A stretch of DNA of 64,000 nucleotides, taken from positions 62,001 to 126,000 of the forward strand of contig NZ_JAMXFA010000019.1 of assembly GCF_025370785.1 (NCBI RefSeq), given 5' to 3'. The stretch is from Laspinema olomoucense D3b. Lineage in GTDB: Bacteria; Cyanobacteriota; Cyanobacteriia; Cyanobacteriales; Laspinemataceae. Positions 1-64,000 of the stretch are shown here, one piece after another (positions within the stretch are counted from its first letter, which is position 1; each line of letters begins with the position of its first letter). The position numbers and the translations under genes were made by a program. The notes beneath the pieces are model-generated. The model saw only the letters and a program-made list of their open reading frames with translations. It made no database searches and was not told the DNA's origin.

Positions 1-77
1 TGGCCGTTGCGTTCAACTTTAATTTTTATTGCTTCGATCTGCGCTCGGACTTCTTTTGTGGTAATATCGGTCGTCAC
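1..77 (-). CDS. Start of a gene running off the window edge, unknown function
   Basis: Only the first 25 codons are inside the window. A GTG at 77-75 is preceded by a strong ribosome binding site (AGGAGGT on the minus strand, within 85-92) about seven bases upstream, and the frame stays open to the edge. The peptide begins MTTDITTKEVRAQ and is rich in Lys, Glu and Ile, which fits a helical or coiled-coil start. No family can be named from so little. It lies downstream of the coiled-coil gene on the same strand, about 320 bases away. Confidence 0.55.
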   Translation of the reverse strand, partial: MTTDITTKEVRAQIEAIKIKVERNG

Positions 78-396
78 TTCTTTTTACCTCCTCTAATCGT
101 TTTCTTTATTGGTTAACCTTGAGGATCATCCTCGGGTGATCGGGGATCGACGCTAAACTATTAAGTTTGGCATAGAAAAAACTATTTTAATTGAAAACTG
201 GGTGGCTTCTAAGTCCCCAAAAGAATAAAAATAGACGCCTATTCTATTTTGCCACCAACCTGCTCGCTTAAATCCACAGAAACTACAGGGGGGATAAGTG
301 GCGATTCTGTTGGTAGGGGCGCTTATGCTGGGAAGGGGGGAAGAGGGAGAGAGGCGAGGGAGAAGGGTTTCGGGGGTTGAATCCAGGACGATCTAC
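78..396. other. Intergenic region, no gene seen
   Basis: These 319 bases lie between the partial gene and the coiled-coil protein gene. They should hold the minus-strand promoter of the partial gene. I see no convincing ORF or hairpin. The part near 320-370 is a G-rich, low-complexity stretch of GGGGAAGAGGGAG type. Confidence 0.4.
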
Positions 397-1332
397 CTAC
401 CGATCCCTCCCGAATGGATCATTCTGCTGACTTCGGGGCAGTTCCTGAACCGAGGTGAGTTCGGGTGGGGATTTTAATTGTTGCTTTAACTGGTTGATCT
501 CGCGGGAGAGTCGGGAGATGTCTTCATAGAGGGAGGCGATCGCTTCTGTCTGTTGCATTTGATTTAAACTATCGCTCAACCGGGCGACGATGCGGCTTAA
601 TTTAGATAGTTGGGCCATTTCCGGTCGGGAATTAAACTTTTGAGTGAGGGTATCCACCTTCCGGGTAAGAATCAGATCGGTATGTTGTAACTTTTGAATT
701 TCCCCTTCCAATTGCTGAAGGTACGGAGAGAGGACCTCGCGGCGATCGGCTTCGACTTGCAAAATTTGACGATGCAGTTTCTCAAACTCTTGCAAATCGA
801 TAATCGGGCGTTGCGCTAAAAATTGGACGGCTACATTCAATGAGGCAATTTTGGCTTCAAACCGGGTTAGATCAAAAGGTTCGGTAAAGTCAGAAATTTG
901 TTTTTGCAGGGCTTCAATTTTTAAACTTAAGTTATCATAAACTTTTGAGGTCATAAAGGCTGCTTTGCCCTCAATCATGGTTACGGATTTATTCAGTTTG
1001 GATAATTCTTCATGCACTTCTGTTAAATTAATGGTAACTGGCTCAGGGAGAGCTTTTAACTGTCGGTCTAATTCTGACAATTTTAGGTCGATTTCAGAAA
1101 TAACGGAGGGGATTTTCTCTTCGTGAAGTCCCTCTCGACGTTTTTGGTTAATAAAATTTAGCCAGAGGGCAAGGGTTACTGGGGCGGCGGCGTAGGCAGC
1201 CTGTTTGGCGATCGCTGCTGCCACCGTCCCGGCCAGGGACCCAACTAATAACAGAAGTTCTGTTATTTCAAGCCAATGATGCGGTTTGACAAGTTGCCTA
1301 AATTGCATGAGTAGATGCTCCCGCTTTGACAT
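397..1332 (-). CDS. Membrane-anchored coiled-coil protein, unknown function
   Basis: The protein has 311 residues from the ATG at 1332. A hydrophobic, Ala-rich segment near residues 20-55 (LLLLVGSLAGTVAAAIAKQ and following) is probably one or two membrane passes. The rest is charged and heptad-like (SEIDLKLSELDRQLKAL, EISRLSREINQLKQQLK), which predicts a long coiled coil, and the tail is Pro and Ser rich. The frame is open further upstream to a TTG at 1449, but the extra 39 residues look unlike the rest and neither start has a clear ribosome binding site, so the start is uncertain. I do not recognise a named family. A structural or scaffolding role at the membrane is only a guess. Confidence 0.6.
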   Translation of the reverse strand: MSKREHLLMQFRQLVKPHHWLEITELLLLVGSLAGTVAAAIAKQAAYAAAPVTLALWLNFINQKRREGLHEEKIPSVISEIDLKLSELDRQLKALPEPVTINLTEVHEELSKLNKSVTMIEGKAAFMTSKVYDNLSLKIEALQKQISDFTEPFDLTRFEAKIASLNVAVQFLAQRPIIDLQEFEKLHRQILQVEADRREVLSPYLQQLEGEIQKLQHTDLILTRKVDTLTQKFNSRPEMAQLSKLSRIVARLSDSLNQMQQTEAIASLYEDISRLSREINQLKQQLKSPPELTSVQELPRSQQNDPFGRDR

Positions 1333-1449
1333 GGAATGATACCCAGTAAAGTGATTAATTTGCCTAAAGTAGAGATGCCTTTTTTTTAAGTTTAAATCGA
1401 GATTTAAAATTAACCCCTTGCTCCCCATCCAGTAGAAGGTTTCTCCCAA

Positions 1450-2019
1450 ATTAATGAGTTCTGAGAGTTTTTTCCCTTGGCTGGATAGAGGGTTGGACCC
1501 CTCAGCGATGGCGATCGCTTTTGAACCGTAGGGCGTCAGTCCCGTATGAGATCCCGATTAAATCAAGGGGACAAGAAACCAGATTTTTTATCCTCATGGT
1601 GGCAATGGAAGTATCGATGCGGTATAGAAACCCAGTTTCTACCCTTTACTGTAGTAACGCCCGAGAGTGCGAGGGAGAGGTGTTCAAAACCTCCGTTGTC
1701 CCTCACGCGGTTGTCAAGAGTGCTATCCCAGGCAACCCGTCCTCCTTTTGCATCAATTCTCCTGGATCTCCCTCCCCTTGTTTGTTCTGTTTTGCTGTGA
1801 TGATTGTAGCGAAAATAGGCTCAAGTCTCCATAGATAAGGTTCCGAACCCTCTCCCCCTTCGGAATCCCCCGTTCCCGTCACCGGGGAAGTAGACTCAAC
1901 TCCCTCTGGATTCCCCTGTTGTACCCTCCAGGCGATCGCTTACCCTGGGGCGATCGCTACTCATCCCTAAAACCATTTGGTAGACTATAAGAATACTTCC
2001 ATTTACAGGACTGGTTATC
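1450..2019. other. Intergenic region, no supported gene
   Basis: This 570-base stretch separates the divergent coiled-coil and DUF4342 genes and should contain both promoters. Overlapping frames on the plus strand at 1521-1838 and 1546-1800 have no recognisable motif and unlikely composition. HIP1-type sites occur near 1508, 1932 and 1951. Confidence 0.4.
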
Positions 2020-2364
2020 ATGACTGAACCTATTCGTCCACAAGATCCCATCGGCACTCCCTTCCCAGACCCTGTTACCCCCATCGACCCCGAAGTACAA
2101 ACCAATTCAAACGTGCGGCTTGAAGAGTTTAAACTTAATGGAGATGACCTTGTAAAAAAAGTTAGAGAACTGATTCAACAAGGAAATGCCCGACGGATTG
2201 TCATTAAAAATGAAGAGGGTCACACTTTAATTGAAATTCCCCTCACCGTTGGTGTCGTCGGGGGAACAATTGGGGTGGCATTATTTCCCGTCGTTGCAGC
2301 GGTTGGTGCTATTGGCGCAATGGTCGCTCGTCTCACCCTAGTGGTCGAGAAAAAAGAAGATTAG
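2020..2364 (+). CDS. DUF4342 domain protein
   Basis: The protein has 114 residues. A Pro-rich N-terminus of about 30 residues is followed by the DUF4342 pattern: LEEFKLNGDDLVKKVRELI, then RRIVIKNEEGHTLIEIPLTVGVVG, then a hydrophobic C-terminal segment near residues 75-103. The family is small and its function is unknown. The hydrophobic end suggests membrane association. The gene stands alone and a strong hairpin terminator follows at 2471-2497. The family call is fairly sure; no function is implied. Confidence 0.8.
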   Translation: MTEPIRPQDPIGTPFPDPVTPIDPEVQTNSNVRLEEFKLNGDDLVKKVRELIQQGNARRIVIKNEEGHTLIEIPLTVGVVGGTIGVALFPVVAAVGAIGAMVARLTLVVEKKED

Positions 2365-2470
2365 ACATCTTACCAACACCCTTTTTTAAGGTAGCCTTTT
2401 AAAATTTTGTCATTGGTTGACTTTATACCCAATTCAGCCGAGATTTATAATTTAGCTCAAGTAAAGAAAA

Positions 2471-2497
2471 GGGGTAATTCATAAATTACCCCTTTTT
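2471..2497 (+). terminator. Intrinsic terminator after the DUF4342 gene
   Basis: A perfect 9-base-pair stem (GGGGTAATT at 2471-2479 with AATTACCCC at 2484-2492) has a four-base loop and is followed at once by five T residues. It lies about 105 bases after the stop codon. Confidence 0.8.
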
Positions 2498-2510
2498 CTC
2501 TGACGCTGGG

Positions 2511-2559
2511 TAGGCAGGCTTTATCCGTAGAGCCAGACCCTTGAGGGTGCGGTTTTTTT
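2511..2559 (+). repeat. REP-like repeat, copy A
   Basis: The segment contains GCAGGCTTTATCCGTAGAGC followed by a small ACCC/GGGT hairpin, GCGG and a T run. The same order (GC-rich GGC motif, CTTxGTCCGTATAGCCCCA, ACCCTTxAGGGTGCGG, T run) is found at 53022-53078 on the plus strand and at 52349-52403 on the minus strand. Copy A is the most diverged and lacks a complete first hairpin. Such palindromic units are common in cyanobacterial intergenic DNA. Confidence 0.7.
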
Positions 2560-2636
2560 CTATCAATACCGTATGGAGGATCAGCGGTAAGTCCGGGCAA
2601 AACAATACCCTTCCTCGGGGGTTTGAGCCGGTTAAC

Positions 2637-2661
2637 CGCACCCTAGAGGGTGTTTTTTTTT
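2637..2661 (+). terminator. Hairpin with long T run
   Basis: CACCC at 2639-2643 pairs with GGGTG at 2648-2652 and a T run follows to 2661, right at the 3' end of the convergent trehalase gene. It may end plus-strand transcripts that pass copy A of the repeat. The hairpin is short, so confidence is moderate. Confidence 0.5.
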
Positions 2662-4199
2662 CACATTTTCTTTGATTGGGCTAACAGTTCCAAAATTGAG
2701 CCATTGGTCCAACCAAACCCGATTTCATTGGTATTGTACCCAAAGACAATTTCGTTTGAAACTTCTGAGGAACAGGAGAGGACGTCATATTTCTCTAAAA
2801 GAGTGCCGGTTTTTTCAAATTCTTGGGTGACTAAATTAATGAACTTGCCTCCAATGCGATCGCCTTCGCTGCGATACCCATAGCGATACAATCCTTCCAC
2901 GGCAATTAAGTTTAAAGGTGCCCAACCAAAGGGGGCATCCCATTGATTCCCCGTGACGTGAGAGCTGGTGAGCAATCCTCCAGGGGCTTCAAATAACTCC
3001 AAGTTTTCTACTACTCGTTGCGCTTGTTTTTCTGAGGCGAGTCCAACCCACAAGGGATAAAAGGTTGTTGCAAATTCATAGAGGCGGCGTTCGTTGGTCC
3101 GGAAGTTATAATCTAAGTACAAACCGGAAGGTTCATCCCAAAGGAATTTATCGATTAACTGGTGGCGAGTTTGAGCGCGATCGCACCAGGATTCTGCCAG
3201 TTGCGAATTGCCTAAAATTGTCAGAATTTTGGCAATATCTTGCTCCATTCGATATAATAATGCGTTCAAACAAACTGGCGCATAATGAATAATATCGATA
3301 TTAAAAGGACCAAAACGGTTTGAGGGGTCAAATCCCGATTCTCTCATGGAGCGATCGCCTTTATAAAAAAGGTCAGTCAGGGTATCGGTTTCCTTGTTGT
3401 AATACAAGCTCACATCATACGCCATCACTTCAAATCGTCGATAATATTCTCGGATGCGATCATAGTGAGTTCGTCCCTGAGCATCGGTTTCTGATACCAG
3501 CACTTCGGGAGCGGGCCCTTCTCCCAAGGCACAATAGCGAGAAAGTCCCGTGGATTGATTTAAGTGCGGAGGGACAATCCAGTAATAGTAATGACTTTCT
3601 ACTGCCCCCAAGAGCGATCGCAACCAGTCTTTATCCTGGGTATGCTCATACACTGCTAAAATCATCGGGGTTAAAAACGGGGGTTGCGATCGGGATAATA
3701 AATAACTCCGATTCGCATTTAAAATCGTTCCATAATGGGCGATTTGATAAATTAACTGATCCACTTGACTTTTGGCTAATTCTATTTCTCCATCCCGCAA
3801 CAATCCCAGGACAATAAAATAACTATCCCATCCATACATTTCATTAAACCGACCTCCAGGTACCACATAATCCCCGGGAAGATACAGCAATCCATGCTCG
3901 GTAATTTGGTCGATTTCTGAGGGTAGACTCATAATTTCAAGTTGTTGAAATTCTTCGGAGCTTAAAACGCTTTTAAATTCCGCTTCTACCCGGTTTTTAT
4001 CCTCCATTGCAGAAATATAAATCGGCCAGCGTTGCTCATCAGTATGGCCGATTTTTTCATCTTTGGCAGCTTCTAAAATATGAGCATGGGAACGATAGAG
4101 AGTTTTCCAGGTTTTCTTGATATATTCTCGCATCGCGGCAATGCGGCGGGGACTGGGAAATTCGTTGGGTTGAAAGACATCTGCTATCATTGTTATCAC
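2661..4199 (-). CDS. treH: Trehalase, glycoside hydrolase family 37
   Basis: The 512-residue protein hydrolyses trehalose to two glucose molecules. It shows the GH37 signature PGGRFNEMYGWDSYF near residue 113 and the second signature QWDAPFGWAPLN near residue 420; the rest matches an (alpha/alpha)6 barrel enzyme. No signal peptide is seen, so it should be cytoplasmic. It is the last gene of the minus-strand order treZ, treY, treH, the order I recall from Nostoc, where trehalase sets the trehalose level during drying and salt stress. A 241-base gap separates it from treY, so it may have its own promoter. Confidence 0.92.
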   Translation of the reverse strand: MITMIADVFQPNEFPSPRRIAAMREYIKKTWKTLYRSHAHILEAAKDEKIGHTDEQRWPIYISAMEDKNRVEAEFKSVLSSEEFQQLEIMSLPSEIDQITEHGLLYLPGDYVVPGGRFNEMYGWDSYFIVLGLLRDGEIELAKSQVDQLIYQIAHYGTILNANRSYLLSRSQPPFLTPMILAVYEHTQDKDWLRSLLGAVESHYYYWIVPPHLNQSTGLSRYCALGEGPAPEVLVSETDAQGRTHYDRIREYYRRFEVMAYDVSLYYNKETDTLTDLFYKGDRSMRESGFDPSNRFGPFNIDIIHYAPVCLNALLYRMEQDIAKILTILGNSQLAESWCDRAQTRHQLIDKFLWDEPSGLYLDYNFRTNERRLYEFATTFYPLWVGLASEKQAQRVVENLELFEAPGGLLTSSHVTGNQWDAPFGWAPLNLIAVEGLYRYGYRSEGDRIGGKFINLVTQEFEKTGTLLEKYDVLSCSSEVSNEIVFGYNTNEIGFGWTNGSILELLAQSKKM

Positions 4200-4360
4200 C
4201 AGTTAATGTTAAATTCAAACTAAAAAAAAGAAGGCGAGTCCATCTAAGGCATCGCACTTTTCTCCATTGTAGCGTTCCGGTCAAAAAACTGCCGGAATGC
4301 GACTCTAATCTCTTATCCGGATGATAAACTTCCGATTTTATAGAGCTGCTCAACCCCGGG

Positions 4361-4386
4361 TAGAGACGGAAAATTTTCCGTCTCTA
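4361..4386. repeat. Dispersed palindrome (TAGAGACGG type)
   Basis: A perfect 13-base inverted repeat with no loop begins TAGAGACGGAAAA and lies in the treY-treH gap. A related hairpin with the same TAGAGACGG arm follows the permease gene at 39398-39429. The flanks (CCCGGG, CCACCC) also resemble each other. Confidence 0.6.
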
Positions 4387-4440
4387 AATCCACCCTTGGG
4401 GGGTTGCAACCGGGTTAATCTCACCCAGAGTCTGCGATGA

Positions 4441-7236
4441 TTAGGGTGTTTGACTCATTAACAGGGCGACGGGGAAATGGGTTAAGGTTTGGGCAATTGA
4501 CAAAGTGCCATCGGTTTGAATGGGTTGCCCAGAAATTGCATCGTGCCACTGTGATGGGAGTCCGGAAGGCAATTGTAAATGGGTGTCTTGCCAGACTTCT
4601 CCCAAGGGGAAACTTCCCGGTTGGATGAGATGAGTGAGAAAGCGGGGTGCGATGGCGATCGCCACTTGGTTTCCCTGCGATCGGGCAAATCCCACCACAT
4701 TTTCGCTAAATTTTCCCGACCCTTTGAGGGGTTGGTAATCTCCCATTTGGAACAGTTCAATCGCCTGAGATTTAGCCTTTAAAATTTGGGCGATCGCAAA
4801 CAGTTTGATTTTGCCCGATTCCGGATGAGAAAGGAGTTCCTTCATCAAGGCAAAAATATCCTCCGATGCTTGGGTCCGAATCTCATGTAAAGCTGCTATC
4901 CGTTGCTCGAAATCCACCGGACGGCGATTATCCGGGTCCACTAAACTTAAATCCCACAATTCGGTTCCCTGATAAAAATCGGGTACTCCTGGGGTGGTCA
5001 ATTTCAGCAGCACTTGAGCCAAAGAATTATAAACCCCATAAGCGGCTATTTTCTGTTGGAATGGCTGGAATTTTTGTAAAAATGGATTTTCAGGCGACGG
5101 TTGCATCACTGCATCAATAAATGCCTGAAATCCCTCTTCATAAGCCGTATCTGGGCGCAACCAAGCGGTGTGGACTTTCGCCTCGCGCACGGATTTTATT
5201 GAACAATCTTTAACCCGCTGGATAAACTCGGAATACTCGCTTTCGGCAAAGGGAAATGCTCCCAAGAGGGTTTGATAAAAGAAATATTCATCATTGGCAG
5301 TGGGGACGACTTTATCGGGGAGTTTGGTTTTATGTCCTTGATTAATTTCCCGCCAGGATATGAGTTGCTGTTCCCATTCATCAGGAATTTCTGACAGGAC
5401 ATTGATGCGGGCACGGACATCTTCTCCCCGCTTGGTATCATGGGTTGAGGTGGCATTCATTTTATGAATCCAACTTTCTTTTTGTTGAGTATTAAACTCA
5501 TGAAACTCTTCTAAGGTTAGGCCAAATTTCGCCGGATCTCCCCCAACTTCGTTGAGAGAGACTAATCGATTGTAAACGTAAAATAGGGTATCTTCAATCC
5601 CTTTTGCCATCAAAGGCCCTGTCCACTGCTGAATTCGCATCACGGAATAAAGACGCTGTTCTCGTTCTTCTTCCGTTAAATAATCAGCATTTTCTAGTAA
5701 CATTAATTTTTCAATAAAATCCAGCTCTTTTCCCTGCAATGGCAGAAGCTGTTTTGCTTGAGCAATCACCTCTTTGATATAGTGGCGATCGCGACTGCTG
5801 ACTCCCTCTCCATTAATATAGGTGCGATACACAGGAAACGCAACTAGCACCTCCACCAGGGCTCGTTTCAGGGAGTACAAGGTAAAATCTCGTCCCTCCC
5901 GGGATTGATTGGCAATGGATTTTAACAAATTCGCCAGATTGTCCGCATCTCCTGCCATATTGCGATCGACAATCAGGTGCTTTTTCTCAAAAAATAAGTC
6001 TTTATAAGCGTGATTTAACCCCGTAAACTTGCCATAAATCTCCGTGAATCGGTCTTGATTATTCCCATTACAAAACAATCCATTGAGGCGATTCATAAAA
6101 TCATAGCCACTGGTCCCGGCGATCGGCCAATTGGAGGGCATGATTTCCTCCATTTCCAGGATTTTCTCCACGGTAATATAGATATCCCCTAACTTTTCTC
6201 GCAATCGTTCTAAATATTGCTGAGGGTCATAGAGTCCATCAATATGATCGATCCGTACCCCGGTAAATTTTCCCTCCTTAACCAGTTTTGCAATTAAATC
6301 ATGGGTATCATGAAACACCCGTAGGTTCTCCACCCGAACGGAAATCAGTTCATTCACCGTAAAAAATCGTCGGTAGTTAATTTCTTCTGCCCCCACTTTC
6401 CAAAAAGTCAGGCGATACACTTGTTCCCGCAGCAATTCTTCCAGTAAATTAAAGCTTTCCGGTATTCCCGGTGTGCCATTAAATTCCTTTAAATTATCTT
6501 GAATAAATTGGCAAATATCGGGATTTTGGTCATACAACTCCCATAATAAACCTTTAACAAAGGTTAGTTGATCATACCGTTCTCGCCCTTTAGTTTCGGC
6601 GGGAATACTTTTTAATAAGTAAAGGATTCCCAGCAGTTTTATAAACTCGGGATGATTTCGCCCCAAGGTTCTTCGCAGTTGCCCTAAATTATGAGTCAAA
6701 AAAGACACATAAGACTCAATCCGAATCGGCAGTTTAAGGCTATAATAATGGACGGTTAACCCCGTGGCATCATAGTGAAGCTGAATTTCGCCATTTTCCA
6801 GACATTCTTGATAAAAATTTCCCAGCAAAGGAGCTAAAACCCCTTCACTAATATCCCCATAAGGAGCATTCCAGGCAATATCAAAGTAACCGAAATAATC
6901 CGATGATGCCCCATTTTCTAGCACATCCATTAGCAGGGAATTTTCGCTATCGTATGCAGTATGGTTCGGGACAATATCCTGTACCCATCCGAGGTCTTTT
7001 CCTTGGACTTTTTCTATTAAAGACTCAAATGCTTCTGGAGTTCCCAGTTCCGGATTGAGTTGATTAGGATCTACCACATCATAGCCGTGGGTACTGCCTT
7101 GACGCGCTTTGAAAATGGGGGAAGCGTAAATATCAGAAATTCCTAAATCTGCTAGATATTCGACTATCTTTTCGGCGTCGGCAAACTGGAATTTAGAGTT
7201 AAATTGAATTCGGTAAGTTGCTTGGGGAATTCTCAT
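4441..7236 (-). CDS. treY: Maltooligosyl trehalose synthase, GH13 family
   Basis: The 931-residue enzyme turns the reducing end of a maltodextrin into a trehalosyl unit by internal transglycosylation. It begins MRIPQATYRIQF, typical of TreY. GH13 regions are visible: QDIVPNHTAY near residue 87, GVRIDHIDGLYD with the nucleophile Asp near residue 330, VEKILEMEE with the acid/base Glu near residue 355, and STHDTKRGEDVRAR. The length is near the family norm, which includes long insertions. It follows treZ with a 144-base gap that holds a dispersed double-hairpin repeat. Identification is very secure from the start motif and gene order. Confidence 0.95.
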   Translation of the reverse strand: MRIPQATYRIQFNSKFQFADAEKIVEYLADLGISDIYASPIFKARQGSTHGYDVVDPNQLNPELGTPEAFESLIEKVQGKDLGWVQDIVPNHTAYDSENSLLMDVLENGASSDYFGYFDIAWNAPYGDISEGVLAPLLGNFYQECLENGEIQLHYDATGLTVHYYSLKLPIRIESYVSFLTHNLGQLRRTLGRNHPEFIKLLGILYLLKSIPAETKGRERYDQLTFVKGLLWELYDQNPDICQFIQDNLKEFNGTPGIPESFNLLEELLREQVYRLTFWKVGAEEINYRRFFTVNELISVRVENLRVFHDTHDLIAKLVKEGKFTGVRIDHIDGLYDPQQYLERLREKLGDIYITVEKILEMEEIMPSNWPIAGTSGYDFMNRLNGLFCNGNNQDRFTEIYGKFTGLNHAYKDLFFEKKHLIVDRNMAGDADNLANLLKSIANQSREGRDFTLYSLKRALVEVLVAFPVYRTYINGEGVSSRDRHYIKEVIAQAKQLLPLQGKELDFIEKLMLLENADYLTEEEREQRLYSVMRIQQWTGPLMAKGIEDTLFYVYNRLVSLNEVGGDPAKFGLTLEEFHEFNTQQKESWIHKMNATSTHDTKRGEDVRARINVLSEIPDEWEQQLISWREINQGHKTKLPDKVVPTANDEYFFYQTLLGAFPFAESEYSEFIQRVKDCSIKSVREAKVHTAWLRPDTAYEEGFQAFIDAVMQPSPENPFLQKFQPFQQKIAAYGVYNSLAQVLLKLTTPGVPDFYQGTELWDLSLVDPDNRRPVDFEQRIAALHEIRTQASEDIFALMKELLSHPESGKIKLFAIAQILKAKSQAIELFQMGDYQPLKGSGKFSENVVGFARSQGNQVAIAIAPRFLTHLIQPGSFPLGEVWQDTHLQLPSGLPSQWHDAISGQPIQTDGTLSIAQTLTHFPVALLMSQTP

Positions 7237-7312
7237 GTTTGATTTTTTTATGCTAAAATAAACGGGTTGGCAAGTTGTTCTAATCTCAAGCTATTTTGTA
7301 GGCTTGAGTAGA

Positions 7313-7364
7313 TAGGAGGCAGAGCCTCCTATTTTGCATTCCCAGGCAGAGCCTGGGAACGAGA
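7313..7364. repeat. Dispersed double-hairpin repeat in the treZ-treY gap
   Basis: Two perfect palindromes follow each other: AGGAGGCAGAGCCTCCT at 7314-7330 and CCCAGGCAGAGCCTGGG at 7341-7357, joined by ATTTTGCATT and followed by AACGAG. Both share the core GGCAGAGCC. This two-part element is a familiar intergenic repeat in filamentous cyanobacteria. Lying between treZ and treY, it could form a processing or attenuation structure. Confidence 0.7.
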
Positions 7365-7380
7365 AAGGGGGATGTTTTTT

Positions 7381-9216
7381 TTATCCAGCAATTTCATAAA
7401 CCGCGACGGTTAAAGGGGGAATTGAAAGGGACTGTTGGGGTTCAATTCCTTGGGGTAAAGACGACCCTGGACCTTTCCAACTTTCTTCAGAGGAATCTAA
7501 GACTTTCTGCCAATTTCCCTCGGGAATCTTCGGTTCAAAGCTGACCGAATTGGTGCTGAAATTAATCACATAGAAAACTTGACTATTTTCCGTCCATCGC
7601 CGGACAAATAGGAGATTTTCAGCTTCCAGGCAGCCACAGTCTAGGGTTTCTTTACTGAGGTTTTTCAGGGCAGGAACTGTGCGCCGTAGTTCAATTAACC
7701 GATGGTAAAAGTTCCAGAGGACCTGGTGTTGACCTTGTTGATAATTTTCCCACTTGAGCTTACATTTCTCGAAGGTATTAACATCTTGAGGATTGTTAAA
7801 TTTTCCGGACTTCAAAGCGTGTTTAAATTCTTTTTCTTTATCTTGGCGAATGGCTTCAATTAGATCGGGGTCGGAGTGACTGACAAAATACAAAAATGGG
7901 GCGGTTTCTCCATACTCCTCTCCCATGAATAAAAAGGGTAAGAAGGGAGAGAGTAAAACGGTTGCTGCTGCTAGTTTTAATCCATCAAAGGAAATTAAAG
8001 TAGAAAGGCGATCGCCCCCAATTCTGTTCCCGGTTTGGTCATGGTTTTGAGAAAATACAATAAATTGATGAGCCGGTTGGTCTTTTGCTGAATTTCCATG
8101 TCGGCGCTTGCGATGAGGAGCATATAGTCCATCATAAACAAACCCCTCTTTAAAGGATTTAACCAACTGTGTAATTTGCCCAAAATCTTGATAGTAACGG
8201 TCATTTTCTCCTGTTAGCAATGTATGCAAAACGTGATGGAAATCATCACACCATTGGGAGTCAAGTCCATAACCTCCCAATTCTTGGGGACGCAAAACCC
8301 GAACATCGTTTAAATCGCTTTCCGCCGTTATATAAAATTTTCGTCCTTCCTGCTTAGACAAGTCCGCCACCGCAGCGGAAAGTTCCTGCAAAAAGGGCCG
8401 CGCTCCCATTTCAAAAATGGCTTGAATTGCATCTAATCGTAAGGCATCGATGTGATAATCGCGCAGCCAATAAAGAGCATTTTCAATGAAGTAATTGCGA
8501 ACTCCATCGCTGTACTCTTCATCGAAATTCATGGCATCTCCCCAAAGGGGCCGATATTTATTAGTAAAATAGGGACCAAAATCTCCTAAATAATTGCCTT
8601 CAGGACCGAGGTGGTTATAAACCACATCAATGATGATGGCGATGCCTTGTTGATGACAGGCGTCAACCAATTCTTTTAATTTATCAGGTCCTCCGTAAGA
8701 ATTTTGGACGGCGTAGGGAAAAACACCATCATATCCCCAGTTACGATCGCCAGGAAATTGGGCAACGGGCATAATTTCAATGGCGTTAATTCCCAAATTT
8801 TTTAGAACTCCAAGACGGGGAATAATCGCCTCAAATGTTCCCTCTGGGGTAAATGTACCAACGTGCAGTTCATAGATGATATACTCTTCCAGGGGAAGAT
8901 TACACCAACTGCGATCGCTCCAGGAGAACGCTTTGGGGTCTACTACGGCTGAGGCTCCATGTACCCCATCCGGTTGCAAATGAGCGGCAGGGTCGGGTCT
9001 CATCAGGTTCCCGTCTAAGCGATAGAAATATCGAGTCCCGGGTGTAATCCCTTCGGCAGTTGCCTTCCAGTATCCTTCCGCTTGCTGTTCCATCGCGATC
9101 GCCCGTTGTTCCTTCCCGTCAGAAATCACCACCGCTACTTCCTTAAGGGTGGGTGCCCAAACCGTAAACTCACAGCGATCGTTTCCCAAATAATTAGAAC
9201 CTAGTGTAACCGTCAT
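7381..9216 (-). CDS. treZ: Maltooligosyl trehalose trehalohydrolase, GH13 family
   Basis: The 611-residue enzyme releases free trehalose from the maltooligosyl trehalose made by TreY. An N-terminal beta domain (residues 1-95) is followed by the GH13 barrel: GYDGVFPYAVQNSYGGP, IDVVYNHLGPEGN, ALRLDAIQAIFE with the nucleophile Asp, ITAESDLND with the acid/base Glu, and FSQNHDQTGNR. A C-terminal beta domain ends the protein. It heads the minus-strand treZ-treY-treH cluster, so control signals probably lie upstream of 9216. Confidence 0.94.
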   Translation of the reverse strand: MTVTLGSNYLGNDRCEFTVWAPTLKEVAVVISDGKEQRAIAMEQQAEGYWKATAEGITPGTRYFYRLDGNLMRPDPAAHLQPDGVHGASAVVDPKAFSWSDRSWCNLPLEEYIIYELHVGTFTPEGTFEAIIPRLGVLKNLGINAIEIMPVAQFPGDRNWGYDGVFPYAVQNSYGGPDKLKELVDACHQQGIAIIIDVVYNHLGPEGNYLGDFGPYFTNKYRPLWGDAMNFDEEYSDGVRNYFIENALYWLRDYHIDALRLDAIQAIFEMGARPFLQELSAAVADLSKQEGRKFYITAESDLNDVRVLRPQELGGYGLDSQWCDDFHHVLHTLLTGENDRYYQDFGQITQLVKSFKEGFVYDGLYAPHRKRRHGNSAKDQPAHQFIVFSQNHDQTGNRIGGDRLSTLISFDGLKLAAATVLLSPFLPFLFMGEEYGETAPFLYFVSHSDPDLIEAIRQDKEKEFKHALKSGKFNNPQDVNTFEKCKLKWENYQQGQHQVLWNFYHRLIELRRTVPALKNLSKETLDCGCLEAENLLFVRRWTENSQVFYVINFSTNSVSFEPKIPEGNWQKVLDSSEESWKGPGSSLPQGIEPQQSLSIPPLTVAVYEIAG

Positions 9217-9403
9217 ACGTTTTAATAGAACCTACTGATTAGAGTGGGATATAGACCCTTCAAGTCTCAAATAAACTCAATCCTGATTATTGCTGCAAAC
9301 AGGCCAACGTTGCATCTTTCTAAAGAGAGAAGATTTAAGGGGCAAATTCGTTTACAATACCATCGCATTCAGAAGGTATCGGCTAAATGGTATCAGAGAA
9401 AAC

Positions 9404-9439
9404 AATTGCATTGTTTTTGACCGATAAAACAATGCAATT
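9404..9439 (-). terminator. Terminator of the HAD gene
   Basis: A perfect 14-base inverted repeat (AATTGCATTGTTTT at 9404-9417, AAAACAATGCAATT at 9426-9439) has an eight-base loop. Read on the minus strand it follows the HAD gene stop by about 33 bases and is followed by GTTTTCTC. The stem is AT-rich, but its length makes a terminator likely. Confidence 0.6.
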
Positions 9440-9471
9440 CAATGCCAAACTAGAAGCGAAGAGAAGACCCT

Positions 9472-10122
9472 CTAAATCGTTTCCAGCAACTTCCACAGTT
9501 CCGGGTCGGTGAAATCAGGAACCGCCATTGACGCACCCAAATCTTTGAGGTGCTGCGGCGATTGAGTTGAGGCAATGCCAATGGTGTAAATACCGGCCCC
9601 CACCGCTGAGCGAATCCCGGAGGGAGAATCCTCAAAGGCGATCGCCTCCGATGCGGAAATCCCTAATCCTTCCAATGCCATTCGATAAGGGAGCGGATCG
9701 GGCTTGCCAGCAGGTAAATTTTCTGCTAAGATTACCGATTCAAACATCTCGGTTAATCCCAACACTTGTAACATGAATTCTACATTTTTCGGGGGAGCAT
9801 TCGTGACGAGCGATCGCAATAATTCCTGTTCCTCAGACCAGGCTAAAATATTGGATACCCCCGCTAATGGCTCTAGTTTTGAGGCGAGTTTGCGGAAACA
9901 CGCTTCTTTTTCATCCGCAAGCTGCTTCCCCTCGGACGGGGAAAGTTGTGGTAACAAATCTTGAATAATTGCCTCGTTCAGCCGTCCGGTAATCCGCGCT
10001 CGATAAAAGACTTCATCAATCTCCATCCCATAGTCCCGCAACAGTTGCACCCAAGTTTCAAAATGAGTGGGGTCAGTGTTGCAGAGGGTTCCATCTAAAT
10101 CAAAAAGTAATGCGGATATCAT
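9472..10122 (-). CDS. HAD superfamily hydrolase, beta-phosphoglucomutase/phosphatase type
   Basis: The protein has 216 residues. The HAD motifs are clear: motif I FDLDGTLCNTD at residues 7-17 with the nucleophile Asp, motif II SLVTNAPP near residue 105, motif III Lys in GKPDPLPY, and motif IV AFEDSPSGIRSA. A helical cap is inserted after motif I, as in subclass IA enzymes such as beta-phosphoglucomutase, phosphoglycolate phosphatase and sugar phosphatases. The substrate cannot be told from the sequence. It is divergent from the next gene and has its own terminator. Confidence 0.88.
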   Translation of the reverse strand: MISALLFDLDGTLCNTDPTHFETWVQLLRDYGMEIDEVFYRARITGRLNEAIIQDLLPQLSPSEGKQLADEKEACFRKLASKLEPLAGVSNILAWSEEQELLRSLVTNAPPKNVEFMLQVLGLTEMFESVILAENLPAGKPDPLPYRMALEGLGISASEAIAFEDSPSGIRSAVGAGIYTIGIASTQSPQHLKDLGASMAVPDFTDPELWKLLETI

Positions 10123-10257
10123 TGTTTCTCCAGAAAGCCAGTAAACTGAGATTAGCCGAAAATTCAGTTTTTTGAATAACCTGCTTAGGAAACTGACAAA
10201 CTCGGGGATGACAACCCAGTAACCTTTGAGTCTGAAAATCTAAGGATATTAAATTAA

Positions 10258-10722
10258 ATGACCATCACTAAAGCCTTGGCCATTCTGGCCCCTGTTCCCG
10301 AACCCCACTTAATTTCCGGCAAGGAAACTTGCGATCGCGAGGGGAAAGTTGTCTTTGGAAGTGATGCCTGGGAACTGTTTCGGGAAGCGGATGAAATTAG
10401 AAAAGGTCTAGCGGTAGAAGTGTTTATCTACCCCTCCCATTCTGACTCAGATAAACCTCTTCTGATGTCCGTAGCATGGCACGGCATCTATCAAGGACAC
10501 CAGCCCTCCCGGCGCGGTCGATATCCTGGGGAAAAGCGATTTCGCCCCGATTCAGCGCAACTGGATAAAAGCACCTGGGCTGTATTTTGGGAAGTGGAAA
10601 ACCTGAGTGAATTGCCGGTGAGTGAACAGATTCCCATTGCCTCTTTTCATGCTCTCAATAAAAAAGCTCATGCCGATCGCCGCTTGCTCCCGCAGGGACC
10701 CTTAATTGTTGAATATCCTTAA
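10258..10722 (+). CDS. Conserved hypothetical protein
   Basis: The 154-residue soluble protein has no signal peptide or membrane segment. It contains acidic and basic blocks, such as WELFREADEIRKGLAVEVF and HQPSRRGRYPGEKRFRPD, and ends hydrophobically (LIVEYP). The composition and codon use look like a real gene, and a purine-rich AAGGAT lies 12 bases before the ATG. I do not recognise a family. It precedes the RNase HI-like gene by 111 bases on the same strand and may share a transcript. Confidence 0.65.
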   Translation: MTITKALAILAPVPEPHLISGKETCDREGKVVFGSDAWELFREADEIRKGLAVEVFIYPSHSDSDKPLLMSVAWHGIYQGHQPSRRGRYPGEKRFRPDSAQLDKSTWAVFWEVENLSELPVSEQIPIASFHALNKKAHADRRLLPQGPLIVEYP

Positions 10723-10833
10723 CCTAGAGGGCGATCGCCTCTCCACCCCTCCCTCTAATTTTGCCTCAAAAAATTGCGATCGCCCCTCCCTTTTGCCGTA
10801 CAATACCTATTCACCCTTAAAGGAGTAATTTTC

Positions 10834-11241
10834 ATGTATATCACAATCTATTCTGACGGAGCCTCTCGCCGTAATCCCGGCCCCGCAGGAGCTGGTGCAG
10901 TCCTCCTGGATGAACAGGGAAATATCCTGAACAAAGTCTGTAAATACCTAGGCGAAACCACCAACAATCAAGCCGAATATCAAGCCGCTATTCTTGGCCT
11001 AAAAACAGCCCTAGAAATGGGAGCAACCCGCGTCCAACTCCGCGCCGATAGCGAACTCATGGTCAAACAACTCCTCGGCCAATACCAGGTCAAAAAACCC
11101 GAATTAAAACCCCTCTATGACCAAGTAAAATCCCTGCTTAATCAATTTGAAAGCTACGCCCCCCCGCAACACGTCCGCAGAGCCGACAACGCCCTAGCCG
11201 ACGCCGAAGCCAATCGAGCCATAGACGAATACCAAGCCTAA
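10834..11241 (+). CDS. Ribonuclease HI family protein
   Basis: The protein has 135 residues from the ATG at 10834, which is preceded by AAAGGAG; an upstream in-frame ATG at 10774 lacks such a site. The RNase H fold carries the expected acidic residues: SDGASRRNPG with the first Asp near residue 7, NNQAEYQAA with the Glu, RADSELMV with the Asp, and DNALADAEAN near the end. It lacks the basic handle of E. coli RnhA and looks like the short RNase HI-like group. It should cleave RNA in RNA-DNA hybrids. Confidence 0.87.
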   Translation: MYITIYSDGASRRNPGPAGAGAVLLDEQGNILNKVCKYLGETTNNQAEYQAAILGLKTALEMGATRVQLRADSELMVKQLLGQYQVKKPELKPLYDQVKSLLNQFESYAPPQHVRRADNALADAEANRAIDEYQA

Positions 11242-12222
11242 CTCAATGACTATTTATTCCCAATAAAAACTAACCTAAATTCAGTCATTTCTTAACTGGG
11301 TATCTAGTACAAAGCAAGTCGGTTCGGATCTAACTTCAACCTCACGATTTCACCGGCTCGTTCCGATCTAGACCCCGTACAGAATTGGACTGTCAGTAGA
11401 CCAGAAACCGGGGTGAATTAGGGTAGCCTGAGCCCAGGCTGGAGGGGGATTTAGAATCCCAAAAGAGCAAAGATGGGTCCCTCTCTACCCCAGGAGGGTT
11501 GACGGATTAGGCTCAATTTTAAAATCCCCTCGGCTTACCTCTTTTGATAGATTACCTCTCAACTCACCGGGGAAATAGAGATTAAGCTAACTTCGGGTTA
11601 AGATATCTTAAAAAAAGCGCTCTTTGAAACTGGGAAAGCGGCTATCAGGGCGGCTATCAGGGGTATGGCGAAACCTCGGTAAAAAAAATCTCTATAGTAA
11701 TCTTCCCAGATTTGGGGTAGGGACTCGATAGATTTTCGCCCACAATCCACTGATTTTTCCTTAAAAATAGTAAAAACTCTGGAGCAGCAAATCGCCTAGG
11801 AGCAGGGGATAGGATAGGGTGGCAGGGCAGGCTTAAAGGTAGGATAGGCCATGTAAAATATTAGTAATTCATCCCGTAGGTAGAGGGCTTTTGTGTCGGG
11901 GGTGGATACAATCGGTGTAAGTTTTTTACAGCGTCAATTCTTATAATTACCTGTTTAAAGTAGTTTCCCAGACCTTTTTGCTCTCTCTTTTTTATCCATT
12001 TCAAAAGGGTTCATCCTGATAATCGGGAGTAGATAAGCCAGGAGAGATAATAGCAGAATTGGTCGATCGCCCCTCGGGAGATTTGCACTCTTACGGACAA
12101 TCGCTACTCCTGGAGCATCTGCCTTGTAGCGGAAACTCCTTCCTAGGGGTAACTTTATATATTGCCCAAAGGGAACTAGACTTGCCAATCCTTACGCTTC
12201 TTTGGTTAATCCGAGAAAAAGA
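11242..12222. other. Long gene-free region before the polysaccharide cluster
   Basis: About 980 bases hold no supported gene. A minus-strand frame at 11955-12188 has no family resemblance. The repeat GGCTATCAGG occurs twice near 11640-11660. The region probably contains the promoter of the glycosyltransferase cluster and perhaps an untranslated leader. Confidence 0.4.
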
Positions 12223-13188
12223 ATGAATCAGCAAACTCAACCCTTTGTTTCCACAATCATTCCCGTGTTAAATGATCCCCAACGACTTCAACTGTGTTTG
12301 GAGGCATTAGAAAACCAGACTTATCCTAAACATCTTTATGAAGTTTTAGTGATTGACAATGGATCTGATGAAAGTATTGAGCCAGTGGTTCGCCACTTTA
12401 AGCAAGCGAAAATGCTCCTAGAACCTTCTCCGGGTTCCTATACCGCCCGCAATAAAGGAATTTTACACGCTAAAGGTGAAGTGCTGGCATTTACGGATGC
12501 TGATTGTATTCCCCAGTCAGATTGGTTGGAGAAGGGAACGGCTCATTTATTAGGGGTTCCTAATTGTGGATTGGTGGGAGGTAATGTGCTGTTTTCCTTT
12601 AAAAATCCCCACCGTCCAAACGCTGCCGAACTCTACGATCAGTTTTTCTTTTTGCAGCAAGAATATTATCTAAAATATGAACAATTTGCGGCAACGGCCA
12701 ATGTTTTTACTTATAAGCAAGTGTTTAAGCAAGTCGGGTTATTTAACTCAATGCTGAAATCTGGGGGCGATCGCGAATGGGGAAAACGCGTTTTTGCTGC
12801 GGGTTACGCCCAAAGTTATGCCGCTGATGCTGCTATCTGTCATCCCGCCCGCGATTCGGTGCAAAAACTCCAGAAAAAGGTGAGAAGGGTGGCAAGGGCA
12901 ACCTATGATCTCAATCGCCATCGACCTAATTTTCCCTTAGTTCTCCTCAAGTTTATTCTCTCCGATTTAAAGCCGCCGTTACGAATCTGGTTTAAAATTG
13001 GAAATAACAACAGGCCCAATGATTTACCCTACAAACTAGAGTTTATGACTATTCTAATGTGGATAAAGCTGGTTAAAGCGGGAGAAAAAAGCAGGTTATT
13101 TATTAGCGAATTTATGGGAGAAGCCATTGGAATTAAATTGAGCCGTCCCGTTAACTCAAACAGGAGTCAACCGAGAGAAAATGCATAA
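12223..13188 (+). CDS. Glycosyltransferase family 2
   Basis: The protein has 321 residues from the ATG at 12223; a TTG at 12202 would add seven residues. The GT-A fold is seen in FVSTIIPVLNDPQRL, VLVIDNGSDE and the metal-binding FTDADCI, with GGDREWGKR further on as acceptor-side motif. No signal peptide is seen; the C-terminal half has weakly hydrophobic stretches that may touch the membrane. It transfers a sugar from a nucleotide donor. As first of three glycosyltransferases before a Wzm/Wzt exporter it should help assemble a surface polysaccharide. Confidence 0.88.
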   Translation: MNQQTQPFVSTIIPVLNDPQRLQLCLEALENQTYPKHLYEVLVIDNGSDESIEPVVRHFKQAKMLLEPSPGSYTARNKGILHAKGEVLAFTDADCIPQSDWLEKGTAHLLGVPNCGLVGGNVLFSFKNPHRPNAAELYDQFFFLQQEYYLKYEQFAATANVFTYKQVFKQVGLFNSMLKSGGDREWGKRVFAAGYAQSYAADAAICHPARDSVQKLQKKVRRVARATYDLNRHRPNFPLVLLKFILSDLKPPLRIWFKIGNNNRPNDLPYKLEFMTILMWIKLVKAGEKSRLFISEFMGEAIGIKLSRPVNSNRSQPRENA

Positions 13189-13354
13189 ATTCCGTCATTG
13201 CAGGGCATTTTAAAAACTCGGGGGACGGCGGAGGCTTTACTATTCTAAACCTAAGTCCGGGCGGGCTGAAGCTTGTGCCCTAATGCCAACTCCTAAAGAA
13301 CTGATTAAAATTGTTGCAAAAATCTAGCTGAACATCCCGGGATGAGAAACAACG

Positions 13355-14650
13355 ATGAGAATAGCTTTGATTGTCCGCCATTTTCCAGTATTATCCCAAA
13401 CTTTCATCCTGAATCAGATTACGGGATTGATTGATCGGAATCATCAGGTGGATATTTATCCCCTCGAAGGTATCCCTGCCAAAAATTTGGAAAAGGTGCA
13501 TCCGGATGTAGAGAAATATCACCTGCTCGATCGCACCTATCCCTTGCCGAAAATTAGCTCAAATTACGCAGTCCGTTGGCTGAATGGGGTGAAATTATTC
13601 GCCACGAATTTCTTTAAAAATCCCGCAGTAGTGTGGCGATCGCTCAACGTTTTTAAATATGGCACCCCAGCGGCAACCTTCTGGTTACTCCATGTCGCCC
13701 TCCCCACCTTGGATAAAGAACCTTATGACATCATTCACTGTCAATTTGGGGACCTGGGATTACGGGGAATTTCTTTTCGGGATATCTGTTTTCCTTCGGC
13801 TAAATTAGTTACAACCTTTCGGGGATTTGATATTAGTCTTTACCTGCGCGAACATGGCGATCGCGTTTATGAACCCCTGTTTCAACAAGGCGAATTTTTT
13901 ATGACCAACTGCGACTATTTCAAACGGGAACTCATCCGCATTGGCTGTGACCCTAATCGCCTCGCTGTGGTCCGTTCCGGACTAGAACCTCGGGACTTTA
14001 CATTCTCCCCCCCTCGTCCTCCTACGGATGGAAAAATCTGCATTGCCACTACGGGACGACTGAGTGAAAAAAAGGGAATTGAGTACGGAATTCGTGCCGT
14101 GGCTCAACTGCTACCCGAATATCCTAATTTAACTTATAAAATTATTGGCGACGGCCCTTTAAAAGCAAAATTAAAACAATTAATTGCCCAACTAGGAGTC
14201 AAAAATTCAGTCCAGTTAGTCGGCTGGAAAACTCAGCCAGAAATTCAAGAAATTTTAACCAAATCTCATCTCTTTATGGCACCCAGTGTCACTGCTGCCG
14301 ATGGCGACTGCGATGCGCCAATTAATGTTTTAAAAGAAGCAATGGCGATGGGATTGCCTGTGATTAGTACCTATCATGGAGGGATTCCCGAATTAGTTCG
14401 AGATGGGATTTCGGGCTTTCTAGTTCCCGAACGAGATGCCGAGGGATTAGCAGAGAAAATCAAGTTCCTGATTGAGCATCCGGAATGCTGGAAAGAACTG
14501 GGTCAAGCAGGGCGCAGGGAAGTAGAAACGCACTACAATATTAACCCCCTAAATGATCGCCTCGTAGATATTTATCAGCAGGCACTCAACGCCCCCTGCA
14601 CAGCCCAGTCTCCCTACACCTCTGAGTTGATTCCCATTCAAAATGAATAA
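13355..14650 (+). CDS. Glycosyltransferase family 4, WcaL/AmsK-like
   Basis: The 431-residue protein starts MRIALIVRHFPVLSQTFI, the pattern of colanic-acid type WcaL/AmsK/ExoL transferases. The GT-B C-terminal half has TGRLSEKKGIEYGIRAV, IIGDGPLKAKL, and the donor-binding stretch DAPINVLKEAMAMGLPVIST followed by GGIPELV with the E-x7-E pattern. It follows the first glycosyltransferase by 166 bases. Retaining chemistry is expected from the family. Sugar and acceptor are unknown. Confidence 0.9.
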   Translation: MRIALIVRHFPVLSQTFILNQITGLIDRNHQVDIYPLEGIPAKNLEKVHPDVEKYHLLDRTYPLPKISSNYAVRWLNGVKLFATNFFKNPAVVWRSLNVFKYGTPAATFWLLHVALPTLDKEPYDIIHCQFGDLGLRGISFRDICFPSAKLVTTFRGFDISLYLREHGDRVYEPLFQQGEFFMTNCDYFKRELIRIGCDPNRLAVVRSGLEPRDFTFSPPRPPTDGKICIATTGRLSEKKGIEYGIRAVAQLLPEYPNLTYKIIGDGPLKAKLKQLIAQLGVKNSVQLVGWKTQPEIQEILTKSHLFMAPSVTAADGDCDAPINVLKEAMAMGLPVISTYHGGIPELVRDGISGFLVPERDAEGLAEKIKFLIEHPECWKELGQAGRREVETHYNINPLNDRLVDIYQQALNAPCTAQSPYTSELIPIQNE

Positions 14651-14728
14651 TCTAAAGCACTTAATTTTTTAGTGCAAATCGGCGCAATTTTGCAATTTTT
14701 TAATTAACAATCACAGGACAAACTAACT

Positions 14729-15802
14729 ATGACTGACCCTCAAGTGACCCTTGTTGTTGTTCCTCGGGAACGATTTAGTTGCACCAGGGAATCCCTGGAA
14801 AGTATTTATCAATACACGGATATTCCCTTTAAATTAGTCTATGTGGATGGCAATTCTCCTGCAAGAGTGCGCCAGTATTTAGAAGAACAAGCTTGCTTGC
14901 ACGGGTTTCACCTCATTCGAGTCGATCGCTATTTATCCCCGAATAAGAGTCGCAATCTAGGCTTGAGTCAGGTTAAAACCAAATATGTCGCCTTCCTAGA
15001 TAACGATGTCATTGTCAGTCCTGGATGGTTAGAACGATTGATTAACTGTGCGGAAGAAACGAATGCTACCGTCGTCGGTCCCCTGATGTGTCAAGATAAA
15101 CCTGTTCATGAAATCATCCATTTTGCTGGAGGAGAGTCCCATATTTGGACGGATAATCATGGGGAGAGTCCCCGACGCCGACTGCGGGAAAAAATGTATA
15201 AGCAAGGGAAGCGGGTGGCTGAAGTGCGCGACGAACTCCAGCGACAGGAAACGGAACTGGCTGAATTTCATTGTGTTTTGGTGCGTCGTTCGATATTCGA
15301 TCGCCTCGGACCCCTGGATGAAGCGATGCTGAATACCAAAGAACATTTGGACTTCTGTATGAGTGTCCGAGAAGCCGGGGAAACCGTCTATTTTGAGCCT
15401 GCATCCCTGGTGACTTATGTTCCCGGTCCTCCCCTAGAATGGACCGATTTACCCTTCTATATGCTGCGCTGGAGTGATGCTTGGCAGTTGAATAGTTTGC
15501 ATCGCTTACGGGATAAATGGAATTTAGACGAAGATGCTTATTTTCAAGTCAAGTATAAACGGATGGGATGGCGGCGCAGAAAATCAATTTTGATGCCGTT
15601 AAGTGAACGGTTGACATTTGGGATTAAAAGTGGCTTTTTTGAGCGGACGATTCTCTATCCTTTGGATAAGTTGCTTAACCGTTATTTAAGCGATCGCCAC
15701 CTCAAACAAGAATCTGAGCCAATCCAAATTAAACCTCTGATGGCAACAAAAACTCTACCGGAGGAACAGGAATTGCCCACGCCCTCATTATCTCAATCGT
15801 AA
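14729..15802 (+). CDS. Glycosyltransferase family 2
   Basis: The protein has 357 residues. The GT-A region runs from VTLVVVPRERFSCTRESLESI through YVDGNSPARV to FLDNDVIVSPGWLERL, where DND is the metal-binding motif. The segment after residue 110 carries a charged insertion (RRRLREKMYKQGKRVAEVRDELQRQE), then EFHCVLVRRSIFDRLG and LDFCMSVREAG. It lies 78 bases after the family 4 enzyme and before the exporter, so it should act in the same polysaccharide pathway. Confidence 0.86.
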   Translation: MTDPQVTLVVVPRERFSCTRESLESIYQYTDIPFKLVYVDGNSPARVRQYLEEQACLHGFHLIRVDRYLSPNKSRNLGLSQVKTKYVAFLDNDVIVSPGWLERLINCAEETNATVVGPLMCQDKPVHEIIHFAGGESHIWTDNHGESPRRRLREKMYKQGKRVAEVRDELQRQETELAEFHCVLVRRSIFDRLGPLDEAMLNTKEHLDFCMSVREAGETVYFEPASLVTYVPGPPLEWTDLPFYMLRWSDAWQLNSLHRLRDKWNLDEDAYFQVKYKRMGWRRRKSILMPLSERLTFGIKSGFFERTILYPLDKLLNRYLSDRHLKQESEPIQIKPLMATKTLPEEQELPTPSLSQS

Positions 15803-15934
15803 GTAGTTTATAGCATCCTGAAATCCTGCAAAAAAAGCAATTTCTCAGAGGGCGATCGCGAAGCGTCTCGGAACGAGAATCGCCCCTTTGTTTCCCCTCC
15901 CAGTTCTTTCTTATGTCCAGTTAGTAAACCAAAT

Positions 15935-16780
15935 ATGCGACCCGAATACATTTATACTCCCCGGAGTGAACTCCGAGATCCGAAACGAATGTTCCGCCAA
16001 ATGTGGCGGGATTTGCTGGCAGGGCGATCGCTCGCATGGCGGCTGATGGTTCGGGATATTAGCGCTCAATATCGTCAGTCCTTTCTAGGAATTGCCTGGG
16101 CGTTTATTCCCCCGATCGCAATGGCAGTAGGATTTACTTTAGCAGGAAATGCTAGAGCCATTTCCATTGGAGAAACCGACCTTCCCTATCCCGCTTATGT
16201 CATGTTTAGTACCGCCCTGTGGCAAACTTTTGTAGAATCCTTACAAGGTCCCGTTCAAGCCTCATCCGATGCTAAACCCATGTTAGCCCGAGTCAAATTT
16301 CCCCGGGAAGCCTTAATTTTAGCAAAATTAGGAGAAGTGGGGTTTAACTTTGGCATAAAAATGATTTTAATTTGCGCTTTATTTCTAATATTTAAAGTCC
16401 CCGTCAGTTGGACGGTAATTTTAGCCCCCGTTGCCTTAATTCATCTCATTTTACTAGGGACATTTTTGGGCATTCTATTAGCACCCCTGGGTCTTTTATA
16501 TAAAGATGTTTCCAAAGGATTAACCATGCTTACGGGATTGTGGTTATTTATCACCCCAGTGGTTTATCCCGTTCCCCATGAAGGAACCTTTGCGACAATC
16601 GTCAAACTGAATCCCGTCACCCCCTTACTCGTCACCACCCGAGAGTTAGCCACCACGGGAATCTTGTCCCAGCAGACTGGTTTTTGGATTGCCAGTGTGT
16701 TCACTTTACTGGGATTAATGGTAACTTGGGTGGGATTCCGAATTGCCTTGCCATTTGCGATCGAAAGAGTGAGTTCCTGA
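15935..16780 (+). CDS. ABC-2 type polysaccharide export permease (Wzm-like)
   Basis: The 281-residue membrane protein has about six hydrophobic segments. The region RDISAQYRQSFLGIAWAFIPP is the typical start of the ABC-2 domain in O-antigen and teichoic-acid exporters, and FKVPVSWTVI to FITPVVYP is also typical. Its TGA stop overlaps the ATG of the ATP-binding gene by one base, which implies translational coupling and a fixed subunit ratio. With its partner it should move the lipid-linked glycan made by the upstream transferases across the inner membrane. Confidence 0.92.
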   Translation: MRPEYIYTPRSELRDPKRMFRQMWRDLLAGRSLAWRLMVRDISAQYRQSFLGIAWAFIPPIAMAVGFTLAGNARAISIGETDLPYPAYVMFSTALWQTFVESLQGPVQASSDAKPMLARVKFPREALILAKLGEVGFNFGIKMILICALFLIFKVPVSWTVILAPVALIHLILLGTFLGILLAPLGLLYKDVSKGLTMLTGLWLFITPVVYPVPHEGTFATIVKLNPVTPLLVTTRELATTGILSQQTGFWIASVFTLLGLMVTWVGFRIALPFAIERVSS

Positions 16781-18072
16781 TGATAGTCGAAGAATTGAAA
16801 CAACAAAATTTTACCCCTCCCACTTCCGATGATGCTGAGTTGTTGGTTTCCGTGGAAAATCTTTCTAAGAAATTTTGCCGAAATTTAAAGAAATCTTTGC
16901 TTTATGGGGTGCGAGATATTGCCGCTGAATTAATCGGAGGAGGTAGAAAAAGCGATGTGCTGCGAGAGGGGGAATTTTGGGCGCTGCGGGATATTGAGTT
17001 CCAACTCAGACGGGGGGAAGCCCTGGGATTAGTGGGAGCAAATGGAGCTGGAAAAAGTACCCTATTACGGATTATTAGTGGGTTAATTCATCCCGACACC
17101 GGCTCGGTCAAAATTAGAGGCCGCGTTGCCCCCTTAATTGCCTTGGGAGCGGGATTTAATCCTATTTTAACCGGGCGAGAAAATATTTATGCCAATATGT
17201 CAATTTTAGGGTTACCCACCCGAGAAATCAAGGAAAGATTTGATGAAGTGGTGGAGTTTGCAGAGATTGCCGATGCCATTGATGCGCCGGTTCAAACCTA
17301 TAGTTCTGGGATGGCGGCGCGATTAGGATTTGCTTGTGCGGCGCATATTAATCCAGATATTTTGCTGATTGATGAAGTGTTAGCCGTGGGAGATGTCAAG
17401 TTTAAAATTAAATGTCATCGCCGCTTGGCGCAATTGCGGGAAACGGGAACGGCTTTTATTCTGGTGTCCCATAATTCCCACAGTTTGCTAAATGTTTGCG
17501 ATCGCTCGATTTATTTGAAAAAAGGGCAACTAATTACCTCGGGAGAAACTGAGTCGGTGATTCGTCACTATGAGGAAGATCTTTGTTTGAGTGGCACAGA
17601 TAAAGCAAACGGCGCAATGGTACTCCCGGCAAAATCCCCCCAGGAAAGCATGGGATTAGATATTACCCAGGTTTGTTTTAAAGATGAAACGGGCAATATT
17701 TTAGAATATCTCAATTCTGGGGAACCGGCTTATTTATCCGTAGAATGTAAATCATCCGGCTATTTTGATAATGCCAATTTGGGGTTTTTGCTCACCGGAT
17801 TAGGAGGCGATCGCGAGTATGTGTTATATCTCACGACAGCCAGTGATAATGAGTTGTTGGAAATCTCCCCAGGACGAGTGGAAATTCAGATGCACTTGCC
17901 GCACTGCGGTTTAGTGCCCGGTACATATAGTGCCAAAATTTATATCAGAACCGGGGTGAAATCCTTGGATATTGTAGAATCATTTAGATTTACGGTCAAA
18001 TCCAATAAAGTAACCAGCCGATGTCAGTTTTATCAGCCCCGGAGTTGGAAAGTGCTTCATCATCAAGATTAG
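16780..18072 (+). CDS. ABC exporter ATP-binding protein with C-terminal glycan-binding domain (Wzt-like)
   Basis: The protein has 430 residues from the ATG at 16780, inside the permease stop codon (TGATG). Residues 15-265 form the ATPase: Walker A VGANGAGKSTL, signature YSSGMAARLGFA, Walker B ILLIDEVLAVGD, and the switch His in LVSHNS. The Wzt-type N-terminal arrangement (LSKKFCRNLKKSLLYGVRDI) is present. Residues about 280-430 match the beta-sandwich Wzt C-terminal domain that reads the end modification of the exported polymer. This suggests that chain length is set by a terminal cap. Confidence 0.93.
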   Translation: MIVEELKQQNFTPPTSDDAELLVSVENLSKKFCRNLKKSLLYGVRDIAAELIGGGRKSDVLREGEFWALRDIEFQLRRGEALGLVGANGAGKSTLLRIISGLIHPDTGSVKIRGRVAPLIALGAGFNPILTGRENIYANMSILGLPTREIKERFDEVVEFAEIADAIDAPVQTYSSGMAARLGFACAAHINPDILLIDEVLAVGDVKFKIKCHRRLAQLRETGTAFILVSHNSHSLLNVCDRSIYLKKGQLITSGETESVIRHYEEDLCLSGTDKANGAMVLPAKSPQESMGLDITQVCFKDETGNILEYLNSGEPAYLSVECKSSGYFDNANLGFLLTGLGGDREYVLYLTTASDNELLEISPGRVEIQMHLPHCGLVPGTYSAKIYIRTGVKSLDIVESFRFTVKSNKVTSRCQFYQPRSWKVLHHQD

Positions 18073-18077
18073 ATCGG

Positions 18078-18130
18078 TTGCAAAATACCGGATTGATCCC
18101 CCCAACCCCCCTTAAGAAGGGGGGCTTTTC
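18078..18130 (+). repeat. Dispersed 50-base repeat with C/G hairpin, copy 1
   Basis: The block reads TTGCAAAATACC, a three-base spacer, TTGATCCCCCCAACC, then a CCCCCC/GGGGGG hairpin (18106-18111 with 18119-18124) and CTTTT. The same string, apart from a few bases, is found on the minus strand at 62605-62656. Here it directly follows the Wzt stop codon and can work as its terminator. Confidence 0.75.
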
Positions 18131-18237
18131 CTTGTGACATGGCGATCGCCCCCTCACGAGGATAGGACTATCTATAAAGGAACACTCCTCCCCGTAATAG
18201 GTAGAAATCCGGGCTAAAAGTTATCCCGATTGGGGGG

Positions 18238-18266
18238 TTGACATTGGATTTGAGCTTTGTTAGGTT
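18238..18266 (+). promoter_or_regulatory. Candidate sigma-70 promoter of the DAHP synthase leader
   Basis: A perfect -35 hexamer TTGACA (18238-18243) is followed after 17 bases by TAGGTT (18261-18266), which keeps the three most conserved positions of the -10 box. Transcription would start near 18273, about 40 bases before the first leader ORF. The -10 box is weak, so this remains a candidate. Confidence 0.5.
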
Positions 18267-18312
18267 TAGTCTATCTAGGACTACATTCAATTGACTCATC
18301 AATCTCATCATC

Positions 18313-18369
18313 ATGTTAAACCGCAGCCCCTTCTTTTATTTTTGGTTTACCTTGGTTCACCAGCAGTGA
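18313..18369 (+). CDS. Aromatic leader peptide 1
   Basis: This 18-codon ORF runs from ATG at 18313 to TGA at 18367 and contains PFFYFWF: six consecutive aromatic codons at 18331-18348 (TTC TTT TAT TTT TGG TTT). No clear ribosome binding site is seen, which is not unusual in cyanobacteria. The last codons overlap the 5' arm (18354-18364) of a perfect 11-base-pair stem that excludes the terminator at 18399-18425. ORF, codon content and overlap are seen directly. The role as a sensor of charged Phe, Tyr and Trp tRNA is inferred from classic attenuators. Confidence 0.8.
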   Translation: MLNRSPFFYFWFTLVHQQ

Positions 18370-18425
18370 ATCCATTTTGACATGGAAACCGCTGGTGAAC
18401 CGCAGAAGCAACGCTGCGGTTTTTT
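18354..18425 (+). promoter_or_regulatory. Attenuator 1: mutually exclusive antiterminator and terminator
   Basis: Antiterminator: GGTTCACCAGC (18354-18364) pairs perfectly with GCTGGTGAACC (18391-18401). Terminator: ACCGCAG (18399-18405) pairs with CTGCGGT (18414-18420), followed by a six-T run (18420-18425). The two stems share bases 18399-18401, so both cannot be complete at once. A ribosome held at the aromatic codons would leave 18354-18364 free and favour read-through. A ribosome at the TGA (18367-18369) would cover it and allow termination. Confidence 0.78.
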
Positions 18426-18468
18426 GTTGGTTTGAAGCACTATCTCGCAAAGGAAAAAGGCGATCGCC

Positions 18469-18534
18469 ATGACATCCCATCTCCCTAACTGGTTTTTTGG
18501 CTTTTACTTTTGGCTCAGAAAGAGTTCTGGGTAG
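18469..18534 (+). CDS. Aromatic leader peptide 2
   Basis: This 21-codon ORF runs from ATG at 18469 to TAG at 18532. Its core is NWFFGFYFWLR: seven aromatic codons out of eight at 18490-18513 (two Trp, four Phe, one Tyr). A purine-rich AAAGG (18456-18460) lies eight bases before the ATG. The last codons form the 5' arm (18524-18532) of an antiterminator for the next terminator. It is unrelated in sequence to leader 1 outside the aromatic run, so it is not a simple recent duplication. Confidence 0.85.
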   Translation: MTSHLPNWFFGFYFWLRKSSG

Positions 18535-18594
18535 GTTTTGTCATGATGCCAAATCGCCTTAGCCCGGAACTTTAAACAGGTTCCGGGCTTTTTT
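18524..18594 (+). promoter_or_regulatory. Attenuator 2: antiterminator and terminator before DAHP synthase
   Basis: Terminator: AGCCCGGAAC (18561-18570) pairs perfectly with GTTCCGGGCT (18580-18589) with a nine-base loop and a T run to 18594. Antiterminator: GTTCTGGGT (18524-18532), at the end of leader 2, can pair with GCCCGGAAC (18562-18570) over nine positions including two G-U pairs, which removes the 5' arm of the terminator. The layout repeats that of attenuator 1. It ends 40 bases before the DAHP synthase start. Confidence 0.8.
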
Positions 18595-18633
18595 ATCGTC
18601 CATCTTGATTATTTGTACATAAGGAGTAATTCC

Positions 18634-19491
18634 ATGAAAAATGCCAAACTCGTCAGCAAATCTCATCCCACACAGCAAACCGCCATTTCCATAGGCGATC
18701 GCACCACTATCGGGGGCCAAGACTTATTAATAATCGGCGGTCCCTGTGCCGTAGAGAGTCTTGAACAAATGGAAACCGTCGCCCGTCACCTCGCCCATGC
18801 ACCCGTGCAAATGTTACGCGGTGGCGTCTTCAAACCCCGCACCTCCCCTTACTCGTTTCAAGGCATGGGAGATGCGGGGTTAACTATTTTATCCGCAGTG
18901 CGTCAGCGCTATGGAATTCCCGTGGTGACAGAAGTAATGTCAGTTCATCAAATTGAAAGCATTGTCGCCCACGCCGATTTGTTACAAGTAGGCAGTCGGA
19001 ATATGCAAAATTTCGACTTGCTCAAAGCATTAGGAGAAGCGGGTAAACCTGTGTTGTTGAAGCGGGGACTGGCAGCAACCCTGGAGGAATTTGTGTTTGC
19101 TGCTGAATATATCCTGTCTCATGGTAACCCCGATGTGATTCTCTGTGAACGGGGGATCCGCAGTTTCGATTCATTCACGCGGAATATTCTGGATTTGGGG
19201 GCAGTAGTGGCCCTGAAACAGATTACCCATTTGCCGGTGATGGTGGACCCGTCTCATGCCGCAGGTAAGCGAGAATTGGTAGCAGGATTGGCAAGGGCTG
19301 CAGTAGCAGCAGGTGCTGATGGGTTGATTATTGAGTGTCACCCGGAACCGGAACAGTCGGTTTCTGATGCCAGACAGGCTCTTTCTCTCCCCGAAATGGT
19401 AGAGTTAGTGCAGAGTTTGGCACTGGTGGCAGAGGCTGTAGGCCGTCGCGTGCCAGGGGTGGAACCTGTGCGGGAATTATCGGCAGCTTAA
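18634..19491 (+). CDS. aroF: 3-deoxy-7-phosphoheptulonate synthase (DAHP synthase), class I-beta
   Basis: The 285-residue enzyme joins phosphoenolpyruvate and erythrose 4-phosphate, the first step of the shikimate pathway. The ATG at 18634 has AAGGAG eight bases upstream; the in-frame codon at 18613 does not. Motifs are IIGGPCAVES, KPRTSPYSFQG, LQVGSRNMQNF, LLKRGLAAT and MVDPSHAAGKRELV, typical of the AroA/AroF I-beta group related to KDO8P synthase. Only about 25 residues precede the barrel, so the ferredoxin-like or chorismate-mutase regulatory domains of feedback-inhibited relatives are absent. Two tandem attenuator-like leaders precede it. The symbol follows common cyanobacterial usage. 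Confidence 0.93.
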   Translation: MKNAKLVSKSHPTQQTAISIGDRTTIGGQDLLIIGGPCAVESLEQMETVARHLAHAPVQMLRGGVFKPRTSPYSFQGMGDAGLTILSAVRQRYGIPVVTEVMSVHQIESIVAHADLLQVGSRNMQNFDLLKALGEAGKPVLLKRGLAATLEEFVFAAEYILSHGNPDVILCERGIRSFDSFTRNILDLGAVVALKQITHLPVMVDPSHAAGKRELVAGLARAAVAAGADGLIIECHPEPEQSVSDARQALSLPEMVELVQSLALVAEAVGRRVPGVEPVRELSAA

Positions 19492-19680
19492 CCGGAGTGG
19501 GAGACTCAGATGGGTTGAGTCTCCCCCTTGGAATCTGAGTCTCCCCCTTCTACATGAAATAAAAATACCTCTTAGTGGCGGGATGTTGCCGCACCGGATT
19601 AGTTGTGGATACAATACAAGCATTTGGATAAGTCGCAAGGCCGGAGTGTATTTACCCAAAAGGTTTATGATACGGATGAG

Positions 19681-19828
19681 TGTCAGTGGTCATTGGTCAT
19701 TGGTCATTGGTCAGTGGTCGTTGGTCATTGGTCGTTGGTCGTTGGTCGTTGGTCATTAGTCATTAGTCCTTGGTCGTTGGTCGTTGGTCGTTGGTCGTTG
19801 GTCATTGGTCATTAGTCATTAGTCCTTG
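19681..19828 (+). repeat. Heptanucleotide tandem repeat (TTGGTCA/TTGGTCG)
   Basis: About 20 units of a 7-base motif TTGGTCA or TTGGTCG, with a few TTAGTCA variants, run head to tail. This is the short tandemly repeated repetitive (STRR) type well known in cyanobacteria. Frames that stay open through it only reflect the repeat. Confidence 0.9.
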
Positions 19829-19829
19829 G

Positions 19830-19928
19830 TCAAATGACAAATGACAAATGACAAATGACAAATGACAAATGACAAATGACAAATGACAAATGACAAATGA
19901 CAAACGACAAATGACAAATGACAAATGA
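19830..19928 (+). repeat. Heptanucleotide tandem repeat (AATGACA)
   Basis: About 13 nearly perfect copies of AATGACA follow directly after the TTGGTCA array. The two units are partly complementary (TGGTCATT against AATGACA), so the pair could fold into a long imperfect hairpin. The reverse complement of this unit forms the array at 52893-52963. Confidence 0.9.
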
Positions 19929-20215
19929 GGAATGGTCCCACTGCAACACCTCACCGATTTGACATCGACAATCTGGCCCATTCCGAGGGAGTAGGATATT
20001 CTTCAGGGTAAATATTCCTGAATTAGACTGCGATCGCCCCGATTCCGGCAAAAAATAGTGCCTCCCCCTTCAGGTGTTAAGACGGTTCTCTAGCCCGCAC
20101 TCCCCTGATCCAGTTCCCCAGCCAATCCGCTGAAGAATCCCCCGCTCTATTTTTTGGTGGTACTGTAACCCAAGTGCCAATTGTGAATAACTAATTTAGC
20201 CACTAGAACCCCCTT

Positions 20216-20797
20216 ATGACAGAGATATTTGGAGACTTCATTGAGGAGTTGCCCTCGGGAACGGAATATTTGATTTTGGGATTTTCTCCTGCTTCGCTCC
20301 CCCTCAAACAGCGATGGCGAAACAATGGATTATCGGCGGATTTTCTAGCAGACTATTTAACTACATTTTTTCCCAGTAGCGATGAAACCGCTTTAAAGCT
20401 GGATAAAAAAGCAGAAATTCAATGTGCAGTCAGCTATGTTGCCAATGAGCTTTTAGAGAATGCGATGAAGTTTAGTGTGGAGACTCAGGGATATCCGATT
20501 AGTATTCAACTCCATTTAAATTCTGAAAGAATTATTTTTGTGACTACTAATAGTATTTCTCAGCAGAAAGTGGCGGATTTTCAGGCATTTTTAAAGCGGT
20601 TAAGCACGGAGGACCCCCTACAACTCTACATTGAGCAACTGGAAAAAAATGCCCAGGAGGGTGGCAGCAGCACCTCGGGATTGGGTTTTCTGACTATGAT
20701 TAATGACTATGACGCTAAGATAGGGTGGAAATTTCAGGATATGAACGGGGACCAAAAAGCGATCGCCGTAACCACAATGGTACAGCTCTTATTATAG
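20216..20797 (+). CDS. HATPase-like regulatory protein, SiaB/DUF6272-like
   Basis: The protein has 193 residues. The segment AEIQCAVSYVANELLENAMKFS near residues 68-90 is the N-box of a GHKL ATPase, and GGSSTSGLGFLTMINDY near residue 147 resembles its glycine-rich lid. There is no HisKA domain or receiver. It resembles the SiaB-type (DUF6272) kinase-like proteins that phosphorylate a STAS partner, and a STAS gene does follow. Role in a partner-switching module is inferred. Confidence 0.7.
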   Translation: MTEIFGDFIEELPSGTEYLILGFSPASLPLKQRWRNNGLSADFLADYLTTFFPSSDETALKLDKKAEIQCAVSYVANELLENAMKFSVETQGYPISIQLHLNSERIIFVTTNSISQQKVADFQAFLKRLSTEDPLQLYIEQLEKNAQEGGSSTSGLGFLTMINDYDAKIGWKFQDMNGDQKAIAVTTMVQLLL

Positions 20798-21150
20798 ACT
20801 CATTAATATCGCGAGACTTGCAGCCCTATCTGATTCTATTCTTTGGCTGGTGGGACAATTGCTCCTAGAGAGCGAGGCGCAAGTGATCAGAGGTGCTGCC
20901 TTGACGAAGGACCAGGGTTGTCAATGGACTGAAGGGGTCATTCTACTGAACGGTATCCTGGCATTGTCCCGTACCATTAACTAGGGAGTGATTCGACGAG
21001 CATCCGTCAGAGTTGGGGAGTGCATCGACTAGAACCGGAGAGAAACGAGAGAGGAGGCAATCCAATCTGGGCAAACTACGGTTAGGATCGGCAAGCTGAC
21101 CCTCCTACTCCTTATACCCCCCGAGATCCCTTATTAACGACTGACTACTA
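20798..21150. other. Intergenic region inside the signalling module
   Basis: These 353 bases between the ATPase-like gene and the STAS gene hold no convincing ORF or terminator. They are G- and A-rich towards the end (GAGAGAAACGAGAGAGGAGG near 21045), which may reflect an untranslated leader of the STAS gene. Confidence 0.35.
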
Positions 21151-21498
21151 ATGATGGAAATTAAGACTGACGATTATCGCCTGTGGTATGAGAATGAAAC
21201 CGCGACACTAAACTGCCTAGGTTCCCTGCGGTTGAATGGTATGGATGAATATGACCCCATTATTCAACTCCTCGAAAGTGCGATCGACCAAGAACCGGAG
21301 ACGATGATCCTCAATCTCAAGGGCCTAGAATTTTTAAACAGCTCGGGGATCAACGTGCTTTCCAAGTTTGTGATTAAGGTACGGCAGAAAAAAAATGTGA
21401 ACCTGATTGTCAAAGGTTCTACAAAGCTGCTGTGGCAGGGAAAATCATTAAAGAACCTACAGCGTCTGATGCCGTCTTTAAAACTGGAATGGGAATAG
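21151..21498 (+). CDS. STAS domain protein (anti-anti-sigma-factor-like)
   Basis: The protein has 115 residues and consists of one STAS-like domain: GSLRLNGMDEYDPIIQLL, then ETMILNLKGLEFLNSSGINVLSKFVI, where the SSG holds the Ser usually phosphorylated in this family. It lies between an ATPase-like protein and a histidine kinase on the same strand, so it probably switches partners when phosphorylated. Target unknown. The start could be either of two adjacent ATG codons. Confidence 0.8.
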   Translation: MMEIKTDDYRLWYENETATLNCLGSLRLNGMDEYDPIIQLLESAIDQEPETMILNLKGLEFLNSSGINVLSKFVIKVRQKKNVNLIVKGSTKLLWQGKSLKNLQRLMPSLKLEWE

Positions 21499-21744
21499 GG
21501 AGAGACCCCAGGGGAGTGGGTCGTTATCAGGGGCATGATACCCGTCGCCATCTTGTAGACGACAGCAGACTGCTCTGCCAAAGGTAGCTCAAGGGTCAAA
21601 GCGGCTGATTGCCCTCAGTTGAATCCCTGGTCCTCTTTCAAGTCTTCAAAAATACTTTAAAGCGACCCTCAACCGGAGCTTGATCGGTAGAACTTTTAGA
21701 AGGCTTGAACAAGGCGAGTACAACGGGGTAAAGCGGCAAACGTC

Positions 21745-22800
21745 ATGCGATCGCCAAAGGAAGAAATTAAGTCTATGTGGGAAGAGACAGTAACAAGAGA
21801 ACAGCTCCTTTTGGAGGTCCAGACCCTGCGCCGGGATATGGAAATACTTAAGCAGGAAAAAAATGACCTGGAGATCCTACTGGAGAATACCACGGAACAT
21901 TGCGATAATATCGAAGCCGAGCTGTTAAAAGCCAAAGAGGTGGCCGAAGTGGCAAGCCGTGCTAAAAGTGAATTTTTAGCGAATATGAGCCACGAACTGC
22001 GAACCCCTTTAAATGGCATTTTAGGCTATGCCCAACTGATGTTGGAAGAAGAAGAAGACCTCACGGAACAACAACGACTTGACCTGACTAAAATTTATCA
22101 ATGCGGCGAACATCTCTTAACTTTAATCGCCGATATTCTCGATATAGCTAAAATAGAAGCGTGCCGATTAGAAATCGATGCACAACAATTTCACTTTCCT
22201 CAATTTCTGAAAGGAATTTGTGACTTATTTGATATGCGCTCTAAACAAAAGGGGATCGAGTTTACTTACGAGCGGGTTACCTCTTTACCCAATGGCATTT
22301 ACACCGATCAGAAACGATTGCGGCAAATTCTGATTAATTTATTAGGAAATGCGGTTAAGTTTACGGATTGCGGTTGGGTTGCCTTTAAAGTGGGCTATGC
22401 GGTTAATGGACAGTGGTGTCATACCGATCGCCTTCCGGGTTGTTACTCCCTCCCTAGTAGCCACGGAACTACCGAGGAACTGAAGCCGGAAGCAGAGAAC
22501 AGCGGACATCTGCCCCCCCGAAAAATTCGCTTTGAAATTCAAGATACAGGCATCGGCATTCCCGAGGAAATGCTCAACGAAATTTTTCTCCCCTTCCATC
22601 AAGTTGGAGATAAAAGCCGGATGGCAGAAGGCACGGGACTCGGACTGGCGATTAGTAAAAAATTAGTAGAAATGATGGGAGGAGAGCTCCATGTTATCAG
22701 TCGCGTCGGCGAAGGGAGCATCTTTTGGATGGAGTTGGAGTTGCAAGAACTTCCAGAATGGGTAGATAGCAACTCCTTACCTTTAAGAATCGGAAATTAA
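21745..22800 (+). CDS. Sensor histidine kinase with N-terminal coiled coil
   Basis: The protein has up to 351 residues. A coiled coil ([20 protein letters not shown] and on, residues 15-70) leads to HisKA with [19 protein letters not shown], in which the His is the phosphorylation site. HATPase follows: [17 protein letters not shown], then [15 protein letters not shown] and [17 protein letters not shown]. An insertion of about 45 residues lies between the N and G1 boxes. No membrane segment or input domain is seen, so its input probably comes from a partner such as the upstream STAS protein. A start at the ATG at 21775 is equally possible. Confidence 0.9.
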
Positions 22801-22855
22801 CCTTTACAACAATGCAGGAAAGGGGAAACCCGATTCCTGTTGTTTAGGCATTGTT

Positions 22856-23656
22856 TTACCCAAAAACGGCGGGACGACTGCTGGATAGGATGGAATGTAA
22901 ATTGACCACTTGACCAATCACAGCGATCGCTGGGGCTTCAAATCCAGTTTCTTCAACCCGTTGGGCAATAGTTTCGAGAGTACCAATCAGTTCTTCTTGA
23001 TCTGGGCGGGTCCCCCAGCGAATTAAGGCGATCGGCGTGTCGGGACTGAGCCCTGCACTCAGCAGTTCCTGAGTAATATAGGGTAAATTGTGTACGCCCA
23101 TATAGACGGCGATGGTTTCTGAACCTTGGGCGATCGCCTGCCAATTCACCTGGGGTCGATATTTCCCCACCGTCTCATGTCCCGTGACAAACGTCACCGA
23201 AGAACTATATCCCCGATGAGTTAGGGGAATTCCCGCATAAGCAGGGGCCGCAATTCCCGAAGTCACCCCAGGGACCACTTCCACGGACACCCCAGCGGCA
23301 ATTAAATCCTCCATCTCTTCCCCACCGCGCCCGAACACAAACGGATCTCCGCCTTTCAACCGCACCACAACGGCATGAATCTGCGCCTGTTCGATTAAAA
23401 TCTGGGTCGTCTCATCTTGCTTCAATGAGTGCCGTCCCCGGCGTTTTCCGGCATTAATTTGTTCAGCATGAGGATTAATCAGGGCAAGAATTTGCGGACT
23501 GACTAAGGCATCATAAATCACCACGTCCGCACATTCTAAGAGGGTTTTGCCCTTAATCGTGAGCAGACCCGGGTCTCCAGGTCCGGCCCCAACTAAATAA
23601 ACTTTGCCCAATGTTTTGGCCTTGGACCCGCTTGAGTTTGCCGATTGTACTACCAT
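22856..23656 (-). CDS. cobA: Uroporphyrinogen-III C-methyltransferase
   Basis: The 266-residue enzyme adds two methyl groups from S-adenosylmethionine to uroporphyrinogen III to give precorrin-2, the branch point to siroheme and cobalamin. Motifs are [62 protein letters not shown] and GTLETIA. There is no fused CysG dehydrogenase/chelatase or uroporphyrinogen synthase domain. It is monocistronic and faces the histidine kinase tail to tail with a 55-base gap. Confidence 0.95.
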
Positions 23657-23948
23657 ATTGACTCAACTTTAATTCTTGACTTTAGTTGCTGTGAATCGGT
23701 CCGATTGATCTAGGTTTATTGCGTTAAAATGTATCAATAATATCCAAAAAAGTTCGGGTCAGGGAATTCCAGACCGCTCTGTTATTTCTAGTTTAGGCTA
23801 TTTGTAATCTGGATGACAATTCGTATCATTGATTACCAGAATGGGTTAATCATGCAAGGATTGCATTGAGATTATCCTATTTTTGCATGATTTTGAGGGT
23901 GAACCACGGATTTCACGGATTTTCACGGAGTTGGAGGAGGGGGAAGGG

Positions 23949-24119
23949 ATGGAGTTTGTGGATTTGCATGAACCGTTTCTGCAACAGTTAAAAGTGTGGG
24001 CGAGACAAGCGGGACTGCGCGATCGCATCACGATTCGTCAAGGAGATATGGGTGCATTAGAGGACCCACCGGGCAGTTTTGACCTGATTGGGTCATAAGG
24101 GGCCATCTATCTCCTGGAA
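23949..24119 (+). pseudogene. Remnant of a class I SAM-dependent methyltransferase
   Basis: In one frame the DNA encodes EFVDLHEPFLQQLKVWARQ, then RITIRQGDMGALEDPPGSFDLIGS, a stop (TAA at 24097), and GAIYLLEW in the same frame. This matches the middle of small-molecule methyltransferases, where the last part normally reads FDLIWSEGAIYLL. The N-terminal SAM-binding glycine motif and the C-terminal half are missing. Upstream lies a CACGGATTTCACGGATTTTCACGG repeat-like stretch. It is a decayed fragment and should not make an enzyme. Confidence 0.65.
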
Positions 24120-24249
24120 TGGCGAGTTTTTTGGTTATGTCTTTTATCTCATGAAAAAACCAGGATATAGCCAGTCTAAAGGACTTTCTCTCGGGATCCG
24201 CGAAAGAACCTGCAACCCCCACCGATCGTCCCTAAGAATCAATCCTGGA

Positions 24250-25950
24250 TCATCGCACCTGTAAAGTCCGCAACCGATTGAGGGCCGCAGCGAGTTCCAG
24301 AGGCCGAAATCGCACTAAATCCCCTTCCGGAAATCGGGTTAATACATCTAACCCCTGTTCATCAATATCCGCCATGACCCGATCGAGAATCTCCCGCAGC
24401 GATCGCCTGCCGTCCATGTAGCGGTCCTTGCCATATACCATTGCTGCTGCGATCGCCCGTAATTGTCCCGGGTCCACAATTTGCTCAACGGCAGTTAAAT
24501 CAATGTCTTCCATGCCAAAGCGCACTTCATCCACATCTCGCACCTTCAGACGCACATCCCGTTTCCCGGAACTTGGGTCCAGACTGTTGGGGATGGGAAT
24601 CCGGTTGGCGATCGCCCCGAATTCTTGTCCCCCTTCTGATTGCCGACCCGTGGCATATTCGGCAGCGACTGCCTTGGCGCGATCGGTGACATCATAAGCG
24701 ACAAAATTATCCATTGCCACAGCGCGATCGGCCACATCAAAATAATCGCCACTGCCGCCCATGACTAAAATGGTCGAGATTCCCAGAGTGGTCAGGGATT
24801 TAATTTTATCAATAAAGGGTGTAATCGGTTCCTTTTCTTTAGCAATTAAAGCTTGCATCCGGCGATCGCGAATCATGAAATTAGTCGCTGCTGTATCCTC
24901 ATCCACCAGTAATACAGTTGTTCCCGCTTCCAATGCTTCCATAATATTAGCAGCTTGTGAGGTACTGCCACTGGCATTGGTGGTGGAAAATTGTTGAGTA
25001 GAACGACCTTGTGGTAAATGATTGATAAAGGGTGAAATATCGACTCCGACGACGCTGCGACCATCTTCTGCCCGGATTTTCATTGCCCCCGGATCGGTGA
25101 CAACAAATTCCCGTCCATCTCCGGGAATGTGATTATAAACGCCTAATTCGATCGCCCGCAGTAAGGTAGATTTGCCATGATAACCGCCTCCGACAATCAG
25201 GGTAATGCCGGTGGGAATTCCCATTCCGGTAATTTGGCCGCGATTGGGACAATCAAATTCCACCTGTAATGATTCCGGAGAGACGAAGGGAATTGCTTCC
25301 GTAGCACTTAACGGGCGATCGTCTACTCCACTGCGGCGGGGTAAAATAGCACCATTGGCAATAAAGGCGATTAAATTTTGTTCTTTGAGGCGATCGCGCA
25401 ACCAGTCGGCATCTTCAATGGTTTCCACCTGGGTGCGAATTTGCGCCGCCTTCAGATTGCGGTAAAACAGCGCTTTTTCTACAATTTTAGGAATATCATC
25501 GCAAAGCATTTCTGCTGCCAGATGCCCCAAAATTCGCCGTCCTTGGGCCGGAAGTCCTACGGTGAAGCGAATTTCTACCCAATCGGAATGGATGGAAGCA
25601 CAAGTGCGTTCTAGGACCTCTTGGGTCACCTTGGCGATCGTGATTTGACCGCTTTTCCCCGTTCCCCGTCGGGTGGAAACCTGCCTTGCCGCCTGAGCAA
25701 ACTCCCGAGTGAGATAATCCCCCAGGGCAATATTGCGACTGGGAGAGTGATACAATTCTCCAGGAAAACCCGCCACCGATTGCGGCACTCGCACGGACAG
25801 TTTACTCGGTGATGCAAATGGGTCGCCCTGAACATAATCAATAGACAGGGTAAAATCCGGGAATTCGTAGCGACCCTGGATTTCTTTATACGCCTTATAA
25901 CTGCGACCATCCAATTGATTTAACTGCTGTTGTAACCGTTGATATTGCAT
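24250..25950 (-). CDS. ABC-class P-loop ATPase, PF09818 (MRB1590-like)
   Basis: The 566-residue cytoplasmic protein has an N-terminal domain (1-240) and a P-loop domain. Walker A is seen in GGGYHGKSTLLRAIELG and Walker B in TTVLLVDEDTAATNFMIRD. The signature-like RSTQQFSTTNASGSTSQAANIMEA lies between them. This is the predicted ABC-class ATPase family, whose trypanosome member MRB1590 is a ring-like RNA-editing factor. The role in bacteria is not known to me; nucleic-acid binding is a fair inference. It stands alone here. Confidence 0.82.
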   Translation of the reverse strand: MQYQRLQQQLNQLDGRSYKAYKEIQGRYEFPDFTLSIDYVQGDPFASPSKLSVRVPQSVAGFPGELYHSPSRNIALGDYLTREFAQAARQVSTRRGTGKSGQITIAKVTQEVLERTCASIHSDWVEIRFTVGLPAQGRRILGHLAAEMLCDDIPKIVEKALFYRNLKAAQIRTQVETIEDADWLRDRLKEQNLIAFIANGAILPRRSGVDDRPLSATEAIPFVSPESLQVEFDCPNRGQITGMGIPTGITLIVGGGYHGKSTLLRAIELGVYNHIPGDGREFVVTDPGAMKIRAEDGRSVVGVDISPFINHLPQGRSTQQFSTTNASGSTSQAANIMEALEAGTTVLLVDEDTAATNFMIRDRRMQALIAKEKEPITPFIDKIKSLTTLGISTILVMGGSGDYFDVADRAVAMDNFVAYDVTDRAKAVAAEYATGRQSEGGQEFGAIANRIPIPNSLDPSSGKRDVRLKVRDVDEVRFGMEDIDLTAVEQIVDPGQLRAIAAAMVYGKDRYMDGRRSLREILDRVMADIDEQGLDVLTRFPEGDLVRFRPLELAAALNRLRTLQVR

Positions 25951-26366
25951 GAAAAGCCCACAGAAAAATAACCCTTAGTTAGAGCCGTGAATTTCGGCTA
26001 TTCCGAAGTTCCGTCCCCCGCTCACAATTATCCCACAAGATGAACCGTTAATTCCAAATCAAACTCAAGGTCACGACTGGCTGTCGTTTTCTAATGTGCA
26101 ACGTCCCGAATTCAGGGATTTCCCCTAGTGATTATCACCACCCTTCCATCAATTTCCCATCTCCCCAAGTCTTATTAATAGGGGCTAATCCCGAAAATAA
26201 TCGAAAGGGCGCATAACTTGCGCCCCCAATCATTCAAGAATTTATGATAAGTAATATCCTCAAAAACGGCGAATTGATTTGACCCTATCCTGATTTGAGA
26301 AAAACTGAGCGGTGGGAGCATCTCAGTCTGGTAATGATGGGGGTATAAATGACAAAATCCGGTGAA
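25951..26366. other. Intergenic region, no supported gene
   Basis: These 416 bases separate the PF09818 ATPase from the small protein gene, both on the minus strand, and should hold the ATPase promoter. A frame at 26285-26503 only overlaps the small gene out of phase. Confidence 0.35.
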
Positions 26367-26588
26367 TTAGGCCACCTCTTGGTGACCGATCGCCCGGTCG
26401 ATGAAACGCTTCCCCGCCGCGATCGCCACCTCGGGAGTGGGATAGGGTTTCGTATCGCTGAGGACCTCAGTTTCTGAAGCAAGGCACAAGGGACGATATC
26501 CATCCGTTCCGGGAAAAACCAAAATCGTCCAATCCCGATAATTAACCTGATGGGGTTTTGCCGTTTGCAAGTCCCGATTGGGGTTCAT
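26367..26588 (-). CDS. Small conserved hypothetical protein
   Basis: The 73-residue protein starts MNPNRDLQTAKP after AAGGAAGGGC and contains YRDWTILVFPGTDGYRPLCLASE and YPTPEVAIAAGKRFIDRAI. The pattern of a small beta unit followed by a helix recurs in short cyanobacterial proteins of unknown function. No membrane segment is seen. It is divergent from the IS630-type gene. Confidence 0.65.
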   Translation of the reverse strand: MNPNRDLQTAKPHQVNYRDWTILVFPGTDGYRPLCLASETEVLSDTKPYPTPEVAIAAGKRFIDRAIGHQEVA

Positions 26589-26760
26589 GATTGCCCTTCC
26601 TTTTTAATAAACCGTCTTAACATACAGGACATTCCCTCGCGATTCCGTCACCGAGCAAACAACCCGAACCCGCGAGCCCCAGGTAGAAGACCCACGAATG
26701 CCTATTTAAGGGTCTTTTCCCCCCAGGAATTTTCTAGAAATCGGGAAATTCGACAGGGTT

Positions 26761-26790
26761 TTGGATCCGAGCGTATAGTGAGGATATACT
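26761..26790 (+). promoter_or_regulatory. Candidate promoter of the helix-turn-helix gene
   Basis: TTGGAT at 26761-26766 and TATACT at 26785-26790 are separated by 18 bases and lie 18 bases before the ATG at 26809. Both boxes fit the sigma-70 consensus well. Confidence 0.5.
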
Positions 26791-26808
26791 GTTTCATTCT
26801 GATGCTCT

Positions 26809-27261
26809 ATGCCCAGACGCATCACCATTCAACCTCATCTGAGCGTAGCAGAACTTGAAAGTCGCTATCGCCACTCCAAAGACCCGGTAGAACGTACCCA
26901 TTATCAAATCATCTGGCTGTTGGCAAAAGGCTTCCCCACGGAACAGGTGGCAGAGGTAACGGGGTATTGTCGGGAGTGGATCCGGCAGGTGGCGCGTCGT
27001 TATAATCAGGAAGGCGGCGCAGGAGTGGGCGATCGCCGTCATGATAATCCCGGTGCCGAACGGTTGCTGTCTCCCCAACAGGAAATCGAGTTATGGAAAG
27101 CACTCCAAGGCCCTCCTCCCACTGGCAGATTGTGGAATAGTCGCACTGTTGCCGATTGGATATCGGAACGGATTGCCCGTCCCGTGGCGGTGCAACGGGG
27201 ATGGGACTACCTTCAACAGATGAAAGCAAGACTGGCTGCTGAGGGGACTCTCAGCGGATAA
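26809..27261 (+). CDS. Lone IS630-type helix-turn-helix protein
   Basis: The 150-residue protein resembles the N-terminal DNA-binding half of IS630-family transposases: SRYRHSKDPVERTHYQIIWLLAKGFPTEQVAEVTGYCREWIRQVARRYNQEG is the first helix-turn-helix, and WNSRTVADWISERIARPVAVQRGWDYLQQM the second. It ends at a normal stop codon and no DDE catalytic frame follows in the 105 bases before the next gene. It is either the remains of an insertion sequence or a gene kept as a DNA-binding protein. Its clean promoter favours the latter, but weakly. Confidence 0.8.
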   Translation: MPRRITIQPHLSVAELESRYRHSKDPVERTHYQIIWLLAKGFPTEQVAEVTGYCREWIRQVARRYNQEGGAGVGDRRHDNPGAERLLSPQQEIELWKALQGPPPTGRLWNSRTVADWISERIARPVAVQRGWDYLQQMKARLAAEGTLSG

Positions 27262-27432
27262 GACCGCCTCATGAATGCCCTGAGCCTCTCCCACTCCAAA
27301 TTAGTCCAATTCCGAGTAGAATCTTTACAGGGTTAGGGCTCAGGAGACGGGCCAGTTAAATCAACTGTGGTGCCAAACTCTCCCGGTCCCGCGCTGCCAC
27401 TCTCTTTCTATGATCACCAACTCTGCACACTT

Positions 27433-30270
27433 ATGTCTGCAATTTCTTCTGGACAACATCCGCCGGTCCCTTGGCATACATTCGACATCGATACCACCCT
27501 GGAAAAACTCCAGGTTGATCCCGCGACGGGTTTAAGCTCGGCGGAGGTATTGGAACGCTTGGAGCAGTATGGCCCGAATGAACTACAAGAAACTGCCGGT
27601 CGCAGTCCGTGGATTATTTTACTCGATCAGTTCAAGAACATCATGTTATTGATGCTGATTGGGGTTGCCTTTGTTTCAGGTTTTTTGGCCATTCAAGAGA
27701 AGGAGTTTCCCAAGGATGCGGTAGCAATTATGCTGATCGTCATTCTGAATGGGGTATTGGGCTATCTTCAGGAAAGCAGGGCTGAAAAAGCCCTCGCGGC
27801 ATTGAAAAGTTTGGCCTCTCCTCTGGTCCGAGTTCTACGGGATGGCAAACTGCTGGAAGTTGCCGCAAAGGATGTGGTCCCGGGAGATATTATGTTTTTA
27901 GAAGCGGGGGTGCAGGTTGCAGCAGATGCCCGACTCCTAGAAGAGTCTAATTTGCAAATCCGCGAGTCCGCTTTGACTGGGGAGGCGCATTCAGTGGAAA
28001 AAGATGCACCCCTGAGTTTGGCGGAGAATACACCCCTGGGCGATCGCCTGAATATAGTCTTTTGCGGCACGGAAGTGGTCAAGGGACGGGCCAAGGCGAT
28101 TGTTGTGGGGACCGGAATGCACACGGAACTCGGTAAAATTGCCGCGTTGATTCAGGGGGTGGAAAGTGAAGATACCCCCCTGCAACGACGGATGACTCAA
28201 CTGGGGAATGTGTTGGTCACCGGGGCCTTAGTGGTCGTGGCGCTCGTTGTCCTGGGTGGCACCCTGGTTCAGGGAATGGATGCATTTAGTAATCTGTTAG
28301 AAATTTCCCTGAGTATGGCGGTGGCGATCGTCCCCGAAGGGTTACCGGCAGTGATTACCGTGACTCTGGCCCTGGGGACCCAACGCATGGTCAAGCGTCA
28401 CGCCTTAATTCGCAAACTACCTGCGGTGGAAACTCTGGGGAGTGTGACGACCATTTGCTCGGATAAAACCGGCACTTTAACTCAAAATAAAATGGTGGTC
28501 CAAGGGGTAGAAACTGCGAGTCACAGCTTGACTGTTACCGGAGAAGGATATCAACCCACGGGAGATTTTCTCCGGGCAGATGGGAGCAAAATTGGGGTGG
28601 GTCAGTTAGGGGACGCTCCCGACCTGGAAACCCTGCTGCTGAGTTGTGTGCAGTGCAATGATGCGGTATTACAGTACGAGAATAATGACTGGGGGATTGT
28701 GGGTGACCCGACGGAAGCGGCGTTACTGGCCCTGGCGGGTAAGTTGGAATTCACTAGCGATCGCCTCTCTCCCCAACTGCCTCGGATCGCTGAGTTTCCC
28801 TTCTCCTCAGAACGCAAACGGATGAGTGTCGTCTGTCGAGTCTCCAATGCTGAATCAAAGGTGCTGACTCAGAACTCACCGCCCTTCGTGATGTTTACCA
28901 AGGGTTCTCCCGAATTAACCTTAGGCTGTTGTACCCAAGTTCTCATTGGCAACCAGCTTCAACCGCTTTCTGAGGCACAACGGCAGCAGATTTTAGCCCG
29001 GAATAATGATTTAGCCAGTAGGGGGTTGCGCGTTCTGGGATTTGCTTACAAACCGTTAAGTGTACAACCACCAGAGGGTTCAGAAGAGCAAGCAGAACGG
29101 GAGTTAGTCTGGTTGGGAATGGTGGGGATGTTAGATGCACCCCGACCGGAAGTGCGTGAGGCGGTGGTGAAATGTCGCAGGGCCGGGATTCGAGTGATTA
29201 TGATTACTGGGGATCATCAACTCACGGCAAGCGCGATCGCCCAGGATTTAGGAATTGCTCAAGAGGGCGATCGGGTCCTCATCGGTCAACAGTTGGAAGA
29301 AATGTCCCAGGATGAGTTAGAACGGGAGGTGGATCACGTTAGTGTATATGCCCGAGTCTCTCCCGAACATAAGCTCAGAATCGTCCAAGCGTTGCAAAAA
29401 CGGGGTAAATTTGTCGCTATGACTGGGGACGGGGTAAATGATGCACCCGCCCTCAAACAAGCTGATATCGGTATTGCAATGGGGATTACCGGAACCGATG
29501 TGAGTAAAGAAGCCAGCGATATGGTCCTGCTGGATGATAATTTTGCCACCATTGTTGCCGCAACGGAAGAAGGTCGGGTGGTTTATACCAATATTCGCCG
29601 CTTTATCAAATACATTCTCGGGTCTAATATTGGGGAACTGCTGACGATCGCGGCTGCACCCCTGTTAGGATTACCGGGTGTTCCCCTCACGCCCTTACAA
29701 ATTCTCTGGATGAACCTGGTTACCGATGGGTTTCCCGCTTTAGCCTTGGCGGTAGAACCCCCAGAACCGGATGTGATGTATCGTCCCCCCTTTAGTCCTC
29801 GGGAGAATATTTTTGCTCGCGGGTTGGGGTTGTATATGGTGCGAATTGGGATTGTGTTTGCGATTATTTCCATTGCCTTAATGATGTGGGCCTATTCCCA
29901 CACTCACGCCGTTAAAAGCGACGTACTGGATGCGGACCGTTGGAAAACGATGGTTTTCACCACCTTGTGCGTTGCTCAAATGGGTCATGCGATCGCCATT
30001 CGGTCCCATAGTCAGTTGACGATTCAGTTAAATCCCTTCTCCAATCCCTATGTCTTCGGGGCGGTGATTATCACCACCATTCTCCAGTTTATGTTGATTT
30101 ATGTCGCACCGTTACGGGCATTTTTTGGAACCCATTGGTTGCCGCTGAATGAATTGGCCATTTGTTTAGGGTTTAGTTCTTTGTTGTTTGTTTGGTTGGA
30201 GCTAGAAAAGGTATTCTTTCAGGTGTTTCAGAGCCGGAAACAGCCAGCAGGTATCCAGCAAAAACCCTAA
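27433..30270 (+). CDS. P2-type cation-transporting ATPase, probably calcium
   Basis: The protein has 945 residues from the ATG at 27433; a GTG at 27367 is also in frame. It has an N-terminal cation ATPase domain, the [13 protein letters not shown] actuator loop, [16 protein letters not shown] in transmembrane segment 4, [13 protein letters not shown] with the phosphorylated Asp, the KGSPE nucleotide-binding motif, [22 protein letters not shown], and [18 protein letters not shown] in segment 6. About ten membrane segments are visible. The segment 4 and 6 motifs fit the PacL-like group that exports Ca2+. Other cations cannot be excluded. Confidence 0.9.
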
Positions 30271-30377
30271 TTTAACGTTGTAGCTAGAGATTAGGGAATG
30301 GGATTTTTGCCCGTTAGTCGGGGTCAAATCCTGACCCTAAAAGGGTTATAGTCGGATAAATCTGACTCAAAGCTAGT

Positions 30378-30401
30378 AGCAGGGGGTTTTTACCCCCTGC
30401 T
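30378..30401. terminator. Hairpin after the P-type ATPase gene
   Basis: AGCAGGGGGT (30378-30387) pairs perfectly with ACCCCCTGCT (30392-30401) with a four-T loop, and CTTGTCTCT follows. It lies about 110 bases after the ATPase stop codon. The T run after the stem is poor, so it may be a weak terminator or just a structured repeat. Confidence 0.5.
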
Positions 30402-30522
30402 CTTGTCTCTACGGTGGTTATCGCTACCAACATCGGGATAACAACTCAAGTCTCTATTATAAAGAGGAGGATTTTTTATCAAGATTAGGGATTAATTTTA
30501 TTTTAATAAACTAGATTTAATT

Positions 30523-31683
30523 ATGTTTATAAAACAACTGCATTTGAGACAGTTTAGAAATTATAGAGAACAGGAAATTGAGTTAAACGCCCCGAAGACT
30601 ATTTTAGTGGGGGATAATGCTCAGGGAAAAACCAATGTCTTGGAAGCGTTGGGGTTACTTTCGACGTTGAAGAGTTCTCGGGTCTCTCGCGATCGCGATT
30701 TAGTTCGGGAGGGTGAACCCCAGGGACAAATTATTGGGATGGTTTCGCGGGAATATCGGTCAGTTAAATTGGGAGTGGTCCTGCGGCGCAGTGGACGACG
30801 AACGGTATCCGTAGATGAAGAATCCTGTCGGCGAAATGTGGATTTTTTGGGTTTGTTAAATGTGGTTCAGTTTTCTAGTTTGGATTTGGAATTAGTCCGT
30901 GCTGGTCCGGAAACGCGGCGCAATTGGTTAGATGGTTTGTTGGTCCAGCTTGAGCCGATTTATGCTCATATTTTACAGCAATATAATCAAGTTTTAAAAC
31001 AAAGAAACGCGTTATTAAAGGAGATTAGAAATGCGGAGGCCCGGGGAGAAAAATCCTATCTAGGTCCGGAAAAGCAGGCTCAATTGGGGTTATGGGATGC
31101 CCAATTAGCGACCCTTGGAGTCCGGGTGATGCAGCGGCGATCGCGGGCGTTAGACCGATTGGTTCCCATTGCCGAAACTTGGCACGCGGCAATTAGTGGG
31201 CGTGTGGAATCTTTATGTATTCATTATGCCCCAAATGTGGAAGGAATGCAAGATAAAGCATTGCGCGATCATCCACAACAGGCAACGCAGGCTTTTTTAG
31301 AAAAACTCCAATCCCGGGCGATCGCTGAGTCATTTCAAGGAACAACTCTGGTTGGTCCTCACCGCGATGAGATCGAGTTTACTCTCAACGAACTCCCCGT
31401 GAAACAATTCGCCTCCCAGGGTCAACAACGCACCCTGGTTTTAGCCTTAAAATTGGCGGAACTTAAACTGATTGAGGAGATAGTTGGAGAACCGCCGATT
31501 TTACTCCTAGATGATGTTCTCGCTGAGTTAGACCCCAAGCGGCAAAACCAACTCCTAGAAGCGATTCAAGACCGATTTCAAACAGTGATTGCCACGACTC
31601 ATTTAGGCGGATTTGAGCATGATTGGATTAATTCCGCCCAAATTCTCACGGTGAAAGCGGGGGAAATATTTCCCTCACCCTAA
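30523..31683 (+). CDS. recF: DNA replication and repair protein RecF
   Basis: The 386-residue SMC-like ATPase helps load RecA at single-stranded gaps together with RecO and RecR. It starts MFIKQLHLRQFRNYREQEIE, with Walker A VGDNAQGKTNVLEAL, the RecF pattern NWLDGLLVQLEPIYAHILQQYNQVLKQRNALL, signature ASQGQQRTLVLALKLAEL and Walker B PPILLLDDVLAELD. It is not next to dnaA or dnaN, unlike in many bacteria; recF is often isolated in cyanobacteria. Confidence 0.96.
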   Translation: MFIKQLHLRQFRNYREQEIELNAPKTILVGDNAQGKTNVLEALGLLSTLKSSRVSRDRDLVREGEPQGQIIGMVSREYRSVKLGVVLRRSGRRTVSVDEESCRRNVDFLGLLNVVQFSSLDLELVRAGPETRRNWLDGLLVQLEPIYAHILQQYNQVLKQRNALLKEIRNAEARGEKSYLGPEKQAQLGLWDAQLATLGVRVMQRRSRALDRLVPIAETWHAAISGRVESLCIHYAPNVEGMQDKALRDHPQQATQAFLEKLQSRAIAESFQGTTLVGPHRDEIEFTLNELPVKQFASQGQQRTLVLALKLAELKLIEEIVGEPPILLLDDVLAELDPKRQNQLLEAIQDRFQTVIATTHLGGFEHDWINSAQILTVKAGEIFPSP

Positions 31684-31764
31684 ATCCCTCTTTGAAAAGG
31701 GGAGAGAGATTTAGGATGAGGGTTTTTCTGCTAATCCCCTCCCCGTTGAGGGCCTTATTAGGCT

Positions 31765-32739
31765 ATGCTCTATAAACATAACCGGGTAATGACCCTCTCG
31801 GTATGCAAGGGGAATCAATTCGTGCTATCTAAACGCAAAAAATCCAAATCAAAACGCGCTCAACTTGGTCAAAAACCTGCGGGTTCAGTTAAATTCCCTG
31901 ATTTTATCCCCTCTCCACCCCCTCGCCATCCCCTAGATGTGGTTTATGAACAGTTTAGTAAACCTCAACTCAATTTTATTTTTAAAAAAGACGAACCCTC
32001 GATTTATGTGCGGCATACCGAGGGACAAATTATTAAATGGAACTATCAGGTGGAAAAGGTATTTGAAGATAAAACAACGGGATTTTATGCCGAGGGTCGA
32101 GTGCCTTTATCGGGCAATGCACCGCCGGTATTAGTGATTCGCGGATATGGGTCTTGGTATCCCTTGGATGGAGTCATTCAAGATACTCCAGAGGTGTTTA
32201 TTGCTCACCTAGATTGGCAATCCAAAGCTGCGGAAACCCAAGGCGCGATCGCTTGGATTAAGGAAAAATGTGAACAGGGCGATCGCCCGGACGTGATTGG
32301 CGAAAGTCTAGGCGGAAAAATCGCTCAACAACTGGGGGTTAAATACTGCGATCGCATCGCGTCCGTTGTCACCTTTAATCCCTTAGGAGTTTCCCGAAAA
32401 TTAGCCCAATCTAGTCCTCATCCGTCGGTATTTCATTACTTTACCCTCGGGGAACGTTACGCATTTTGGGCGAATCAAGGAGAATTCATCCCCGGGACAA
32501 TTTTGCAAATCTCTAAACGAGGAACTCGGTCCTGGAAATACCGCTTAACCGAGTGGTTGATTCAGCGGACTCCCTCCCCCCTGGAACATTTTAAAAGTCG
32601 CCATTGTTTAGGGCGAATCATCGAGATTATTGAGCGTCTGGTTGTCCAATTTATCCTCGTTTATCGCCACAATGGCTTAATTTTTACCCATCCCCGTCCC
32701 GTGGTTCGGGTTGTTGATTTAAAAGAGTTGCTTCCCTGA
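31765..32739 (+). CDS. Alpha/beta-hydrolase-like protein, unknown substrate
   Basis: The protein has up to 324 residues. The N-terminus is Lys-rich (SKRKKSKSKRAQ) and Pro-rich, and the start is uncertain: ATG at 31765 or 31789 or GTG at 31822. The core has PPVLVIRGYGSW, FIAHLDWQSKAAETQGAI, and DVIGESLGGKIAQQLG, where G-E-S-L-G is a nucleophile elbow, then ASVVTFNPLGVSRKLA. A late His in YRHNGLIFTHPRP could complete the triad. I do not recognise a specific family; lipase or esterase activity is possible. Confidence 0.65.
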   Translation: MLYKHNRVMTLSVCKGNQFVLSKRKKSKSKRAQLGQKPAGSVKFPDFIPSPPPRHPLDVVYEQFSKPQLNFIFKKDEPSIYVRHTEGQIIKWNYQVEKVFEDKTTGFYAEGRVPLSGNAPPVLVIRGYGSWYPLDGVIQDTPEVFIAHLDWQSKAAETQGAIAWIKEKCEQGDRPDVIGESLGGKIAQQLGVKYCDRIASVVTFNPLGVSRKLAQSSPHPSVFHYFTLGERYAFWANQGEFIPGTILQISKRGTRSWKYRLTEWLIQRTPSPLEHFKSRHCLGRIIEIIERLVVQFILVYRHNGLIFTHPRPVVRVVDLKELLP

Positions 32740-32851
32740 GCTAAAATAAACCTATCCCCTAAAGCATGGGGCTAATCCAACCCTGTCTCCTGCGGCAGGG
32801 TTAGATGAAAATTTCACCGGATGAGTTGCGGTTTTAGTAAAAATAATTATT

Positions 32852-33850
32852 ATGTCAATCATTGTTGCGGAACATCTCAGTAAAGTTTATCCCGTTGCCA
32901 TCAAAGAACCGGGACTCAAAGGAACTCTGAATCACTTTTTCAAACGGACCTATCGGAATATCGAAGCGGTTAAAGATGTTTCTTTCCAAATACAACCCGG
33001 GGAAATGGTGGGATTTTTAGGACCTAATGGGGCAGGAAAAACCACGACTTTAAAAATGTTAACCGGGTTAATTCATCCCTCAAGTGGGCGCGTCGAGGTG
33101 GCGGGTCATGTTCCGTTTCAACGCCAAGAAGCCTTCCTGCAAAAAATTACGTTAGTCATGGGACAAAAGCAACAATTAATCTGGGATTTACCCGCCTTAG
33201 ATTCGTTAAGAATTAATGGGGCGGTGTATGGAATTCCCGAGAAAGAATGTCGGAAACGGATTGGTCAATTAACGGAAATGCTTTCTTTGGAAGGCAAGCT
33301 GAATCAACCTGTGCGCAAACTATCCCTCGGGGAACGGATGAAAGCGGAATTGATGGCGGCATTGTTGCACAATCCGGATGTTTTATTTTTGGATGAACCC
33401 ACTCTGGGATTAGATGTGAATGGACAAGCATCGGTTCGGGATTTTTTACGCGACTATAATCAAAGGACAGGGGCGACAATTCTGTTAACCAGTCATTACA
33501 TGGCGGATATTACTGCCCTGTGCGATCGCGTGATTTTAATTTATGCAGGGCAACTGATTTATGATGGCAGTTTAGATGGCTTAGTTGAGCGTTTTGCTCC
33601 CTATCGAGAGGTGCAGTTAGAGTTAACTCATGCGGTTACTGACCCGGAAAAATTGCGGCAACAAATTTCTAAGTATGGAGAGGTGGAAGAAATTGCGGGT
33701 CAGTCGGTGCGATTATTGGTGCGTCGGGATACCCTAACTGCTACCGTGGGTCAGATTTTAATCGATTTTGAAATATTAGATTTAACAGTGACTGAACCGC
33801 CGCTTGAAGAAGTGATAGGACGAGTCTTTACCGCTGGGGCGATCGTCTAA
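32852..33850 (+). CDS. ABC-2 type exporter, ATP-binding protein
   Basis: The protein has 332 residues. Motifs are Walker A GFLGPNGAGKTTTLKM, signature KLSLGERMKAEL, Walker B VLFLDEPTLGLDV and switch LLTSHYM. The stretch TYRNIEAVKDVSFQI before Walker A and the C-terminal tail with REVQLELTHAVTDPEKL are typical of ATPases that work with DUF990 (ABC2_membrane_6) permeases. The first permease gene follows 128 bases on; a second lies at 38583. Substrate unknown. Confidence 0.9.
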   Translation: MSIIVAEHLSKVYPVAIKEPGLKGTLNHFFKRTYRNIEAVKDVSFQIQPGEMVGFLGPNGAGKTTTLKMLTGLIHPSSGRVEVAGHVPFQRQEAFLQKITLVMGQKQQLIWDLPALDSLRINGAVYGIPEKECRKRIGQLTEMLSLEGKLNQPVRKLSLGERMKAELMAALLHNPDVLFLDEPTLGLDVNGQASVRDFLRDYNQRTGATILLTSHYMADITALCDRVILIYAGQLIYDGSLDGLVERFAPYREVQLELTHAVTDPEKLRQQISKYGEVEEIAGQSVRLLVRRDTLTATVGQILIDFEILDLTVTEPPLEEVIGRVFTAGAIV

Positions 33851-33978
33851 ACCATTGGGTAAAGAACCGAAACCGGGTTGAGTCCCCCAATTTATACGAA
33901 TCACCGGCAATTAAGTCCAAAAAACCCATTTATAACTTCTCTTGTACCCCTACCCTAACCTCTTAACTCCTAAAATTC

Positions 33979-34767
33979 ATGAGACGTTTTTTAAGAATTG
34001 CTCCAACTTTACTCTCAGTTCATTATGCTCACATGGTGGAATACCGCGCCGAAATTGTGTTGTGGGCGCTGTCAGGTTGTCTCCCTTTTATTTTAATGGG
34101 ACTGTGGTTAGAAGCCTCTCAAGGAGGTCAATTCGCCTTAGAGCCTGTGGAGTTTGCTCGTTATTTTTTGGCAGCGTTTATTGTCCGTCAATTCAATGTG
34201 GTTTGGGTGGTTTGGGAGTTTGAAAAAGAAGTGGTAGAAGGAAAAATATCCATGAGGTTATTACAACCCTTGGACCCGGTGTGGCATCATGTTAGCGCTC
34301 ATCTGGCGGAACGGGGTGCTCGCCTGCCCTTTATTGGGGGCTTGATTTTAGTTTTTTTTGCCTTATATCCCGATGCGTTTTGGCTGCCCAATTTAGGACA
34401 GTTTTTACTCTGGATCGGAGTGGTGGCGCTGGGGTTTACTCTGCGCTTTTTGATTCAATATACCTTTGCACTCCTGTGTTTTTGGATAGAACGGGCGAAT
34501 GCGATCGAGCAATTTTGGTTTCTATTTTATCTGTTTTTCTCCGGCATGGTTGCTCCTTTAGAGGTGTTCCCCGAAGCAGTTCGCCAAGTGGTTTTATGGA
34601 CACCGTTTCCCTATATGATTCACTTTCCAGCGGCGTTATTGGTGGGATTACCTGTTAATGTAGTCCCCAGTCTTGCCATCATGTTAGGTTGGGTGGCAAT
34701 CTTTTGGATCCTCAATCGCTGGTTGTGGCGTCGCGGGTTGCGCCAATATTCCGGGATGGGGGCTTAA
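33979..34767 (+). CDS. ABC-2 family permease, first subunit (DUF990 type)
   Basis: The 262-residue protein has about six membrane segments. It begins RRFLRIAPTLLSVHYAHMVEYRAEIVLWALSG and contains RQFNVVWVVWEFEKEVVEGKISMRLLQPLDPVWHH, the cytoplasmic coupling region typical of this family (the permease end keeps LLQPL). It pairs with the ATPase upstream and probably with the second permease at 38583 as a heterodimer. Its stop is seven bases from the end of the convergent chemoreceptor gene. Confidence 0.88.
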   Translation: MRRFLRIAPTLLSVHYAHMVEYRAEIVLWALSGCLPFILMGLWLEASQGGQFALEPVEFARYFLAAFIVRQFNVVWVVWEFEKEVVEGKISMRLLQPLDPVWHHVSAHLAERGARLPFIGGLILVFFALYPDAFWLPNLGQFLLWIGVVALGFTLRFLIQYTFALLCFWIERANAIEQFWFLFYLFFSGMVAPLEVFPEAVRQVVLWTPFPYMIHFPAALLVGLPVNVVPSLAIMLGWVAIFWILNRWLWRRGLRQYSGMGA

Positions 34768-34774
34768 TTTAAGC

Positions 34775-36652
34775 TCAAATCATGGATTTCAGATTTAAGG
34801 CGGTTTCGTTGAGTTTTTGAATCCCGGTTTTGACGTGAGTCATACTCGTTGCGGTTTCTGCTGCTTCATGGGTGAGATCATTCATCGCAGTCATCACCTG
34901 TTCGATCGCCAGGGACTGTTGTTGTGCAGTGAGGGCGATTTGTTGGGTATGTTCCACAATTTGTTCCATGCCACCGGCAATATCGGTAAACACTTCGGCG
35001 GTATTTTGAGCGATTTTCACTCCAGTTTCTACATTGGTTTGTCCCTCATGAGCAGCTAGGGCCATTGAATTAACCGCCCGTTCAATATCTTGGACTAAGG
35101 TGGAAATATCCTGGGTAGATTGTTTACTGCGATCGGCCAGTTTTCTAATTTCCGAGGCAACCACTCCGAACCCTTTTCCCTGTTCTCCTGCACGCACTGC
35201 TTCCACTGCCGCATTCAGCGCCAACATATTGGTTTCGGTGGCTAAATTGCTGACTAAATTGGAGATGGTGCTAATTTTATTTGTCTGTTCATTTAAGCTG
35301 AAACTCCGGGAGGCGATCGCCTCGACCTTTTCTTTCAAAGTTTCCATTTCCTCAAAAGTTTGGGAAACCGCTTTGCTCCCTTCTTCCACTTTAACTAAGG
35401 CGTGTTTTCCACCCAGAGCGGCATTTTGCGCTTGTCGCGCTGAGTCGGCAGAAGCAGCATTAATCCGATCAATCGCCACGGTTGTTTCTTGCACTGATGC
35501 CGACTGTTGCACCGTCATTCGTTCTTGCTGTTCAATAGTTGCTAACAATTCTATTGAGAAGGAGGAAACTACCCCGGTAATATCTCGAATAGAACCGAGC
35601 AAATTCTTTAAAATCATACTCCCGACTTGCAGGACAACCACCAAGGCAACCCCAGTAATCATAATAGCAACGGTGCTTAAGTTATTAATTGGGGCAAAAA
35701 CCACGTCTTTCGGCGCGGCATAGACCAAAACAAACCCATTTTTCAAATTTTGGCTATTTGGGAAAATTGGATTATAGCTAATCACCCAATCAATTCCTTC
35801 AGAAATAAAGCCTGTTTGAAATGACAATAACTTTTGACTAATTTCTTCAGGATAGTCCTGGACTACCGTCTCCTGCTTATTTAAGTCAAATCCCCATTCT
35901 TTGCTTTCGTTTCGGTGATAAATGTAGTAGCCTTCAGGGTTTATAATAAAGGCTTCATGGGAGTTTTCTCCCGTTTTCCCATCCACCATTTCCAAAAAGG
36001 CATCGGCGAACACATTGGCAATAACAATACCCTTTTTTTCTCCTGATGCACTATAAATCGGGGTGCTGTAGCGAATCACTGGAGTATGAGGAACTTCTAT
36101 TTCTCCATTTTCCCGATTCAAGTCAACCTGTGAAACAAAAATTTCACCGGAACTTAATTTCATTGTTTCAAGGAAATAGTCCCGATTAGCCTGATTCTGA
36201 AGCTGGGAATCCGGTATAGTCTTAATCGTTCCATTTCGTGAGTCCATCCGGACCAACTCATCGCCCTTTTCATCCAAATAGCGCAGTTGATAATAATAGG
36301 GTTTAGAGTCTAGGAAAGAATTAAAAATGATTTCTAATCTATTTTTCCAGTCTGGATACGAGGATTTGTCTTGGGGGTCGATTCCTCGATTAGCTCTGGC
36401 TCTCACTATCCCTTGAACCGGAGGGGTTTGGCTGAGGTATAAGACATCAGCTTTAACATTTTTTAGAAAAGAACTAATTTTTGATTCACTATCTGTACCT
36501 TGACGCGCCATTTGGTTATAAAGTAACTCGGTTAGAACCTTCCGGTAGGACAGGGTACTATATCCCCCGACGATCGCCACCGGAATTAATGTACTCAAGA
36601 ACAGTAAAACCAAGAGCTTATTTTGAAATTTGCTGAAGAGTTTGGTAATCAT
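34775..36652 (-). CDS. Methyl-accepting chemotaxis protein with periplasmic Cache-type sensor
   Basis: The protein has 625 residues from the ATG at 36652, which has GGGAG upstream. A membrane segment near residues 12-34 is followed by a large periplasmic domain (40-320) with double-Cache features such as [20 protein letters not shown] and [13 protein letters not shown] and [12 protein letters not shown] second membrane segment lies near 325-350. The cytoplasmic part has the hairpin tip [39 protein letters not shown]. There is no obvious HAMP domain. No che genes are nearby, so it must feed a signalling array encoded elsewhere. Confidence 0.92.
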
Positions 36653-37113
36653 TTGAGTCTCCCAATTCACCGAAAAGCACTAACTTGTTCTGGATGCAGT
36701 TGAAATTTCAAAAACCCATTAATGACCGAAGAAGAGTGGCATCGGACCCCTGAATAAATAGAGAATTCTCTATGCTTCTGTCACTTTTATTCTTTAAGAC
36801 TAGGGTGGTTAACCCCCAACATTGACCCCTTCCGGTTTGGTTATCTGACTTATCGCTTTACTACTTATTTTACCAGAAAAAATACTTATCAGACATCCGC
36901 TTTTTTGCTGAATTTTAGGGACTGCTGATCAGGGGTTTGGGTCTAAGTTGATAAAAATAGGGTAATAAAATATAGCATAACTCGACTAAATTGTCAAGAC
37001 AAAAAACCCCAGACTTGGGGGACCTGGATCAAGCAGACAGGCTGTAGTTTTATGTATAGCACAGGGTGGAGACCCGAACGGTTTCTAACTCACTGAAACC
37101 GGGCTTCAGGGGT
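36653..37113. other. Gap between kinase and chemoreceptor genes
   Basis: These 461 bases hold the kinase terminator (37001-37021) and presumably the chemoreceptor promoter. The stretch 36850-36990 is AT-rich. No ORF is supported. Confidence 0.4.
37001..37021 (-). terminator. Terminator of the RsbRD-type histidine kinase gene
   Basis: On the minus strand CCCCA and TGGGG (37007-37020) form a short stem with a four-base loop, followed by six T residues (37006-37001). It lies about 95 bases after the kinase stop codon. Confidence 0.55.
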
Positions 37114-38313
37114 TTAGGAAGACTGGATTTGGTAGGGTAAAGTCACTGTAAAAGTAGAACCCACATTCACTTCTGAAACCAACTCAATGTTGCCTTGCAA
37201 CAACTTAACCAAACGAGAGACGATCGCCAGCCCCAATCCCGTACTATTCGCCAAAAATGTGTTATTGGAACCCGCTCCTCGAAAATAGGGTTCAAAAATC
37301 TTAGATTGCTCTTTTTCCTCAATTCCAATGCCGGTATCACTTACAGTAATTGACCACTTCTCTTCCGAGATCACTTGGCAGCGAATGAGGACTGTTCCCT
37401 TGTCGGTATAACGCACTGCATTAGTAACTAAATTGGTTAGCACTTGCTGTAATCGTAACGGGTCACTCACGATTAAATTAAAAGATTGATCACAGTCCAC
37501 TTCAATTGTGATATTTTTAGCGTGGGCCATATATTCAACCATTTCTACGGTTAAATTAATGACATTACGCACATTAGTTTCCATCAAATGCAGGGGCATT
37601 TGCCCAGATTCATAGCGCGAAATTTCTAAGGCATCGTTAATCAACTGGAGTAACTGTCGTCCGTTGCGAAGCACTTTTTCAATATGATCTAAATGAGGAA
37701 TCTCATTCTCCCATTCCGCTAAATGTTTTCGCTGTTGACGTAAGAAGAGGTCGGAATAGCCGATAATGGAAGTCAGGGGGGTTTTCAATTCATGGGCCAG
37801 GTGGGCCAGATTTTCTTGACTCGCACGGACTAATCGCGCCAGTTCTTGATTAGTGAGCTTAAGCTGGGCGTATAAAACCTGCAATTCTTGCAATTGTTCT
37901 TCGGTATAGCTGCTAAAACAGAGCCTGATGACTTCATCCATTGCATGATCAATCAGGCGCAGGACCCGAATCACTTCTCTGGGATTGCTTTGTTCGAGTT
38001 TTTCCTCAATGACATCTACAATTGTCTCTCGGGCTAATCCATATTCTCGGACAATTTCGGGCGCTTTGTAGTCCGGTTGCAGGTTTATAAAACCCTGAGC
38101 TAAAGCAGTTTGTAATAGAGTGCGTTGATCATTTTTGGGGAAGGGTTCCAGGAGAGAAGCGATCGCCTCAATGATTTTAGGTAGGGTATCCAGAATGGCT
38201 TGATAAGGGACCTCACCCGTTGTGCCTATCGCTTGCTCATGGCGAACCAAGATAATCCATTGCTCCAAAATTAAATCTTTTTTATTTCTTAATAATTCGC
38301 TAAAGTCATTCAT
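37114..38313 (-). CDS. Histidine kinase with RsbRD-like N-terminal domain
   Basis: The protein has 399 residues. Residues 1-145 (LLRNKKDLILEQWIILVRHEQ to ELQVLYAQLK) form an all-helical domain like the RsbRD N-terminal sensor, the heme- or ligand-binding fold of stressosome co-antagonists. HisKA follows with LAHLAHELKTPLTSIIGYSD, then HATPase with LTNLVTNAVRYTD, VSDTGIGIEEKEQ and STGLGLAIVSRLVKL. It has no membrane segment, so it senses inside the cell. No response regulator lies beside it. Confidence 0.9.
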   Translation of the reverse strand: MNDFSELLRNKKDLILEQWIILVRHEQAIGTTGEVPYQAILDTLPKIIEAIASLLEPFPKNDQRTLLQTALAQGFINLQPDYKAPEIVREYGLARETIVDVIEEKLEQSNPREVIRVLRLIDHAMDEVIRLCFSSYTEEQLQELQVLYAQLKLTNQELARLVRASQENLAHLAHELKTPLTSIIGYSDLFLRQQRKHLAEWENEIPHLDHIEKVLRNGRQLLQLINDALEISRYESGQMPLHLMETNVRNVINLTVEMVEYMAHAKNITIEVDCDQSFNLIVSDPLRLQQVLTNLVTNAVRYTDKGTVLIRCQVISEEKWSITVSDTGIGIEEKEQSKIFEPYFRGAGSNNTFLANSTGLGLAIVSRLVKLLQGNIELVSEVNVGSTFTVTLPYQIQSS

Positions 38314-38582
38314 TTGTTATTTCCTCTGCTAAATTGATTAGACATTCCCAATGGCCTTTTACTCCAGCCGTAACAAGGCTTTTGAGGTGAATTTTTGAGA
38401 TGTAAATTATAAAATGACTCCTGGCAATGACCTAAAGCTTCGGAAGATGAACCGCTGTTGGCGAATCGAGGTCCCTGGGGAGTTTTGAATTTCCTCAAGG
38501 GGCGATCGTTGCGCTACGCTAATAAAAAACGGACTAATTTTGGCCCTTCCCAATTTATTATCTTCTAAAATCCCCAAGAAAA

Positions 38583-39386
38583 ATGAAACGATATTTGTCA
38601 GTATTCTGGCTATATTTGTCTGTACTCGTGCTATTTTGGAAAACTGCGATCGCTGCTGAACTCGAATATCGGGTCAACTTTGCGATCGCCTCGTTCAGCA
38701 GCCTGGGAAACCTCGCCGGGAGTTGGTTTGCCCTTTCCCTATTTTACGCCACTGACTACAATTTTGCAGGATGGCAATGGGAAGAAGCCCTGGTGGTTTT
38801 GGGGGTGTTTACCATTCTCCAAGGCTTTTCCTCCACCTTGCTCGCCCCTAATTTGAATACCATTGTCAAACAAGTGCAGGACGGCACTCTCGATTTTGTG
38901 CTGCTTAAACCCATCAGTTCTCAATTTTGGCTATCGGGACGGACAATTTCCCTTTGGGGGCTGCCGGATATTATTTTAGGCTTACTCCTGATTTTTTATG
39001 CAGGCAGCCAATTAAATTTACCTGCGGTTAACTATCTAGTCAGTTTCATTCCCCTACTCTTTGGGGCAATCAGTCTCTATAGCCTCTGGTTTATGCTAGG
39101 TGCGATGAGTATTTGGTTTGTGAAAATATATAATGTTACGCAAGTCCTCCGAGCATTACTGGAAGCGGGTCGATTTCCAATGGTGGCTTATCCCACTGCC
39201 TATCGCTTTTTCTTCACCTTCATTGTCCCCGTTGCCTTTCTCACTACCGTCCCTGCCGAGGCGGTTTTAGGACGGGTCGAATTCAGTTGGATTGCGGGGG
39301 CTGCCCTCTTGGCGATCGTCCTCTTCTTGGCTTCGATGGCATTTTGGCGCTTTGCCCTCCGGTTTTATACCAGCGCCTCCAGTTAG
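38583..39386 (+). CDS. ABC-2 family permease, second subunit (DUF990 type)
   Basis: The 267-residue protein has six membrane segments. It starts MKRYLSVFWLYLSVLVLFW and carries the family coupling region LLAPNLNTIVKQVQDGTLDFVLLKPISSQFWLSGR. It is a distant homologue of the permease at 33979. In related clusters the ATPase and two such permeases are normally adjacent, so I infer that this is the missing partner, separated here by 3.8 kb with two genes on the other strand. Confidence 0.87.
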   Translation: MKRYLSVFWLYLSVLVLFWKTAIAAELEYRVNFAIASFSSLGNLAGSWFALSLFYATDYNFAGWQWEEALVVLGVFTILQGFSSTLLAPNLNTIVKQVQDGTLDFVLLKPISSQFWLSGRTISLWGLPDIILGLLLIFYAGSQLNLPAVNYLVSFIPLLFGAISLYSLWFMLGAMSIWFVKIYNVTQVLRALLEAGRFPMVAYPTAYRFFFTFIVPVAFLTTVPAEAVLGRVEFSWIAGAALLAIVLFLASMAFWRFALRFYTSASS

Positions 39387-39397
39387 CAGCAAAAGGG

Positions 39398-39429
39398 GGG
39401 TAGAGACGGAAAATGCCCCGCCTCTACCC
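39398..39429 (+). repeat. Hairpin of the TAGAGACGG repeat type after the permease gene
   Basis: GGGTAGAG (39398-39405) pairs with CTCTACCC (39422-39429), with one mismatch and a further CGG/CCG pair inside. The arm TAGAGACGG is shared with the palindrome at 4361-4386. It lies 11 bases after the stop and could serve as terminator. Confidence 0.55.
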
Positions 39430-39461
39430 GGATTACGTCTGCTGTTTAACACCTTCAGTTT

Positions 39462-39755
39462 TTATAACGGGAGACAGCAGGGAAGCACAACACAGCCAAA
39501 ACCCGATTTCGATGTTCCTTTTAAAGCTTGGTGCGCGTTAGCACAAGCGCGGAACCGTTCCCCAGACTGGGCAAGGGCAGCGAGAAAATTCTCACTGCTA
39601 AACATCCGGTAAATATAATCTGAGCAAGACTCGTCTTGATGTAACATCCGATGAGCGCAGGCAAACCCTTTTCTGGGAGAAAGGTGGGTTTTATAGGAAG
39701 CGATCGCCTCTAAAGCTAGTCCTCGGGCGATCCCATCAACGCGGGTTAGTTGCAT
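39462..39755 (-). CDS. YidD-like membrane protein insertion efficiency factor, divergent
   Basis: The protein has 97 residues. The core ASYKTHLSPRKGFACAHRMLHQDESCSDYIYRMF corresponds to the YidD pattern of Y-x-SP-x-KG followed by two Cys, but the usual CRFxPTCSxYA is replaced by CAHRMLHQDESCSDY. A second Cys-rich patch, ERFRACANAH, follows. I know this variant as a YidD-family branch in cyanobacteria. It may help YidC in inserting membrane proteins, but the altered motif makes that uncertain. It is isolated between the permease and aldolase genes. Confidence 0.68.
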   Translation of the reverse strand: MQLTRVDGIARGLALEAIASYKTHLSPRKGFACAHRMLHQDESCSDYIYRMFSSENFLAALAQSGERFRACANAHQALKGTSKSGFGCVVLPCCLPL

Positions 39756-39972
39756 AGCTTAATTTGGGGGTTTAGATTCAGAGTTCCTTTTTAATACAAT
39801 TGACGCTTTTTTATCTCTATCCAAAGGATGAAAGCTTGAAGATTATACTTCATTTTTAGCCAGTAGTGAGTCAATTTTCCCTGAAATTACAGCTATCTCG
39901 GCTATAACTGAAGGGAATTCATCAACTCGCCTGGGGAGACTAGGGTCATATTTTTCCAGGCGATCGCCTCCT

Positions 39973-40746
39973 TCATTCCAATAAATCCGGCTGCTGACGA
40001 ACGATCATCTCATAAAGTGACTGAAAGCTAAACCACCCCATGTAATGACTTCCCACCTGAGAATAAGTCAATTGAGCAATTTCTGGCGCAATAGAGATGG
40101 GTTCTCCTGCTGCCTCTGCCATCAGTTGACTTTGACAGGACCGATCCATTGTGATAAACCACCAGCTTGCCTCATCTACGGAATGACCCACGGTGAGTAA
40201 TCCATGATTGCGAAGTACAATCGCCTTAGCGTTTCCCAAGGTCCGCGCTAATCGTTCTCCCTCACTCACATCTAACACCACGCCGGTATAGTCATCCAAT
40301 AAGGCATGATCCCCGTAGAAAGCACAGGCATCTTGAGTGAGAGGGTCAAGGAGTCGTCCCAGGGTGGACCAGGTTTTGCCATAGAGGGAATGAGTGTGTA
40401 CTGCCGCGATGACATCGGGACGCGCTTTGTGAATTTGGGAATGAATGGCAAATCCAGCGGCATTGATGGGGCGATCGCCTTCTAAAATTTCCCCTTGATG
40501 ATTGACTAATACCAGGTCCGAGACACGAATATGACCGAAATACATTCCAAAGGGATTGACCCAGAATCGCTCAGGAAATTCCGGATCGCGGACCGTAATA
40601 TGACCCGCCACGCCTTCATCAAATCCAAAGTGAGCAAACAGGCGGAATGCGGCTGCCAAGCGTTGTTTGCGATACAGTCGTTCATCGCTGAGGCGATCGA
40701 ATGTGGGGGGTTGGGGGAGTCCGGGTTTGATTAAGCGTTCATCCAT
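39973..40746 (-). CDS. Class II aldolase/adducin family protein
   Basis: The protein has 257 residues. Features of the zinc aldolase fold: GFDEGVAGHITVRDP near residue 41, the metal-binding HTH in AAVHTHSLYGKTW, and a third His in VLRNHGLLTVGHSVDEA. Members include fuculose-phosphate aldolase, methylthioribulose-phosphate dehydratase and plain cytoskeletal adducin heads; the substrate cannot be told here. It follows the PanE-like gene with only five bases between them, so the two form an operon and may act on linked ketoacids. Confidence 0.86.
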   Translation of the reverse strand: MDERLIKPGLPQPPTFDRLSDERLYRKQRLAAAFRLFAHFGFDEGVAGHITVRDPEFPERFWVNPFGMYFGHIRVSDLVLVNHQGEILEGDRPINAAGFAIHSQIHKARPDVIAAVHTHSLYGKTWSTLGRLLDPLTQDACAFYGDHALLDDYTGVVLDVSEGERLARTLGNAKAIVLRNHGLLTVGHSVDEASWWFITMDRSCQSQLMAEAAGEPISIAPEIAQLTYSQVGSHYMGWFSFQSLYEMIVRQQPDLLE

Positions 40747-40751
40747 AATTG

Positions 40752-41732
40752 TTACGAAGTAGTGAGAGGGTGTTTAGCTTGGATTTGAGTGTTTATAAAG
40801 TTTAATTGGGCGTAAAGCATTGATATTTTGGGGACAGGGATTTGTTTGGCGATCGCTGCTTGCAGAGGATTGCCTACAATGGATTCTATTTCTAAGGGTC
40901 GCTGGTGGTCATAATCCAATTTCATACTGGTGATATAGGGCTTCATTTTAGCCGTATGGTCCAGCATTTTTTGAATAAAGCTTTCAGGAATTTCCCGATT
41001 ATAGGCAGCAGCAACCGCCCCCACTTCGCGCATTAACTGTTCCGATAACAGGCGCGTGTATTCATTTTCCATAATTTCATCAGTTCGGGCATTGAGAACT
41101 ACTGACAAGCCGTTATAAGGAATATTCCAAATCAATTTTTTCCACCGGGCCAGGAGTAAATCTTCAGCAAATTGGGTGGGAATTCCAGCAATTTCCAAAT
41201 CTCCAGCAATGTCTCGCAGGGTAGGGGTGATTCCCAAGGGTTGATAATCTGGTGCATATTCCCCTAGGGTAATCGCGCCATAATCGAGGTGGTGAATATG
41301 GCCCTCTGCGACTTTATTAGAGCAAATAAAGCATAATCCGCCCAAAATATGAGTTGGACCAACAATCGGGGCGACTGTCTCTTCGTTACCCAGACCATTT
41401 TGTAACATTAACACCGCCCCGGATTCTTTCAAAACTGGCGGCAGCAAAGTGGTTAATAAAGAATTGCGGGTGGTTTTTAAGGCAACAATAACAACATCAC
41501 AAGGCGGCATTTGGTGGACATCATTATAAACATTCAGGGAGTCGAGGGTAAAGTCCCCCCAAACCGAATCCACCCTTAATCCGCGCTGCCGCACGAACTG
41601 ATAATCTCGATGCAGCAAAAAATGCACCTCAAACCCCGCTTGCTGGAGTTTCGCGCCATAAAATCCGCCTATCGCCCCGGTGCCAATAATGGCATAACTC
41701 CGATTCCTCTGAGACTGCAACGCTGTACCCAT
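40752..41732 (-). CDS. 2-dehydropantoate 2-reductase family protein (ApbA/PanE-like)
   Basis: The protein has 326 residues. The NADP-binding start YAIIGTGAIGGFYGAKLQQAGFEVHFL is followed by VIVALKTTRN, LMLQNGLGNEE and the catalytic-helix motif LLARWKKLIWNIPYNGLSVV, where the Lys and Asn are the expected substrate-binding residues. The function may be ketopantoate reduction for pantothenate, but several paralogues of this family act on other 2-ketoacids. It is coupled to the class II aldolase. Confidence 0.87.
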   Translation of the reverse strand: MGTALQSQRNRSYAIIGTGAIGGFYGAKLQQAGFEVHFLLHRDYQFVRQRGLRVDSVWGDFTLDSLNVYNDVHQMPPCDVVIVALKTTRNSLLTTLLPPVLKESGAVLMLQNGLGNEETVAPIVGPTHILGGLCFICSNKVAEGHIHHLDYGAITLGEYAPDYQPLGITPTLRDIAGDLEIAGIPTQFAEDLLLARWKKLIWNIPYNGLSVVLNARTDEIMENEYTRLLSEQLMREVGAVAAAYNREIPESFIQKMLDHTAKMKPYITSMKLDYDHQRPLEIESIVGNPLQAAIAKQIPVPKISMLYAQLNFINTQIQAKHPLTTS

Positions 41733-42044
41733 TCTCCCATTACTTTCAACTCGCTACTCTATCAATTTTAACATTGATGAACCTATAAAAAAGGATATAT
41801 CCTTTCAAGGGCAAGGCTCACGGAGACAGAGCAAACACCCCAGAACTTCGCTCTAAGTTGGGGAATTCAATCATTTCGGGTCCTGGGGTAGGGGTGAGAA
41901 ACCGGGTTTTTTTTCCTAATCTGTGCTAAATCTCTACAATCCGTGTCAGAAACCCGGTTTCAGGGTCCTGGGTTTCTGGCCCTTCCCAGTCTGGATGTCC
42001 TAGATTATGATAAAGAGAGTTTACTAAACTTAATAATAGAGACC
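41733..42044. other. Divergent gap with AAACCCGGTTTC palindrome arms
   Basis: This gap between the reductase and the hydrolase contains GAAACCGGGTTT near 41898 and GAAACCCGGTTTC near 41949. They are the arms of an inverted repeat found also at 61176-61237. The open frame from 41943 crosses the second arm, which argues against a start there. Confidence 0.45.
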
Positions 42045-42950
42045 GTGACTACACAACAGCTTAGACTACCGACTGCGATCGCCAAGGAAACCTGGATTTG
42101 GAACGGCCATAAAATACAGTATGCCGTCCAAGGGGTCGGTCGTCCCCTCGTCCTGATTCATGGATTCGGGGCCTCTATCGGCCATTGGCGCAAGAACATT
42201 CCCGCCCTTGCAGAAGGGGGATATCGCGTGTTTGCCTTGGATTTGCTGGGATTTGGCGGTTCAGATAAAGCCCCCCTGAATTACACCCTGGAACTGTGGG
42301 AAGAACTAATCACGGATTTCTGGAGGGAACATATCCAGGAACCGACCGTATTTATCGGCAATTCCATTGGTGCATTGTTGAGTCTGATGCTGGTTGCCAA
42401 TCACCCCGAAAAGTCAGCAGGGGGTGTTTTAATCAATTGTGCCGGGGGGTTAAATCATCGCCCGGAAGAACTGAATCCGCCATTGCGGTTGGTGATGGGT
42501 ACGTTTAGCAAATTAGTGAGTTCTCCCACACTAGGAACCTTCCTGTTTAACCGCATTCGCCAAAAACACCGAATTCGCAATACCTTGCGCCAAGTGTATC
42601 GCAACCGCGAGGCGATTACCGATGAATTGGTCGATTTGCTATACGAACCCTCCTGTGATGCGGGGGCACAAAAAGTGTTTGCCTCAATTTTGACCGCACC
42701 TCCGGGAACCCCTCCGTCCGAGATTTTACCAAATGTTACCCATCCGTTATTGGTGTTGTGGGGGGAAGATGACCCTTGGACACCGATCGCCGGAAGTCGG
42801 ATTTTTCAACAGTCTCACCCACAACGGACCATTACCTTTAAGTCGATTCCCAATACCGGGCACTGTCCCCATGATGAACGTCCCGAGGTGGTGAATCCCC
42901 TGATTTTAGACTGGTTAGAAACCAGTTGGACCGGGAACACCAACGCCTAA
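42045..42950 (+). CDS. Alpha/beta-fold hydrolase, pheophytinase-like
   Basis: The protein has 301 residues from a GTG at 42045. The frame is open upstream to 41943, but that part covers a dispersed repeat arm and looks non-coding. Motifs are RPLVLIHGFGASIGHWRKNIP, VFALDLLGFGGSDKAP, FIGNSIGALLSLMLV with the nucleophile Ser, LWGEDDPWTP with the Asp, and NTGHCPHDERP with the His. The set resembles the plant-like pheophytinase/chlorophyll dephytylase group found in cyanobacteria. The precise substrate is uncertain. Confidence 0.85.
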   Translation: MTTQQLRLPTAIAKETWIWNGHKIQYAVQGVGRPLVLIHGFGASIGHWRKNIPALAEGGYRVFALDLLGFGGSDKAPLNYTLELWEELITDFWREHIQEPTVFIGNSIGALLSLMLVANHPEKSAGGVLINCAGGLNHRPEELNPPLRLVMGTFSKLVSSPTLGTFLFNRIRQKHRIRNTLRQVYRNREAITDELVDLLYEPSCDAGAQKVFASILTAPPGTPPSEILPNVTHPLLVLWGEDDPWTPIAGSRIFQQSHPQRTITFKSIPNTGHCPHDERPEVVNPLILDWLETSWTGNTNA

Positions 42951-42962
42951 CATTTTCGTATT

Positions 42963-43005
42963 CACCGAGTTGAGGACAGGGCCGTGCCCTGTCCTCAACT
43001 CGGTG
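42963..43005. repeat. Perfect 20-base-pair inverted repeat
   Basis: The arm at 42963-42982 (CACCGAGTTGAGGACAGGGC) pairs without mismatch with 42986-43005, with a three-base loop CGT. It lies 13 bases after the hydrolase stop codon. No T run follows. The inner GGACAGGGC part resembles the GGACAAGGCA hairpin at 45774-45794. Confidence 0.8.
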
Positions 43006-43066
43006 ACCCTACAACAGTTTTCCTCACATTTGCGCCAAGTTTATTGTTTCATCAATGAATTAATCT

Positions 43067-43666
43067 GTGTCTTATAAGTATATTTTGTTTCATAAACCCT
43101 ATAACGTTCTGTGCCAATTTAGCGATCGCGACGGCAACAATGCAGGCATTGAACGCCCCACCTTAAAAGATTACATTAACATCCCCGATATTTATGCTGC
43201 CGGTCGCCTAGATTTTGACAGTGAAGGACTGTTGCTGTTAACCAATCACGGAGCCCTTCAACATCGCCTCTGTTCCCCTAAATATGCCCATCCCCGGACC
43301 TATTGGGTACAAGTTGAACGCATCCCCGACGAACAGGCCCTCGATTCCCTCCGCAAAGGCGTCCAGATTCAGGATTATCGCACCCGACCGGCAACGGTGC
43401 AACTCTTACCCACCGAACCCGAACTCCCCCCCCGGGATCCCCCTGTTCGCTTTCGCAAAACTGTCCCCACCGCCTGGTTAGAAATCACCCTCACCGAAGG
43501 GAAAAACCGCCAAGTCCGACGGATGACTGCCGCTGTCGGGTTTCCCACCCTCCGCCTCGTGCGATCGCGCATCGGCAACCTCTCCCTAGGGGGGTTACAA
43601 CCCGGTGAATGGCGGGATTTGACTCCGCAGGAGGTTAAATTTCTGTTGAAACAGTTGCGTTCTTAG
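43067..43666 (+). CDS. 23S rRNA pseudouridine synthase, RluE/RsuA family
   Basis: The 199-residue protein starts at a GTG (43067) with the frame-start pattern [18 protein letters not shown]. The catalytic motif is [17 protein letters not shown], in which the first Asp is catalytic. [18 protein letters not shown] and [21 protein letters not shown] follow. No N-terminal S4 domain is present, as in RluE, which modifies uridine 2457 of 23S rRNA in E. coli. The target here is inferred. Confidence 0.9.
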
Positions 43667-43984
<318 letters not shown>

Positions 43985-43999
43985 TAGCGATTTCCAACC

Positions 44000-45721
44000 A
44001 TGAATGATTTTCCCGACTTTAGCGCGAACGGCTATAAAATTATCCGAGAACTCGGCCATAATCGCGCCGGGGGTCGGGTGACGTATTTGGCGGTGGATCA
44101 GCAGCGACAAGAATCCGTTGCCATTAAACAATTCCAATTTGCCACCAGTGGTTCGGACTGGTCCGCTTATCGGGCGGTGGAACGGGAAATTGAGGTATTA
44201 CAACAGTTAAATCACCCCGGGATTCCCAAATATTTGAATTCGTTTGAGACTGCCGACGGGTTTTGTATGGTACAGGAGTATAAAGATGCTCAATCCCTGG
44301 CGGTTCCCCGTAGTTTTGAGGCGGATGAGGTCAAGGAACTGGCGATCGCAGCTTTAAACATCTTAGTTTATCTGCAAACTCGGACCCCGTTGGTGATTCA
44401 TCGGGATATTAAACCCGAAAATATCCTCGTCAGCGATCTCCTAACATTATACCTCGTCGATTTTGGCTTTGCTAAACTCGGTTCGGAAGATGTGGCGATG
44501 AGCAGTATGGTCAAAGGGACAATGGGATTTATGCCCCCTGAACAATTGCTGAATCGCCAACTGTCTGCTGCTTCAGACCTTTACGGATTAGGTGCGACCT
44601 TGATTTGTTTACTCACCGGAACCCGGTCAGTTGCGATCGCCGAGTTAGTCGATGACGATTATCGCATCCAATTCAAACATCTCATGCCTAAAGTGAGTTG
44701 GCGCTGGATTGAATGGTTAGAAACAATGGTTCAACCCCATCCGGATAGTCGCTTCCCTGATGCAGCAACCGCCTTGGCCGCATTGGAACCGATTTATGTC
44801 GTCCGCACACCGGAAGTCCATCTCAGCAAAACTCACTTCACCGCAACCGCCTCAACCCTAGGAGAACAAATCACCCACACCCTCTCGATTAGAAACCCGG
44901 TTCCCGACACCCGACTCCAAGGAAAATGGCAGGTTGCTCCCCATAGACAGGACCCGCCTCATAGTCCCGATGCTCATGCTTGGATTTCCTTTTCTCCTGC
45001 GCATTTTAAAAATAACAATCGGTTAGACACTAAAATTATTATTGATACCCGTCAATTACGAGCAAATCAAACTTATAAAAGAGAACTTTTATTAGAAAAT
45101 AATGGCATACCCAACCCGATTAGAATTCCTGTCGAAATTACCACAGCTCCCATTCCAATTTCTACTCAAAAATTACCTTACAGTTCATTAGGATTGTTAT
45201 TTTTAGCAGCCGGTGTTGGAGGAATGTTAGCCCTTCATTCCATCGCCACACCAATTGCGATCGCCCTGAGTGGATTTCTAGCTTGGGCGGGGCTGTCTAA
45301 ACTTGCTGGAAAGCAGGGATTTGTCGTTAAATTCCTGCTCACTTCCGTAGCAACGACCCTAATCGCGGCGATCGCCGGATTTACCCTGGGAATGGCTGCC
45401 GGGGCCAGTCTAATGGGGTCCTGGGCCACAGCTGGAACCCTAGCTGCCACAGCGGTTACCGGGGTTGCTTTAATATTGGCCGCCTCCGGGATTACCAAGG
45501 AATTTGGACTGCAAATCGCCACTGCCCTTTCCCTACTAACTGCCGCCTCTGGCATCAGTTGCGGCATTGCTTTACAATTAGGATTCTGGACTCCATTACT
45601 CATTGCTGCTGCTGCCCTCACCGGCGTTCCCGTGATAGGAGTCATGGTGTGGCTTCCCATCAGGCGATCGCGTCTCAAAGCAAAATATCGCCGTTCTGAG
45701 CAACATTTAATCGCGCCTTAA
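44000..45721 (+). CDS. Membrane-bound Ser/Thr protein kinase
   Basis: The protein has 573 residues. The kinase domain spans about 10-265: Gly-rich loop RELGHNRAGGRVTYLA (less regular than usual), Lys in ESVAIKQF, catalytic VIHRDIKPENILV, metal-binding VDFGFAKL and MPPEQLL. A beta-rich region around 275-385 (LSKTHFTATASTLGEQITHTLSI and on) follows, then five or six hydrophobic segments up to residue 555 and a basic tail. The kinase and beta domains should face the cytoplasm. The gene starts just after a tandem repeat array that may affect its expression. Confidence 0.9.
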   Translation: MNDFPDFSANGYKIIRELGHNRAGGRVTYLAVDQQRQESVAIKQFQFATSGSDWSAYRAVEREIEVLQQLNHPGIPKYLNSFETADGFCMVQEYKDAQSLAVPRSFEADEVKELAIAALNILVYLQTRTPLVIHRDIKPENILVSDLLTLYLVDFGFAKLGSEDVAMSSMVKGTMGFMPPEQLLNRQLSAASDLYGLGATLICLLTGTRSVAIAELVDDDYRIQFKHLMPKVSWRWIEWLETMVQPHPDSRFPDAATALAALEPIYVVRTPEVHLSKTHFTATASTLGEQITHTLSIRNPVPDTRLQGKWQVAPHRQDPPHSPDAHAWISFSPAHFKNNNRLDTKIIIDTRQLRANQTYKRELLLENNGIPNPIRIPVEITTAPIPISTQKLPYSSLGLLFLAAGVGGMLALHSIATPIAIALSGFLAWAGLSKLAGKQGFVVKFLLTSVATTLIAAIAGFTLGMAAGASLMGSWATAGTLAATAVTGVALILAASGITKEFGLQIATALSLLTAASGISCGIALQLGFWTPLLIAAAALTGVPVIGVMVWLPIRRSRLKAKYRRSEQHLIAP

Positions 45722-45739
45722 AGCCTAATTTTTGAGGTC

Positions 45740-45797
45740 ATCAAAGGACCAAGGACCAAGGACCAAGGACCAAGGACAAGGCACTGCCTTGTCCCTA
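45740..45797. repeat. AAGGACC tandem repeat plus GGACAAGGCA hairpin
   Basis: Four or five units of AAGGACC (45744-45777) run into a hairpin GGACAAGGCA (45774-45783) with TGCCTTGTCC (45785-45794). The unit belongs to the same seven-base class as the arrays at 19.7 kb. Confidence 0.75.
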
Positions 45798-45821
45798 CTC
45801 GCCAAAAAAGGGGGAACCCCG

Positions 45822-46664
45822 CTAACGAGACTCCAGCCAAGTCACTAAATCGGTGACTTCTGTAAAATCGAATAATGCCTCGTTCAAATCTTCCAATTGA
45901 GCTGTTGTAAGTGCATCAAGGCGGTTTATTACATCCGGTTCTAAGGAACCAAACCGTCGGGTAATCGGACGCATAATCATGGCGATCGCCTCCTGTTTTT
46001 TCCCTTGATTCAGACCCTGTTCGAGACCCTTTTGAAGGATATCTTGATAAATCACAGATTCTTGCATAATTTCCTCCCGAAAAAAGTTAGCAATCACATC
46101 TTTATTAAACCGTAAACCCGCTAGAACCTGGGTACAAGCAGCGATTTCTTGGCGCAGTTCAGTTTCTCCTATTTTAGCCACTTCCTGAGCAACTTGCGCT
46201 AAGAGTTGGTTCGGTTCTTGAGTCGCCGATAACACCGCCAAGGGGAGCAATGCTGGGTCTTGGAGCAACGGTTCGGGAGATTCCTCCCACATCCGAATAA
46301 CATCATATCGATGTCGAGTATTTTCGCTGATAAATTCCCTCTCAAACACCGCTGGATTGCTGGTGGGTTTGAGCCAAATAATCACCTGTTTCACCGGGAG
46401 GCCATATTGCCAATATAGCCGCACCCAATAGTTTAACATCCGCAAAGGCATCGGTCTATCTGTCGGGACTTTTACCTGAAATTCTAAATGCAGAATTTCC
46501 CGGTCCGTCTGTAAAAAAATCACCGAATCGGCCCGCACGGGTTCTAGGGTTAATTCAGTTTTTAACACCTCCACAGGTGAGGTAATGATTCTGCGTAGTA
46601 TCCAACCGGCAAAGCGTTGGGGATATTTCGTTGCCAGGTATTTACATAGGTTATCTAGTGGCAT
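45822..46664 (-). CDS. PD-(D/E)XK nuclease family protein with DUF4351-like end, copy 1
   Basis: The protein has 280 residues from the ATG at 46664. The nuclease core is RADSVIFLQTDREILHLEFQVKVP, where Asp, Glu and Lys fit the PD-(D/E)XK active site. MPLRMLNYWVRLYWQY follows, then a helical part with NKDVIANFFREEIMQESVIYQDILQKGLEQG, and a tail with RRFGSLEPDVINRLDALTTAQLEDLNEALFDF that matches DUF4351. This is the Rpn-like group of putative recombination-promoting nucleases, abundant in cyanobacteria. It is a tandem paralogue of the next gene. Confidence 0.87.
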   Translation of the reverse strand: MPLDNLCKYLATKYPQRFAGWILRRIITSPVEVLKTELTLEPVRADSVIFLQTDREILHLEFQVKVPTDRPMPLRMLNYWVRLYWQYGLPVKQVIIWLKPTSNPAVFEREFISENTRHRYDVIRMWEESPEPLLQDPALLPLAVLSATQEPNQLLAQVAQEVAKIGETELRQEIAACTQVLAGLRFNKDVIANFFREEIMQESVIYQDILQKGLEQGLNQGKKQEAIAMIMRPITRRFGSLEPDVINRLDALTTAQLEDLNEALFDFTEVTDLVTWLESR

Positions 46665-46735
46665 GGAACTGGGCTTTAAATGACTCCTCAACTGATTGGG
46701 TTTGGGGCCGTTAATTAACAGCCCCAAACTTGATT

Positions 46736-47590
46736 TTAACGGGACTGCAACCAAGTCACTAAATCCGTAACTTCGGTCAAATCAAATAAGGCTAAACTTA
46801 GCTCTTCTAATTGAGTTAGGGTGAGAGATTCAAGGCGTTCTTGGACATGGGGTTCCAGGGAACCAAAACGGCGGTTCAGCATCCCCTGAATTAGGGCGAT
46901 CGCCTCCTGTTTTTTCCCTTGATTCAGTCCCTGTTCAAGTCCCTGTTCGAGACCCTTTTGAAGGATATCTTGGTAAATCACCGATTCTTGCATAATTTCC
47001 TCCCGAAAAAAGTTAGCAATCACATCTTTATTAAACCGTAAACCCGCTAGAACCTGGGTACAAGCAGCGATTTCTTGGCGCAGTTCAGTTTCTTCTATCT
47101 TAGCCACTTCCTGAGCCACTTGCCCTAGGAGTTGGTTCGGTTCTTCCGTCGCTGATAATACGGCTAAGGGTAGCAATGCGGGGTCTTGGAGCAACGGTTC
47201 TGGAGGTTCCTCCCACATCCGCACAACCTCATATCCATGACGGGTTGATTGGAACTGGAATTCTGTCTCAAAAACTGCTGGATTGCGGGTAGGTTGGAGC
47301 CAAATAATCACCTGCCTCACGGGTAGTCTATATTGCCAGTATAGTCGAACCCAGTAATTTAACATCCGCAAAGGCATGATTTGTTCCTGGGGGACTTTCA
47401 CCTGAAATTCTAAGTGCAGGATTTCCCGCTCCGTCTGTAAAAAAATTACGGAATCCGCCCGAATGGGTTCTAGGGTCAATTCGGTTTTTAAAACTTTGAC
47501 GGGGCTGGAAATTGGGGTTCCCAGTCTCCAAGCGGCAAACCGTTGTGGATATTTGGCGGCGAGGTATTTACATAAGTTATCAATCGGCAT
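46736..47590 (-). CDS. PD-(D/E)XK nuclease family protein with DUF4351-like end, copy 2
   Basis: The protein has 284 residues from the ATG at 47590, preceded by AAGGA. It is laid out like copy 1: RADSVIFLQTEREILHLEFQVKVP core, the same IANFFREEIMQESVIYQDILQKGLEQG block, and a DUF4351-like tail. It carries one extra EQGL unit. Bases 46983-47093 are identical to 46057-46167 of copy 1, while flanks differ more. The genes lie 71 bases apart on the same strand. Confidence 0.87.
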   Translation of the reverse strand: MPIDNLCKYLAAKYPQRFAAWRLGTPISSPVKVLKTELTLEPIRADSVIFLQTEREILHLEFQVKVPQEQIMPLRMLNYWVRLYWQYRLPVRQVIIWLQPTRNPAVFETEFQFQSTRHGYEVVRMWEEPPEPLLQDPALLPLAVLSATEEPNQLLGQVAQEVAKIEETELRQEIAACTQVLAGLRFNKDVIANFFREEIMQESVIYQDILQKGLEQGLEQGLNQGKKQEAIALIQGMLNRRFGSLEPHVQERLESLTLTQLEELSLALFDLTEVTDLVTWLQSR

Positions 47591-47805
47591 GATCCTTGAG
47601 GTTAATTGCCAGGTTTTATGGTTAAGTTTAATATAAAAAGGTTCATAATAATTCCCAGGGTTAACATGAATTGACCTGCACCGGGAGTCCATCGCTTGAT
47701 AGAATGGGGGAGTCCGTTCGGATTGCCGTACCCGGAGTGGGTGTGGATAATGGAGAAAATTTCCCTCATAATAGAAGTAGCAAATTGTTACAAAGGAGTG
47801 CTACT

Positions 47806-49626
47806 TTGGTTCAAACCCCTCAATCCCCGGCGATCGCTCAATTGGAAAATCCCCAAGAGTGGGACTTATCGGACCTTTATCAAGGGTTTGATGACCCGCA
47901 GATCGAGCATGATTTAGAAGTCCTTCAGCATCGTGCTGCGGGGTTTCGTCGCACCTATCGCGGCAATGTTGCCACGCTCAAACCGGAGCAAATCGCCGAT
48001 TGTTTACAAGAATTGGAAGAAATCGCGCAAACCTCGGGTTATGTTTATGCCTATCCTTCCCTGACCTTTTCAGCAGATACGCGCAATACGGAAGCGAAGC
48101 AACTGCTGGATCAGGTGATGGAAGCTCTAACAGCAATTGAAAATCAATTGCTCTTTTTTGACCTAGAATTACAACAGATTTCTGAAGAGAATTTCAATCA
48201 ATTACTGGGGGCAGCAGAACTCGCAAGTTATACCCATTATCTCCATCGGATTGCGGAGTTTCGTCCTCACACCCTTTCGGAAGAAATCGAACAAACGCGC
48301 AATCAAGACAGTCTGACGGGTCGGCAAGCGTTTATCCAATTGCGATCGGTACATTTGGGAGAACAAGAATATGAACCCGTCACAACCCCCGATGGCAAAA
48401 GTGCAAGCAATGAGGCAGAATTAAGTGCCTTGTTGTTTCATCCCTCGCCGGAAGTGCGGTACAATACCTATCTCTCCGTGCGAAATGTCCTCAAACAGCA
48501 CAACTCCCTTTACGGATTTATTCTAAATACCGTCACTCAGGATCATCGCATCGAAAGTCAGATGCGGCAGTATTCCTCCACATTGCATAAGCAATTGTTA
48601 GCTGATGAGGTTTCTGAACCTGTTTTCCGTGCGATTATGGACGGGACAGCGAGTCGATTTGAACTGTTCGAGCGCTACTATCAACTCAAAGGAAAGGCAC
48701 TGGGTCAGAAAATCCGAATTTGTGACCTCTATGCACCTTGGACCACTGAGGATGAGGAACCCTTACCCCCAGTTAAGTATCAAACCGGGGTAGAAACCTT
48801 GCTGAAAGCCTTACAAGAGTTTGATGTCAATTATGCGCGGCGTGCAGAAGAGTTTTTCCTGAAAAATTGGATTGATGCCAAGGTCCGTCCAGGTAAACGG
48901 GGTGGTGCATTTTGTGCTTACTCTCACGGTAAACACAGTTATTTATTGCTCTCTTACACGGACGATTACAATTCTTTGTTTACCCTAGCTCATGAAATGG
49001 GTCATGGGTTGCATTTTGCTTGGATTGATGATGCTCAGTCCTATTATAATAGCAATCCGCCTTTGGTTTTAGCAGAGATTGCTTCGACCTTTAATGAGCT
49101 GCTGTTGCTGGATTACCTGCTGAAAACTTCGGCAGACAATAAGGCACTGATGAAGTCGTTGCTCACTCGGCAGTTGGAAGACCAGTTTAATTTGCTATTC
49201 CGGCAAAGTACGATTAGTCGTTTGGAATTAGCAATTCACGATCGCGCCAAAGAAGGCAGCTTTGATGCCAAGTTCGTCAATGAAAAATGGATGGAGTTGT
49301 ATCGCAATCTCTGTGGCAATGCCGTAGAATTATTGCCCGAACATCAGTATGACTGGGCGCGAATTGGGCATATTTTCTTTAAGCCTTTTTATTGCTACCA
49401 GTACGCCGCTTCTAATATTGTGAGTTTAGCCTGCTATAAGAAGTATCTGGAAACGGGTAAAGATTTTATTCCCGGCTATCTGGAATTATTGGCTGCCGGT
49501 GGGAGTATCAATCAGGTGGACGCATTGCGGAAGTATGTGGATGTGGATATCGAAAATCCCCAGACGATCGCCAGTGCCTTAGATTATATCGAGGGCTTAT
49601 TGGATAAGTTGCAGGCGAGTTTGTAA
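47806..49626 (+). CDS. pepF: Oligoendopeptidase F family metallopeptidase (M3)
   Basis: The protein has 606 residues. Zinc motif LAHEMGHGLHF near residue 393 with a downstream Glu in LAEIASTFNELLL, and the M3 tail KPFYCYQYAASNIVSLA. The frame is open 45 codons further up, but the TTG at 47806 has AAAGGAG seven bases upstream and gives the usual family length, so I take this start. It degrades short peptides in the cytoplasm. It stands alone and ends at a bidirectional terminator. Confidence 0.93.
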   Translation: MVQTPQSPAIAQLENPQEWDLSDLYQGFDDPQIEHDLEVLQHRAAGFRRTYRGNVATLKPEQIADCLQELEEIAQTSGYVYAYPSLTFSADTRNTEAKQLLDQVMEALTAIENQLLFFDLELQQISEENFNQLLGAAELASYTHYLHRIAEFRPHTLSEEIEQTRNQDSLTGRQAFIQLRSVHLGEQEYEPVTTPDGKSASNEAELSALLFHPSPEVRYNTYLSVRNVLKQHNSLYGFILNTVTQDHRIESQMRQYSSTLHKQLLADEVSEPVFRAIMDGTASRFELFERYYQLKGKALGQKIRICDLYAPWTTEDEEPLPPVKYQTGVETLLKALQEFDVNYARRAEEFFLKNWIDAKVRPGKRGGAFCAYSHGKHSYLLLSYTDDYNSLFTLAHEMGHGLHFAWIDDAQSYYNSNPPLVLAEIASTFNELLLLDYLLKTSADNKALMKSLLTRQLEDQFNLLFRQSTISRLELAIHDRAKEGSFDAKFVNEKWMELYRNLCGNAVELLPEHQYDWARIGHIFFKPFYCYQYAASNIVSLACYKKYLETGKDFIPGYLELLAAGGSINQVDALRKYVDVDIENPQTIASALDYIEGLLDKLQASL

Positions 49627-49705
49627 TTGGACATAAGAACAGTAGGGGCGATTCCCGGTTCGCCCCTGACAAATACGCTTTATCCTCCGGCTGAAGGGTA
49701 CAAAA

Positions 49706-49733
49706 AAAAGGAAGCTTTTAGGCTTCCTTTTTC
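49706..49733. terminator. Bidirectional terminator between pepF and the PEP-CTERM gene
   Basis: AAAAGGAAGC (49706-49715) pairs with GCTTCCTTTT (49722-49731). A run of A residues lies before it and T residues after it, so it can end transcripts from both sides. Confidence 0.85.
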
Positions 49734-49750
49734 TGCAAGGGTCTCACAAT

Positions 49751-50665
49751 TTAGGCGTTTTTGACTCCTTTGCGCTTGGCTGTGGCAAATAGACCGCCAA
49801 CAGCCATTAAAGCAAGCATCGTAGAGGGTTCGGGAACTGAGGTGACTGGGACGCCAGCTAGTTTAACTTCATAGTTCCCATTATGAGATATCCCATCTGC
49901 ACCAACGCCGAGGTTGTTGGCTTGACGCGAATCGGTGGCAGCGAAGCTATACAGGTATTTAGCAGGACCATTGTCATAGATCACTTTAACCAGTTCGCTG
50001 GCTTTTATGCTGGCGGGTACCAAGGAAGCTAGAGGTACCGTTCCTAGAAATGGCACTTGTATTGTGGCGTTTCCGACTGCCAGTTTTAACATATCGGAGG
50101 CATTGAAGTGTCCTGCCAGTCCAATACTAATTTCCCCTGTTGTATCATTTTGATTGACGTAGGAAATATTGGGGTCACTGAAGCGCTGCAATCCCTTCTT
50201 GCTGATCAAGGCAGCCTGAACTGCTGGTTTGACGAAAGAGGGGACGTTGTTCGCTAAAAAGGCATCGTCTAACCATTGAGACAGTAAAGTTTTGCCGTTC
50301 CCCATATCGCTGTACCAGTCGGCTTGGGTTAAGCTGCTGATGACGATATTTTTGCCGCCGATTGTACCCGTTAAAGTGGTGTTTTTGGTAAAATCAAAGT
50401 TAGCTTGTTCGCTGCTTTTCGCTAATTCGATGTTGCCGCCTGGGGCGCTGCTATTGCCCGATAGGATGGTGGATACAGAATCCGTGCAGGTGAGTCCGGT
50501 GAAGGTGCTAGTGCCATTGGAACAGTATAATAAGACGTCGGTGGCAGCAGTTCCTCCAAATTGGGGATTGGTTAAGGTGCCTGCAAAGGCGGGGGCGCTA
50601 CCGATCGCAGTCATACCAACAGCAACGGAGGTGGCGAGTGCGAGTTTGTTGATGAATCCGGTCAT
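49751..50665 (-). CDS. PEP-CTERM surface protein
   Basis: The protein has 304 residues from the ATG at 50665. A signal peptide (MTGFINKLALATSVAVGMTAIGSAPAFA) with a clear cleavage site begins it. The end is SVPEPSTMLALMAVGGLFATAKRKG: the VPEP motif, a membrane helix and a basic tail, the sorting signal removed by an exosortase. The middle (NIELAKSSEQANFDFTKNTTLTG, QRFSDPNISYVNQNDTTGEISIGLAGH) resembles a cyanobacterial PEP-CTERM family that I recall as NF038130. No exosortase gene lies in the window. Confidence 0.88.
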   Translation of the reverse strand: MTGFINKLALATSVAVGMTAIGSAPAFAGTLTNPQFGGTAATDVLLYCSNGTSTFTGLTCTDSVSTILSGNSSAPGGNIELAKSSEQANFDFTKNTTLTGTIGGKNIVISSLTQADWYSDMGNGKTLLSQWLDDAFLANNVPSFVKPAVQAALISKKGLQRFSDPNISYVNQNDTTGEISIGLAGHFNASDMLKLAVGNATIQVPFLGTVPLASLVPASIKASELVKVIYDNGPAKYLYSFAATDSRQANNLGVGADGISHNGNYEVKLAGVPVTSVPEPSTMLALMAVGGLFATAKRKGVKNA

Positions 50666-51109
50666 GGTGGGGGTCTCCTCAAGAATGTGCAAGTGGGTTT
50701 AGGTTGGGGAATCCGCTGGGTCTTGCGGATGTCTTATTAAATCTCGGGGTTTCCCGGGATGGTGCGATCGCCATCACGTTAAAGACGCGATCGTTTGGAA
50801 GCGGGCCAGTAAATACACTTACCAAGGCTGGGGTCGGTCGGCCCCCCTCTCTATCTGAGAGGGTCTCAACATTAAGGTTGAGTAATAACAATAGGATTTC
50901 TGACTATCTCTCCTCATCTTATCCGCAACCCCTCTCACCTTCCATAAAGTTATGATGGAATCTCGTAAAGTTTGTGTAAAGAGTTGCTAAACTTGCCCCG
51001 TTGCCAGCCTATATTTTTACTAAAGTTTTCTCCCGGTGGGGCTTTTGTAAAAAACAACCGATGAGACGCTCTCATCGGTTGTTCTTTGGGACTGGGGGAC
51101 TCGGTAAAA
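50666..51109. other. Gap with the PEP-CTERM promoter and the aminotransferase terminator
   Basis: About 440 bases between two minus-strand genes. The only clear element is the terminator at 51053-51083. The remainder should carry the PEP-CTERM gene promoter; frames at 50679-50955 have no recognisable features. Confidence 0.4.
51053..51083 (-). terminator. Terminator of the aminotransferase gene
   Basis: A perfect 13-base stem (AACAACCGATGAG at 51053-51065 with CTCATCGGTTGTT at 51071-51083) is followed on the minus strand by TTTTTTAC. It lies 27 bases after the stop codon. Confidence 0.88.
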
Positions 51110-52282
51110 TTATGAATTCAAAAACTGGGCAATTCGTTCCACCGCTTCTTCTAAAACCGGCGGATCCCAAACTAAGGCAAACCGCACATATCCTTCACCC
51201 ATTTTTCCAAATCCGGAACCGGGAGAAGCAGCTATGCCGGTTTTTTCGACCATTTGCGTACAAAAGCCGATGGAATTGTTGGCCCACTGTTCCGGGAGTT
51301 TGGCCCAGACATACATGGTAGACTCGGGCATCGGCACTTGCCAGCCGATGCGATGGAGGGCATTAACGAAAGCATCCCGACGCTTCCGGAAGATGCTGGT
51401 CATTTCGCCTACGGTGTCTTGGGGGCCGGTGAGGGCAGCGATCGCCCCGGTGAGAATCCCCTGATATTGGTTGAAATCCACTGCCGCCTTGACTTGCCGC
51501 AGGGCTTTAATGAGTTGGGGATTCCCAATGGCATACCCCACCCGTAATCCGCCCATATTATAAGATTTGGACAAGGTAAAAAACTCGATAGAAACGGTTT
51601 TTTCTGGGTCCGCTTGCAGGATGGAAGGGACGGAAATTTGGGCATCAAAGACTAAATCCGCGTAGGGAAAGTCGTGCACCAGGACTAACTGATGCTGCTG
51701 ACAAAAAGCAACCGCTTCTTGGAAAAACGACAGGGGAGCGATCGCGGTGGTGGGGTTGTGAGGATAGCTGAGCACCATCATCCGCGCTTGATTGAGAACC
51801 GCTGAGGGAATTTCCTCAAAGACAGGCAGAAATCCATTTTCTTCCCGCAGAGGCATCCCATAAATTTGACCACTGGCTAAGTACACCCCACCCGCATGGG
51901 AGGGATAGCCCGGATCCATCAGTAGGGCAAAATCTCCGGGATTTAAAATGGCTAAGGGTAAATGAGCGGTGCCTTCCTGGGAGCCAATTAACGCCAGGAC
52001 TTCAGTTTGGGGGTCTACTGCAATGCCATAGCGCTCGTAGTACCACTGGGCAGCCGCTTCGCGAAAGGCTTGGGTGCGGTGAAAAAGGACATAGCCGTGA
52101 GAGTTGCGATCGGGCAAAGATGAGGCGATCGCCTCAACGATATGGGGTGCCGGAGGCAGGTCCGAGGACCCCAATGATAAATCAATGACCTTCAATCCTG
52201 CGGCTTTTGCCTTAGCTTTAGCGTTATCCATATCCGCAAAGACATTGGAACGCAGGGGTTCTAAACGGTTAGCAAACTGCAT
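51110..52282 (-). CDS. Class I/II PLP-dependent aminotransferase
   Basis: The 390-residue enzyme starts MQFANRLEPLRSNVFADMD. Fold-type I features are YPHNPTTA, HDFPYADLVFD, and FTLSKSYNMGGLRVGYAIG with the PLP-binding Lys; PGSGFGKMGEGYVRFALV near the end holds the substrate-carboxylate Arg. It resembles the aspartate and LL-diaminopimelate aminotransferase group; succinyldiaminopimelate aminotransferase activity is also possible. The exact amino donor cannot be told from sequence. It has its own strong terminator. Confidence 0.87.
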   Translation of the reverse strand: MQFANRLEPLRSNVFADMDNAKAKAKAAGLKVIDLSLGSSDLPPAPHIVEAIASSLPDRNSHGYVLFHRTQAFREAAAQWYYERYGIAVDPQTEVLALIGSQEGTAHLPLAILNPGDFALLMDPGYPSHAGGVYLASGQIYGMPLREENGFLPVFEEIPSAVLNQARMMVLSYPHNPTTAIAPLSFFQEAVAFCQQHQLVLVHDFPYADLVFDAQISVPSILQADPEKTVSIEFFTLSKSYNMGGLRVGYAIGNPQLIKALRQVKAAVDFNQYQGILTGAIAALTGPQDTVGEMTSIFRKRRDAFVNALHRIGWQVPMPESTMYVWAKLPEQWANNSIGFCTQMVEKTGIAASPGSGFGKMGEGYVRFALVWDPPVLEEAVERIAQFLNS

Positions 52283-52348
52283 GATGGTTAACGGGTGAGA
52301 AGCTGATGGAGTGCAACTGATTCGGAATCCGGTTTACCGGGGTCTGCT

Positions 52349-52403
52349 AAACCCGCACCCTCAAGGGTGGGGCTATACTAACAAAGCCTGCCTACGCAGG
52401 CTC
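52349..52403 (-). repeat. REP-like repeat, copy B (minus strand)
   Basis: Read on the minus strand: GAGCCTGCGTAGGCAGGC hairpin, TTTGTTAGTATAGCCCCA, ACCCTTGAGGGTGCGGG. It matches copies A and C in order and sequence. It lies just downstream of the thioredoxin stop codon in the minus direction and may act as its terminator. Confidence 0.8.
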
Positions 52404-52444
52404 TCATCATAAAGCAGGTCCGGTTAGGGAATCCCAATGGGTTT

Positions 52445-52768
52445 TTAGAGATGGGCGTCGATCAGGGCGGCTAATGCCTGTTTGGTAATGGCTCCCTCAA
52501 AGGATTCCACGATCGCCCCCTCTTTAAATACTCGAATTGCCGGTACGCCTTCTACACCGCACTTTTTCACTGATTCAGGATTGGGATCGACTTCTAGCTT
52601 AAGGACTTTGAGGCGATCGCCATATTCTGAGGCGGCCCAGTCTATATAGGGAGAGACCAATCGACAAGGGCCACACCAACTGGCCCAAAAATAGGCCAAT
52701 ACTGGGGTGGTTGCTTGTTCTACTTCGGTTCCAAACTCAGTATCTGTGACTTTGATAATGCTACTCAT
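52445..52768 (-). CDS. Thioredoxin
   Basis: The 107-residue protein has the active-site motif WASWCGPCRLVSPYIDWAA near residue 30 and the cis-Pro loop GVEGVPAIRVFKEGA. It reduces protein disulfides in the cytoplasm. The ATG at 52768 fits the usual length; a TTG five codons upstream is possible. The gene sits between two inverted copies of the REP-like repeat (52349-52403 and 53022-53078). Confidence 0.93.
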   Translation of the reverse strand: MSSIIKVTDTEFGTEVEQATTPVLAYFWASWCGPCRLVSPYIDWAASEYGDRLKVLKLEVDPNPESVKKCGVEGVPAIRVFKEGAIVESFEGAITKQALAALIDAHL

Positions 52769-52892
52769 GCCCACCGCTTTCAAATATCAGGTACTAGGCG
52801 ATCTCCACTCTGGGGCGATCGCGCACTGTTATTAAACTTTGATTATTTTACAGCAGGGGAGGCAATGGGAGATGGGGGGGATGGGGGATGGG

Positions 52893-52963
52893 TCATTTGT
52901 CATTTGTCATTTGTCATTTGTCATTTGTCATTTGTCCTTTGTCCTTTGTCATTTGTCCTTTGG
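52893..52963 (+). repeat. Heptanucleotide tandem repeat (ATTTGTC)
   Basis: About ten copies of ATTTGTC, with CTTTGTC variants near the end. It is the reverse complement of the AATGACA array at 19830-19928, so the same STRR family occurs in both orientations in the window. Confidence 0.9.
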
Positions 52964-53021
52964 GGTTTCCAAGAAATAAATCGTCCAAATGCGATGGTTA
53001 AGGAACTAACAAGACTTCTTC

Positions 53022-53078
53022 AGCCCGCGCAGGCGGGCTTCGTCCGTATAGCCCCACCCTTCAGGGTGCGGGTTTTTT
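53022..53078 (+). repeat. REP-like repeat, copy C
   Basis: First hairpin GCCCGC (53023-53028) with GCGGGC (53033-53038), then TTCGTCCGTATAGCC, then CACCCT/AGGGTG (53055-53068), GCGGG and six T residues. This is the most complete copy. It lies upstream of the thioredoxin gene, in inverted orientation to copy B. Confidence 0.8.
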
Positions 53079-53133
53079 GGGTATTTTATTTTTTGGAGTT
53101 CCCTTAAGGGATGGGGGGGTGGCGGATTTATAG

Positions 53134-53217
53134 AAAAAAAACCACAACTCCCTGGGTAGAGGGCCGCCTTAGTCAGAAGTAAAGACAAGCCAACTCATGA
53201 ACATCAGGGAGTTGTGG
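53134..53217 (-). terminator. Terminator of the IM30 gene with a 50-base loop
   Basis: On the minus strand CCACAACTCCCTG (53217-53205) pairs with CAGGGAGTTGTGG (53154-53142), followed by eight or more T residues (53141-53134). The stem is perfect over 13 pairs, but the loop has 50 bases, unusually large for an intrinsic terminator. Confidence 0.7.
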
Positions 53218-53233
53218 AGAATTGGGGGATTAG

Positions 53234-53998
53234 TTAACTGTCATTGAGTTGCGATCGCAACTGTTCCAATTCATCATCCACAGCGGTTTTGGGTGCGCTG
53301 CTGTTTCCGGCACTGGGGAGTTGACTTTGAGCCGGAGATGCGCCGGTGAGTTGAGCTTTCATGGCTGAGAGTTCATCATCCACATCGCTTCCCGCCTCCA
53401 ATTGCGCAAACTGATTTTCCAGATTCGTGCCGCCAATTTCATAAGCCGCTTGAGAGCGAGCTTCCATTTGCAGCACCTTTTCTTCCATACGCTCGAAGGC
53501 TGCCATTGAGCCACCCGTGTTGAGCGAACCGAGGGTATTTTGAAGCTGTTCGTTCGCCTTGGCAGCTTGCGCCCGAGCTTTGAGCATATTTTTCTTGGTT
53601 TTCGCTTCGGAAATCTTGCTTTCCAAACCGATTAAATTACGCTTTAGGCTATCAACCTGAGTTAACTGCCCATCCAGTTGGGTTTTTAACATGGCAGCGG
53701 TTTCAGCGTGGGATTTTTTGCGCACAAGAGCTTCGCGGGCGAGATTTTCATCCCCTTTTTGGAGGGCAAGTTGGGCGCGACTTTGCCAGGTATTGGCTTC
53801 GGTGGTGGCTTGCTCGTATTGTTTCTGGGTGCGTTTTTGGTTGGCAATGGAGCTGGCAACGGCTTGGCGCAACTGCACCAAGTCTTCCTGCATATCGATA
53901 ATAGATTGCTCTAGGACTTTTTCTGGGTCTTCTGCTTTGCTGACTAGATCGTTAAGATTGGCTTTGACAACTCGGCTAATGCGATCGAACAATCCCAT
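53234..53998 (-). CDS. IM30/PspA family membrane-remodelling protein, Vipp1-like
   Basis: The protein has 254 residues from the ATG at 53998 (AAAGGAA upstream). It starts MGLFDRISRVVKANLNDLVSKAEDPEKVLEQ, with an amphipathic first helix, then long helices (RLKA-type coiled coil to residue 215). A Pro/Ser linker and a short final helix, DDELEQLRSQLN, follow. That C-terminal extension and LNDLVSKAEDPEKVLEQ fit Vipp1, needed for thylakoid upkeep, better than PspA. It assembles into rings and rods on membranes. The second copy lies 550 bases upstream on the same strand. Confidence 0.88.
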   Translation of the reverse strand: MGLFDRISRVVKANLNDLVSKAEDPEKVLEQSIIDMQEDLVQLRQAVASSIANQKRTQKQYEQATTEANTWQSRAQLALQKGDENLAREALVRKKSHAETAAMLKTQLDGQLTQVDSLKRNLIGLESKISEAKTKKNMLKARAQAAKANEQLQNTLGSLNTGGSMAAFERMEEKVLQMEARSQAAYEIGGTNLENQFAQLEAGSDVDDELSAMKAQLTGASPAQSQLPSAGNSSAPKTAVDDELEQLRSQLNDS

Positions 53999-54550
53999 GA
54001 TGCTATTTTTCCTTTTCGGGTTTACAAGGTAGGTTGTTATGGACAGGTTGTGAGCCTGAGATCCCTCGGTTGATTGATTGGGTGGCAAGGGTCCTTACCC
54101 ATTCCATCTCCTTTGATGGTACTCGGTGTCAGCCGGAGACAGAAGGTGACTGCGGCGATCGAATACCCGAGACTCTCTTGCTGAATCTAGTGTAAAAACT
54201 TCATCCGCTTTCGCGCTACATCCCGATATATTTTGGGGTGGATGGACTGCCTGGAATACTGACTCCGAAGGCCCTGCTGCAAGCGTTCCGGGTTGAGTCA
54301 AGGGGAACGGGATAGGGGATATCAGCGCCTGGGGAGTTTTTCTAAGTGGGTTTAATTCCTATTTTAAAGGGTAAGGCTTAAAGTTTTGATAGCTCATCAG
54401 CGCTTGCCAATTCACAATATTATCAAATTTGACGGGAAGCAACGCAACGGATTTCTGGCCAATTCACCCTACCTGGGGCGGGGAACCGGAGGCTGGCTAG
54501 TGGGAGGTTACTCCTGGAGGACGGAGGCAAAAGAAACCCTCTTTCCAGCA
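53999..54550. other. Intergenic region between the two IM30 genes
   Basis: This 552-base gap holds no supported gene and no clear terminator. It should carry the promoter of the first IM30 gene. HIP1-like sites are few here. Frames at 54095-54301 and 54386-54679 are not convincing. Confidence 0.4.
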
Positions 54551-55306
54551 TTAGTCGTCCATGCGATCGCGGAGTTTTTGGAGTTCTCCTTCTATTTCCG
54601 GATCTCGGGGAGCAGAAACGGGCTGAAGTTCAGGACGAGGGGGGTTACTCCCGCTGATTTGCGCCTTCAGTGCGGTTAATTCCTCATTTACGTCACCTCC
54701 AGATTCTAGGGAAGCAAATTTTTTTTCTAGGTCATCGCCACCGAGGGACGCGACTGCTTCCGATCGCGCTTCGAGTTGCATGACTTTTTCTTCCATCCGC
54801 TCAAAAGCCGCCATTGCATTCCCAGTCCCCACGTTCCCGAGCATCTCATTGAGTCGCTCGGATGCCTGGGCAGACCGCGCCCGAGCGATATAAAGGTCTT
54901 TTTTCGTCCTGGCTTCGACGATTTTACCTTCTAAAGCCCGCATATTTTGCTTAAGCTGTTCCACCACTCTGGTTTGCTGGTCGATCTGTGCTTTCATGCT
55001 CGTCGCGGTATCTTGGTAGGATTTACGACGGGTCAGGGCTTCGCGAGCAAGGTTGTCATCCCCTTTTTGCAAGGCCAACTGCGCCCGTCGATACCATTCG
55101 TCTGCGGTGGATTGGGCTTGACTGTACTGACGCTCGGTGCGTTTTTGAGTCGCGATCGCCACTGCTACGGCTTGTCGCAGTTGGGTCAAATCCCCCTGCA
55201 TCTCAATCATCGTCTGTTCGAGAATCTTTTCGGGGTCTTCGGCCTTATTAATTAAACTATTAATATTAGCTCGAATCACCCTCATGATTCGGTCAAACAA
55301 TCCCAT
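54551..55306 (-). CDS. IM30/PspA family protein, second copy
   Basis: The protein has 251 residues from the ATG at 55306. It starts MGLFDRIMRVIRANINSLINKAEDPEKILEQTMIEMQGDLTQLRQAV and shares QLALQKGDDNLAREAL and AAFERMEEKVMQLEARS with the neighbour. The C-terminal part has a Pro-rich linker and EGELQKLRDRMDD. The key residues of the family are kept, so it should also form membrane-bound polymers. Which of the two covers the stress (PspA) or the thylakoid (Vipp1) role is uncertain; this one looks more PspA-like. Confidence 0.87.
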   Translation of the reverse strand: MGLFDRIMRVIRANINSLINKAEDPEKILEQTMIEMQGDLTQLRQAVAVAIATQKRTERQYSQAQSTADEWYRRAQLALQKGDDNLAREALTRRKSYQDTATSMKAQIDQQTRVVEQLKQNMRALEGKIVEARTKKDLYIARARSAQASERLNEMLGNVGTGNAMAAFERMEEKVMQLEARSEAVASLGGDDLEKKFASLESGGDVNEELTALKAQISGSNPPRPELQPVSAPRDPEIEGELQKLRDRMDD

Positions 55307-55552
55307 AACGGACTCCATATAAGTTAGGTAGTGCCTCCAAGGTCGCCCCGGGTCCCGGGCTAAAATGTCAGGGTTTTCTCAAGAAGGCGATCGCCTTCTA
55401 TGGCGTGACCAAGGGCTGGCAATTTTTTAAAACCACCTTCCCCCAAGGGGCGATCGCCCAGAGTCTAGCGCTCACATCCTGCCCGTTGCGGACCGGGTAC
55501 AAAGCCTAATCCTATGCTATCGCAGTCTAAGAAAGGCTGGGGAGTCTACCCC

Positions 55553-56968
55553 TTAAGGGTTATAAATTTGCCCCGTTATCCCTTGCTGCTTCATTTGTTC
55601 CAGCATGGCTTGAGCTGAGGCTTGATCTTCAAAGGCAGCGACCTGAATCTTAACCCCGATGGGATACTCTCGTAGGTAGGCATCCGGTACAACTTCTCGC
55701 GCCTTCCATAGGCTCTCCTCATTCTGATAATCCATCACCACATAGTAAAACCCAGGGAAGGACGCTGGACTTACCCCTGTAGCCGGTGCTCCCGGTGCTC
55801 CCGTTGCTCCCGTTACTGCCGTTGCTCCCGGTGCTCCCGGCGCTCCCGTTGCTCCCGGCGCTCCCGGCGCTCCCGTTGCTCCCGGCGCTCCCGGCGCTCC
55901 CGGTGCTCCCGTTACTCCCGTGGGAGCAGTTCCCGTAGCCGGTTGAGTCACCACAGGCTGTCCGGATCCAGCCAGATAATCCGTAGTCAGATTCCTCAAA
56001 CCCGGGGAAGCTGGGGCCGGAGTGCCCGGGGCGGGGTTAGGAGTGACCGTGGGGGCGATCGCCACCGTCTGCGAAGGGACAGACCCTTGGGGACTGGGGG
56101 CCGGAACTGCAACCGGCGGTTTTTCCTCCAGGGTTCCGAGATTGCCTAAATCCAAGGGTTTAAACTGGGAATTGGTTAAATCTGGGGTAATGGGCGCTTC
56201 ATTGGTTGAGCCAGACTCAGGGACTTGATTATTCGCATTTGTGCCTCCATTGGCTTGTTGCCGAGTGGCTGGATCTTGCCCCTCTCCCATCTGAGTTACG
56301 ACATAAGCTAAAGTGCCACTGGCTGCCACAAATAACAGCATTGACCCAATTCCCAAGGGACTCAGGAAGCTATTTTGGGACCGAGTTTTTCGTCTAGCTC
56401 GCAGTTCGGCCAGCTTTTTGGCGTTTTCTTGATCTAAACTACTGACTAATTTTTCTGAAGAGTCAAGATATTCATGGGGGTCTTTGGAATCACTTCCCTG
56501 AGTTGCTCCAACGATCGCACCGGGGCTTTCTGTAGATAAGCCGATGCCATTGGTCGTTCCCGGAATGCCGTTGTCCCCAGAGGTGGCGATCGCCGGAATA
56601 CCCAAGGGCTGATTCTCACTCCCGTTAACGGCAGCACTGGGCGTTTCTGCTGCGTTAGGTCCAGGCATCGGTTTGAGGGCTTCAAATTTCAACGTCTGAG
56701 CGCTAGGCAATTCTAAGGAAGGAGACTGCTGGGATGAGGTGCTACTGGGGGAGAGGGTAATTAAATCCACTGCAGTTTTTTGAGGGGGGGTCAACCCATT
56801 CCCGGAGTAGGACGGTTGCACAGCATCACCCCGCTTTTGTCGTCGATAGCGGGTTAATTCTGACTCTAGCTTGACGTCTAAACTTTCTAGCACTGCGGCT
56901 AATACTGGTTTTAATCCCTGCTCTGGGGAAACTGGGGCGGGACTCGCCTTGGGGGACCGATCGCTCAT
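55553..56968 (-). CDS. Membrane protein with collagen-like tract and SPOR-like C-terminus
   Basis: The protein has 471 residues from the ATG at 56968, which has AGGAGAG seven bases upstream. Residues 1-190 are polar and cytoplasmic; SIGMLLFVAASGTLAYVV-like residues near 205-225 form one membrane pass. The outer part is Pro/Ser/Thr rich and contains about 12 Gly-X-Y triplets (GAPGAPGATGAPGAPGAT) near residues 355-395. The C-terminus (FYYVVMDYQNEESLWKARE, IKIQVAAF-type, QASAQAMLEQMKQQGITGQIY) resembles a SPOR domain, which binds septal peptidoglycan. The name of the family is not known to me. Confidence 0.72.
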   Translation of the reverse strand: MSDRSPKASPAPVSPEQGLKPVLAAVLESLDVKLESELTRYRRQKRGDAVQPSYSGNGLTPPQKTAVDLITLSPSSTSSQQSPSLELPSAQTLKFEALKPMPGPNAAETPSAAVNGSENQPLGIPAIATSGDNGIPGTTNGIGLSTESPGAIVGATQGSDSKDPHEYLDSSEKLVSSLDQENAKKLAELRARRKTRSQNSFLSPLGIGSMLLFVAASGTLAYVVTQMGEGQDPATRQQANGGTNANNQVPESGSTNEAPITPDLTNSQFKPLDLGNLGTLEEKPPVAVPAPSPQGSVPSQTVAIAPTVTPNPAPGTPAPASPGLRNLTTDYLAGSGQPVVTQPATGTAPTGVTGAPGAPGAPGATGAPGAPGATGAPGAPGATAVTGATGAPGAPATGVSPASFPGFYYVVMDYQNEESLWKAREVVPDAYLREYPIGVKIQVAAFEDQASAQAMLEQMKQQGITGQIYNP

Positions 56969-57155
56969 GCCGTCTCTCCTGTGTGATTTCGTGATGATTT
57001 CGCCTGGTGGGTTGCTCCCGGAAGATGGGGAGTTTGACTGATTCTGGCCGATGCCCATCCCTATAATAGGAGGCATGGCAAGAGTCACCGGCTGTACTGT
57101 TGCACCCAATTTTAAATGTTTCAGTTCAATTCAGTTCAATGTTGAGTTTGACTCG

Positions 57156-57713
57156 ATGGCTTTTAACTCTCTGGATCATATTTTAGGCGCTCTGGCGGCT
57201 CAGACCCTGGGACAAAAGCAATGGGAATATCAGCAGTTGGTGGAGTCTTGGGCGATCGCAGTGGGTCCGAAGATTAATCAACATACTCGTCCCTTGGCGG
57301 TGGAACGGGGGGTGCTGCGGGTGGCGACTTCTAGTGCGGCTTGGGCCCAAAACCTGATGTTTGAGCGGCGACGGATTTTGCAACGGTTGAATGTGGGACG
57401 CGCTGAGGCGATCGCGGATATTAGATTTTCTCCCAAGGATTGGTCTAAATCTGATGTTAAATGTCCAGATTTGGCGGATCAAGAGATACTTTGGCAGGAT
57501 CATCCTTCTCGGCTGGCTGAGTTGAGCGGTGATGCCAGAACTCCCAAGGGTTCTCAGGCTGAGAATGCTCAAGGGACTTTTGATCGCTGGGCTGCTCGGG
57601 TGCAGGCGCGATCGCAAGGGTTGCCCCTTTGTCCCGGTTGTGGTTGTCCCACGCCTCCCGGGGAACTCGATCGCTGGTCGGTTTGCGCCCTCTGTGCTCC
57701 GAAACAGTGGTAA
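57156..57713 (+). CDS. DUF721 protein, DciA-like, with C-terminal zinc ribbon
   Basis: The protein has 185 residues from the ATG at 57156. The DUF721 fold covers residues 5-85: LDHILGALAAQTLGQKQWEYQQLVESWAIAVGPKINQHTRPLAVERGVLRVATSSAAWAQNLMFERRRIL. This domain is that of DciA, which loads the replicative helicase DnaB. The end carries CPGCGCP and CALC, a four-Cys zinc ribbon not present in the standard DciA. It is divergent from the collagen-like gene. The helicase-loading role is inferred from the domain. Confidence 0.85.
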   Translation: MAFNSLDHILGALAAQTLGQKQWEYQQLVESWAIAVGPKINQHTRPLAVERGVLRVATSSAAWAQNLMFERRRILQRLNVGRAEAIADIRFSPKDWSKSDVKCPDLADQEILWQDHPSRLAELSGDARTPKGSQAENAQGTFDRWAARVQARSQGLPLCPGCGCPTPPGELDRWSVCALCAPKQW

Positions 57714-58225
57714 GGCTGGGGGGCGATCGTCCCTCTTTCTTGAAAGCAATTCCGCTCCTCCATTCGGAGTGATTCACAGATCGGGCGTCCGTGCTAACAC
57801 CCCCCGGGGGTTTCCGGACTACCTATCCCCCCACCTCCATTGCAAACATCTCCCTCAAATCTCTGTCTTGAGTGCCTTGACTTATTTTGATTTTGGATCA
57901 CCAACTGCTGACTTACAAGACCAACGCTCAGTATTTATTGAGGTTATTTTCCCTGAACTCTACCCTTGTCAGTTCGGTGAACAAGTGGCTAGAATGTTGA
58001 TCCCCATAAATTTTGGGCTTGAACTCATCCAGTTAGGAGGGGTCGAGATGAGTTGGTACTTAACTGAATTGTTGCTAATTCTTACAGAATAATAAAGAAA
58101 GTATTAAGGTTAATTTTTATTGGGGATCGCTTAAAGCTATACGGGATAAAGGCTTGATGCCTTTCTTGCGTAAAATTACCTTACACCATAATAGAAGCAT
58201 CATTTGATTGTCCCCACGCACCCCT
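57714..58225. other. Intergenic region, no supported gene
   Basis: About 510 bases between DciA and the four-Cys protein. The frame that remains open at 57529-58092 is out of phase with DciA and has no family features beyond it. A promoter for the next gene is expected near 58150-58200, where the DNA is AT-rich. Confidence 0.35.
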
Positions 58226-58567
58226 ATGAAGACCTCAAATTGCCCAGCATCATCCTGCCGTCATTGTCGCTTTTATACCCCTGAAGGCCGCAGGGGTGGA
58301 AACTGTCAACAACTCGGTGTACTGGTTCGAGGAGGCTGGAAAGCTTGTTCCTTAGCTTTACCTCCCTTTGCTCCTTCTTGGGAAGAGATTAAACCCGAAA
58401 TGATCATTTTGGAAGACCAACGACTGCGAGTGGAGGGGACTCTATCCCTAGAACGGGCATTCTACCAACCTTCAGCCGAGCGACACAATGGTCAAACTGA
58501 CTCGGTAGTTGTCTCTACAAACCTCAATAAACCGGATAACGGTGAGCATTTTCTCTCAGTGAGCTAA
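58226..58567 (+). CDS. Small four-cysteine protein, conserved hypothetical
   Basis: The protein has 113 residues from the ATG at 58226. It has the pattern CPASSCRHCRFYTPEGRRGGNCQQLGVLVRGGWKACSLALPPF: Cys spaced C-x4-C-x2-C, then C and C, which suggests a metal site or redox role. The second half is acidic then polar and probably disordered. I recall similar proteins across cyanobacteria, but no function. It stands alone. Confidence 0.7.
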   Translation: MKTSNCPASSCRHCRFYTPEGRRGGNCQQLGVLVRGGWKACSLALPPFAPSWEEIKPEMIILEDQRLRVEGTLSLERAFYQPSAERHNGQTDSVVVSTNLNKPDNGEHFLSVS

Positions 58568-58790
58568 CGCTACAACAAATTTGACATTCACGTTCATTTC
58601 AGAAAAGTTAAACGATCGCATGATTGGGTTGAATGGCTCAGTAGAATTACTCAGCAAATCTCGCTTTTGGGGTTAAACTTCAGAAGCGATCGCGATCGCA
58701 ACTTTTAGACATCAGGGGTACAAACCCGGTTGGATTCCCAAACCGGGTTGCATAATTTAAAGGCAGTGAATGATCTAGGCAATTAAAAAG

Positions 58791-59624
58791 TTATGGCAAC
58801 CAGGGATACTGACGAAAATCTGGTTGCCTTTTTTCTAGGAATGCTTGCTTTCCTTCCGCCCCTTCCGCCGTCATGTAGTACAACATCGTCGCATTTCCCG
58901 CCAGTTCCTGTAACCCCGCTTGACCATCGCAATCGGCATTAAAAGCAGCTTTCAGGCAACGAATCGCGATCGGGCTTTTCTCTAAAATTTCATTCGCCCA
59001 GGTGACCCCCTCCGCCTCCAGTTGTTCCACCGGCACCACCGCATTCACCAACCCCATCTCTAGCGCTTGGGTGGCATTATATTGCCGACACAGAAACCAG
59101 ATTTCCCGCGCTTTCTTTTGACCCACGATTCGCGCCAGGTAACTGGCCCCAAACCCGCCATCAAAACTGCCCACTTTCGGTCCCGTTTGACCAAAAATTG
59201 CATTCTCCGCCGCCAGGGTTAAATCACAAAGCAGGTGTAAAACATGACCCCCCCCGACTGCATATCCCGCCACTAAGGCAATCACCACTTTCGGCATGGA
59301 CCGAATTAACCGCTGCAAGTCTAGGACATTTAAACGGGGAACTCCCGCCTCATCGATATATCCCGCTTCCCCTCGCACACTTTGGTCCCCACCGGAACAG
59401 AAGGCATATTTGCCATCAGTATGAGGTCCCGCGCCGGTGAATAACACCACCCCAATGCGACTATCTTCCCGCGCATTAGAAAAGGCATCATACAACTCAA
59501 ACACCGTTTTTGGACGGAAGGCATTCCGCTTGTGGGGACGGTTGATAGTAATTTTGGCAATCCCATCAGTTTTGTGATATAGGATATCTTCGTAAGTTTT
59601 GGCGGTTTGCCAGTTGATTTGCAT
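58791..59624 (-). CDS. menB: 1,4-dihydroxy-2-naphthoyl-CoA synthase
   Basis: The 277-residue crotonase-fold enzyme closes the ring of o-succinylbenzoyl-CoA in phylloquinone (photosystem I quinone) synthesis. Motifs are [88 protein letters not shown] and the tail [16 protein letters not shown], all MenB hallmarks. No other men genes lie in the window. Confidence 0.96.
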
Positions 59625-60218
59625 TTTATCCAGTAGCTGCGCGACGTCAAATTGTGCATTGTACCTTGCTTGGGGTGTTTACGCTTCCCCTAGCCCCCTG
59701 ATCGCCGCTTGTTGAGAAGGATTCTCCCGGCCCTATCTTGAGAATTTTGCGAATTACTCCCGATTTATATTTTTTTAAATCCCTGACTTATCAAGCTTAA
59801 ATAAGCTTGAAATCCTGAATTTTTTATAAATATATGGTGAAAAATTCTCTCAATTGGTAAGGTAATCCCAAAAATCCGGGAATAAAACCTCTCTATATTC
59901 CTGCCTAATTCCAATGATTTATAAAGTTTCTACCCGCTGAGTTGTTGCGTATTCTCACTTAAACAAGCTCTGTAAACAAAAAAGATTTACCCCCCTAACT
60001 CACCCCGCTTGGTGAATCTTTACGTGAATATACGGACTATTTAAACTTAATGAATTAAAGTGACCTAATTCAACAGTCTTCAAATAACCCCTATGGGGGG
60101 AGCTTGTAGGGATTTTCTTTACTCAATCTTTAAAAAAAAGACTTGTCTTACCCCAAAAAAGTTCATAGGATTGTGAATGTAAGAAGGAAATTTTAACACC
60201 TGTGACGAGGGGAATATG
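59625..60218. other. AT-rich intergenic region before the second PEP-CTERM gene
   Basis: About 590 bases without a supported gene, much richer in A and T than its surroundings from 59750 on. A small palindrome TCAAGCTT/AAGCTTGA lies at 59791-59810. The region probably carries the promoters of menB (minus) and of the PEP-CTERM gene (plus). Confidence 0.4.
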
Positions 60219-61142
60219 ATGAAAGCAACTGTATTAAAAACTATCTTAGGAACCGCTGCTGTTACCGTTGGTTTGATGGGGGTTACTGCACCCCAAGCGA
60301 ATGCCGGAACGCTTCATAACGGCTGGAACTACGCTATTGATTCATTTAAGGATGGGGCAGAAGGGAATATTATTGGGGCTAACAGTGCTTATGAAATGTA
60401 TGGCATGGCTGTTAAAGAGGATACCCAAAGCAACAGTATTTTTGTAGCGATTAATGCCAATCTCCCGATTACTGGCGACAACTATGGTGGTGCAGCAGAT
60501 GGTCATATTGGCTGGGGTGATTTAATTTTTAACTTTTCCGGTCAGAACTTGCAAACTGCTAATGCCAGTGGCAATTTGTTTGGCATCCGGTTTGCTCAAA
60601 ATAACGATTCTGGGGTGAGCAGCGTTGGGGTGTATGATAATGTGACACTCCGAAGTGTGACGAGTACAAACTCTGGATTTAACAATTTAACACACCATGC
60701 GAACCTGGTAGCTAGTCAACGGGGTAGCGCTTCTATGGGTGACTTGGCTTACAATGACTCCTACTTTGCGGGTCAAATTACTGGAACTCATACGGTTCTT
60801 AACTCAATTAAGACAGGGAATTTGTTGGGTGGAATTAATGTCATCAATAATTTCGCCGGGTTAGGGTTGGATTTCGGTAACTTTTCGGCGACTGGAACTC
60901 ATACCTTCGGGTTTAGTTTTGATAAGTCTTTAATGCCGGTGGGTGAATTTGTGGCGACTTTGTTCGCAGAATGTGCGAATGATGGAATCGCATTAATGGG
61001 TGAGTTTACTGTGGCAAGTGTTCCAGGTGACGATGTTTCAGTGCCGGAACCGTCTAGTATGCTGGGGTTATTGGCGTTAGGTTTGACCTTTGCTGGGAGT
61101 CTGTCCCGGAAAAAAGGTAAGGCGATCGCCAGTGAAGTGTAG
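60219..61142 (+). CDS. PEP-CTERM surface protein, XDD3-like
   Basis: The protein has 307 residues; of two adjacent ATG codons the second (60219) is better spaced from GAGGGG. The signal peptide ends at APQANA. The body (NGWNYAIDSFKDGAEGNIIGANSAYEMYGMAV, GLDFGNFSATGTHTFGFSFDKSLMPVGEFVATLFAECANDG) resembles a cyanobacterial exosortase-dependent family I recall as XDD3. The end has the sorting signal VPEPSSMLGLLALGLTFAGSLSRKK. It should be exported and attached at the surface. Confidence 0.85.
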   Translation: MKATVLKTILGTAAVTVGLMGVTAPQANAGTLHNGWNYAIDSFKDGAEGNIIGANSAYEMYGMAVKEDTQSNSIFVAINANLPITGDNYGGAADGHIGWGDLIFNFSGQNLQTANASGNLFGIRFAQNNDSGVSSVGVYDNVTLRSVTSTNSGFNNLTHHANLVASQRGSASMGDLAYNDSYFAGQITGTHTVLNSIKTGNLLGGINVINNFAGLGLDFGNFSATGTHTFGFSFDKSLMPVGEFVATLFAECANDGIALMGEFTVASVPGDDVSVPEPSSMLGLLALGLTFAGSLSRKKGKAIASEV

Positions 61143-61175
61143 ATTAGAATCTGACTGTCAAACCTTACAAACCAA

Positions 61176-61237
61176 AAACCGGGTTTCTGCAATAAGTTGG
61201 GCTTTCTTTTCCCAAATTGTTGTCAGAAACCCGGTTT
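61176..61237. repeat. AAACCCGGTTT inverted repeat after the PEP-CTERM gene
   Basis: AAAAACCGGGTTTCTG (from 61176) and CAGAAACCCGGTTTTT (61222-61237) are perfect reverse complements over 16 bases, about 30 bases apart, with a smaller hairpin (TTGGGC/CCCAA) inside. The same arms appear near 41898 and 41949. A simpler version, AAACCCGGTT and AACCGGGTT, lies at 58723-58748. Confidence 0.75.
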
Positions 61238-61258
61238 TTGAGCGTGATGGGGTTGATG

Positions 61259-62494
61259 TTATTGCAAAATGGTTTTGGAGACGATGCGGGTTTTTTTGCG
61301 ATCGGCTTCGGAGAGTTCTTGTCCCTCTTGGAGGCGGGTGGCACTGGTTTGGAGGACGGTTGCTGCGCCTTTATCGCCCATTTGTAAGGCGGTTTTGGCA
61401 GCAGTTTGTAACATGGTGGCAGCACCCACGCGATCGCCTTGTTGGATTTTCTGTTCGGCTATTTGGGTTTGCCGATATTTTGCTAAGGCGAGGGTATGCT
61501 GTTGTACCGTGGGGTCGATCGCCGGGTGATAGGCACTCAATACATTAGCATCCACGAGAACCGAATCACTGAGAACCTGTTTCCGTCCTGCGGAAGGGTC
61601 ATCGTAGCGAATTTGCAATTCCGCGAGGGTTTGTTTACCTTCGGCAAATTTGCCAATATACAGGTTAGCTAAGATCACCCGTTCGGTGGTCATAATATCC
61701 CCTAAGCGCACTTCAAATAGTCCATTTTTGGCTTCTACGGGGAGTTCGATGGTTTCCGGTGAGACTTGGGCGATGGGTTTGAGTTCGGCAAGGCGAACTT
61801 TCGGCATCAGCTTCAGTTGTAGGTAAGCATTGGTTAAGGCAACGGATTGAATCCGACTGAATAAGCGGCTAAACTCTTCTACGGCTTGTTCTGGGCGTTC
61901 GATATGGCACAATGCACCTCGGGCGGCAGTGGCAATGGATTCGAGAACATCTAAGTTCCAGTGATCGCCAAACCCAAGAGTGTTGAGGGTGAGGTTGGCA
62001 TCTGCTGCTTCGGAGGCTAATTTCAGACAGCGATCGTTGCTACCATGTTCGTTTTCGCCATCAGTGAGGATGAACGCTTGGGAAACGGTGCCGGTTGCCC
62101 CTTTTTTGAGCTCTTCCATGCCTTTTTTCATGCCTTCATCGATCGCAGTCCCGCCATCGGCTTTGAGTTTTTCAATCTGTTTTTTGATGCGATCGGTATC
62201 TTCGATCACCTGATTGGAAACAATCACTTTAGCGCGATGATCAAAGGCAACAATGCTGAGGCGATCGCCGGGTTTGAGTCGGTCAATCAGTCGATAGGCA
62301 GCCTCTTTGACAGTGGTTAACGGGCGTCCGGTCATGGATCCGCTATGGTCCAAAATCAGGCAAAGGTTCAGGGGAACTGAGGTTTCTAAACCGGCGGCGA
62401 TCGCGGAAATGGATAGGGAAAGTTGACGCTGAGAACTGGTTTGACCCGCGTCTATATTGGCATCACTCAGGGCTGGATGGATAGCAACTTTCAT
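61259..62494 (-). CDS. VWA domain protein
   Basis: The protein has 411 residues from the ATG at 62494 (AGGAGAAATTTT upstream). The von Willebrand A domain is at about 40-215: NLCLILDHSGSMTGRPL holds the DxSxS metal site, GGTAIDEG the Thr, and FILTDGENEHGSND the last Asp. A beta-rich region follows (216-330), then helices and a charged tail. There is no signal peptide, so it should act in the cytoplasm. Similar VWA proteins are common in cyanobacteria next to kinases or AAA ATPases; neither is adjacent here. Confidence 0.88.
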   Translation of the reverse strand: MKVAIHPALSDANIDAGQTSSQRQLSLSISAIAAGLETSVPLNLCLILDHSGSMTGRPLTTVKEAAYRLIDRLKPGDRLSIVAFDHRAKVIVSNQVIEDTDRIKKQIEKLKADGGTAIDEGMKKGMEELKKGATGTVSQAFILTDGENEHGSNDRCLKLASEAADANLTLNTLGFGDHWNLDVLESIATAARGALCHIERPEQAVEEFSRLFSRIQSVALTNAYLQLKLMPKVRLAELKPIAQVSPETIELPVEAKNGLFEVRLGDIMTTERVILANLYIGKFAEGKQTLAELQIRYDDPSAGRKQVLSDSVLVDANVLSAYHPAIDPTVQQHTLALAKYRQTQIAEQKIQQGDRVGAATMLQTAAKTALQMGDKGAATVLQTSATRLQEGQELSEADRKKTRIVSKTILQ

Positions 62495-62604
62495 TAAAAT
62501 TTCTCCTGGCAAACAAAAAAGCGGTCCCGATCCGGGTCTCTAACTATCTGGATTTTGGCACATCCGCTATGGACACCGCTAATGTTGCCAGGAGAATCCC
62601 TCTT

Positions 62605-62656
62605 TAAAGCCCCCCTTTTTAAGGGGGGTTGGGGGGATCAAACAGGTATTTTGCAG
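62605..62656 (-). repeat. Dispersed 50-base repeat with C/G hairpin, copy 2
   Basis: On the minus strand the block reads GCAAAATACC, three bases, TTGATCCCCCCAACC, CCCCCTTAAAAAGGGGGG and CTTT, almost the same as at 18078-18130. It starts directly after the stop codon of the hydrolase gene and can act as its terminator. Confidence 0.75.
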
Positions 62657-64000
62657 CTAGAGTTCTCCATTAAAGGATTCGTAAACCACTTGGGACATTT
62701 GCCGGATTAACTCTTCTGCTGCGGGGTCATTGTGGGGACGTTTGACGATCGCCGCGATTAAATAACGCTTGCCATTAGGCATATCCACCAATCCAGCATC
62801 GGAAATAGCGGTACCTATATCCCCGGTTTTGTGGGCGATCGCTGCGCCGGATCCCAATCCTTGGGGGAGTAGGGAATTATTCACCGTACCCTGCATAATT
62901 TTGAACAGGCGATCGCGACTTCGCAAAGACAGCACCTGTCCGCGTTCCACCTGTCCCATCACCTGCACCAAATCTTGGGGACTGGTGGTATTAGTTCCGG
63001 CTAAATCCGGCAGAGGGTTGGCGATCGCTGTGTTGCTCAATCCCCAGGATGCAAAGCGCTGATTCAGGGCCGCTGCACCCCCCAAGCGCTCAATTAACAT
63101 ATTAGTGGCGGTATTATCGCTAATCTCGCTCATTTTCGTTGCTGTCTCTAGGGCGCTGTACTTCGTCCCCGGTTCGCTGTACTGCATCTCCCCGGACCCT
63201 TCGGCAATATGCTCCTGTTTCATGGTCAGCATTTCATCCAGGGTGATTTTTCCCGCATCCACATCCTGAAAAAATGCAATTAAAATCGGCACTTTAATCG
63301 TACTGGCAGCGGAAAAGCTCTGGGCCCCATTCAAGTCCAAATATGCCCCCGTATCCAATTCAACGGCATAAACTCCCGGGGTCAATTCCGGATATTCTGC
63401 CGCCATTGCCTGCAATTTTTCTTTCAGGGTCGTGATTTCCTGGGTTAGGGGTAGGGCCTGGAGATTATAGGCGGGTGTGACCTGTTCCTGCTGTTCTTCT
63501 TGTTGAGTTTCGGCGTTTCCAGCCGCCCCTACGGTGTAGTTATCCGCCGGATTCCAGATGGATAAGAGGGTGCCCGCGAGTACCCCGAGTCCCACCCCGA
63601 GAATCAATAACCGCGCCCCATAAATCAGGGGAGAGAGTTTGGTCTGTTTCGGTTTCTTCTCGGTGGGTTTCCGGGTTCTAGCTTGGGGGGAACTTGGTTT
63701 GGAGGAAGTCCCGGCAGTGCGTTTAGATTGCGCTTTCGGAGTTCGCTTGCGTGGGGGTTTATTTCCCGAGTCTGGGGGTTTTCGCCCAGGAACGCGTTCC
63801 CGGGGAGAGTCGGATCTTTCCTGGGCCACCGGACGACTCAGGGGACTAGAACGAGTAAAGGTTGAGGGTCGTTGTTCGGCGAGGCGATCGAGGGATTTGG
63901 ACCCACGAGGGGGGCGGGGATTGTCCAAACTGGCATAATCATCGGGTTGGTTCCGGGAACGGGGGACCCGGCCCATGCGCAATTGTTCAGCTAACTGCTG
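62657..64000 (-). CDS. Beta-lactamase-fold serine hydrolase, membrane-anchored (5' end may lie outside)
   Basis: The frame stays open to the window edge (codons QQLAEQLRMGR), so the start may lie beyond 64000; a TTG at 63982 and an ATG at 63976 are possible internal starts. A basic, Pro/Ser-rich N-terminal part of about 130 residues leads to a membrane pass (YGARLLILGVGLGVLAGTLLSIW). The class A serine hydrolase domain has SxxK in AASTIKVPI, SDN in EISDNTATN and KTG in AHKTGDIG. It could be a beta-lactamase-like or a penicillin-binding-type carboxypeptidase. Intact motifs mean it is likely active outside the cytoplasm. Confidence 0.85.
   Translation of the reverse strand, partial: QQLAEQLRMGRVPRSRNQPDDYASLDNPRPPRGSKSLDRLAEQRPSTFTRSSPLSRPVAQERSDSPRERVPGRKPPDSGNKPPRKRTPKAQSKRTAGTSSKPSSPQARTRKPTEKKPKQTKLSPLIYGARLLILGVGLGVLAGTLLSIWNPADNYTVGAAGNAETQQEEQQEQVTPAYNLQALPLTQEITTLKEKLQAMAAEYPELTPGVYAVELDTGAYLDLNGAQSFSAASTIKVPILIAFFQDVDAGKITLDEMLTMKQEHIAEGSGEMQYSEPGTKYSALETATKMSEISDNTATNMLIERLGGAAALNQRFASWGLSNTAIANPLPDLAGTNTTSPQDLVQVMGQVERGQVLSLRSRDRLFKIMQGTVNNSLLPQGLGSGAAIAHKTGDIGTAISDAGLVDMPNGKRYLIAAIVKRPHNDPAAEELIRQMSQVVYESFNGEL

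Follow-up and report, generated by a model that had tools for sequence, protein, structure and literature searches.

Does the DNA in front of a cyanobacterial 3-deoxy-7-phosphoheptulonate (DAHP) synthase gene control its transcription and, if so, by what means? The question arises from the window, the 64,000-nucleotide stretch of Laspinema olomoucense D3b DNA analyzed here, in which this gene occupies 18634-19491 on the forward strand. The encoded protein scored 355 bits against TIGR01361 (cut-off, 268) and 400 bits against NF006421 (cut-off, 335) and was 97% identical to a protein of Laspinema palackyanum. Its product is the precursor of Phe, Tyr, and Trp, the residues found in a leader peptide upstream. 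Attenuation of amino-acid genes is classical, and the initial annotation had described an attenuator at 18313-18425; the anatomy given there is confirmed, and the element is one of two in series. We consider it very likely that it is a ribosome-mediated transcription attenuator, the first of the pair before the DAHP synthase gene. The best reading is that the attenuators sense Phe and Tyr (and Trp). A gene for a polysaccharide-export ATPase lies upstream in the same orientation; it ends at 18072, and the terminator-like site at 18106-18124 is assigned to it. Downstream (20216-22800) is what is probably a partner-switching signaling cluster: a regulator of the slr1658 family (NF052618), the possible partner of this regulator (a short protein), and a protein resembling a sensor kinase.

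Leader 1 (18313-18369, forward strand; the same strand applies to all features below) is an open reading frame (ORF) of 18 codons ending in TGA at 18367-18369, with the translation MLNRSPFFYFWFTLVHQQ. An equivalent leader was found at 109 sampled orthologous loci, and the length of 18 codons recurred in 65 of the 107 loci whose leader 1 has an ATG. The sensor codons Phe-Phe-Tyr-Phe-Trp-Phe lie at 18331-18348, and codons for F, Y, and W occurred together in leader 1 at 105 of the 109 loci. Behind them and before the TGA, within the codons Leu-Val-His-Gln-Gln, comes the 5' arm of the antiterminator (region 2; 18354-18364), just as previously annotated. Its sequence, GGTTCACCAGC, is the exact reverse complement of GCTGGTGAACC at 18391-18401 (region 3), so that the coordinates first given for a perfect 11-pair stem were exact. 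This is the longest perfect stem in 18313-18425, a length reached by only 8 of 5,000 dinucleotide shuffles, and the 158-nt leader RNA had a fold z score of -4.65. Between leader 1 and the gene, a terminator scanner identified intrinsic terminator 1 (18397-18425), with a stem of nine pairs (18397-18405/18414-18422) and then a run of T's (T tract, 18420-18425). Within it, ACCGCAG at 18399-18405 pairs with CTGCGGT at 18414-18420. The overlap of the two helices was real, although it spans five bases (18397-18401) when the full 9-pair stem is taken, rather than the three originally counted.

A small hairpin (18371-18386; stem 18371-18375/18382-18386) folds directly 3' of the leader 1 stop codon and is nested in the antiterminator. 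In relatives, the 24 nt after the stop codon had a mean folding energy of -4.9 kcal/mol, versus -2.2 kcal/mol for shuffled sequences. This hairpin may act as an RNA polymerase pause hairpin that takes over pausing from the 1:2 helix of classical attenuators. The minimum-energy structure also contained a pairing of 18317-18325 with the 3' arm of the terminator; it was treated as local because L003 has CCCCAG in place of CCGCAG and the 5' part of leader 1 was variable in the alignment. A Shine-Dalgarno-like tetramer was present at leader 1 in only 4 of 107 loci, yet the mechanism proposed below calls for efficient translation. A scan for a strict sigma-70 promoter found none; both results speak against that mechanism.

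The second attenuator repeats this organization. Of the 109 loci with leader 1, 105 had leader peptide 2 as well (MTSHLPNWFFGFYFWLRKSSG; 18469-18534), which in the window starts directly 3' of a HIP1-type palindrome, GGCGATCGCC. The 5' arm of antiterminator 2 (18523-18532) lies in the last codons, Ser-Ser-Gly-stop, and pairs with 18562-18571; 94.8% of the cells of this helix were paired across 46 sequences. Intrinsic terminator 2 (18561-18594; stem 18561-18572/18578-18589 plus a T tract) was recognized by the scanner, the alignment, and a three-way table, and its 5' arm doubles as the 3' arm of antiterminator 2. A site at 18621-18626 was assigned from the sequence.

The distribution of the element was examined by retrieving the best 80 DAHP synthase relatives and further upstream regions from 89 loci of the class. 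Among the best 80 relatives, both leaders were found in nearly all of those with enough upstream DNA. The four loci with leader 1 only (L185, L186, L187, and L188) all belonged to family f22. At locus L183 (genome G230), the only leader was of the kind seen in attenuator 2. A covariance model of attenuator 1 matched 144 of 390 cyanobacterial genomes, once per genome; that of attenuator 2 matched 124 of 380 genomes of the class, and 113 genomes were matched by both. In part of the remainder, leader 2 was present but divergent, for example at L157. Weak matches of the attenuator 2 model in small genomes (G339, G090, and others) were taken as false positives because the G339 match, the sole one examined, sits at the start of an ORF resembling a cytochrome-b6f subunit. 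Plasmid records gave enzyme-level or short matches only. Thirteen regions before more distant DAHP synthases (about 48 to 57% identity) carried no comparable leader, save for a doubtful ORF at L192 (genome G020). There, before a DAHP synthase of 53% identity, a possible unrelated leader (MKNSQFWYSFTFRSATGVRHRSG), whose ORF stops about 417 bases short of the locus end, is followed by a strong terminator; together they are possibly an independent attenuator. A scan for aromatic ORFs found no leaders before the second DAHP synthase, the trpE-like genes, or the prephenate dehydratase gene of the same genome. The double element travels with the DAHP synthase gene across many families.

The two exclusive helices of attenuator 1 were then compared in an alignment of 96 diverse sequences, with pair cells counted in 95 of them and with 500 shuffles and slid helices as controls. 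Both helices covaried, which bore out the expectation that relatives would carry compensatory changes. In the antiterminator, 79 cells had changed on both sides, against 25.1 in the shuffles and at most 28 in the slid controls; none of the 500 shuffles reached 79, and none reached the observed covariation score of 0.268 (0.141 when shuffled). For the terminator, in which 99.5% of the cells were paired across 95 sequences, the corresponding count was 26 versus 2.8 (0 of 500). Of the antiterminator pairs, the eight outermost (GGTTCACC/GGTGAACC) form the conserved core; the three innermost of the 11-pair stem in the window were variable, being unpaired in 14 to 23 of 95 sequences. Uncompensated breaks of the stem, which the initial annotation had named as what would refute it, were confined to 12 of about 760 cells over the eight core pairs. 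The most stringent comparison was that at the five shared bases, where 26 of the 96 sequences differed from the majority. All five pairs were kept in both helices by 22 of these; the other 4 lost one or two antiterminator pairs, and no terminator pair was lost in any. Some variants had changed on all three strands, such as U/A/U to C/G/C, or GUCC/GGAC/GGUC in L005 and L052. A mutually exclusive antiterminator that shares a strand with the terminator has thus been kept by covariation.

The 5' arm of the antiterminator is also coding sequence, and its codon use was informative. The His codon in the arm was CAC in 103 of 104 cases, compared with 142 of 290 (49%) in the enzyme gene, and the Val codon was GTT in 99 of 102, compared with 286 of 1,010 (28%). 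In the aromatic run, TAT and TAC were both freely used. At L175, a one-nucleotide frameshift has changed the end of the peptide from VHL to RFT, and the RNA arm GGTTCACTTAG is intact. The near-fixed Val and His codons and this frameshift therefore indicate that the constraint at the arm is on the RNA, and codon use in the aromatic run points to the amino acid there. Gaps within the leader ORF were mostly multiples of three. These observations bear on whether the leaders could be arrest peptides, in which, as in TnaC, the ribosome would be stalled by the nascent chain together with a ligand (a free aromatic amino acid or some other) and the C terminus (VHRE, FYFWPRxSSG) is itself functional. 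The leader peptides are unusually conserved, above all leader 2, and TnaC-type sensors do use aromatic residues. However, the C-terminal residues that are conserved are those encoded by the RNA arms, where the nucleotides of the codons are themselves fixed, and L175 has retained its arm with a different peptide end. A biosynthetic gene would also be better served by a starvation switch than by a stall induced by excess. We regard an arrest peptide as improbable.

Exclusive helices alone are no proof of a ribosome sensor, and the hairpin after the stop codon is more stable than expected by chance; a protein or metabolite might bind the antiterminator or terminator RNA directly, in the manner of LicT, TRAP, or a riboswitch, with the ORF being incidental. 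An incidental ORF would hardly account for aromatic-rich frames of nearly constant length (18 and 20 to 21 codons), for gaps that mostly keep the frame, or for an ORF end that holds a fixed position with respect to the arm in each attenuator, and no Rfam family reached threshold, so that we consider direct binding very unlikely. The simplest account, in which the terminators simply belong to the transport gene upstream, the ORFs are due to chance, and the DAHP synthase gene is unregulated, draws on the position of the polysaccharide-export ATPase gene, which ends upstream on the same strand. That gene, however, has a terminator-like site of its own, and the double element accompanies the DAHP synthase gene in many families, the models matching once per genome. 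Covariation and synteny contradict this account, which we find barely credible.

For ribosome-mediated attenuation, the choice between the helices should depend on the position of the ribosome. We modeled this by folding the RNA downstream of a ribosome whose footprint extended 12 nt beyond the first base of the A-site codon. With a ribosome waiting at Phe7 to Phe10, the window RNA was predicted to form the antiterminator; with one at the stop codon, where it had been proposed to cover the arm, the terminator was favored. In each of the 76 sequences of the first set, moving the ribosome from the aromatic codons to the stop codon increased pairing at the terminator base. The earlier proposal that a stall anywhere in 18331-18348 frees the arm agreed with the model for Phe7 to Phe10, and the range was slightly too long: a ribosome waiting on the last Phe codon (18346), and in the model also one on the Trp codon (18343), already extends over the beginning of the arm. 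Waiting at Trp11, whose codon precedes the arm by 11 nt, was borderline, giving the antiterminator at a reach of 10 nt and the terminator at a reach of at least 12 nt. The choice of helix by ribosome position is thus a result of the folding model, in which the outcome at the Trp codon is sensitive to the footprint. Seven relatives (L088, L090, L100, L109, L152, L156, and L169) have FWFF, with the Trp codon 14 nt, not 11 nt, from the arm, which would ease sensing of Trp by attenuator 1. Before the last strand was made, regions 2 and 3 paired with a median probability of 0.999. Some results count against the mechanism: in the window, only five of the nine terminator pairs are shared between the helices, a terminator remnant of 4 to 6 bp can coexist with the antiterminator at equilibrium, and for a few relatives (L043, L066, and L075) the terminator was predicted even with a stalled ribosome. 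In attenuator 2, the terminator always won at equilibrium and ribosome position caused no switching; equilibrium folding was therefore set aside as uninformative for this attenuator. Antiterminator 2 forms first (median, 0.87), and attenuator 2 would thus have to depend on this order and be decided kinetically.

The mechanism that we propose for the ribosome-mediated attenuators is as follows. When Phe- and Tyr-tRNA (and perhaps also Trp-tRNA) are charged, the ribosome would reach the stop codon of leader 1 and cover region 2, leaving region 3 free for region 4, and transcription would end near 18425. With too little charged tRNA, the ribosome would wait on the aromatic codons; region 2, now free, would capture region 3, and the U-tract-proximal half of the terminator stem would be removed. 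A polymerase that reads through would meet attenuator 2, where the same test would be repeated. A 1:2 helix was not supported: region 2 paired with the preceding 95 nt at an average of 0.46, versus 0.50 when that upstream sequence was shuffled. As the free, untranslated leader RNA of the window folded as the antiterminator, an untranslated leader should read through. In leader 1, just 11 nt separate the Trp codon from the arm; in leader 2, 61 loci have a Trp codon early in the frame, about 33 nt upstream of the arm there. This difference suggests that the work may be shared, with Phe and Tyr sensed in attenuator 1, Trp added in attenuator 2, and read-through of both needed. An AND gate of this kind, with attenuator 1 mainly for Phe and Tyr, attenuator 2 also for Trp, and read-through of an untranslated leader, is put forward tentatively.

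The element resembles the Escherichia coli trp and pheA leaders in having a short leader peptide rich in the pathway product and an antiterminator and an intrinsic terminator that share a strand, with a stalled ribosome favoring read-through. The logic of the trp and phe attenuators, invoked in the initial annotation, thus holds for the exclusive, covarying helices; it fails at the 1:2 protector/pause helix, there being no segment upstream of region 2 that shields the arm. Here, moreover, region 2 lies within the last sense codons, F, Y, and W occur in one leader, two attenuators stand in series, and the target is DAHP synthase. The predicted read-through of an untranslated leader is the opposite of the trp default. 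A search of the window against Rfam at gathering and relaxed thresholds gave nothing above cut-off. Trp_leader (RF00513) reached at best 16.0 bits (cut-off, 41) and the trpB motif (RF04312) 28.3 bits (cut-off, 59), both on attenuator 2; the trpB motif had no match to attenuator 1. The uORFC-13-1 motif, known upstream of aroF from 24 representatives in Acholeplasma and environmental sequences only (PMC8632094), likewise has Phe codons in a small upstream ORF, then a terminator and a DAHP synthase gene. It differs, by its description, in being single and in having at least one Phe codon only. Attenuation of E. coli aroF has been hypothesized (PMC8632094). Salmonella mgtCBR provides a precedent for tandem attenuators (PMC3641672): two short ORFs in its leader are each tied to a stem-loop controlling transcription into the coding region. 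The signals there are different and the operon is a virulence/Mg operon, whereas in the element studied here a shared aromatic signature marks the two leaders, which precede a single biosynthetic gene.

According to a survey of leader genes from 2016, reliable data on cyanobacterial attenuation are lacking (PMC4833913), and the open full-text literature, to which our search was confined, named no such case and held no report of this element. The ribosome-mediated attenuation proposed here, doubled in series and lacking the classical 1:2 helix, is therefore provisionally new for cyanobacteria. The doubled, covarying attenuator across much of the class makes a case for attenuation in these organisms. 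Translation-independent mRNA localization has been described in cyanobacteria (PMC7858274), and the element would be a compact natural reporter for transcription-translation coupling in this group. It is relevant to the engineering of aromatic products because constructs with the native leader would remain repressed. In many cyanobacteria, a tandem leader mRNA before the first gene of the aromatic pathway appears to turn transcription off when Phe, Tyr, and Trp are plentiful, which indicates how carbon entry into this pathway may be controlled in these phototrophs. If the AND-gate reading is true, entry into the shikimate pathway would be under tight transcription-translation coupling.
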